This document shows, piece by piece, positions 1-35,827 of a DNA stretch of 35,827 nucleotides. A program made the translations under genes and the position numbers. The stretch lies in contig MFLL01000006.1 of the NCBI GenBank assembly GCA_001781335.1, positions 1 to 35,827 on the forward strand. Direction: 5' to 3'. The stretch's first letter is position 1. Each line of letters begins with the position of its first letter. This stretch comes from Candidatus Kaiserbacteria bacterium RIFCSPHIGHO2_02_FULL_55_25. Its GTDB lineage: Bacteria > Patescibacteriota > Minisyncoccia > Phycocordibacterales > UBA2100. The notes beneath the pieces were generated by a model. That model was given only the letters and a program-made list of their open reading frames with translations. It was not told the DNA's origin and searched no databases.

Positions 1-71
1 ATTTTCACGTCTTCCGGATGGTCTACGAGTGCCTTGATAACGTATTCCAGAAATTGCTGATCGCGTTCCAT
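1..71 (-). CDS. khpA: KH-domain RNA-binding protein KhpA/YlqC-like, N-terminal fragment (runs off window)
   Basis: Minus-strand translation MERDQQFLEYVIKALVDHPEDVK matches the KhpA/YlqC N-terminus; sits downstream of rpsP as in the common rpsP-ylqC order. Confidence 0.8.
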   Translation of the reverse strand, partial: MERDQQFLEYVIKALVDHPEDVK

Positions 72-118
72 ATCCGAATAGTCTGTAGTTAGTAGTAAGT
101 AGTTAGTAGTATAGCAAA

Positions 119-565
119 CTACTCTGTTTTCGCCTCTGCGGGAGCTTCGGCCTTTGTCTCCTCTTTGGCCTCTTCAACTGCAGGCGCCGCCGCTCCTGCC
201 TCCGGCGCGACGGCTTCAGCCGGAGCCTCTTCCTTTACCGGTTCAACAGGCGCCGCTTGGGACTCGCCCTGCGTAGCCTCCGGCGAAGCAGGAGCCTTGA
301 ATGCAGGAAGCACGTTAATCTTCTTGCCCTTCAAAATGCCGACGGAGACGAGCATGTTGTGCACGGTCGCGCTCGGCTGTGCGCCGACCGAGAGCCAGTG
401 CTTGATTTTGCCCTCGTCGAGCTTGCGCTCCTTGCTGCGGGGGTTGTAGGTACCGACGATGTCGGTAAAGTTACCCGTTTTGGTGCTTTCGGTGTGCTCA
501 ACGACAATAATCCGGTACGACGGCATATTAATGCGCCCGATTCTCTGCATTCGTATTTTCAACAT
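119..565 (-). CDS. rpsP: 30S ribosomal protein S16 with long Ala/Glu/Pro-rich C-terminal tail
   Basis: MLKIRMQRIGRINMPSYRIIVVEH...GTYNPRSKE...WLSVGAQPSATVHNML is the S16 signature; low-complexity acidic tail. Confidence 0.95.
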   Translation of the reverse strand: MLKIRMQRIGRINMPSYRIIVVEHTESTKTGNFTDIVGTYNPRSKERKLDEGKIKHWLSVGAQPSATVHNMLVSVGILKGKKINVLPAFKAPASPEATQGESQAAPVEPVKEEAPAEAVAPEAGAAAPAVEEAKEETKAEAPAEAKTE

Positions 566-571
566 CGCGAC

Positions 572-600
572 ACTCTAGCAGAGTTGGCATCGATGGTCAA
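572..600 (-). promoter_or_regulatory. sigma70-like promoter of rpsP, TTGACC-17-TAGAGT, 6 nt from ATG
   Basis: -35 at 595-600, -10 at 572-577 (read on minus strand), spacer 17 nt. Confidence 0.6.
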
Positions 601-703
601 ATCGTGTTGTTTTAAGGCCCATGAGGGCAGCCCCTGGTTGGCACTTGCAAATACCCCCTTTTTCCTGTTTTATTGTGCCTCACATCGAAGGGGAGTAGAC
701 GAG

Positions 704-832
704 ATGCTCATTCGCAGACTTTTCGTGGCAACGGTTTTCTTTACAATCGCCGTTGCCGGCCTGAAATTGGCGGGCGTACCGATTGCTTCGGTGCCCGACT
801 ATATAGCGGCCACTGCAGTTGAACCGAACTGA
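704..832 (+). CDS. 42-aa small secreted or single-TM peptide
   Basis: ATG at 704 after GGGAG; MLIRRLFVATVFFTIAVAGLKLAGVPIASVPDYIAATAVEPN*; followed by a strong hairpin (843-873). Confidence 0.45.
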   Translation: MLIRRLFVATVFFTIAVAGLKLAGVPIASVPDYIAATAVEPN

Positions 833-842
833 TCCCGAACCG

Positions 843-873
843 GCCGCCCCGCTGAAGAAAACAGCGGGGCGGT
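843..873. terminator. GC-rich hairpin between the small ORF and the smc 3' end
   Basis: GCCGCCCCGCTG-AAGAAAA-CAGCGGGGCGGT; no strong U-tract on either strand. Confidence 0.4.
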
Positions 874-877
874 CAAT

Positions 878-3082
878 CTATTTGGCAACTCTTTCTGCTT
901 CTTCTAACTTTACGGAAAGTAACTTAGAGACTCCGTCCTGACTCATAGTGACCCCGTAGAGCTCACCGGCCGCGGCCATCGTGGCCCTGTTGTGCGTGAT
1001 GACGATGAGCTGACTCTTGCTCCCCAGCTCCTTAATCATGTCGGCATAGCGCTTGCTGTTGGCTTCGTCGAGCGCGGCATCCGTCTCGTCGAGAACCAAA
1101 AACGGCGGGGGATTCACCTGACTCATAGAAAAGATAAGCGCGATGGAAGTAAGCGCGCGCTCGCCGCCGGAGAGGACTTCGAGACCCTTCACCTTTTTAC
1201 GCGGGAGCGAAACCGATATTGAAAGCCCTGCATATAGTTCCTCCTCTTCACCGACAAAGTCTTCATCCTCATCATCCAATTCCTCGCGCGGCCCGCGCCG
1301 CTTGGGCTGTTCAATCGTGAGCTTGGCTTCCCCGCCGCCGAAGAGCTTCACGAAGAACCCCTTGAGCGCTTCGTTGATATGCTTGAGCCCATCCTTGAAT
1401 TTCTCGTCTATCGTCTTTTCCAGTTCCGTAATGATGTCTTTGAGCTTTGAGGCGGATGTTTCGAGGTCGATGAGTTCGCGCGCGAGAAATTCGTCGCGCT
1501 CTTTGGTCTGCGAGAATTCTTTGACGACCGCGTCGCCGTTACCCAAGCCTGATTCTTCTATCTTTATCTTGAGCCGCTCTATCTGCTTGCGCCGTTTCTC
1601 CTGTTCACTCCGGTCTTCCGAGAGCGCACCCTGCGGTATTTCCCCCCGCTCCCAGCCGGTGAGCGCGACGCCCGCGAGCGCGACTCCCTCTCGCACCTCC
1701 TCTTCGAAACGCTCACGCAGTGATTTGATACCCGTCCGCGCGGCGTTCACATTGTTGAGTTTTCCCTGTGCTTCGCGCAGCGTTGCCTCGTGCTCGATGA
1801 CGTCGCGCTCGGCGGCAAAGCTCGCTTCGCGGATGCGCGCGATTTCCTTGCGCATCGTATCTATCTCGCCCGTCAACACTTCTTGCTCATGTTTCTTTTT
1901 TACGAGTGCTACCGTCAGCTCTTCCACCTGCTGCTTGGCTTCGTGACTGGTGACGGGTGCGGCGCCGGAGAGCCCTTCGACGAACGATTTGATACGGGAG
2001 CGGATATGCGACAGTGCCGTACGCACAGTACTGATATCGTCGTTGTGTTCGATGTCGGAAATCGTGGAGTCGAGCTCGCGCGCGAATTGTCGCACATGCG
2101 GCACTGCGACGATTTGCTCCACGGTGACGGTATTGGCCTCGAGTGCGCCCTCGGCGCGGCCGAGCTCGCGTTGCATGTCCTCGCCCTCGCGACGCACTTC
2201 CACGAGTCGCGCTTCGCGGGCCTGCAATTTCTCATGCAGTTCGCTCGATTTCGATGTCCCATGCTTCCCCGCTCCGGCTACCGCGCGCAACTCCGTAAGA
2301 CGATGGCTGAGCGTCTTTGACTCAGCTTCGCGGGCGTGCGCCTCTTCGAGAAGTCGCGCGTCCTCCTGCGTTATCCACGCATTTTCGCGCGCGAGATAGT
2401 CGTTGAGTTTCGCGGCAAGTTCGTCTTTCATTTCCCGAGCTTTTTCTATCTTTTCCACCTGCGTACGGAGGAAATTGAGATGTGGAGCGATTTCGCGACG
2501 CAGAGATTTGGTCTTGTCTATATTCACCCCCGTTTCTTCGAGCTTGCGCTCGCTTTCGGCTTTTTTGTGCTGGTACAGTTTCAGTCCCAGCGCGTCTTCC
2601 ACCATCTCGCGCCGCTCTTTTGGCGAGGCATTGAGAATGCGGTCGGCCTCGCCCTGCGAAATGATTTGATATCCCGAGCCGCCGATATTGGCACCCGCGA
2701 GCAGGCGAATGACGTCTTTGAGGCGCACCACCGTGCCGTTGAGCAGATACTCATTTTGCCCATCGCGGTACACAATGCGCTCCACCACCACCTCTTTGAA
2801 ATCTATATCCAGCAGGCGCGTGAAATTGTCGAAGGTGACCTTGACCCCCGCACGATTGGCCCGCGCGAGCCCCGGCGAGCCGCCCCAAATCAGGTCCTCG
2901 CCTTTTTTGGAGCGCATGCTCTTCATCGACTGCTCGCCGAGCACGAAGCGGAACGCTTCGGCGACATTTGACTTGCCCGAGCCATTTGGCCCGACGATGG
3001 ATGAAATGCGGGATTGAAAAACGAGTTCGGTCTTTTTGCCGAAAGATTTAAACCCCGACAGCTCGATTGATTTCAGGTACAT
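878..3082 (-). CDS. smc: SMC-family ATPase, shortened (734 aa), no recognisable hinge
   Basis: Walker A GPNGSGKSN, signature LSGGERALTSIALIFS, Walker B PPFLVLDETDAALDEAN; coiled coil between heads but no SMC hinge motif. Confidence 0.88.
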   Translation of the reverse strand: MYLKSIELSGFKSFGKKTELVFQSRISSIVGPNGSGKSNVAEAFRFVLGEQSMKSMRSKKGEDLIWGGSPGLARANRAGVKVTFDNFTRLLDIDFKEVVVERIVYRDGQNEYLLNGTVVRLKDVIRLLAGANIGGSGYQIISQGEADRILNASPKERREMVEDALGLKLYQHKKAESERKLEETGVNIDKTKSLRREIAPHLNFLRTQVEKIEKAREMKDELAAKLNDYLARENAWITQEDARLLEEAHAREAESKTLSHRLTELRAVAGAGKHGTSKSSELHEKLQAREARLVEVRREGEDMQRELGRAEGALEANTVTVEQIVAVPHVRQFARELDSTISDIEHNDDISTVRTALSHIRSRIKSFVEGLSGAAPVTSHEAKQQVEELTVALVKKKHEQEVLTGEIDTMRKEIARIREASFAAERDVIEHEATLREAQGKLNNVNAARTGIKSLRERFEEEVREGVALAGVALTGWERGEIPQGALSEDRSEQEKRRKQIERLKIKIEESGLGNGDAVVKEFSQTKERDEFLARELIDLETSASKLKDIITELEKTIDEKFKDGLKHINEALKGFFVKLFGGGEAKLTIEQPKRRGPREELDDEDEDFVGEEEELYAGLSISVSLPRKKVKGLEVLSGGERALTSIALIFSMSQVNPPPFLVLDETDAALDEANSKRYADMIKELGSKSQLIVITHNRATMAAAGELYGVTMSQDGVSKLLSVKLEEAERVAK

Positions 3083-3098
3083 TTATTCCCCATTGTAC

Positions 3099-3134
3099 CA
3101 AAAAAGCGAAGCCCTGGATCCGTTCCGGGGCCTC
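3099..3134 (-). terminator. intrinsic terminator for the 124-aa membrane protein gene
   Basis: Minus strand GAGGCCCCGG-AACGGAT-CCAGGGCTTC then GCTTTTTT. Confidence 0.65.
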
Positions 3135-3144
3135 GACGTAGTTC

Positions 3145-3519
3145 TTACCGCCTCTCGCCAATCACACTCTTCATGCGCTGGCGTTGCTCAACCCTGCTTG
3201 CTCCGACCATCGTCGCCCATGCGAGCGGAATGCATCCGACTGTGATCCAAGAGAACGACTGTACCAACGGTGCCGGGTCCGAGAATTCGCTCGCAAAGAC
3301 GAAAGTCGTTCCAACGAGTGCCGTAGCAACTCTGGGCTTTTCGTCTCCTACCCTCCAAAGCAAGGCAACCGCGAGCACGGAAAACACAACCGCACAATTG
3401 AAAAGCGTCTTCGGGTCGACCGCGAGCGACAACAGCCAACCGCCGCAAAACGCGATGGCAAGGCCCGTGCAAAAAATCAGTGCCACCAGCATCGCCCACC
3501 TTCGACGATCCATCAGCAT
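3145..3519 (-). CDS. small multi-pass membrane protein, unknown function
   Basis: 124 aa, several hydrophobic segments; own terminator downstream. Confidence 0.6.
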   Translation of the reverse strand: MLMDRRRWAMLVALIFCTGLAIAFCGGWLLSLAVDPKTLFNCAVVFSVLAVALLWRVGDEKPRVATALVGTTFVFASEFSDPAPLVQSFSWITVGCIPLAWATMVGASRVEQRQRMKSVIGERR

Positions 3520-3580
3520 GAGCGCCTCCGTGTTTCTCGGGCCACTGTGCCACTACACGCCGCCGGTGGCAAGCGGTTTG

Positions 3581-4123
3581 CTATCCGGCCAACTTGTCGT
3601 CTTCTCTTTCTTTTTCTTTTGCCTTTTTGACCTCAAAGTCGGTGCCTGCGACAATCCTCAATTTGCCGGCCGCCCACGCGACATTTTCGAGAGCCGCGTC
3701 TCCGGCGCCTCGTCGCGCCGCGTCCTTGAGCTGTTCTTCCGAATTACCTTCTGGTTTCTTGCCCTCGCCGCGCCTCTTCTCTATTGCCATGTACAGCTGC
3801 TCAATGGCAATCATGCCTTTGACTGTATTCTTGGCCCGGAACGCGTCTACCGCGCTTCCTGCCATATGTTCCGTCAGTTCGCCGAAATCCACCTCACCGT
3901 ACAGCACGCGGAGTACTTTCGCGCCGAGCGCGCGACGACGCGGTACGCTATCATCCACGCTCTCTTTTACACTTGCGTCGAGTGGTCCGGCCACATCCGC
4001 CTCAAATCGTATTGCGTCCGTGATGCTGTTCATGCTGACGGTCGGAAGCGAGTCGGGAAGTAAAGGTTCCGGTTGTGACATCTTCTCAGCCTTTTTGAAG
4101 AAATTCTCAATGGGTTTTGCCAT
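3581..4123 (-). CDS. hypothetical protein, charged/helical, 180 aa
   Basis: Continuous ORF with plausible start in an otherwise unassigned minus-strand gap. Confidence 0.6.
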   Translation of the reverse strand: MAKPIENFFKKAEKMSQPEPLLPDSLPTVSMNSITDAIRFEADVAGPLDASVKESVDDSVPRRRALGAKVLRVLYGEVDFGELTEHMAGSAVDAFRAKNTVKGMIAIEQLYMAIEKRRGEGKKPEGNSEEQLKDAARRGAGDAALENVAWAAGKLRIVAGTDFEVKKAKEKEREDDKLAG

Positions 4124-4225
4124 ACAGAAATGATTTAGGCGGTTATAGTCCCATCGTCCCGCCTCAGCGGGGTTTGCACAAGGCCTCCGTGGGGACTACC
4201 GACCCGAGTCAAAATTTAGGGTATT

Positions 4226-4250
4226 GAGATTGAGGTTAAACCTCAATCTC
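4226..4250. repeat. REP-like palindrome, left flank of RAYT
   Basis: GAGATTGAGGTT-A-AACCTCAATCTC, perfect 12-nt arms. Confidence 0.9.
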
Positions 4251-4268
4251 TGGAGTATAATAGGTGTC

Positions 4269-4940
4269 ATGGCAAACCGGAAACCGATTCAGGTTGACGA
4301 ATGGTATCACTGCTACAATCGCGGAGTCGATAAACGAAAAGTGTTCCTTGAAGAAAGGGATTACGAGCGTCTTTTGCTTCATATGTTTCTTGGCAAAAGG
4401 TCGAAGCCAATACAGCTCTTCAACGCGAATGACCATCGGATCGAAACTATTTTAAAGGAGACCGAAAACACAACGAGGCCGGATATTGTTGAAATCGGTG
4501 CGTATGCGCTTATGCCGAACCACTTTCACTTTGTGCTGAAAGAAGTACAGGAGGGTGGCATCGCGCTCTTCATGCAAAAAGTATTCACTGGCTACACGAT
4601 GTATTTTAATCAGAAATACGCTCGTACCGGAGCACTATTTGCTGGTACGTTCAAGTCCAACCACGTTGCGGACGATCGGTATCTAAAGCATCTAGTCTCC
4701 TATGTACACCTAAATCCTGCCGAATTATTCGACCCGAAATGGAATGGAAAAAATGGCAATCTGGCTAAAATTGAAAAAGGTTTACGGGAGTATCCGTACT
4801 CAAGCCTGCCAGAATTCGCGGGGCAGATTCGGCCTCACAAATTGTTGCTCGGAGAATCGATATTTCGGCTTTTCGACACTATCCCATCAATACAGCAAAT
4901 GATTAGAGATGCAAAGACCTACGAAATCCTCAATTCCTGA
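4269..4940 (+). mobile_element. REP-associated tyrosine transposase (Y1/IS200-like, RAYT)
   Basis: HUH motif in ALMPNHFHFVL, catalytic Tyr in LKHLVSYVHLNP; palindromes on both sides. Confidence 0.92.
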
Positions 4941-4946
4941 GCTGTC

Positions 4947-4969
4947 AGATTGAGGTTTAACCTCAATCT
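4947..4969. repeat. REP-like palindrome, right flank of RAYT; overlaps last base of rnc stop
   Basis: AGATTGAGGTT-T-AACCTCAATCT; reverse complement of the left copy. Confidence 0.9.
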
Positions 4970-5658
4970 TACCAACCCTTGGCGGCAAGCGCCTTTTCGG
5001 CGGCGGCTTGTTCCGCCTCTTGTTTGCTTCTTCCCTCGCCGGTCGCTATCTTTTGCTCTCCTATGTAGGCCGCGACGACAAATGTCCGGTCGTGGTCGGG
5101 CCCGCTCTGCCCGGCCAATTCGTACGTCGGCGTCATTTTCATTTTCTCCTGCGAGATTTCCTGCAGTTTGCTCTTGGCGTCCTGCCAAAGGCGCTTCTCG
5201 ACGACCTCCTCGGTCTTGTGGAAAAGTTGCGCAGAAATAAAATTCTTCGCCGCGTCGTATCCGGAATCGAGGTAAAGCGCGCCGATGAGGGCCTCGAACG
5301 CGTTGGCAAGAATGATTTGTCGCGCGCGGCCGGTGTCGCGCGATTCGCCGCGACTCAGGAGCAGGTAGTCGTTCATGCCGAGCGCTGTCGCCGCGGCGGA
5401 GATGGATTGCGTATTCACAAGCGCCGCGCGATACGCGGTAAGCTCACCTTCCGGCTTCTCCGGATATTTGCCGTACAAAAATTCCGTCACGACGAGCTCC
5501 AAGACCGCATCGCCTAGAAATTCGAGACGCTCATTGTGCTCACGCCCCGGCGCACGGTTTTCGTTGAGATACGAGCGGTGCGTGAAGGCCTGCTCCAACA
5601 GGCTCGGCGTCTTGAAGCTATAACCGATTTTTGTTTCAAATGTTGAGAAGTCAGGCAT
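4969..5658 (-). CDS. rnc: Ribonuclease III
   Basis: HNERLEFLGDAVLELVVTEFLY, NAFEALIGALYLD, C-terminal dsRBD (YELAGQSGPDHDRTF...GRSKQEAEQAAAEKAL); ATG at 5658 (ORF extends to TTG at 5670). Confidence 0.95.
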   Translation of the reverse strand: MPDFSTFETKIGYSFKTPSLLEQAFTHRSYLNENRAPGREHNERLEFLGDAVLELVVTEFLYGKYPEKPEGELTAYRAALVNTQSISAAATALGMNDYLLLSRGESRDTGRARQIILANAFEALIGALYLDSGYDAAKNFISAQLFHKTEEVVEKRLWQDAKSKLQEISQEKMKMTPTYELAGQSGPDHDRTFVVAAYIGEQKIATGEGRSKQEAEQAAAEKALAAKGW

Positions 5659-5674
5659 GAGCTGTCGCAATTCT

Positions 5675-5763
5675 CAATTTACAATTTTCAATTTTCAGTT
5701 AATACCGGTGCAACATCAGACCTTGAAAATTGATTGAAAATTGTAAATTAAAAATTGTAAATT
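5675..5763. repeat. AT-rich imperfect inverted repeat plus short tandem repeat
   Basis: CAATTTACAATTTTCAATTTTCA (5675-5697) versus TGAAAATTGATTGAAAATTGTAAATT (5724-5749), then a second AAAATTGTAAATT. Confidence 0.7.
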
Positions 5764-6673
5764 ATTTACGACTCTTTTGCGCTAATAGATTAATTGCCCT
5801 AGTAACAACCGGAAGTATATCATCATAGAAATTCAAGTCGCCGACGGACGCGAGTGGGAACCACTGCGCGTCGTCGAGTCCGCCCTCTTTGCGGAGCGCA
5901 AGGTCGGCGAACGCGGCACGCGCGAGGAAATACGTCGCGTGGCGCTTTTTCTTGCCGCCGGTTGCCTTGCTGTCGTTGGCGATGTATTCATTTTCACCGA
6001 GCTGGTCTTCCACTTCCACCACAAGACCGATTTCCTCTTTCACTTTGCGGATGACCGCATCGGTGTGTTTTTCTTCGGGCTGGAGCTTGCCCTTGGAGAG
6101 CGTCCAATGGCCGAAGATATCGTGCACGAGCGCGAGGTACACCTCGTCCGGCTCACGCGCATAGACGACGGCGCCGACGAGGTGCTCGACCGGCATTTTG
6201 CCTGTCTTTTGCGGTGCTGCTTTGCGGGTGCCGCCCTCATCTTTTCCCGGCTCGCCGAGCTCGACATACACTGCGCCCAAAACGCCGTTTACAAAGCGTC
6301 CCGACGACGTGGAGCCGAAGCTCTTAGCGAGCTCTATCGCCTCGTTGATGGCGACTTTGGCCGGTACCTGCGCGCGGTCGGCGTACAAAAGCTCCGTGAG
6401 GCCGAGACGCAGGATGTTGCGGTCTATCGCACTGATTTTCTCAAGCGGCCACTCGGGTGCGGCGCGGACGATGACTTCGTCTATCTCCTTCTGCTTACTG
6501 ATAGCGGTCTGGAGAAGCTGTTTCATAAAAGGCATGTCACTCTCTCGCGCACCGAATTCTTTGCCGTAATCGGCGAGACGCCCGATGCATTCATCGAGAC
6601 CCATGTTTCCGTTTTGGTCGCGCTCGAAAAGTACCTGGAGGACGACGGAGCGTGCGAGATGTCTATTTGCCAT
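5762..6673 (-). CDS. nusB: NusB antitermination factor fused to a C-terminal NUDIX hydrolase domain
   Basis: N-term ARSVVLQVLFERDQN...SAIDRNILRLGLTELLY...VAINEAIELAKSFGSTSSGRFVNGVLGAV (NusB); C-term GKLQPEEKHTDAVIRKVKEEIGL (NUDIX box). Confidence 0.9.
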   Translation of the reverse strand: MANRHLARSVVLQVLFERDQNGNMGLDECIGRLADYGKEFGARESDMPFMKQLLQTAISKQKEIDEVIVRAAPEWPLEKISAIDRNILRLGLTELLYADRAQVPAKVAINEAIELAKSFGSTSSGRFVNGVLGAVYVELGEPGKDEGGTRKAAPQKTGKMPVEHLVGAVVYAREPDEVYLALVHDIFGHWTLSKGKLQPEEKHTDAVIRKVKEEIGLVVEVEDQLGENEYIANDSKATGGKKKRHATYFLARAAFADLALRKEGGLDDAQWFPLASVGDLNFYDDILPVVTRAINLLAQKSRK

Positions 6674-6748
6674 AAGAACAAGGAACTATACGCTCTATCT
6701 TACACTACTTGCGTGGAGCAAAAGTGAAGAGCGTGGAAAACTTATCAT

Positions 6749-7030
6749 CTATGCTTTTGCCGCGGTCGTCTCTTTCGTTTCTTTGGTTTCGGAACTCTGT
6801 CCGCTTTCGCGAAGCTCTTTCTGCTTTTTCTTGGTGCGGCGCTGTTCGCGCTGGGCTCTCGCGACGATATCCACCGCCACGCGCCCGTTGTACTTACCGC
6901 AGTTGGGGCACGCGCGGTGCGACTGACGGAGCGCCCCGCATGCACACGTAGAGACACGCGCCTTTTGGAGACCGTGATGTGAACGGCGTTTGCCTGTCTT
7001 TGAGCGGTTGACCCGCATTCGAACTACCAT
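6749..7030 (-). CDS. rpmF: 50S ribosomal protein L32 with charged C-terminal extension
   Basis: RVNRSKTGKRRSHHGL...CACGALRQSHRACPNCGKYNGR; exact start uncertain. Confidence 0.88.
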   Translation of the reverse strand: MVVRMRVNRSKTGKRRSHHGLQKARVSTCACGALRQSHRACPNCGKYNGRVAVDIVARAQREQRRTKKKQKELRESGQSSETKETKETTAAKA

Positions 7031-7128
7031 AGTTGGCACAATATACGGTATTAGTATGCGTTGGGCAAGGGCGGGCAATATTGAGCTGACACACGTTGGA
7101 CAAGGTTCTAGGGACTAGGGACTAGGTG

Positions 7129-7716
7129 TTAGAGAAGAATGCGGGAACAGAATGTCGCACGATGGATGTCGGAAAGCCCATCGCGGGTAATGGCGCGGCG
7201 ATGTGCGACAGTGCCATAGCCTTTGTGGACGTCGAATCCGTATGCCGGATACTGCGACGCAATCGCTACCATGTGCCGGTCGCGTATCACCTTGGCCGCG
7301 ATGGAGGCCATGGATATGACTGGCTCGGAATCGTCGCCACGGATGATGGTTTGTTGTGATGTAAATTGTTCCGGTGCCTTGAGACTGCCGTCGAGCCGAA
7401 TCTCGCACTCGTCGGCGCGCGCGCCGAGTTTCTCGAGCGTCGCCGCGAGCGCGGCGCGGATAGCGAATACGATGCCGTGAGTATCAATAATTGAGGCAGG
7501 AGAGAATGCGACCGCAAAAGACATCTGCCCGCTTTCGCGAAGCTCTTCGAAGCGCGTAAAAAGCGATTCGCGTTTCTTTTCGGATAATTTCTTGGAATCT
7601 TTGACCCCCTCGACGAGCGCAAAATCGAAATCAACAGGCACCATCACCGCGCCGACCGATACGGGCCCCGCGAGCGGCCCGCGCCCCGCTTCGTCGATAC
7701 CGATAAGGTATTTCAT
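7129..7716 (-). CDS. rnhB: Ribonuclease HII
   Basis: IGIDEAGRGPLAGPVSVGAV, DSKKLSEKKR, SMASIAAKVIRDR. Confidence 0.96.
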   Translation of the reverse strand: MKYLIGIDEAGRGPLAGPVSVGAVMVPVDFDFALVEGVKDSKKLSEKKRESLFTRFEELRESGQMSFAVAFSPASIIDTHGIVFAIRAALAATLEKLGARADECEIRLDGSLKAPEQFTSQQTIIRGDDSEPVISMASIAAKVIRDRHMVAIASQYPAYGFDVHKGYGTVAHRRAITRDGLSDIHRATFCSRILL

Positions 7717-7833
7717 GCCTCAATAGTACCAAGAGAAATGCCCTCTTTCGGAGAAAAAATCCCTGAAAAAAGAGGAGTGTATACTGCTCGTATGTCCCTC
7801 CTCCGCTAAAGCTACGGACGGGCAAGCGCGCGC

Positions 7834-10800
7834 ATGAAAAACAATTTTGTACATTTGCATACACACTCGCACTACTCCCTGCTCGAGGCGTTGCCGAAAA
7901 TCCCCGACCTTATTGAAGCCGCAAAGAAAGACGGGCAGACGGCGCTCGCGCTCACCGACAACGGCAACATGTACGGCGCGATTGAATTTTACAAGGAATG
8001 CACTCAGGCGGGTATCAAACCGATTATCGGCGTGGATTTTTTCGTCGCGCCGCGCACGAGAAACGATAGGGAGAACAAGGTGGACGACCAGCTTGGCCGC
8101 CTCGTCTTGCTTGCCAAAAACGACACGGGATATCACAACCTCATCAAGCTCGTTTCCGCCTCGTATCTCGAAGGGTTTTACGTGCGTCCGCGCGTCGACC
8201 GCGAGCTCATCGAGAAATATGCTGGCGGCCTCGTGGCGATACTTCCCTCTCATGCCGGCGAGCCGGCCTACGCCCTTCGTCACGTCCAACCCGACAGAGC
8301 CTCGCAGGCGCTGGAGTGGTACAAGAAACTATTCGGCGATGACTGCTACATAGAGGTAACGCGTCACCCCGAGATAGCGGACCACGAGAAGGAGATGCAG
8401 GCGCTCATCAAGCTCGCCCGCTCACAGAGCGTGCCGCTCGTGGCGGCGCACGACGTGTACTATCTGAAACGCGATGACGCGCTTGCGAGCGACCTCGTCA
8501 ACAAAATCCGCACCGCGAGTGTTCTCGACCGCGAAGACGGCTCGTACCAGATGAAAGATTTCTCGTTCCTTCCGACTGCACGCATGAAGGAGCTGTTCAA
8601 AGACATCCCCGAGGCGCTCGAACACGCCGCCAAGATTGCCGGCAAATGTTCGCTCAAGCTCGCGCTGGGCAAGGCCATCTTCCCTACCTTCCCCATTCCC
8701 CAAGGCTCGACCGGCGACAAAGAACTGCGCGTGCTCGCCGAGCGCGGCATCCCCGAGCGCGAATTATTGGACACCGCCGAGCTCCGCACGCGCATCGATT
8801 ACGAGCTCGAAATCATCAAGAACAAGGGCTACGCATCGTACTTTCTCATCGTTGCCGACCTGCTTCGTCACGCACGCGAAGTCGGCATTTTCACCAATAC
8901 TCGAGGTTCTGCGGCGGGCTCGCTTGTCTCGTATCTCTGCGGCATCACGACCGTCGACCCCGTCGCTTTCAACATGCCCTTCGAGCGCTTTCTGAACCCC
9001 GAGCGCCCGTCGGCGCCGGATATCGACATGGACATCGACGCCTTCCGCCGCGACGAGCTCATCGAGTACGCGCGCGCGAAGTACGGCACCGACCACGTCG
9101 TACAAATCGGTACGTTCGGCACCATGATGGCGCGGGCCGCCGTGCGTGATGTCGCGCGCGCGCTCGGCCATTCATACGGATTGGGCGACACGATTGCCAA
9201 GCTCATCCCCTTCGGCAAGCAGGGCTTCCCCGTGACCATCGCGGGCGCGCTCAAGGAGACGCCCGAGCTGAGCGAGCTCTACAAGCGCGACCCCGATGCG
9301 CACGAAATCCTCGACCTCGCCCAAAAGCTGGAAGGGAACGCGCGGCACGTCGGCGTGCACGCGGCCGGCGTCATACTCGCACCCTCGCCGGTCGTCGATT
9401 ACGCCCCCGTACAACTCGACCCCAAGGGCGGCAAGACCATCACGCAGTACGATATGTATAGTATTGCGGACGAGTACGGCGGTGTCGGTCTCCTCAAATT
9501 CGACTTCCTCGGACTCACCAACCTCTCGGTCTTGGCCGACGCCGTCGCGCGCGTTAAACGGCGACTGAATGTCGACATTGACCTCGACCGCATTCCCCTC
9601 GACAACAGCAAGACCTACGAAATGCTCGCGCGCGGCGAAACGCTCGGCGTCTTCCAGATGGCCGGCTCCGGCATGACCGCGTATCTCAAAGACCTCCAGC
9701 CGACCGTCATCCACGACTTGAACGCAATGGTCGCACTCTACCGCCCTGGCCCGATGGCGTTCATACCTGAGTACATTGAACGCAAGAAAAATCCGTCCAA
9801 GGTGCGCTACCTCGACCCGCGCATGGAAAGTATCCTCAAGCCCACCTACGGCGTCCTCATCTATCAGGACGACGTGATGATGATGGCGGTACAGCTGGCG
9901 GGCTACTCGTGGGGCGAGGCCGACAAATTCAGAAAAGCGATGGGGAAGAAGATACCCGCGGAAATGCAGGCGCAAAAAGAGCACTTCACGAAAGGATGCC
10001 TCGAGCACGGCATGCGCAAGGACGTCGCGCAAAAATTGTGGGAGCAAATCGAGACCTTCGCCGCATACGGATTCAACAAAGCGCACGCCGCGAGCTACGG
10101 CAATCTCGCCTACAAGACCGCATATATGAAAGCCAACTTCCCCGTCGACTACATGGCGGCGGTGCTCACGGCGGACGCCGGCGATGTGGAAAAAATCGCC
10201 GAGGTCGTCGCCGAATGCAAACGCATGGGTATCCGCGTACTTCCGCCGTCGGTGAGCGAAAGCCTCGGCAATTTCACGGTTGTGGAAGTTAAACTTGCAC
10301 AACGAGAACACGATATTGGAGGTGCGCAAGTCCCCGACGCAATACGGTTCGGGCTGTACTCCATCAAGAACTTCGGCACCGGCGTCGCCGACTCCATCAT
10401 CGAGAAACGCGCTAAGGGCCCGTTCACCGACATCCGTGATTTTCTCTCGCGGGTTGCCGACAAAAATCTCAACAAAAAATCGCTCGAATCGCTCATCATG
10501 TGCGGCGCGCTCGACGAATACGGAGAGCGCGGTGCGCTCATGGGCAACATTGACCGGTTGCTCGAATTCCACCGCGAGCACATGAAGGCGCCGAGCGACC
10601 AAGGTTCGCTCTTTGGTTCGACAAGCTCACCACAAGCGGCGCAATTGCGATTAGAGCCGGCGGCGCCGGCATCCATGGACCAGCGGCTCATCTGGGAAAA
10701 AGAACTCCTCGGCCTCTACATTTCGGGCCATCCGCTCGACAAGCACAAAGAAAAAATGGCGAAACTCAAAATGGATATCAAGACGTTCAAGGAGAAATTC

Positions 10801-11052
10801 CCTCGCGGGATGGAAACGGTCATCGGCGGATACCTCGAGACGACCCAACCGATACTTACAAAAAAGGGCGACCGCATGATGTTCGCCCGTCTCACCGACT
10901 TTTCCGACAATATAGAACTCGTCGCCTTCCCGCGGGTGCTGCAGGAAGACGCCAGGCTGTTCGTCCCCGGCTCGTGCATCCTAGTCAAAGGAAAATATTC
11001 GGAGCGCAACGGACAGGCTAGCTTCGTCGTCGAGAAAGCCAAGGCGCTGTAA
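7834..11052 (+). CDS. dnaE: DNA polymerase III subunit alpha (DnaE type, 1072 aa)
   Basis: PHP N-terminus HLHTHSHYSLLEAL; PDIDMDIDAFRRDELIEYA catalytic motif; GPMAFIPEYIERK; C-terminal OB domain. Confidence 0.97.
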   Translation: MKNNFVHLHTHSHYSLLEALPKIPDLIEAAKKDGQTALALTDNGNMYGAIEFYKECTQAGIKPIIGVDFFVAPRTRNDRENKVDDQLGRLVLLAKNDTGYHNLIKLVSASYLEGFYVRPRVDRELIEKYAGGLVAILPSHAGEPAYALRHVQPDRASQALEWYKKLFGDDCYIEVTRHPEIADHEKEMQALIKLARSQSVPLVAAHDVYYLKRDDALASDLVNKIRTASVLDREDGSYQMKDFSFLPTARMKELFKDIPEALEHAAKIAGKCSLKLALGKAIFPTFPIPQGSTGDKELRVLAERGIPERELLDTAELRTRIDYELEIIKNKGYASYFLIVADLLRHAREVGIFTNTRGSAAGSLVSYLCGITTVDPVAFNMPFERFLNPERPSAPDIDMDIDAFRRDELIEYARAKYGTDHVVQIGTFGTMMARAAVRDVARALGHSYGLGDTIAKLIPFGKQGFPVTIAGALKETPELSELYKRDPDAHEILDLAQKLEGNARHVGVHAAGVILAPSPVVDYAPVQLDPKGGKTITQYDMYSIADEYGGVGLLKFDFLGLTNLSVLADAVARVKRRLNVDIDLDRIPLDNSKTYEMLARGETLGVFQMAGSGMTAYLKDLQPTVIHDLNAMVALYRPGPMAFIPEYIERKKNPSKVRYLDPRMESILKPTYGVLIYQDDVMMMAVQLAGYSWGEADKFRKAMGKKIPAEMQAQKEHFTKGCLEHGMRKDVAQKLWEQIETFAAYGFNKAHAASYGNLAYKTAYMKANFPVDYMAAVLTADAGDVEKIAEVVAECKRMGIRVLPPSVSESLGNFTVVEVKLAQREHDIGGAQVPDAIRFGLYSIKNFGTGVADSIIEKRAKGPFTDIRDFLSRVADKNLNKKSLESLIMCGALDEYGERGALMGNIDRLLEFHREHMKAPSDQGSLFGSTSSPQAAQLRLEPAAPASMDQRLIWEKELLGLYISGHPLDKHKEKMAKLKMDIKTFKEKFPRGMETVIGGYLETTQPILTKKGDRMMFARLTDFSDNIELVAFPRVLQEDARLFVPGSCILVKGKYSERNGQASFVVEKAKAL

Positions 11053-11092
11053 GGTTTTCAGTCACCGTTTCTCCTGCTATCATGCTGAGATT

Positions 11093-12319
11093 ATGCAACC
11101 GGAGGCACAGGAGAATGACCACAAGAAACTCGGCCGCGAGCTTGATTTGTTTGTGTTCTCTGAGCTCGTGGGGCCCGGTCTCCCGCTCTGGACGCCCAAA
11201 GGTACGCTCTTGCGCAACCTCCTCGACGACTTCGTATGGGAGCTCCGGAGGGCGCGCGGATACGAAAAAGTGGAGATCCCGCACATCACCAAGAAAGAGC
11301 TCTATGAAACGAGCGGCCACTGGGACAAATTCAAGGATGACCTTTTCCATGTCATCTCGCGCGACGGGCACGAGTTCGTCATCAAGCCCATGAATTGCCC
11401 GCACCACACGCAAATCTATACGCGCAAGCCTTGGAGCTACCGCGAAATGCCCCAACGCTATGCCAACTCGACCATGTGCTACCGCGACGAACAAACCGGC
11501 GAGCTCAACGGTCTCTCGCGCGTGCGTGCGTTCACGCAAGACGACGCGCACGTCTTCTGCCGTGAGGGGCAAGTAAAAGAAGAATTCCTCAATATATGGG
11601 ATATTGTGCAAGAATTTTACGGTGTCTTTGGTTTCACTCTCACCATCCGTCTCTCGTTCCACGACCCGAAACAACCGGAGAAATATCTCGGCGACAAAAG
11701 TAAATGGGAAACGGCGGAGCGTATTTTGCGTGAGATAACGGTGGAGAAAGGCGCCAAGACTTTTGAGGGCCACGGCGAAGCCGCTTTCTACGGGCCCAAG
11801 CTCGACTTTATGGCAAAAGACTCACTCGGCCGGGAGTGGCAGGTAGCGACTATCCAGCTCGACATGAACATGCCGGATAGATTCGACCTAACCTGCGTGA
11901 ACGAGAAAGGGGAAAAGGAACGCATCGTGATGATACACGCCGCCATCATGGGCTCGATTGAGCGCTTCCTCGCCGTCATCATCGAACATCTCGGCGGCAC
12001 GTTTCCGCTCTGGCTTTCGCCGGTGCAAGTGGTCGTGTTGCCTGTTTCGGAGAAGCACGCCACATACGCGAACGAAATCTTCCGGCAACTTAAGGATGCG
12101 GACATCCGCGTCGAGCTCTCCGCCGACGATTCGCTCGGCAAGCGCATTCGCGCATCGAAACTCGAAAAAATCCCCTGCTTTATCGTGGTCGGCGACAAAG
12201 AGATGGCCGACAAGACCGTCACCGTCGAGAACAACAGGAGCGGCGACAAGCAGACCGTGCCGTTGCAGGAATTCATCACGTCGACTCTCGCGCGCATCAA
12301 AGAACGCGCCAACGCCTAA
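11093..12319 (+). CDS. thrS: Threonyl-tRNA synthetase, catalytic plus anticodon-binding domains only (408 aa)
   Basis: KKLGRELDLFVFSELVGPGLPLWTPKG, MNCPHHTQIY, RVRAFTQDDAHVFC, anticodon-binding domain; starts 41 nt after the dnaE stop. Confidence 0.95.
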   Translation: MQPEAQENDHKKLGRELDLFVFSELVGPGLPLWTPKGTLLRNLLDDFVWELRRARGYEKVEIPHITKKELYETSGHWDKFKDDLFHVISRDGHEFVIKPMNCPHHTQIYTRKPWSYREMPQRYANSTMCYRDEQTGELNGLSRVRAFTQDDAHVFCREGQVKEEFLNIWDIVQEFYGVFGFTLTIRLSFHDPKQPEKYLGDKSKWETAERILREITVEKGAKTFEGHGEAAFYGPKLDFMAKDSLGREWQVATIQLDMNMPDRFDLTCVNEKGEKERIVMIHAAIMGSIERFLAVIIEHLGGTFPLWLSPVQVVVLPVSEKHATYANEIFRQLKDADIRVELSADDSLGKRIRASKLEKIPCFIVVGDKEMADKTVTVENNRSGDKQTVPLQEFITSTLARIKERANA

Positions 12320-12320
12320 A

Positions 12321-12360
12321 ACACAAACCGCCTCTTTCGAGGCGGTTTGTGTTCACTTTG
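12321..12360 (+). terminator. intrinsic terminator of thrS
   Basis: ACACAAACCGCCTC-TTTC-GAGGCGGTTTGTGT then TCACTTTG. Confidence 0.8.
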
Positions 12361-12380
12361 TTTTGGAGCTTCGCACCCTT

Positions 12381-12421
12381 GCCCCGTGAGACGTTCGCGG
12401 AGCGAACTGTCTCTCTGGGGC
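12381..12421. repeat. nested hairpin
   Basis: GCCCC-GTGAGAC-GTTCGC-GGA-GCGAAC-TGTCTC-TCT-GGGGC. Confidence 0.6.
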
Positions 12422-12433
12422 GTCCGCCGGAGA

Positions 12434-13819
12434 TTAACTCCGAGTAACGATTAGCTGAGGAGCACCGTTCGCCGCACGGCTGATGCTCATTGCATCCTTG
12501 GTCGAAGACGATTCCATGGTCGGGAGGTTTTCGAAGGAAGCGACCGGCTTCGGAGCGACTGCCGCTACCGGTGCCGCAACCGCGACATGTGCCGGTGCCA
12601 CTGTCATTTCCGGCTTGCGGCGCAAGTTGCCGAGCGTCGAGCCGACGAGGGCGAACGCACCACCGCGGAAGTAGACCAAGAGGTAGGCACCTGCCGCCGC
12701 GAAGGCAAACATGGACACCCAGTACATCGCATTGCCCACAGGACCGAAGTCAAAGCCCGTGTACGGAATCTGCGTGAGCGAGACTGTAGGCGTCTGCACG
12801 ACAGGCTGGACGTAGCTGGTGCGGCAGGTGTTGCTACCGCCCTGACCGGAAACAGTCATCGTGTAGACTCCGTTGCCGTAGTTGTAGAGCGAGGTACTGC
12901 CGTTCGGTGCGACCGAGCCAACCGACGGAGAGATGAAGCCGCTGGTCGCGTAGCTCGAAGACCAGTAGAGTGTCACGAGTCCGTTGTAGCCGGTGGTCGC
13001 CGTGATGGTGCAGTACGGGAGCTGTGTGTTGTACACCGGATAGTTGTACGTCGGCTGGTAGACCGGGTAGTAGGTCGGATAGCTCGGCTGTGAGACGTAC
13101 TGGACGATGTGCTGGGGCGTCGCTTGCGAGACCGGAGCAACGTTCGTGTTGGTGTTCACGTTGTTGTTATTGTTCACGATGTTGATGGGTCCGCCGCCGC
13201 CTTGCTGTTGCTGCTGCTGCTGTTGCTGTTGCTGCGGAGCGTAGACCGTATTCGTACGCGGTTGCTGAGGAGCGCTGTAGCCCGGCGCGTAGAAGGTCAT
13301 CGGCTGTGAGCGATACGAAGGCTGTGAGTAGTTCTGGTACGGCTGGTAGTACGAGTCGTTGTAGTATGTGTCCTCGTACGTGTAGGGTTCGTAGGAGTAA
13401 TCGGGCTGCGACGTATAGCAACCGCAGTCATTGTCGTAGACGGTGCCCCATCCATCGGAGCCACCCCAGTCGCTCGTCCCACAGGATCCACCGCAATCGT
13501 TGTCGTAGACGGTGCCCCATCCATCAGAACCGCCCCAACCATCGGAGCCACCCCAACCATCGGAGCCACCCCATCCATCGGAGCCGTCAGAGCCACCCCA
13601 TCCATCGGAGCCGCCCCATCCATCGGAACCATCGGAGCCGCCCCATCCACCGGAGCCGCCCCATCCACCGGAGCCGTCAGAGCCACCCCATCCATCGGAG
13701 CCGCCCCAGCCGTCTTCCTGCGCATGAACGGTTGTGGCAAATGCGCCAAAAGAAAGCACCGCCGCAATCGCGACCGCAGACAGAACAAGAAACATATTCT
13801 TTACTGATGCATTTGTCAT
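12434..13819 (-). CDS. secreted low-complexity surface protein: signal peptide, GGSDGWGG repeats, poly-Q/N, Ig-like segment, IPYTG motif, TM
   Basis: MTNASVKNMFLVLSAVAIAAVLSFGAFATTVHAQ leader; repeats; IPYTGFDFGPVGNAMYWVSMFAFAAAGAYLLVYF. Confidence 0.85.
   Translation of the reverse strand: MTNASVKNMFLVLSAVAIAAVLSFGAFATTVHAQEDGWGGSDGWGGSDGSGGWGGSGGWGGSDGSDGWGGSDGWGGSDGSDGWGGSDGWGGSDGWGGSDGWGTVYDNDCGGSCGTSDWGGSDGWGTVYDNDCGCYTSQPDYSYEPYTYEDTYYNDSYYQPYQNYSQPSYRSQPMTFYAPGYSAPQQPRTNTVYAPQQQQQQQQQQQGGGGPINIVNNNNNVNTNTNVAPVSQATPQHIVQYVSQPSYPTYYPVYQPTYNYPVYNTQLPYCTITATTGYNGLVTLYWSSSYATSGFISPSVGSVAPNGSTSLYNYGNGVYTMTVSGQGGSNTCRTSYVQPVVQTPTVSLTQIPYTGFDFGPVGNAMYWVSMFAFAAAGAYLLVYFRGGAFALVGSTLGNLRRKPEMTVAPAHVAVAAPVAAVAPKPVASFENLPTMESSSTKDAMSISRAANGAPQLIVTRS
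13201..13235. repeat. CTG/TTG trinucleotide run encoding poly-Gln
   Basis: Run of ctg/ttg triplets encoding QQQQQQQQQQQ on the minus strand. Confidence 0.85.
13430..13715. repeat. tandem coding repeats (Gly-Trp-Ser-Asp)
   Basis: ccatccatcggagcc(a/g)cccc units; a longer copy with tgtcgtagacggtgccccatccatc occurs twice. Confidence 0.9.
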
Positions 13820-13879
13820 AATCGTTTCATTAAGTATCTACTAGCTAAGTGAATAATCTATTAATGGCTAAACACAGCT

Positions 13880-13907
13880 ATTATAGCAGATAATACTAAT
13901 CTGTCAA
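13880..13907 (-). promoter_or_regulatory. near-consensus promoter TTGACA-16-TATAAT
   Basis: Read on minus strand upstream of the 461-aa gene. Confidence 0.8.
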
Positions 13908-13911
13908 GACC

Positions 13912-13951
13912 TACAAAAGGGGGTGGAGAGCGAGCCTAAGGCCCGCTCTCC
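13912..13951 (-). terminator. intrinsic terminator downstream of the 163-aa gene
   Basis: Minus strand GGAGAGCGGGCCTTAGGCTCGCTCTCC then ACCCCCTTTTG. Confidence 0.75.
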
Positions 13952-13957
13952 AAGCAA

Positions 13958-14449
13958 TCATCGCGCAAATCCGATGATGGCGCCCGTCGGGCTCAGTCTG
14001 CGGCCCTGCGGGTCAACACACCAGAGGTTGACCCCGTCGCGACCGACTGTCAGGTTGCCGCCGAGCCGCCCACACGCCGCAACACGTTCCGGCGGCAGCG
14101 GACAATTCGATCCTGCCCGACTCGGACACTTCCGACTGGTACGGCAATCCGAGCGCGACCGCGCGATATTCACGCACGCCGGGCGCCGGCACGCCGGCGA
14201 TTGGCATGCGCCTTGCGGACCAGCGGCGGTGCGAGCCCCACCGACGTAGACATTCACGTTGATGCGGGGGTTCGCCGTCGCTGTTGCCGTTGCGTTGCTT
14301 GGTCCAGTCGTATTCTTGTGACTGGTCGTGGTTTTCGGCTGGTAGGGCATGTTGACTTCCGGCCTCAACGGGTAGACCTGCCGTTCGGTCGCGGATGCAA
14401 CCGTCGGCAGGATCAAGGCGCAAAGCGCCAGGAACCAGCGAATTTTCAT
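13958..14449 (-). CDS. secreted Cys-containing protein, 163 aa
   Basis: Signal peptide MKIRWFLALCALILPTVASA; SD AGGGAG; C-terminal module RVAACGRLG...CVDPQGRRLSPTG. Confidence 0.75.
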   Translation of the reverse strand: MKIRWFLALCALILPTVASATERQVYPLRPEVNMPYQPKTTTSHKNTTGPSNATATATANPRINVNVYVGGARTAAGPQGACQSPACRRPACVNIARSRSDCRTSRKCPSRAGSNCPLPPERVAACGRLGGNLTVGRDGVNLWCVDPQGRRLSPTGAIIGFAR

Positions 14450-14582
14450 GATCGAGCTCCCTGAGTGTCAATTGAGACGATATTCCGTGCCTACGGCACG
14501 AAATAGGCTCATTTCTAGAACCCGACGCATTGTGACCATATGTTGCATGAAGTCAAGATGTACTGAAAATCGCCCTTGTATA

Positions 14583-14623
14583 TAAAAAAGAAACTTGGCG
14601 GAGGAACGAATCCCTCCGCCAAG
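14583..14623 (-). terminator. intrinsic terminator downstream of the 225-aa gene
   Basis: Minus strand CTTGGCGGAGG-GATTCGTT-CCTCCGCCAAG then TTTCTTTTTT. Confidence 0.85.
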
Positions 14624-14658
14624 CGAATAGCACCAAGTCCACCAGAGTTTTTTGTCGG

Positions 14659-15336
14659 CTAGCGCGCCGCGACGAGCTGTCCATTGGGCCGCACACGGCG
14701 ACCCTGAACGTCGAGGCAATGGTAGTTACCATCGGGCGCCGCTATCAGGCGGTGCCCGGCACCAAGCCGCGAGCAGGCAGCCACGCGATCCGCAGGCAAC
14801 CCGCCGGCGCACGTCGAGCAGGTCGACGAATGCCTTTGGAGAGCCGGCGGGGTCACGTAGATGACCTTCACCTCCGGAGCCGGAGCGGCAACGGTGTTCG
14901 GGGGCGCCACGGCGTTGACCGTGTCGGTACCCGAATTACTACCGAAGTTGGCGCGGGCGTTTGCGTCCGCGACCGCTTTCACCTTCTGCGCGTCCCAGCA
15001 TTTGCCGGTACACGCGCTGATGGTGCCGTTGCTACCGACATCGGTCGGCACGCCGGCGCTCGCATTCGCGCGAGCGACACCGACGGCTGCGACTGCATCG
15101 TAGCAGGCCTTGTCGTGGCAGCCAAAGTTGTAGAAGCCGAGGCCGATGAGCCCGAGCAACGCGATGGCGATGATTCCGACCAGTGCGATGCTGCTCCAGT
15201 CGGTAGCACTGCGAGTGACCGCGTAGTTCGGCATCGGTTGGACCGATGCGTATTGCGGCGGCTCGATCACCGTATGAACGCGGTGAACGAATGCTTGCTC
15301 CTGGGGGCCTTGGCCCCGGTTGTCGACGGTCGTCAT
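14659..15336 (-). CDS. single-TM protein with exported Cys-rich C-terminus sharing a module with the 163-aa neighbour
   Basis: ATG at 15336 with AGGAGG SD (listed ORF starts at 15399); TM SSIALVGIIAIALLGLIGLGFYNF; C-term RVAACSRLG...CLDVQGRRVRPNG. Confidence 0.75.
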   Translation of the reverse strand: MTTVDNRGQGPQEQAFVHRVHTVIEPPQYASVQPMPNYAVTRSATDWSSIALVGIIAIALLGLIGLGFYNFGCHDKACYDAVAAVGVARANASAGVPTDVGSNGTISACTGKCWDAQKVKAVADANARANFGSNSGTDTVNAVAPPNTVAAPAPEVKVIYVTPPALQRHSSTCSTCAGGLPADRVAACSRLGAGHRLIAAPDGNYHCLDVQGRRVRPNGQLVAAR

Positions 15337-15414
15337 GGGCAAAGCCCTCCTGTTGAACTGTCTTAGAGCTGCGAGCGCATTGTTGACCGTAGTCTTCAAT
15401 CCACTCTTATGTCC

Positions 15415-15442
15415 ATTATAACAAGAAAAGCCCCTTTGTCAA
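15415..15442 (-). promoter_or_regulatory. near-consensus promoter TTGACA-16-TATAAT
   Basis: TGTCAA 15437-15442 and ATTATA 15415-15420 on the plus strand. Confidence 0.8.
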
Positions 15443-15468
15443 GGGCTATAAATACCTTATGCAGAGCC

Positions 15469-15502
15469 AAAAAACGACGGCGGAGCTTTGGGGCCCCGCC
15501 GT
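15469..15502 (-). terminator. intrinsic terminator downstream of the 287-aa gene
   Basis: Minus strand ACGGCGGGGC-CCCAAA-GCTCCGCCGT then CGTTTTTT. Confidence 0.75.
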
Positions 15503-15535
15503 GTGATTTTAGTGTACTCGTACAGATTTGCAGGA

Positions 15536-16399
15536 TTAGGCTTGCGGCAGAGGCGCATCCGCTTCGGCCGCCGCGCGTGATGCCGGCGGTTCTGCAAGCG
15601 GCGCGAGAGCTGGAGCACGCCGCGGTTGCGGTTCGGCTCGCAGCTCGAGCCACGGCGGAACGTCGCCGGGGAATCGAGCATAGTAGGGCTTTTCGATGAT
15701 GGTCACGATACGGCGTCTGAGCACCTGACTGTCCGCTTCCCCTTGAAAATCCGGGTGAAGCAGGCCGTCACGTGAAGCAACGCGCCGGTCACCAATCGAG
15801 GCTGCACCCGAGGCTCTTGCGGCAAGCTGCGCCCGCAGGTTTGCGTTTTCCAGCTGCAAATCGTTGAATGCGGTATCGTTGACCGACGATGCCACGTAGT
15901 CATCGCCTTTCGTGTAGAAGAAGTCGATGACCGCAAACGCGATAGTGCCAAACAGGGCGATTTTTGCGAGCAGGTCGACGTTGAAGGTCCAATCCTGGTA
16001 GGTCAACACGGGCAAGCCCGTGAGACCCTTATTGGCGAGAAAGACGACGAGAGCAATCACAACGAGTGCCCCGCACGCCAGACGAGACGTCCAGATGTTG
16101 CGCCTCCGATGTTCCGCCACCGGCCACCGGCCGGAATGCAGATTGAAGAAGACGAGCATCGCGATAGCGGGTGCCATCATCATGATGAGGAGCTGTGCGA
16201 CCGTGCCACCGTAGTACGGCACGACCATGGTGCTCACCTGCGGGAAGATTCCGAGCAGGAAGGCAAAGGCGATGACCGTGAGAACCCACATGGTGTCCGC
16301 CACGATTGAGTAGAGCTTTCCGCGCTTACGCATTGATTTCTTGCCTCCGATTTCGATGAGTGGTGCCACCGCAGGTGCGGCAGCGGGTTGAACTTGCAC
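15536..16399 (-). CDS. multi-pass membrane protein with cytosolic Pro/Ala-rich tail, unknown function
   Basis: About four hydrophobic segments, then coiled-coil-like NDLQLENANLRAQLAA; GTG start. Confidence 0.7.
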   Translation of the reverse strand: MQVQPAAAPAVAPLIEIGGKKSMRKRGKLYSIVADTMWVLTVIAFAFLLGIFPQVSTMVVPYYGGTVAQLLIMMMAPAIAMLVFFNLHSGRWPVAEHRRRNIWTSRLACGALVVIALVVFLANKGLTGLPVLTYQDWTFNVDLLAKIALFGTIAFAVIDFFYTKGDDYVASSVNDTAFNDLQLENANLRAQLAARASGAASIGDRRVASRDGLLHPDFQGEADSQVLRRRIVTIIEKPYYARFPGDVPPWLELRAEPQPRRAPALAPLAEPPASRAAAEADAPLPQA

Positions 16400-16465
16400 G
16401 GACGCCGCGGATGCGGCGCCCGCAATTGAATCTGTATACCGGAACTACTCCGGTTGCCGAGCCAA

Positions 16466-16494
16466 GCAGTACACTATAAATGGTATCCTGTCAA
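16466..16494 (-). promoter_or_regulatory. promoter-like TTGACA-17-TACTGC
   Basis: Shares TTTATAGTGTACT with the region upstream of the sortase gene. Confidence 0.5.
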
Positions 16495-16501
16495 GTCGCC
16501 C

Positions 16502-16771
16502 CTACTTTTTCTTGCTCTTGAGAATTTGCTCCATCACGTCGAGCGTATCGAGAATTTCAAGACCTTTCTCCTGGATTTCCGCCACGACGCCTGCCTGCCG
16601 GTTCTGCTCCTGAAGACCTTTGAAATACATGCGGGTAAGGATGTCGCCTTGTACAGACTCCGGTAATTTCGGGAATTCCTCGGCGATAAGCTTCTGCGCG
16701 GCGGACTCATCCCCTTTCTCGTACAGAGCCTGCAATTGTGTATGAAATAGTTCGAGTGCGTCGTGTTCCAT
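16502..16771 (-). CDS. hypothetical helical protein, 89 aa
   Basis: Short charged ORF immediately downstream of the 636-aa gene. Confidence 0.6.
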   Translation of the reverse strand: MEHDALELFHTQLQALYEKGDESAAQKLIAEEFPKLPESVQGDILTRMYFKGLQEQNRQAGVVAEIQEKGLEILDTLDVMEQILKSKKK

Positions 16772-16786
16772 ATATATAGTGATTAA

Positions 16787-18697
16787 TTAATTGAATGCCC
16801 CTTCGGTTGCTAAACGCTGTTTCGCACGGTCAAGTCGCACACTGAAGAGTGCGCTCAGGAAATTGGAAAACCAACCGAGTAGCGTCTGCCGCTGGGTCAA
16901 ATCCCTTTCACTGTCGGCAAAAAACGCTTCCTCGCGCGCTTCCGGCGTGGAATTATCCCATGTGCGCCCGTCCAAGTCACGGAAATTCGCGCGGAATTCC
17001 GGATTCCGCACTTGCTCAAGGAGTGCGTTCTCGTTGAGTTCCTCGTTTATGTGCCGCCGCTCCGTCCGCGCATCCGCGGCGGTGCCCACGCCACGTTCGC
17101 CCACCTGCGGCACGCGCTCGCCCGTCTGCGCTTCGCGTACGATACGCGAGATGAGCACGGGGTCGTTCGATACGGTGCCGGCAAGAAGATAGCCCATCGA
17201 CGCCCTGTTGGTCTGAATATGCTCGAGCGTCGCGCGTGAGCGTTTCGTCTTTTCTCCGTGGAACATCCAGCCCAGCAAACCGGGCTTCAGAATCTGCTTC
17301 TGCAATTTCGGGTCGAGCCTGTTCCAATCCAAATCGTCCGCCTTGATACCTGTCTTGTCGGTATGATAATGGACACGTTCATTGAGTCCGATGTAATAAT
17401 CGCTCTCGCGAATATCGCGATTGGCGCGTTGTGAGAGCACCATGGCGTTGATTTCGTCGTGCGAGCCGCGCATAAACAGATAGCTCATCGACGTCTTCAT
17501 CACTTCCATGGCCCGTTCCGGCTTGAGATTAAAACGTATCGACGCAAATGCGGGATTGTGCACGAGCATGAACGTGACGTCTTCTTTCGTGAGGTTTGTT
17601 TGAACCTCCTCAAGCAGTAGCTTGCGGTGGCCGAATTCCTCGAGCAGGTGCCCAAGCTCCGCCCAATCCGATGCCTGCATTGCTTCCGGATGCTCGGACG
17701 CCGCCATGTAGCGCAAAAATAATTCGTGCGGCCCGTGCGCCCGCACAAGCTCGCCGAACATCTCTTGGTCTTTCTTGCTCGGGAGAATGACGTCCATCGT
17801 CGGTCCCTGCTCAAAGGTAAGCGGGACGTTCCGCTCAATGCGTCCCTTGGATAAATTTCTCCAGATGAAATCCGGTATGACACCTGCAGGAACCCTCTGC
17901 GGTGCGATGAGTGGCGCTTGCGGCCCTTGCGGCATTGCGGGACCGGCGCCGGCCAACCCGCGTCCGCCCGGTCCTCTGGGATTCAGTAAGCGCTCGACAT
18001 CTGCCAACGTGTACCTCTGCTCGGTGCCATCGGGATTGGTACGAGGTCTGCCGTCGGGGTCGAGGTACACATAGTAATCCGGTACCCCTGCGTTTGGCCC
18101 GCCTGTTGTGTTGTCCGAATTGTGGACGAGTTGGAATCGCCTGCGGTCGAATCGTTCTCGCGGCGGTAGAAACGGTTCCTGCCCGGCACGCCGGTCTCTG
18201 TTGCGTACATTATCTTGCGCCTGTGCACCCAGTCTCCCGAGGTCTATTGTTCCGTTTGTTCCCTGCACCACCTCTCCCGCTCCCGCAGCCGACGGAGCAT
18301 CGGCTGGTCCGGCAGGTGGCAACAATGCCGCTAGTCGTCGGGGGCCTTTTTCACGCCTTGTCTTTGGATTGGCGGTGATTGCAGTTATTTTCGCATATTC
18401 AACGGGGTTGACCGGTCGTAACCTATGGCCGGCATAGGTAAATACGCCCGGCGCGGACGAGTCGGCGGACGGGTCAATGATGAAATCTCCCCCCTCGGGG
18501 GCCTCCGATACTTCGTTCGGCATGACGGCAAAGAAATCTTCTTTCGCCTCAGCAGGCGCTTCCTTTGGCTCATCTACAGAGTCCACTTTCTTGCCGCCAG
18601 CGGTAAGGTCCGGCAATGGAATTACGATGTCACTTTCCACCGGCACCTTGCGACGCTTCATTGCTTCGGCGGCCCGCCGTTCGAATGCTTCAGTCAT
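16787..18697 (-). CDS. hypothetical protein, 636 aa, disordered N-terminal half
   Basis: Long ORF, Pro/Arg/Gly-rich N-terminus, helical C-terminus; no family recognised. Confidence 0.7.
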   Translation of the reverse strand: MTEAFERRAAEAMKRRKVPVESDIVIPLPDLTAGGKKVDSVDEPKEAPAEAKEDFFAVMPNEVSEAPEGGDFIIDPSADSSAPGVFTYAGHRLRPVNPVEYAKITAITANPKTRREKGPRRLAALLPPAGPADAPSAAGAGEVVQGTNGTIDLGRLGAQAQDNVRNRDRRAGQEPFLPPRERFDRRRFQLVHNSDNTTGGPNAGVPDYYVYLDPDGRPRTNPDGTEQRYTLADVERLLNPRGPGGRGLAGAGPAMPQGPQAPLIAPQRVPAGVIPDFIWRNLSKGRIERNVPLTFEQGPTMDVILPSKKDQEMFGELVRAHGPHELFLRYMAASEHPEAMQASDWAELGHLLEEFGHRKLLLEEVQTNLTKEDVTFMLVHNPAFASIRFNLKPERAMEVMKTSMSYLFMRGSHDEINAMVLSQRANRDIRESDYYIGLNERVHYHTDKTGIKADDLDWNRLDPKLQKQILKPGLLGWMFHGEKTKRSRATLEHIQTNRASMGYLLAGTVSNDPVLISRIVREAQTGERVPQVGERGVGTAADARTERRHINEELNENALLEQVRNPEFRANFRDLDGRTWDNSTPEAREEAFFADSERDLTQRQTLLGWFSNFLSALFSVRLDRAKQRLATEGAFN

Positions 18698-18742
18698 GAA
18701 AAAATTGTAGCACGCGATTGAAGGGCTTTAGGGCGTTTCCCC

Positions 18743-18772
18743 AAAAAAACAGGGGGCCGTGAGGCCCCGCTG
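18743..18772 (-). terminator. intrinsic terminator downstream of the 270-aa gene
   Basis: Minus strand CAGCGGGGCC-TCAC-GGCCCCCTG then TTTTTTT. Confidence 0.8.
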
Positions 18773-18810
18773 TTACAAGTCTTGAACTGTAGAGAACTTC
18801 GTTCCCGGTA

Positions 18811-19623
18811 TCAGGCGGCGTCCATGTGGTCCATGGGCGGCTTGATGACCTTGAACGTCTTCTCGCGCTTATTGGCTTTTTCGACCTCCTGCAGGTACGT
18901 AACGTCCTGCATGGCGAGATCCATAAATTTCTTCTGCCAATACTCGCTGTTGGTGACATCCTGCACCTTCCATGAGCCGTCCTTGGTGAGCTCGTGGATT
19001 TTCAGCTCGCCATCGATTTGGCCGACGAGAATCGGCCCGCCGATGACAGCTTCCAGCTGGACGGCTCGTTGTTTCGGGACGCCGACCAGACCACGGACCC
19101 TGCCGAACCGCTCGTCAGCGATGACGCGCGATGGCGCAGTGATGTCGAGGTCGATGCCTTCACCGACGACTTCGGCGGCGTCAGCCGTGATCGGGAACGC
19201 GCCGTGATACCGGAGCTTTCCGCCACTTTTGACGATTTCCGCGAAGTCTTCGGTCGTCGAGCCATGGGACCCCACCAGCAAGCCGGTGACAACGGTCCTA
19301 AGCGCGACGCCTTCCTTTTGCTGGCGGACCAGCTCATAGGAATCGTCACCCACCGGCGCGACATCGGCGCGGAACAGACGGTCGCCTTTGATTTGCGGCA
19401 TTCTGTCCGGGTCGCTCGCGACGGGAATCGCACGGGGCTTGCGCCCACGGCGACCGGCGTTGATCGGTCCGAGGATGATGCTGAGGCCGGCGGCGCCGGT
19501 CTCGTCAACCGTCTCGAACAGATTGGCGCCAGTGAGATATTCCAGATGAGCCGGAACCTTGCCAAGCTTCTTCAAGCGGGCAAGCAGTCGAGCATTGTCG
19601 ACTGTCAGTTCAAAGCCTCGCAT
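18811..19623 (-). CDS. hypothetical protein, 270 aa
   Basis: ATG with GAGGAG SD upstream; no family recognised. Confidence 0.7.
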   Translation of the reverse strand: MRGFELTVDNARLLARLKKLGKVPAHLEYLTGANLFETVDETGAAGLSIILGPINAGRRGRKPRAIPVASDPDRMPQIKGDRLFRADVAPVGDDSYELVRQQKEGVALRTVVTGLLVGSHGSTTEDFAEIVKSGGKLRYHGAFPITADAAEVVGEGIDLDITAPSRVIADERFGRVRGLVGVPKQRAVQLEAVIGGPILVGQIDGELKIHELTKDGSWKVQDVTNSEYWQKKFMDLAMQDVTYLQEVEKANKREKTFKVIKPPMDHMDAA

Positions 19624-19752
19624 CTTTCAGTTCTCCTCGATACTTGTGTCAATGTTGGGAGCTTCCGTCGGAAGCTCCAGAGCTGTCTTTGCTCTACGCG
19701 CCATGGTAGCACATCTGACAGAAATGTCAATGTTTCGAGGTAAAAAGAGGAT

Positions 19753-19779
19753 GCGCCGCGGCAAGCATTGCCGCGGCGC
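19753..19779 (-). terminator. intrinsic terminator downstream of the 229-aa membrane gene
   Basis: GCGCCGCGGCAA-TGC-TTGCCGCGGCGC then ATCCTCTTTTT. Confidence 0.8.
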
Positions 19780-19807
19780 TTTGTTTGAATGATCGACTGT
19801 TGCGCGG

Positions 19808-20497
19808 TTAACCGCGCCGTTCCGTCCGCTCGCCCATCGGGGCGGCCTTCGAGAACGTGTTGCCAGTGTTGTACATGATGTAGTTGACGAGGCTCGTCGA
19901 GACCCACACCTGCACCAGAATGAACCATTCGATGAACCCGAAGTAGACGGGTGTCGTCAAATATCCGCGGCCCATCTCGACCGGAATAGTGACGAACAAG
20001 AGCTTGAGTATGTCTCCGTCATACACCGGATACACGTGGATGGTCACGTGAATCGCGAAGGTCAGGGCCCAGATGACGAATGCGCCGATGACGCCGTAGA
20101 ATGGACCCTGCGCAGTGTTTTGCTGTTCGCTCAACTGCTCCTGCTTGATGGCTCCGCGACCCATCATCTGGCCAATGAGCTCGCGACCCTCGAAATAGAC
20201 GAAGAATACGACCCAGGTGGCGAGCCACCAAATGAGAATCGTTTTCTTGGTCTCGACGGACAGGCCGCTCAAGCCGAGCAGAGGTACGCCGAGCGCCACA
20301 GCGACCCCGACGATGAACGCGTCCCACCGTTCGAGCCAGATGTACGGCGGCTTTCCATCAGGTTGGGGCAACATGCCAAACGCGACACGCAACCTGACAA
20401 ATTTCGGCTTTCGATCCGATTCGGATATGGCAGGGGGCTGCTGCGCAGGCTGGGCAGATTGCGGCGCAGGTGCTGCGCCGGGGGTCTGGTCTGTCAT
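19808..20497 (-). CDS. multi-pass membrane protein, unknown function
   Basis: Start at MTDQTPGAAP (20497) preceded by AAGGA; several TM segments. Confidence 0.7.
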   Translation of the reverse strand: MTDQTPGAAPAPQSAQPAQQPPAISESDRKPKFVRLRVAFGMLPQPDGKPPYIWLERWDAFIVGVAVALGVPLLGLSGLSVETKKTILIWWLATWVVFFVYFEGRELIGQMMGRGAIKQEQLSEQQNTAQGPFYGVIGAFVIWALTFAIHVTIHVYPVYDGDILKLLFVTIPVEMGRGYLTTPVYFGFIEWFILVQVWVSTSLVNYIMYNTGNTFSKAAPMGERTERRG

Positions 20498-20582
20498 GAC
20501 ACAAATCCTTGTTGCGTCCCGATGCAGCTCGGGAACTGTGGAAGTTGTGCCTCTAAAATCCTTTTGAGTCAAGAAGCCGCCG

Positions 20583-21146
20583 TTAGCGGCCCCAGCGGTC
20601 GATGCTGATGGCGTGTCCTATATCCACCGCATAGCCGATGTCGACGGGATGTGCGATTGCGACGGGTGTACCGACGGAGACCGCACGGCCGATGCTGACT
20701 GCGCGGCCTATGTTTACCGCATGAGCGATATTGACCGCGTGTGCGATATCAACGGCGCGGCCTACCGGCGCGAGTCTTCCGCCGTAGGATTCGATGCCGA
20801 CTGCGTGCGCGATATCTACCGCGTGCGCGATAGTCACCGGATGAGCGATGCCGACGATGCGCCCGACAATCACCGGATGAGCGACACTGACGGGATGCGC
20901 GACTTCTACCGGATAGCCCGCCAAAAACGGACGACCGACGGAAACAGGATGCGACGCCGACGCGGGTCTGCCTGCCGAAGCGGGATACCCGACTATCTCC
21001 GAGTCGGTTATGACTATCGTTTCGTACTCGTCGTACACGGCACAGCCGCAACTCCCCGAAGTGCCGTCGGGCGGAGCGGCGGCGTAGACAGGCGCGGCTA
21101 TGCCGAGCACCGCGAGCACCGTAAACAATGTAAGTGTGTATCGCAT
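20583..21146 (-). CDS. secreted hexapeptide-repeat protein, predicted left-handed beta-helix
   Basis: Signal peptide MRYTLTLFTVLAVLGIAAPVYAA; about 20 hexads such as IAHAVD-IAHAVN-IGRAVS-IGRAVS-VGTPVA-IAHPVD matching [LIV]-[GA]-x-x-[V]-x. Confidence 0.85.
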   Translation of the reverse strand: MRYTLTLFTVLAVLGIAAPVYAAAPPDGTSGSCGCAVYDEYETIVITDSEIVGYPASAGRPASASHPVSVGRPFLAGYPVEVAHPVSVAHPVIVGRIVGIAHPVTIAHAVDIAHAVGIESYGGRLAPVGRAVDIAHAVNIAHAVNIGRAVSIGRAVSVGTPVAIAHPVDIGYAVDIGHAISIDRWGR

Positions 21147-21147
21147 A

Positions 21148-21831
21148 CTAGATGTCGTAGGTTCCGACGAAGCTCGCTTCGAGTACGTAGCGGGCGCTCT
21201 TGCCGGTGAGTGTGTCGCACGTCACGAGCGTGAGGCGCGTGCCTTTCTCGGGCGACATATCGATGTTGGTGTTGGTCGCGTCTGCCGTAATAATCGACAC
21301 GACGCTGTACATGTAGGCTTTGCCCTGTGCAGTGAGCGTGATGGTGTCTCCCGTCTTGAGCTCGGGAACTTTGTTGAACGCCTGATACATTTTGTTGCGG
21401 ACAATCGGCAGATTCGAGGAGTGCGCGAAGATAATCATGTTACCCACCTCGCCAAGCTGAGCCGAGTCCACGTAGCGCGCGGGACCGTTTTGCAAAAGCG
21501 CATCGAGCGCACTGATATCGCGCGTCGCAGGGTTCTGTACGGCAAGGTCGAGGTCGATGGCGGGAATGATGAGACGCTCCGGCGCGACCCCGCTTACCGC
21601 AGGCGTCTCTTCGCCAAGCTCCGGGAGTGACGCAAGCGCGATATTGTTCTGCGAATCAGAACCGCTTGTGGTGAGCGACGTCGAACCATCGATATAATCC
21701 GGCACGAAGCCGACGGAATCGGCCGTCGAAAGCGAGAGAAAGAAAATCACTACCGTCGCGGCCAAAAAGACCGTCACCGGCGGCCTGTCCTCGGATTTGT
21801 GGGAAGAGTTATTCACGGCGATATAGTACAC
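21148..21831 (-). CDS. sortase-family transpeptidase
   Basis: N-terminal TM; catalytic His in NMIIFAHSS, Cys in RLTLVTCDT, Arg in KSARYVLEA. Confidence 0.9.
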   Translation of the reverse strand: MYYIAVNNSSHKSEDRPPVTVFLAATVVIFFLSLSTADSVGFVPDYIDGSTSLTTSGSDSQNNIALASLPELGEETPAVSGVAPERLIIPAIDLDLAVQNPATRDISALDALLQNGPARYVDSAQLGEVGNMIIFAHSSNLPIVRNKMYQAFNKVPELKTGDTITLTAQGKAYMYSVVSIITADATNTNIDMSPEKGTRLTLVTCDTLTGKSARYVLEASFVGTYDI

Positions 21832-21890
21832 TATAAATATCGTCTTGTCAACCTTTGACGGATGGCTCTAATCATGGAATTATCACGGGC

Positions 21891-22979
21891 ATGGCAGATG
21901 CACAGCACCCGCCGCAAGCAAGCGCCTCCCCCGCCCGAACCGAGCCCATTTCGGTATTTGCAAATGTCTTAGCGGTTGCCGGAATCATCATTCTTGTCAT
22001 CATCGTCCTGTGGGGCATCATCCACATATTCTCGCTTTCGGGCGGATGGTTCTCTTCTCTCTTTTCGGGTTCGCGCAATACCGCTATCCAAGTGACCGTG
22101 CCGTCTCAGGCCGACTCCGGCGAGCCGGTTGCCGTGAACTGGAAATATTCTCCGAGTGTAAAAGGCAATTATGCGCTCCTCTATCCGTGCACTGCCGGCC
22201 TTTCATTCTCACTGTACGGCGGCGCACAGATTCCCTGCGGAGGTGCGTACACGCTTGGGCTTGCGACAAGCTCAGCCACGATTTTCCCGCTCTCAACTGC
22301 GACCACGAGCGTACGGGTTCCGCTTACCATTCTGTATATCCCTTCGTCGACCAGCACGACGGCTTCTGTGCCCGCGCAAGGCTCGGCAAGCACGGTCATC
22401 AATCCCGCGAAGCTCATCGTCACTCCTGTTGCCGAGCCGAGGAAACCGGCGACCCCTATCAATACCTCTCCCGTAGCGACGGGTCCCGCCGACCTCGCCG
22501 TCACCATACTCTCGCTCAACGCGGATTCGTGGGGGAACGCGACAGTGACGTTCGATATCGGAAATGTCGGCGGCTCACCCTCCGGCACGTACTACTTCTC
22601 TGCGCAACTCCCCACGACACAGTCGTACTCGTATTCGTCACCCGCGCAGGCCCCGCTTGCGGCCGGTTCGCGTATCGTGAACACCCTGAACTTCACGATG
22701 GCCAGCCCCGGCACATTCACCGTGAGCGTAACGAGCGGCAACGACTCAAACGCCTCGAACAACTACGTGTCGCAGTATTTGAACTCACCGTACAACGTGC
22801 AGTATCAAAATCAGTACTACACGCCAAGCACGTACCAAACCAATATCGGGAACCAGCAGTGCTACTGGAACGGTGCCGCGTACATCTGCAATCAGGGCAA
22901 CTATTACAATTCTGGTAACGGCCTGCCTTACTACCAAAACAGCGGTCAGTATCCGTACATCACTCCGAACGGATACTAA
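21891..22979 (+). CDS. membrane-anchored surface protein with CARDB-like domain and Tyr/Asn/Gln-rich C-terminus
   Basis: N-terminal TM; ADLAVTILSLNADSWGNATVTFDIGNVGGSPSGTYYFSAQL...NDSNASNNYVSQ resembles CARDB. Confidence 0.75.
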   Translation: MADAQHPPQASASPARTEPISVFANVLAVAGIIILVIIVLWGIIHIFSLSGGWFSSLFSGSRNTAIQVTVPSQADSGEPVAVNWKYSPSVKGNYALLYPCTAGLSFSLYGGAQIPCGGAYTLGLATSSATIFPLSTATTSVRVPLTILYIPSSTSTTASVPAQGSASTVINPAKLIVTPVAEPRKPATPINTSPVATGPADLAVTILSLNADSWGNATVTFDIGNVGGSPSGTYYFSAQLPTTQSYSYSSPAQAPLAAGSRIVNTLNFTMASPGTFTVSVTSGNDSNASNNYVSQYLNSPYNVQYQNQYYTPSTYQTNIGNQQCYWNGAAYICNQGNYYNSGNGLPYYQNSGQYPYITPNGY

Positions 22980-22994
22980 TATTATAAAAAGATT

Positions 22995-23024
22995 AAGGGC
23001 GGCCGCTGCGGCCGCCCTTTTCTG
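22995..23024 (+). terminator. intrinsic terminator
   Basis: AAGGGCGGCCGC-TGC-GGCCGCCCTTTTCTG. Confidence 0.85.
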
Positions 23025-23047
23025 TCTTGTCTTTCTGATGCGCGAGT

Positions 23048-23608
23048 TTAAGTCGCCCCAACAGCAACTTTTCTCGGCCATGTCGCGTATGTCCACATGA
23101 ACTGGACGATGAGGAATGCGACCAGTACCGCGAATCCGACGACGTCCGACCATTGCAGTTTGGCGAAGTAGCCGGCGACGAGTCCGGCGGGCATGACCGC
23201 TTTCCGCCAGCCCCACTGCCATTCGTCAATCTCCATGTTGTCCTGTGACACGCGATATAGCAAACCTCCAAAAAATAAGAGCAGGACACTACACGAGATC
23301 GAGAGCATCGGCGGACTCGTTACGAACACCCCGATGAGCACGGCGGCGGCGGCGGCATAAAATGCGGACACGACAGCGGATTCGGAGGCGTCCGAGACAA
23401 TCTCGGAGACACGATCGTCTACGACTGCATTCACCGCGCAGATCAACCCTGTAGCAACGATTCCACCCACCAGGGCGGCGATGCCGAGAGCTTGTGCTTC
23501 CGTGGCATCGAATTGGTAAATCGCTAGCCAGCGAAGCGCAATCAGCACCGCCACAATAACCGGCGGCCAACCAGCGTCGAACAACTTGCTCCAAGGACCA
23601 TACACCAT
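23048..23608 (-). CDS. multi-pass membrane protein, unknown function
   Basis: 186 aa with several hydrophobic segments. Confidence 0.65.
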   Translation of the reverse strand: MVYGPWSKLFDAGWPPVIVAVLIALRWLAIYQFDATEAQALGIAALVGGIVATGLICAVNAVVDDRVSEIVSDASESAVVSAFYAAAAAVLIGVFVTSPPMLSISCSVLLLFFGGLLYRVSQDNMEIDEWQWGWRKAVMPAGLVAGYFAKLQWSDVVGFAVLVAFLIVQFMWTYATWPRKVAVGAT

Positions 23609-23683
23609 TGTTGTATCAGCGGCTTTACCGCTGCTCCCTAAGCCGCCAAGCGCGGCACTGAACGAAACAGTACTATCTTCGTT

Positions 23684-25801
23684 TTATATATCAAGCGTTG
23701 CTTCCTTGGCATGTGACTGGATGAATGATTTGCGGGCGGGAACGTCAGTGCCCATGAGCATGTCGAAGACCATGTCCGCTTCGACAGCGTCATGGATAGC
23801 GACCTGTTTGAGGATGCGGCGGGCGGGGTCCATCGTGGTCTCCCACAATTCTTCGGAATTCATTTCGCCCAAGCCCTTGTAGCGCTGTACCGATATTTTC
23901 GGAGCTTTCCCGACGCTCCGACGTCCGTCGGAGGTCGGGACCCCGACCCCTTCGGGCGTCGGGGCTTCTTCACTATCAACTACCGACTCTTCACTATCAA
24001 CTGTTTCAAGCGGCATATCCTTGCCGACAAGCTTGATGCGCTCCTCGTCGGTGTATGCGTAGAAAATCTCCTTACCCTTTTTCACCTTAAAAAGCGGCGG
24101 CTGAGCGATGTAGAGGAAGCCGCCGTCGATGACGGGGCGGAAATGGCGGTACATGAGCGTGAGGAGAAGTGTGCGGATGTGCGCGCCGTCCACGTCGGCA
24201 TCAGTCGCGATGATGATTTTGTGGTAGCGCAATTTTGCGATGTCGAAAATATCGCCTATCGCAGTCCCCAGCGCGACGACGAGATTTTTAATCTGCTCGC
24301 TGGCGAGCATCTTGTCCAGACGTGCGCGTTCGATGTTGAGAATCTTTCCGCGCAAAGGAAGCACGGCCTGTATGCGCCGGTCGCGGCCCATCTTGGCAGT
24401 GCCGCCGGCCGAATCTCCCTCCACGATGAAGAGTTCGGACTCTTCCGCACTCTTGCTCTGACAGTCGGCGAGCTTGCCGGGCAGAGTCATGCCGTCGAGC
24501 GCGCCTTTGCGCAGTATTGAGTCCTTGGCCGCCTTCGCCGCTTTGCGTGCCTTCATCGCCAGCGCAATTTTGCCGAGAATCGCGCGGGCTTCCTCCGGAT
24601 GTTCTTCGAGGAACTGGCCAAACGCCTCGCCGAAGACGGTCTCGGTCGCGCCGCGCGCTTCCACCGAGCCGAGCTTGCCCTTGGTCTGGCCTTCAAATTG
24701 GATTTCGCGCAATTTCACCGAGACGACCGCTGTGAGACCTTCGAGCACATCGTCGCCCGTGAAATTCTCGCTGTCTTTGCCGCCGCCGTTGCCATTCTTT
24801 ATTTGGGCATTGAGTGTGCGCGTAAGCGCGGTCTTGAAACCGGTGACATGCGTGCCGCCTTCGGCGTTGTAAATGTTGTTGGCGAATGCGGAAATGCGCG
24901 AGGTGATGTCGTCCACATACTGCAATGCGACTTCCACGTGTACGCCGTCTTGTTCCTTCTCCACATAAAAAACGGTCTTGTGGACCGGTTCGAGGTGATG
25001 GTTCTGGAATGAGACGAGACTACGCAAGCCACCCTCGAAGTAAAACGTAACGGACGGTGCGTCGAGCCCGAGCTTGCGGAGATAAAATACTTCTTCGTCT
25101 TTTACATTCTCCACTTTGCGCAGGTCGAGTATCGAGATGCGGAGCCCTTTGACCAAATACGCCTGCTGGCGCATGTGGGAGACAATGGTATCCCAGTTCA
25201 ATTCCCTGTCGGGGAATATGGAGCCGTCGGATTGGAAAGTGATGATGGTGCCGTGCAATTTCGAAGCGCCGACTTTCTTGGTCTTCCCCACCGGTTTGCC
25301 GCCGTTTTTGTATTCCTGAATATATTGCCCGCCGTCGCGATGCACTTCCGCACGCAGGTGCGTCGATAGTGCGTTGACCACGGAGACTCCGACTCCGTGC
25401 AGACCGCCCGAGACTTTGTAGCCATCGCCACCGAATTTGCCGCCCGCGTGGAGCATCGTCATCACCGTCTCAAGAGTGGAGACTTTTGTCTTGGGGTGGA
25501 TTTCTACGGGAATGCCGCGGCCGTTGTCGGCAACGCGCACGCGATAGTCGGGCAAAAGCGCGATTTCGACGTCGTTGGCGAAATCGCCCATCGCCTCGTC
25601 GCGCGAGTTGTCGAAGACTTCCCAGACGAGGTGATGCAATCCGGATGTGCCGGTGGTACCGATGTACATGCCCGGACGGCGGCGCACTGCTTCGAGTCCT
25701 TCGAGCACCGTAATGTCACTCGCGCCGTACGAGCCCTTTGTATGACTTTGCCCCGTTTTGGGGGCCGTTTTCTTGGTCTTTTCCGCCTTATTTGTAGCCA
25801 T
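23684..25801 (-). CDS. gyrB: DNA gyrase/topoisomerase IV subunit B
   Basis: VLEGLEAVRRRPGMYIG, EGDSAGGTAKMGRDRR, QRYKGLGEMNSEELWETTMDP; start at MATNKAEKTKK, not the ORF start at 26284. Confidence 0.95.
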   Translation of the reverse strand: MATNKAEKTKKTAPKTGQSHTKGSYGASDITVLEGLEAVRRRPGMYIGTTGTSGLHHLVWEVFDNSRDEAMGDFANDVEIALLPDYRVRVADNGRGIPVEIHPKTKVSTLETVMTMLHAGGKFGGDGYKVSGGLHGVGVSVVNALSTHLRAEVHRDGGQYIQEYKNGGKPVGKTKKVGASKLHGTIITFQSDGSIFPDRELNWDTIVSHMRQQAYLVKGLRISILDLRKVENVKDEEVFYLRKLGLDAPSVTFYFEGGLRSLVSFQNHHLEPVHKTVFYVEKEQDGVHVEVALQYVDDITSRISAFANNIYNAEGGTHVTGFKTALTRTLNAQIKNGNGGGKDSENFTGDDVLEGLTAVVSVKLREIQFEGQTKGKLGSVEARGATETVFGEAFGQFLEEHPEEARAILGKIALAMKARKAAKAAKDSILRKGALDGMTLPGKLADCQSKSAEESELFIVEGDSAGGTAKMGRDRRIQAVLPLRGKILNIERARLDKMLASEQIKNLVVALGTAIGDIFDIAKLRYHKIIIATDADVDGAHIRTLLLTLMYRHFRPVIDGGFLYIAQPPLFKVKKGKEIFYAYTDEERIKLVGKDMPLETVDSEESVVDSEEAPTPEGVGVPTSDGRRSVGKAPKISVQRYKGLGEMNSEELWETTMDPARRILKQVAIHDAVEADMVFDMLMGTDVPARKSFIQSHAKEATLDI
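23910..24002. repeat. two hairpins plus a direct repeat inside the gyrB coding sequence
   Basis: CCGACGCTCCGACGTCCGTCGGAGGTCGG, CCCCGACCCCTTCGGGCGTCGGGG, and TTCACTATCAACT at 23969 and 23990. Confidence 0.75.
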
Positions 25802-25835
25802 GTTTTGTGCATTTAGTATAGCAAAAAACAGGGTG

Positions 25836-25864
25836 TTTGCATAGCCCCAAAAGGTGGGTATAGT
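25836..25864 (+). promoter_or_regulatory. promoter TTTGCA-17-TATAGT
   Basis: Spacing and boxes upstream of the 114-aa ORF. Confidence 0.6.
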
Positions 25865-25913
25865 GTGCCTTGGCTCGGTACGAACGCCGGCCGTATTTGG
25901 GGAGGAATTCGCG

Positions 25914-26258
25914 ATGAGAGCGGGCACAGTGACACTGATTGCCATAGTCGTCGCCGCCGGAATTACTGCATCAACCGCCAGAACTGGCACAACGTGGGGG
26001 GAGTGCGAGATTGCCATGAAAAACGTCGCACTCAACTGCGGCTGGTGGCGACTGTGGAAGCCGGTGCCGATAGGCCTAATCCGGCATGGCGCGAATCTCG
26101 GCACGATACAAGACCGCGACAAGCTACTTTGTCGCTGGGAGACGACCTTCGTGTTCGGCTTACCACTGCCGCGACTGGAACTTGTCAGGCCGATATGTAG
26201 CCGTCCTCCGACAAAGGACCTGCTCCAACGACTATCCCGGGCTTCACCGCCCGGGTAA
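25914..26258 (+). CDS. small secreted Cys-containing protein (114 aa) between gyrB and pheT
   Basis: SD GGAGG; signal-like MRAGTVTLIAIVVAAGITASTA; terminator CCCGGGCTTCACCGCCCGGGTAATCTTTTT. Confidence 0.6.
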   Translation: MRAGTVTLIAIVVAAGITASTARTGTTWGECEIAMKNVALNCGWWRLWKPVPIGLIRHGANLGTIQDRDKLLCRWETTFVFGLPLPRLELVRPICSRPPTKDLLQRLSRASPPG

Positions 26259-26266
26259 TCTTTTTG
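26236..26266 (+). terminator. intrinsic terminator of the 114-aa gene
   Basis: CCCGGGC-TTCACC-GCCCGGG-TAATCTTTTT. Confidence 0.8.
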
Positions 26267-26268
26267 GA

Positions 26269-28059
26269 CTACCGGACTTCCCACCCTTTTCCTTTCACCG
26301 CAGCGTAAATACTTTCCATTCGCTCATTGGCGTCGCCGTCGGTAAGCGTTTTGTCGAATGATTGAAAGACGAGCCGAAATGCATACGATGTCTTTTCACC
26401 CTTGGTGAATTCATCGAACTTCTCGCTGCGCACAAGAAGCTCTCCGGCATGCGTACGGATAACTTCAAGAACATCTTCCGGTTTTATCCCCGCAGGTACC
26501 CACAGTGCGATGTCGCGCACGATGAACGGGTACTTTGAGTACGTTTGATATCGTTCCGTCGTCGAAACCGGCAACATCTCGTAGACATCATTAACGACAT
26601 CCGATGTCGTTAATTCAGATTCGCGAACACCGCTTTTGTCGGCCGTGCCGAGAACAATTTCCTCCCGCCCTTTGCGCCACACTGTGCCAATCTCGAACAG
26701 TTTTACTTCTTTGAGTCCGAGCAAATCCTTGTTGCGGATGTTCTTCTCCAGTGCGTCCTTTAGCCCGTCCTGAAGTGTCGCGCGCAAATACGGTCGCACG
26801 CCGTCCACCTTGTTGGCGACGACGCGCTCGCCCTTGTCTGCGAACACCGATGTGAACACCTCCGAGTAGCCTTGTGCAACGAGTTCTTCACGCGACTTCT
26901 CTGCCGCATAGAAATTCGGATTGATTTCCACCTTGCCGGTAAATTTCGATAACTCGACAGCGGGAATTTTGTCGTACCCGACGATGCGGGCAACTTCCTC
27001 AATCAAATCCTCCGCGATAACGAGGTCGAGCCGCTCGAACGGCGGCGTGACAGTAACCCGATGAGGTCTGACCTCATCGGATTGATATGGGAGCTCGAGG
27101 CGCCTGAACGCGTCCGCGACATCCGATTCTGCGAGTTTGGTACCGAGAACGGCGTTTATTTTCGATAGTGTCACGCTAACCGTCCGTATTCCCTGTTTGG
27201 CCGGATATTCGTCAGTGAAACCGGCTAATTCGCCGCCCGCGAGCTGCAAAATAAGGTCGGCCGCCGCGCGCATACCGTATGCGGCAAGCTCGGGCGATAG
27301 CACCTGCTCGAAGCGCGACGACGCATCGGTGCGCAGCTTCAGCGCGGCGGCTGTGCGCCGTACCGACACACCGTCGAAATTTGCTGATTCGATAATAATG
27401 TCCTTTGTCGTTTCCGAAATGCCCGCCGGTTTACCGCCCTTTACGCCCGCAATTCCGATAGCCGCGCCGGAATTTTTGTCGCCGATGACGAGCATACTCT
27501 CGGCGAGTTCATATTCTTTGTCGTCGAGCGCAATCATTTTCTCTCCTTTCTTTGCGTTGCGGACTTCAATGGAATATCCGTTCTTTTCTTTGAGTTGCCC
27601 CGCATCAAATGCGTGGAGCGGCTGGCCGAGGTTGAACATCACATAATTGGTCGCATCCACGACATTGTTGATAGAGCGCTGTCCTACACTCTCAAGCGAA
27701 CTGCGCAGCCAATCCGGCGACGGACCCACTTTCACACCCGTGATATATCCGGCGATGTAGCGCGGGCACAGCGGTGTCTCAATAGTGACGGCCACCTCAT
27801 CCGTTCTCGGCTCCAACGACACGGTCTGACGCAGCGCGTCGGCCTTCATCGGCAATTCAAGAATTGCCGAGAGTTCCTTTGCAACACCCCGATGCGACAA
27901 GCAATCGTGCCCGCGATTGGGCGTCACTTTCACGTCGAGTACGTCATTCTCAACGCTTTCTATTTCGAACGCATGAAAGGTGAGCGCATCTGCCAGCGCC
28001 TGCGCCTCCGGTAGCGGTTTCTCAAAATACGTCTGCAGCCAATTCCGTGAGATTTTCAT
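26269..28059 (-). CDS. pheT: Phenylalanyl-tRNA synthetase beta subunit, shortened (597 aa)
   Basis: MKISRNWLQTYFEKPLPEAQALADALTFHAFEIESVE; VTPNRGHDCLSHRGVAKEL; INNVVDATNYVMFNLGQPLHAFDA; FDX-ACB C-terminus YSKYPFIVRDIALWV. Confidence 0.95.
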   Translation of the reverse strand: MKISRNWLQTYFEKPLPEAQALADALTFHAFEIESVENDVLDVKVTPNRGHDCLSHRGVAKELSAILELPMKADALRQTVSLEPRTDEVAVTIETPLCPRYIAGYITGVKVGPSPDWLRSSLESVGQRSINNVVDATNYVMFNLGQPLHAFDAGQLKEKNGYSIEVRNAKKGEKMIALDDKEYELAESMLVIGDKNSGAAIGIAGVKGGKPAGISETTKDIIIESANFDGVSVRRTAAALKLRTDASSRFEQVLSPELAAYGMRAAADLILQLAGGELAGFTDEYPAKQGIRTVSVTLSKINAVLGTKLAESDVADAFRRLELPYQSDEVRPHRVTVTPPFERLDLVIAEDLIEEVARIVGYDKIPAVELSKFTGKVEINPNFYAAEKSREELVAQGYSEVFTSVFADKGERVVANKVDGVRPYLRATLQDGLKDALEKNIRNKDLLGLKEVKLFEIGTVWRKGREEIVLGTADKSGVRESELTTSDVVNDVYEMLPVSTTERYQTYSKYPFIVRDIALWVPAGIKPEDVLEVIRTHAGELLVRSEKFDEFTKGEKTSYAFRLVFQSFDKTLTDGDANERMESIYAAVKGKGWEVR

Positions 28060-28061
28060 AT

Positions 28062-28322
28062 TCAGCCCGTTAGAGATAGAAAACGCTTGAGACGATTCTT
28101 GATGTATCGCTTTCCCATACCAGTTTTTAAATACTTCTCGCGCGCATACGCGTCTGATTGCTCCGTACACGCTTCGTAGTACATCAGTTCGAACGGACGT
28201 CGTTTGGCCGTGGCAACCATTTGGCCACTGTTGTGTTGTCGCAAGCGTTTTCGTAAATCGTTCGTGCACCCGGTATACCATTTACCGTCTGCTTTGCTCC
28301 GAAGTACGTAGGTGTAATGCAT
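28062..28322 (-). CDS. GIY-YIG nuclease-family protein (UPF0213/YhbQ-like)
   Basis: MHYTYVLRSKADGKWYTGCTNDLRKRLRQHNSG...REKYLKTGMGKRYIKNRL. Confidence 0.93.
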   Translation of the reverse strand: MHYTYVLRSKADGKWYTGCTNDLRKRLRQHNSGQMVATAKRRPFELMYYEACTEQSDAYAREKYLKTGMGKRYIKNRLKRFLSLTG

Positions 28323-28341
28323 GGTAAATCTCTAACGGGCT
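28064..28341. repeat. 14-bp perfect inverted repeats bracketing the GIY-YIG gene
   Basis: AGCCCGTTAGAGAT (28064-28077) and ATCTCTAACGGGCT (28328-28341). Confidence 0.9.
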
Positions 28342-29074
28342 AAAATTGATTGATGAACCGCAAATCGGCGGAGTGCATGTGGCGCACGTCGTCGATGCCC
28401 CAGCGCAAAAGCGCGAGACGATCGAGACCCATGCCGAACGCAAAACCCTGATATTTCTCCGGATCTACTCCGGCGTTTTTGAGTACCTGCGGATGCACCA
28501 TGCCGGCACCCATCATCTCTATCCATCGGTCACGCAATTTTGCCGGTGCGCTCTCGCCGGTGATGCGCATGTCCACCTCGACAGACGGCTCGGTGAAAGG
28601 GAAGAAGCTCGGGCGGAAACGGATTTCCACCTGCGCGCCTTTGAACAGTTCCTTGAAAAATCGCGCGAGCGTGCCCTTGAGGTTGGCGAGCGTCACATCC
28701 TCGCCCACCGCGAGCCCTTCTATCTGGAAGAATTCCGCCTCGTGCGTCATGTCGGTCGCCTCATTGCGGAAGACTTTGCCCGGCACAATGACACGGTACG
28801 GAGGCTGAACACCCTTCTTCATCTGCGTCTCCATGTAGCGGATTTGCACGGGCGAAGTGTGCGTGCGTAATACCATCCCCTGCTCATCCTTGATGAAAAA
28901 GGTGTCCTGCATGTCGCGAGCGGGATGGTCCTTGGGGACATTGAGCGCATCAAAATTGTGCCACTCGTCCTCCAAGAGCGGCCCCTCCTCAAACGCAAAG
29001 CCCATATCAAAAAATATCTTGTTTGCCTCACGAATAAGGCTCGAGATAGGATGGATATGACCTCTCTCTGACAT
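28340..29074 (-). CDS. pheS: Phenylalanyl-tRNA synthetase alpha subunit, catalytic core only (244 aa)
   Basis: HPISSLIREANKIFFDMGF...EEWHNFDALNVPKDHPARDMQDTFF-type motif; FAFGMGLDRLALLRWGIDDVR. Confidence 0.95.
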   Translation of the reverse strand: MSERGHIHPISSLIREANKIFFDMGFAFEEGPLLEDEWHNFDALNVPKDHPARDMQDTFFIKDEQGMVLRTHTSPVQIRYMETQMKKGVQPPYRVIVPGKVFRNEATDMTHEAEFFQIEGLAVGEDVTLANLKGTLARFFKELFKGAQVEIRFRPSFFPFTEPSVEVDMRITGESAPAKLRDRWIEMMGAGMVHPQVLKNAGVDPEKYQGFAFGMGLDRLALLRWGIDDVRHMHSADLRFINQF

Positions 29075-29113
29075 GAACGACAGTATATCCTGTTCCCCCC
29101 GCCCCAAGCGAGC

Positions 29114-29209
29114 GCGGCCACGTGTTTTGCCGTCTTCGCAGGCCCGACAGGGCCGAGACCGAGCGCTGGCGCACTAGCGCCAGATAGCGACGGCAAAACA
29201 CGTGGCCGC
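29114..29209. repeat. 21-bp perfect inverted repeat with two internal hairpins
   Basis: GCGGCCACGTGTTTTGCCGTC ... GACGGCAAAACACGTGGCCGC; inside GGCCC-GACA-GGGCC and CTGGCGC-ACTA-GCGCCAG. Confidence 0.9.
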
Positions 29210-29241
29210 CGAGCGCCCCTTTTGATATACTGCTGACTCCC

Positions 29242-30471
29242 ATGAGCATGACTGGTGTCACATACGCCTTTCTTTTCATCTCTCTCTACTTTGAGGTTTT
29301 TTTGCTTGTTGCGTTTCTAGAGCGCCGCTTTGTCCGCGTGTCACGACAGCGCACGCCCGTAGACGAAGCCACTCTCCCCACGGTCGCTGTCGTTGTGCCC
29401 TGTTTCAACGAAGAGATCACCGTCGCGGGCACGGTACGTTCTTTGCTTGCCCTTCGCTACCCGGAAGAGAAGATTGAGTTCATTCTCGTGGACGACGGGT
29501 CCACCGACGGCACACTCTCCACGCTTGAACAGTTCAGGAACGACTCGCGCGTACGAATCTTCACGAAAGAGAACGGTGGCAAGCACACTGCTATGAATCT
29601 CGGCCTTGAAAACACGAACGCCGAACTTATCGGATGTCTCGACGCCGACTCGGTCGTTGAGCCCGATGCGCTCTTGCACATCGCTCCGGTATTTGAGAAT
29701 AGACTGATTTCAGCGGTCACACCCTGCATCTTCGTGAAAGAGCCCGAGACGATACTCCAGCACTTGCAGAATGTCGAATACCGGCTCAGTATTTTCAACC
29801 GTTTCATTCTCGCGGTGATTGGCTCCGTTTTCATTACACCCGGCCCGTTCTCGTTCTTCCGTGCCAAGGTTGTGCGTGAACTTGGCGGCTGGCGCTTCGC
29901 ACATTCGACTGAAGACATGGAAATGGCCCTGCGTATGCAGCATGAGGGGCACCTCATCGCGAATGCCCCTAGTGCCATCGTGCACACCTCGACGCCGCGC
30001 ACGCTTCCCGCTCTCTTCCGTCAGCGCGTGCGGTGGACCTACGGCTGGCTGCGAAATGCGGTCGACTACCGCCACATGGTCGGCAACAGAAAATACGGCA
30101 ACCTGGGGCTCCTCGTGTTGCCCTCCGCGCTTATCTCAATCGCGGCCGGTATATATTTCTTTTCACGTATCGCATTCAGCTCTCTCATTTCACTTCGCGA
30201 CGAGATAATACGCATACAGTTTTCCGGCCTGTATCCACATGCATCATTTGACCTCTTTTATTTCAACACAAGCACGATGCTCTTTCTGGTGCTCGTAAGC
30301 GTGGGGCTTATCCTTGCGCTCATTAGTGCCGGTTCTTTCATCGGCACGGGCTCACGGCGCCCGCCACTCTCAACTCCGCTGTTTCTTCTTTTCTACAGCT
30401 TCCTTGTACCGCTATGGCTCGGGGCTGCGGTCGTTCGCGCGGTTTTTAAGACTGGTGTAAGCTGGCGCTAA
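29242..30471 (+). CDS. membrane glycosyltransferase family 2
   Basis: VVVPCFNEEITVAGTVRSLL, LVDDGSTDGT, CLDADS, STEDMEMALR, RQRVRWTYG; C-terminal TM segments. Confidence 0.92.
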   Translation: MSMTGVTYAFLFISLYFEVFLLVAFLERRFVRVSRQRTPVDEATLPTVAVVVPCFNEEITVAGTVRSLLALRYPEEKIEFILVDDGSTDGTLSTLEQFRNDSRVRIFTKENGGKHTAMNLGLENTNAELIGCLDADSVVEPDALLHIAPVFENRLISAVTPCIFVKEPETILQHLQNVEYRLSIFNRFILAVIGSVFITPGPFSFFRAKVVRELGGWRFAHSTEDMEMALRMQHEGHLIANAPSAIVHTSTPRTLPALFRQRVRWTYGWLRNAVDYRHMVGNRKYGNLGLLVLPSALISIAAGIYFFSRIAFSSLISLRDEIIRIQFSGLYPHASFDLFYFNTSTMLFLVLVSVGLILALISAGSFIGTGSRRPPLSTPLFLLFYSFLVPLWLGAAVVRAVFKTGVSWR

Positions 30472-30475
30472 TCAT

Positions 30476-31180
30476 ATGGAGCCTGCAGTAAATATGCGCA
30501 CTGCGCGATGGAGCAGCTACGTTGTCGCACTTCTCATCACGGCGGCTATTTTCGCTACCGCGCTCTATGCGTCCGACTATTTCAACAACCGGCGCATCGC
30601 CGAGATTCAAGCAACCCAGTCGAGCATTTCGATTGACATACTTTCACTCGAGACACAATTCGACCTTCTCGCGGAGCATTCATGTCAGGATATCTCCGAA
30701 AATTCAGTACTCTCCAGCGAAATACAGCCCGTCGGCCAACGACTCGCCTATCTGGAGACACAGAGCAACGTGGACCAAGCGCAGCTCACCGAGCTGAAGC
30801 GCTACTATTCACTGCTCGAAATAAAGGATTACCTCCTCATGCGGCAAGTCACCGCAAAATGCGGTCTCAAGCCGGTGTTCATTCTCTACTTCTACTCCAA
30901 CAAGGGTGATTGCAAAGATTGCGAGGAGCAGGGATACGCGCTGACGGGGCTCTCGGAAACCTACCCGCAGCTGCGTGTCTACTCGTTTGATTACAACCTC
31001 GACCTCTCCGCGCTCCAGACGCTCATTGATATTCACGATGTGAAGAATCAGCCGCCCGCACTGATTATCAACGGCAAGACCTACTACGGCCTCCACACGA
31101 TGGCTGATATCAAAAAGATACTGCCGCAACTCGCGACATTGAAAACGGCGACAAGTACTGCTACGACGACAAAAAAGTAA
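30476..31180 (+). CDS. membrane-anchored thioredoxin-like protein
   Basis: N-terminal TM; FILYFYSNKGDCKDCEEQGYAL (CxxC) and NQPPALIINGKTYYG (cis-Pro-like); 4 nt after the glycosyltransferase gene. Confidence 0.7.
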   Translation: MEPAVNMRTARWSSYVVALLITAAIFATALYASDYFNNRRIAEIQATQSSISIDILSLETQFDLLAEHSCQDISENSVLSSEIQPVGQRLAYLETQSNVDQAQLTELKRYYSLLEIKDYLLMRQVTAKCGLKPVFILYFYSNKGDCKDCEEQGYALTGLSETYPQLRVYSFDYNLDLSALQTLIDIHDVKNQPPALIINGKTYYGLHTMADIKKILPQLATLKTATSTATTTKK

Positions 31181-31183
31181 ATT

Positions 31184-31259
31184 TGGAGCCGCCTCCCGGA
31201 TTTGAACCGGGGACATCCACTTTACAAAAGTGGCGCTCTACCAACTGAGCTAAGGCGGC
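31184..31259 (-). tRNA. tRNA-Thr (anticodon UGU), CCA encoded
   Basis: GCCGCCTTAGCTCAGTTGGTAGAGCGCCACTTTTGTAAAGTGGATGTCCCCGGTTCAAATCCGGGAGGCGGCTCCA folds as a cloverleaf. Confidence 0.95.
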
Positions 31260-31261
31260 GA

Positions 31262-31343
31262 GTGAGGGCTCGAAATGAGAACGCTCGTGTTCTCATTTCA
31301 TCTGAACGATGCCGTCTTATGAGCCCTGCGATTAAGGCGGCGA
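31262..31343. repeat. nested palindrome bounded by a duplicated 11-bp tRNA 5' end
   Basis: TAAGGCGGCGA at 31251-31261 and 31333-31343; GAAATGAGAAC/GTTCTCATTTC and AGGGCTC/GAGCCCT between. Confidence 0.7.
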
Positions 31344-31362
31344 CAGGAACAAAAGGAGAATA

Positions 31363-31767
31363 TCAGATATTATCCTTTTCGCCGAGTCCCGCGCCGTTAC
31401 CGTTCTTGTGGTCGGTCATCTGCTTGAGAAAGTCGGAGCGCGGTTCGCGGCGCTCGAAATGATGCTTGTGCGAGACCATGTCAGCTAGCCGGTGCGCCTG
31501 CCGCTCAATGAAGCGGGCGGAGGCGGCAGCCCCCAGAGCCGCTTCGTGTATTGCAATGCGAGAGAGGCGCAGGAGCGCGGGCGGAAGCTTCTTGAATTCG
31601 CCGCGGGAATTCTCGAGCCATGTCTTGAACTCGAGCGCGCGCTCATCGGCGCGGACGCGCATGTCCTGTGCGACAACCCGTTGTTTCTGCTCTTCCCAAT
31701 GTTTCAGGCCGAAAAGACCTACGATGCCCAAGAGCGAGAGGAAAAAGATGACGATTGCAACTATCAT
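31363..31767 (-). CDS. small single-TM protein, unknown function
   Basis: MIVAIVIFFLSLLGIVGLFGLKHW then charged helix; adjacent to tsf. Confidence 0.7.
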   Translation of the reverse strand: MIVAIVIFFLSLLGIVGLFGLKHWEEQKQRVVAQDMRVRADERALEFKTWLENSRGEFKKLPPALLRLSRIAIHEAALGAAASARFIERQAHRLADMVSHKHHFERREPRSDFLKQMTDHKNGNGAGLGEKDNI

Positions 31768-31769
31768 GA

Positions 31770-32354
31770 TTATTTTACCGAGAGGCGTTCGAAACGGACA
31801 ATCTCCACCTTCTCACCGAATTTCTGCACCGCAGACTCGATGAGCTGCTTAATGGTGATGTTGCCGTCTTTGACGAACGGCTGTTCAAGAAGTGTCTTTT
31901 CTTTCGCAAATGACTCAAGCTTGCCGGTCAGCGCTTTCTCCCGGCTCGCCTCCGGCAGACCCTCCACTTCCTTGGCAAAAACTTCACGCGCGGCCCGCAG
32001 GTCCTCCTCTTTGACGTCCTCGCGGGTCGTAAATTGAGGGTTCATAGCGGCCACATGCATAGCGATATCGTATGCGAGTTTACCGAATTCTTCGTTGCGT
32101 GACACAAAGTCGGTCTCGCACGCAAGCACCACGGCGCCGACCACAGTGCCACCCGCGTGCGTATAGGCCGCGACGGTGCCCGCACCAAGCGTGCGGTCAC
32201 CTTTCTTTGTAGCGATAGCAGCCGAGGATTTGCGGAGGATGATTTTTGCCTTCTCCATGTCGCCGCCCGCCTCCTCAAGCGCCTTTTTGCATTGCATGAT
32301 AGAGACTCCCGTGAGGTCGCGGAGGTTTTTAATGATTTCTGTTGTGATTTCCAT
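31770..32354 (-). CDS. tsf: Elongation factor Ts
   Basis: IKNLRDLTGVSIMQCKKALEEAGGDMEKAKIILR, ETDFVSRNEEF. Confidence 0.96.
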   Translation of the reverse strand: MEITTEIIKNLRDLTGVSIMQCKKALEEAGGDMEKAKIILRKSSAAIATKKGDRTLGAGTVAAYTHAGGTVVGAVVLACETDFVSRNEEFGKLAYDIAMHVAAMNPQFTTREDVKEEDLRAAREVFAKEVEGLPEASREKALTGKLESFAKEKTLLEQPFVKDGNITIKQLIESAVQKFGEKVEIVRFERLSVK

Positions 32355-32399
32355 ATCTAAAAAGTGCGCCGGCTCTCCGGCCGGACAACAATTATAGCA

Positions 32400-33113
32400 T
32401 TATGCCTTTGCCGGTGCTTCGGTCTTGGGAGCAGCGGCGCGTTTGCCGGCCGTATAACTTTCCGCAATAGCTTCCGCAACGAGGCGAATGCTCTTCACCG
32501 ATGTGTCGTTCGCCGGAACGGGATACTGTACGCGCGCGAAATCGCAGTCGGAATTGGAGAGGCCGACAACGGGAATGCCGAGCTGATTGGCCTCCTTGAC
32601 CGCCGTTTCCTCGTGGCGGCTATCAATGACGAACAGCGCACCCGGAAGGTCGGTCATGGACACGAGCCCGCCGAAGCGGCTGAGCAAATTATCAATCTCG
32701 CGGTCGATGAGCAGGCGCTCTTTCTTTGTGTATTTCTCGAGTTCACCCGAGTCGCGTTCCGCCATGAATTTCTGAAGGCGGTCAATGCGCTTGCGGATGT
32801 TCTTGAAATTCGTGAGCGTCCCGCCTATCCAGCGGCCGGCGACGTACGGCATGCCGATGCGCTCCGCCACCTCTTTCACGATACCGAGAGCTTCATTCTT
32901 GCCTCCCACGATGAGGAGCTGCTTGCCGCCTGATGCGAGAGAGCTTGCAAATTCCTGCGCGGCTGTCAGGCGCTTCCCTGTCAGCTCGAGGTCGAATATG
33001 TCGGTGCGGTCTTTGGTGCCGAAAATGAAGGGGGCGGCGGTGGGATGACGGCGCGCGCGGGGAAATCCGAAGTGCGCTCCGGCTTCAAATAGGGTCTTGA
33101 TATCGGTCGTCAT
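32400..33113 (-). CDS. rpsB: 30S ribosomal protein S2
   Basis: LFEAGAHFGFPRARRHPTAAPFIFGTKDRTDIFDLELT...GRWIGGTLTNFKNIRKRI; start at MTTDIKT. Confidence 0.95.
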   Translation of the reverse strand: MTTDIKTLFEAGAHFGFPRARRHPTAAPFIFGTKDRTDIFDLELTGKRLTAAQEFASSLASGGKQLLIVGGKNEALGIVKEVAERIGMPYVAGRWIGGTLTNFKNIRKRIDRLQKFMAERDSGELEKYTKKERLLIDREIDNLLSRFGGLVSMTDLPGALFVIDSRHEETAVKEANQLGIPVVGLSNSDCDFARVQYPVPANDTSVKSIRLVAEAIAESYTAGKRAAAPKTEAPAKA

Positions 33114-33121
33114 GTCGCGAG

Positions 33122-33150
33122 AGTCTAACAAAAGAGGCCGTGTTACGCAA
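33122..33150 (-). promoter_or_regulatory. promoter-like TTGCGT-17-TAGACT, 8 nt from rpsB ATG
   Basis: Boxes on minus strand, inside the 3' end of prfA. Confidence 0.5.
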
Positions 33151-34147
33151 CCGATTCGCCCGCATCGGCTTTTGCGAGCGATTCCAATATATGCCCGATT
33201 TGTCCACTCATGATTTTTGGAACGTTGGACCATGATTCCTTGATGCGGTGGTCGGTAATGCGGTCCTGCGGAAAATTGTAGGTACGCACCTTCTCGCTCC
33301 GGTCGCCGGTACCTACCTGCGACTTACGCTCGGCCGCGCGTTCGCGCGCCTCGCGTTCGTCCTGTTCCTGCTGGATGCGGCTGGTGAGCAATTTCAGAGC
33401 CTTCTCTTTGTTCTGCGCCTGCGAGCGCTCCGAGGTGCATTTCACGTCAATGCCGGTCGGCTTGTGGATGATGCGCACCGCAGTTTCCACCTTGTTCACA
33501 TTTTGCCCGCCGGCACCGCCCGAGCGGCTCGTCTCAATCTCGAGGTCGCTGGGATTTATTTCTATCTTCGTGCGCTTGTATATCGGAAGGATGGCGACGG
33601 AGGCGGTCGACGTGTGGATGCGTCCCTGCTTTTCGGTCGCCGGTACGCGCTGGACGCGGTGCACGCCGGTTTCGAACTGTAATTCGCGGTATACGTTCTC
33701 ACCTTTTATTTCAAATTGAGCCTCCTTGTACCCACCGAGCGCGCCGCGCGATTCGTCGAGTGATTTGAATTTCCACCCCTTTGCCTCGGCGTAGCGCAGA
33801 TACATGCGGGCGAGCTCTTCGGCAAAAAGCGACGCCTCCTCGCCGCCGACTCCCGCGCGCACTTCGAGCACGACTTCATTTGGCCATTCGCGCTCATTGG
33901 GGTTACCGACGATTTTCTGCATCTGCTCCACCAGCGTGTCTTTCTGTGTAGCGATATCGGCAAGCTCCTTTTCGGCGAGCTCTTTCATCGCGGGGTCTAC
34001 TTCCATGAGCTCCTCGGCATCTTTTTCCGCCTGCGTGAGGCGGCGCCATTCGACGACCAAATACGAAAGCCGCGGGTCGCCCGCCTGCGCGTGAATGTGC
34101 GCGGGCAGGTCCGCGTATTCGTCTGGATTTAACTGTTTTGTTTCCAT
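33143..34147 (-). CDS. prfA: Peptide chain release factor 1
   Basis: [26 protein letters not shown] (PxT), [20 protein letters not shown] (GGQ). Confidence 0.96.
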
Positions 34148-34227
34148 ATCGCTCTTTTCCCATGCGGCCGCGACGAGATGTCCGCCGAACATCGTGCAAT
34201 ACTCTCCGTTCACTCCTCTTAGGTCTA

Positions 34228-34339
34228 GGAGGCGGGAATTTTCCGATGAACATCGCGCAGCGCTGTCAGTATCATACCGCAGGGTGACGAGGACCAGAGC
34301 CGGTACGAACGTACCGTTCAGCGGAAGATTCCCGCCTCC
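34228..34339. repeat. 24-nt imperfect inverted repeat (2 mismatches) between rpmE and prfA, possible structured RNA
   Basis: GGAGGCGGGAATTTTCCGATGAAC versus GTTCAGCGGAAGATTCCCGCCTCC; internal GGTACGAACGTACC hairpin. Confidence 0.8.
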
Positions 34340-34343
34340 GGTC

Positions 34344-34604
34344 CTACTTCTTCCCCTTGGCCTTCGAGAGGCGCGTCTTGAATTTCTCGACGCGGCCGGC
34401 GGTGTCGATGGTCTTGGACTGGCCCGTATAGAACGGATGTGAGGCCGAGGAGATTTCTATTTGAACGAGAGGATATTCTTTCTTGTCCTCCCATTTGTCG
34501 GTTTTTTCGGTACTGATAGTCGAACCAATGAGAAAACGCTTGCCCGAGGTGACGTCTTCAAAAATGACCTGTCTATAGTCTGCCGGATGAATGTCCTTTT
34601 TCAT
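34344..34604 (-). CDS. rpmE: 50S ribosomal protein L31 (Cys-free type B-like)
   Basis: [29 protein letters not shown]...[19 protein letters not shown]...[10 protein letters not shown]. Confidence 0.93.
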
Positions 34605-34642
34605 GTCGGAAAACAGTACCATATAAGCCACGCTTCTCATAC

Positions 34643-34671
34643 TTGACGGTGGCCATACTAAGTGCTATAAT
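34643..34671 (+). promoter_or_regulatory. promoter TTGACG-17-TATAAT
   Basis: -35 34643-34648, -10 34666-34671. Confidence 0.8.
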
Positions 34672-34720
34672 TCACACTAATCTGGAGGAACGGCCTCCGA
34701 CGCTACAGGGATAAAACACC

Positions 34721-35155
34721 ATGAAGCGCTTTACGGCCACGGTCGCTCTCGCCGCTCTACTTTCGGTTGGCACCGCTCACGCGAATGAGTACACGTTGAA
34801 ATGCGTCGGCGGCATCGACTACTTCACCGATGTCTACCGCACCGGGTTCGGCGGCGTTCTTAGTCTCGACAACAAACCCGAGATCATGAGCGCCTCGTGC
34901 AATGGAAAGACGACCGATTCGTACACTTTGCGCGGCTTCCCGGGCACTTATACGTCGCTCGAGAACCTGTTCAAGGCGATAACTGCAATCAAAACGACGA
35001 TCCAAAGCGGTGCTCTCGTTACCACGAACCCTAAAGACTGGCCACCGGCCGTCAAGTTCGTGAACGACGTGATGCAGCAGATCCGCACGGCCGAGAACAA
35101 GCACAAGGCCGCGCAGTCCGGTAATTCGCCCGGTATGCTCGACCAAAAGCGCTGA
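34721..35155 (+). CDS. secreted protein, 144 aa, unknown function
   Basis: Signal peptide MKRFTATVALAALLSVGTAHA; two Cys; own promoter and terminator. Confidence 0.75.
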   Translation: MKRFTATVALAALLSVGTAHANEYTLKCVGGIDYFTDVYRTGFGGVLSLDNKPEIMSASCNGKTTDSYTLRGFPGTYTSLENLFKAITAIKTTIQSGALVTTNPKDWPPAVKFVNDVMQQIRTAENKHKAAQSGNSPGMLDQKR

Positions 35156-35203
35156 GCCGGCGACCGCCACTTGATCCTCCGCCGGAATGCCCTCCGGCCA
35201 CTG

Positions 35204-35247
35204 AACGACCTCGGACCAGTTTCGCGTCCCCGAGGTCGTTTTCTTTT
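35204..35247 (+). terminator. intrinsic terminator of the 144-aa gene
   Basis: AACGACCTCGG-...-CCGAGGTCGTT-TTCTTTTG. Confidence 0.85.
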
Positions 35248-35261
35248 GTCTCGTGCTCTGG

Positions 35262-35307
35262 AACCACACAAGTCTGACTTCCGTACGGAAGTCAGACTTG
35301 TGTGGTT
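35262..35307. repeat. 46-bp perfect palindrome at the 3' end of the second RAYT
   Basis: AACCACACAAGTCTGACTTCCGTACGGAAGTCAGACTTGTGTGGTT. Confidence 0.95.
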
Positions 35308-35827
35308 ATTCGAAAACAATGCCCTCCTCTACCGCCGCGAGGTTTCGCAATCGGCTCGTAATCATGTCTCTCGAACACTCCTTGAAATCTTTCTGCGACC
35401 TGAAGAAACCCTCAAGAACATCCGCCGAGATGATTGGTGATTCATTGCCCCGTGCGTATCCCGCCAAACTCGAATATGGATACGAATTGATTCCCCACTT
35501 CCATGCCTTCTCAAATTCCTTCACTGCACGGTCAAATCCACTCGGGTATAATTCGAAAACGTTTTTTACGAGAATGTACGAGATGGCCCATCGCAAATAA
35601 CGGTCAGTTTCGATAGTACGACTTCGGTACGAACCTTGGAAAATACTACCTTTCTCCTGATACTTCTCATTAAAATGCCGAGGCATGCTTCCGCAGAGTC
35701 GTTGCATAAAACGCGAAACCCCATTATCGTGTGTCTCTTGTAGTAGCAAGTGGAAATGATTGGGCATCAAAGTCCACGCGAGTATTTTGACAAGCGGGCG
35801 ATGCTCCGGCCACTGCTTTGGCCACTG
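35306..35827 (-). mobile_element. REP-associated tyrosine transposase (second, distinct), 5' end beyond window
   Basis: TLMPNHFHLLLQE (HUH), LRWAISYILVKN (Tyr); frame stays open to the window edge (QWPKQWPEHRPLVKILAW...). Confidence 0.9.

Follow-up and report, generated by a model that had tools for sequence, protein, structure and literature searches.

A hingeless chromosomal Smc in Candidatus Kaiserbacteria and other Patescibacteria, with a predicted helical hairpin in the position of the hinge

The window, by which we mean the whole analysed stretch of 35,827 nucleotides (contig MFLL01000006.1 of Candidatus Kaiserbacteria bacterium RIFCSPHIGHO2_02_FULL_55_25, positions 1 to 35,827), encodes an Smc protein in which the globular hinge is missing and a short helical hairpin is predicted in its place. 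The reading that we consider probable is that the protein serves as the chromosomal Smc in an Smc-ScpAB condensin that is standard in other respects, and that the hairpin replaces the hinge as the dimeriser at the apex of the arms. The source genome comprises 868 kb in 33 contigs and is 99% complete, and its close relatives are, by name, Ca. Kaiserbacteria and other Paceibacterota/Patescibacteria. The gene, its parts and its conserved neighbours are located in the window as follows:

119..565, minus strand: rpsP, encoding ribosomal protein S16, in the region canonically downstream of smc in bacteria
878..3082, minus strand: smc, hingeless Smc of 734 aa, with an ATG start and the stop codon at 878-880
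881..1339, minus strand: C-terminal ATPase half-head, residues 582-734, with LSGGE at 1160-1174, followed by Walker B
1238..1294, minus strand: acidic loop (residues 597-615) within the C-terminal half-head, disordered, from AlphaFold, alignment and composition
1340..1945, minus strand: C-terminal arm, residues 380-581, from AlphaFold
1946-1975 and 2105-2137, minus strand: linkers, residues 370-379 and 316-326, of low AlphaFold confidence
1976..2104, minus strand: apex helical hairpin of about 45 residues in the hinge position, predicted by AlphaFold, conserved and without a hinge match
1976-2035, minus strand: helix B of the hairpin, residues 350-369, from AlphaFold
2048-2104, minus strand: helix A of the hairpin, residues 327-345, from AlphaFold
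2138..2581, minus strand: helix of the N-terminal arm, about 148 residues long (168-315), from the AlphaFold secondary structure
2582..3082, minus strand: N-terminal ATPase half-head, residues 1-167, with Walker A GPNGSGKS at 2969-2992
4969..5670, minus strand: rnc, encoding RNase III, the gene canonically upstream of smc in bacteria

The plus strand is rich in stop codons across the gene, and the frame is read on the minus strand. A preliminary description, made from the sequence alone, had placed a protein of this length with both ATPase heads at 878..3082, which is confirmed by the motifs and by the match to SMC_N (PF02463; 2.5e-66). The Walker A motif corresponds to residues 31-38 and the signature motif LSGGE to residues 637-641, and Walker B is also present. 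The model SMC_prok_B (TIGR02168) matches two separate stretches of the protein (2.9e-163), the best of which aligns residues 2-462 with model positions 1-464 at 545 bits; the curated cut-off is 567 bits, and a score just below it is expected for a protein with a missing centre. The best Rad50 model reached 55 bits, and membership of the Rad50, RecN or ASRP families was rejected on the heads. The nearest solved sequence is the head of B. subtilis Smc, and the best PDB hits in a Foldseek search with the AlphaFold model (mean pLDDT of 80.6 over the whole protein) were Smc heads with coiled coil.

The smc gene is flanked by rnc and rpsP, all on one strand, which conforms to the conserved neighbourhood; the order in B. 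subtilis is rnc-smc-ftsY-ffh-rpsP. An ORF for a Y1 transposase of the REP-associated type (4224-4940, plus strand) lies between rnc and smc, and a Y1_Tnp-like ORF is likewise found near smc in the relative L134. The S16 ORF (119-565, minus strand) has a C-terminal extension, with 148 aa in total, about 78 of which are spanned by the family model, and a single frame of 303 aa at 5762-6673 (minus strand) fuses NusB and NUDIX domains.

In the organism's own genome, scpA and scpB are adjacent to each other at a place away from smc, and ParB is also encoded. Judged by its heads, its arms, the rnc-smc-rpsP neighbourhood and the presence of scpA and scpB in the genome, the predicted protein is a bona fide bacterial Smc. 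It has the split Smc-type head, the antiparallel arm and the ScpA and ScpB partners, but the hinge family SMC_hinge (PF06470) has no match in the protein in a family-model search, and for this reason it is classed as a variant rather than a canonical member. Since ParB is present, ParB-linked loading may persist. The canonical parS site (TGTTTCACGTGAAACA, with at most one mismatch allowed) was not found in the 13 genomes of the genus that were searched (G000 and 12 others), which do have ParB, whereas four genomes from elsewhere in the order did yield it. The genus may use a ParB site other than canonical parS; the absence of parS has no bearing on the hinge.

The stretch that the preliminary description had singled out as lacking a hinge maps to residues ~317-379. 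The hinge is indeed missing there, but the centre is not featureless, and AlphaFold predicts the two-helix hairpin listed above. The confidence is moderate for its helices (pLDDT ~74-80) and falls below 50 at residues 316-325 and 371-378. Within the genus, the two helices have mean identities of 0.57 and 0.42 and the linkers of 0.67-0.70, and the apex with its linkers is thus at least as conserved as the adjoining distal arm, where conservation is lower than anywhere else in the protein (0.40 in the genus and 0.22 in the order). Seven residues (V330, R331, F333, R361, I364, F367 and L371) are invariant in all 19 genus rows. Helix A is more amphipathic than shuffled sequences (p 0.005), while helix B is not significantly so (p 0.09). 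When the apex profile of the order was run on whole proteins from other families, the best hits reached 18.5 bits and lay at the arm midpoint; these hits came from within the class and from a small number of families outside it, with no signal in the remaining families, and most of those above 2.5 bits were placed at the arm midpoint. Most of the distant apexes scored near zero with this profile, and a second, broader profile extended nothing, but by eye most of them are short helix-turn-helix stretches too. Homology of the hairpin across the whole phylum was therefore set aside; within the class it is supported, for a few families beyond the class the evidence is suggestive, and it extends no further. 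The arms are short, as the preliminary description had it, and according to AlphaFold have about half the usual length. The ~148 residues on the N-terminal side correspond to ~22 nm by helix rise, whereas the literature gives 47-49 nm for the arms of Smc.

In six relatives the apex contains the motif CP[TLM]CG. Three of these belong to one genus (G191, G336 and G344) and three to Ca. Nomurabacteria (L186, L193 and L198), and in the Smc proteins concerned (L070/L210, L211, L212, L186, L193 and L198) the motif is located near residue 330, where it replaces the hairpin. The hairpin is kept in further genomes of that genus and in close relatives, for example L213-L218, L191, L199, L203 and L206. 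On a tree inferred from the heads and proximal arms, the hairpin and hook states need four changes, at least two of which are forced by well-supported branches. The AlphaFold model of L186 shows coil helices at residues 282-327 and 340-447, with the cysteines in a short joining loop of low confidence. The Pfam model of the Rad50 hook gave its best match, a weak one (E 0.035), at the apex of L186, and no match was listed for the other three hook-bearing proteins searched. The motif suggests a putative Rad50-like zinc hook. The window protein itself has no CXXC, the mark of the Rad50/SbcC zinc hook. It has been reported that B. subtilis grows normally when a Rad50 zinc hook substitutes for the hinge of its Smc (PMC5344682), and that SMC hinges can substitute for the Rad50 hook in yeast (PMC6969161). 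Because the hairpin alternates with a hook-like motif, and because hook and hinge are interchangeable in these experiments, the hairpin is most simply explained as a dimeriser, and our analysis indicates that it is most likely a replacement dimerisation module.

The complex would then be built from Smc subunits in which the ~45-residue hairpin stands in for the globular hinge and is connected by flexible linkers to arms about half as long as usual. A pair of Smc copies would join at the apex via their hairpins, probably as a four-helix bundle, while the heads would engage with ATP and ScpA would close the ring. We infer that the product would be a small ring without a hinge channel that forms loops, possibly by extrusion, or entraps DNA. 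The preliminary description had held that dimerisation would need another mode, which is upheld, or else that the protein works as a short clamp; with scpA and scpB in the genome, it looks instead like a normal Smc-ScpAB subunit.

It is unlikely, but not to be neglected, that the apex does not dimerise, and that the protein works as a clamp with one arm, or forms a dimer only via ATP-engaged heads and ScpA, with the hairpin serving as a spacer or as a dock for protein or DNA. The flexible linkers and the moderate confidence of the hairpin fit such an arrangement, and Wadjet cores without the part from elbow to hinge can cut plasmid DNA, but only if an engineered disulphide holds them together (PMC12647877). 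However, the hairpin has repeatedly been exchanged in the same place with the motif of the zinc hook, a known dimerisation element, its hydrophobic positions are conserved, and the retained ScpA and ScpB imply two Smc heads per complex, the kleisin being asymmetric. Less probable still is a dimer held together by coiled-coil contacts between the arms, on which the hairpin would be only a cap. The arms are predicted by AlphaFold as long continuous helices, and SMC arms are juxtaposed as rods in other bacteria (PMC5344682), but the distal arm has the lowest conservation, and a swap to a zinc hook would serve no need in such a dimer. The apex hairpin as dimeriser remains our preferred reading.

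The absence of the hinge is shared by the relatives. In a six-frame search, PF06470 was detected in none of 60 related genomes, compared with 10 of 14 control genomes, so that a hinge supplied in trans could be rejected. The query was matched in 58 of the 60, nearly all of the complete matches being full length with open frames of ~720-800 aa, and the remaining two had only fragments or weak matches at the level of ABC ATPases. The architecture is the same in dozens of independent genomes at ~40-77% identity, and a full-length hingeless copy is located on an 859-kb record designated a chromosome (CP066682.1; L134). A profile made from seven Patescibacteria hinges scored at least 224 bits on those seven and at most 5.3 bits on 152 other rows, among which some genomes are present twice; with this lineage-specific profile silent on the hingeless rows, a divergent hinge overlooked by Pfam was also rejected. 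The lack of a recognisable hinge noted in the preliminary description is thus borne out with both models, and the assembly deletion that it had raised as a concern does not apply, since the relatives are equally short. With equal lengths in dozens of genomes including the chromosome record, a frame without stops, strongly conserved heads and the outcome of the six-frame search, an artefact can for practical purposes be dismissed, be it an assembly deletion, a pseudogene or a hinge with a gene of its own.

The preliminary description missed that the hingeless state is typical of most of the SMC-bearing Patescibacteria sampled. Among 240 genomes from the phylum, Smc was identified in 82 at a threshold of 1e-20, ScpA in 89, and ScpB in 89 (88 of them over the cut-off). 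ScpA was present in 80 of the 82 SMC-positive genomes and in 9 of the 158 SMC-negative genomes (Fisher p 1.6e-50). A hinge over the cut-off was found in only seven of the 240, that is, in 7 of the 82 with Smc. These seven belong to two families, have open frames of 960-1079 aa, and form one clade in trees based on the heads only (support 100/99). In a tree rooted with the Smc heads of B. subtilis, Geobacillus and two Pyrococcus, the hinge clade nests among the hingeless rows and two changes suffice, while a topology with all hingeless rows in one clade is mildly rejected (AU p 0.033). A single loss of the hinge with retention in one clade is thus weakly disfavoured, and it is possible that the hinge was regained by recombination or was lost several times. 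About 150 of the 240 genomes had no matches to Smc, ScpA or ScpB, and many of these are rated 97-100% complete. On balance, we lean slightly towards a view of the SMC apex as an exchangeable cassette, with a working Smc-ScpAB condensin on a small hairpin dimeriser in most SMC-bearing Patescibacteria, a natural swap to a Rad50-type zinc hook in some lineages and a full hinge that may have been regained in one clade.

The acidic insert that had been noticed in the C-terminal head is real. Residues ~595-613 correspond to a gap in B. subtilis Smc, and residues 597-613 have a pLDDT below 50. In 61 relatives, the surrounding loop of ~30 residues contains on average 36% D/E, compared with 18% for the whole proteins, and while its sequence and length vary, the acidity is kept across the order. 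Two of the relatives' smc genes, both from the same genus (L118:296-3646, minus strand, and L119:343-4236, plus strand), contain inteins at an identical site within Walker A (GPNGSGK/C...HN/SN, with slashes at the boundaries). One of these inteins has a LAGLIDADG domain, and the other has an NYN nuclease-like domain in the position usually taken by the homing endonuclease.

The protein resembles the Smc of the B. subtilis type (TIGR02168) in its ATPase heads with their Walker and signature motifs, its antiparallel arms, its rnc-smc-rpsP neighbourhood and the presence of ScpA, ScpB and ParB, but differs in having a hairpin instead of a globular hinge, arms of about half the length and an additional acidic loop within the C-terminal head. 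'Hinge-less' SMCs without the cysteine motif have been described in marine Actinobacteria (Sussfeld et al. 2025, PMC12153180). By the published description, they are similar in that they have SMC heads and arms and neither hinge nor CXXC; however, they belong to another phylum, and the paper gives no apex structure, ScpAB context or zinc-hook variants. Zinc hooks are known in the SMC relatives Rad50 and the archaeal ASRP/coalescin (PMC9389158). Rad50/SbcC and ASRP likewise have a short apex instead of a globular hinge, with a CXXC motif of the same kind as in the six relatives, whereas the window protein has Smc-type heads, kleisin partners and no cysteine pair. The engineered Smc(Zh) of B. 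subtilis, in which the hinge of an Smc has been exchanged for a Rad50 zinc hook while head and arms are those of Smc (PMC5344682), has the same composition as these relatives, but is a laboratory chimera, while the hook variant in the relatives appears natural. Finally, the hinges of MukB, Wadjet-II/III and Acetobacter Smc have lost the channel, mostly in combination with longer arms, which have been suggested to make up for the loss of the gate (PMC12647877). The loss of the channel is shared, but these proteins retain their hinge, and their arms are mostly longer, while the window Smc is hingeless with shorter arms.

In the open-licence literature, which leaves aside subscription papers and preprints, we found no hingeless Smc from Patescibacteria and no natural zinc hook in an Smc. 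The hairpin, its natural swap with a hook and the phylum-wide lack of a hinge alongside ScpAB thus appear to be undescribed in that literature, and the strongest new point is the natural interchange of the two apex types. The hinge is often regarded as an essential DNA-binding gate and as the dimeriser of SMC proteins. A large natural group that has ScpA, ScpB and ParB, but neither hinge nor channel and only short arms, offers a direct test of what an SMC complex requires to load onto DNA and form loops, and the relatives with the zinc-hook motif resemble a natural version of the published laboratory swap from hinge to hook.
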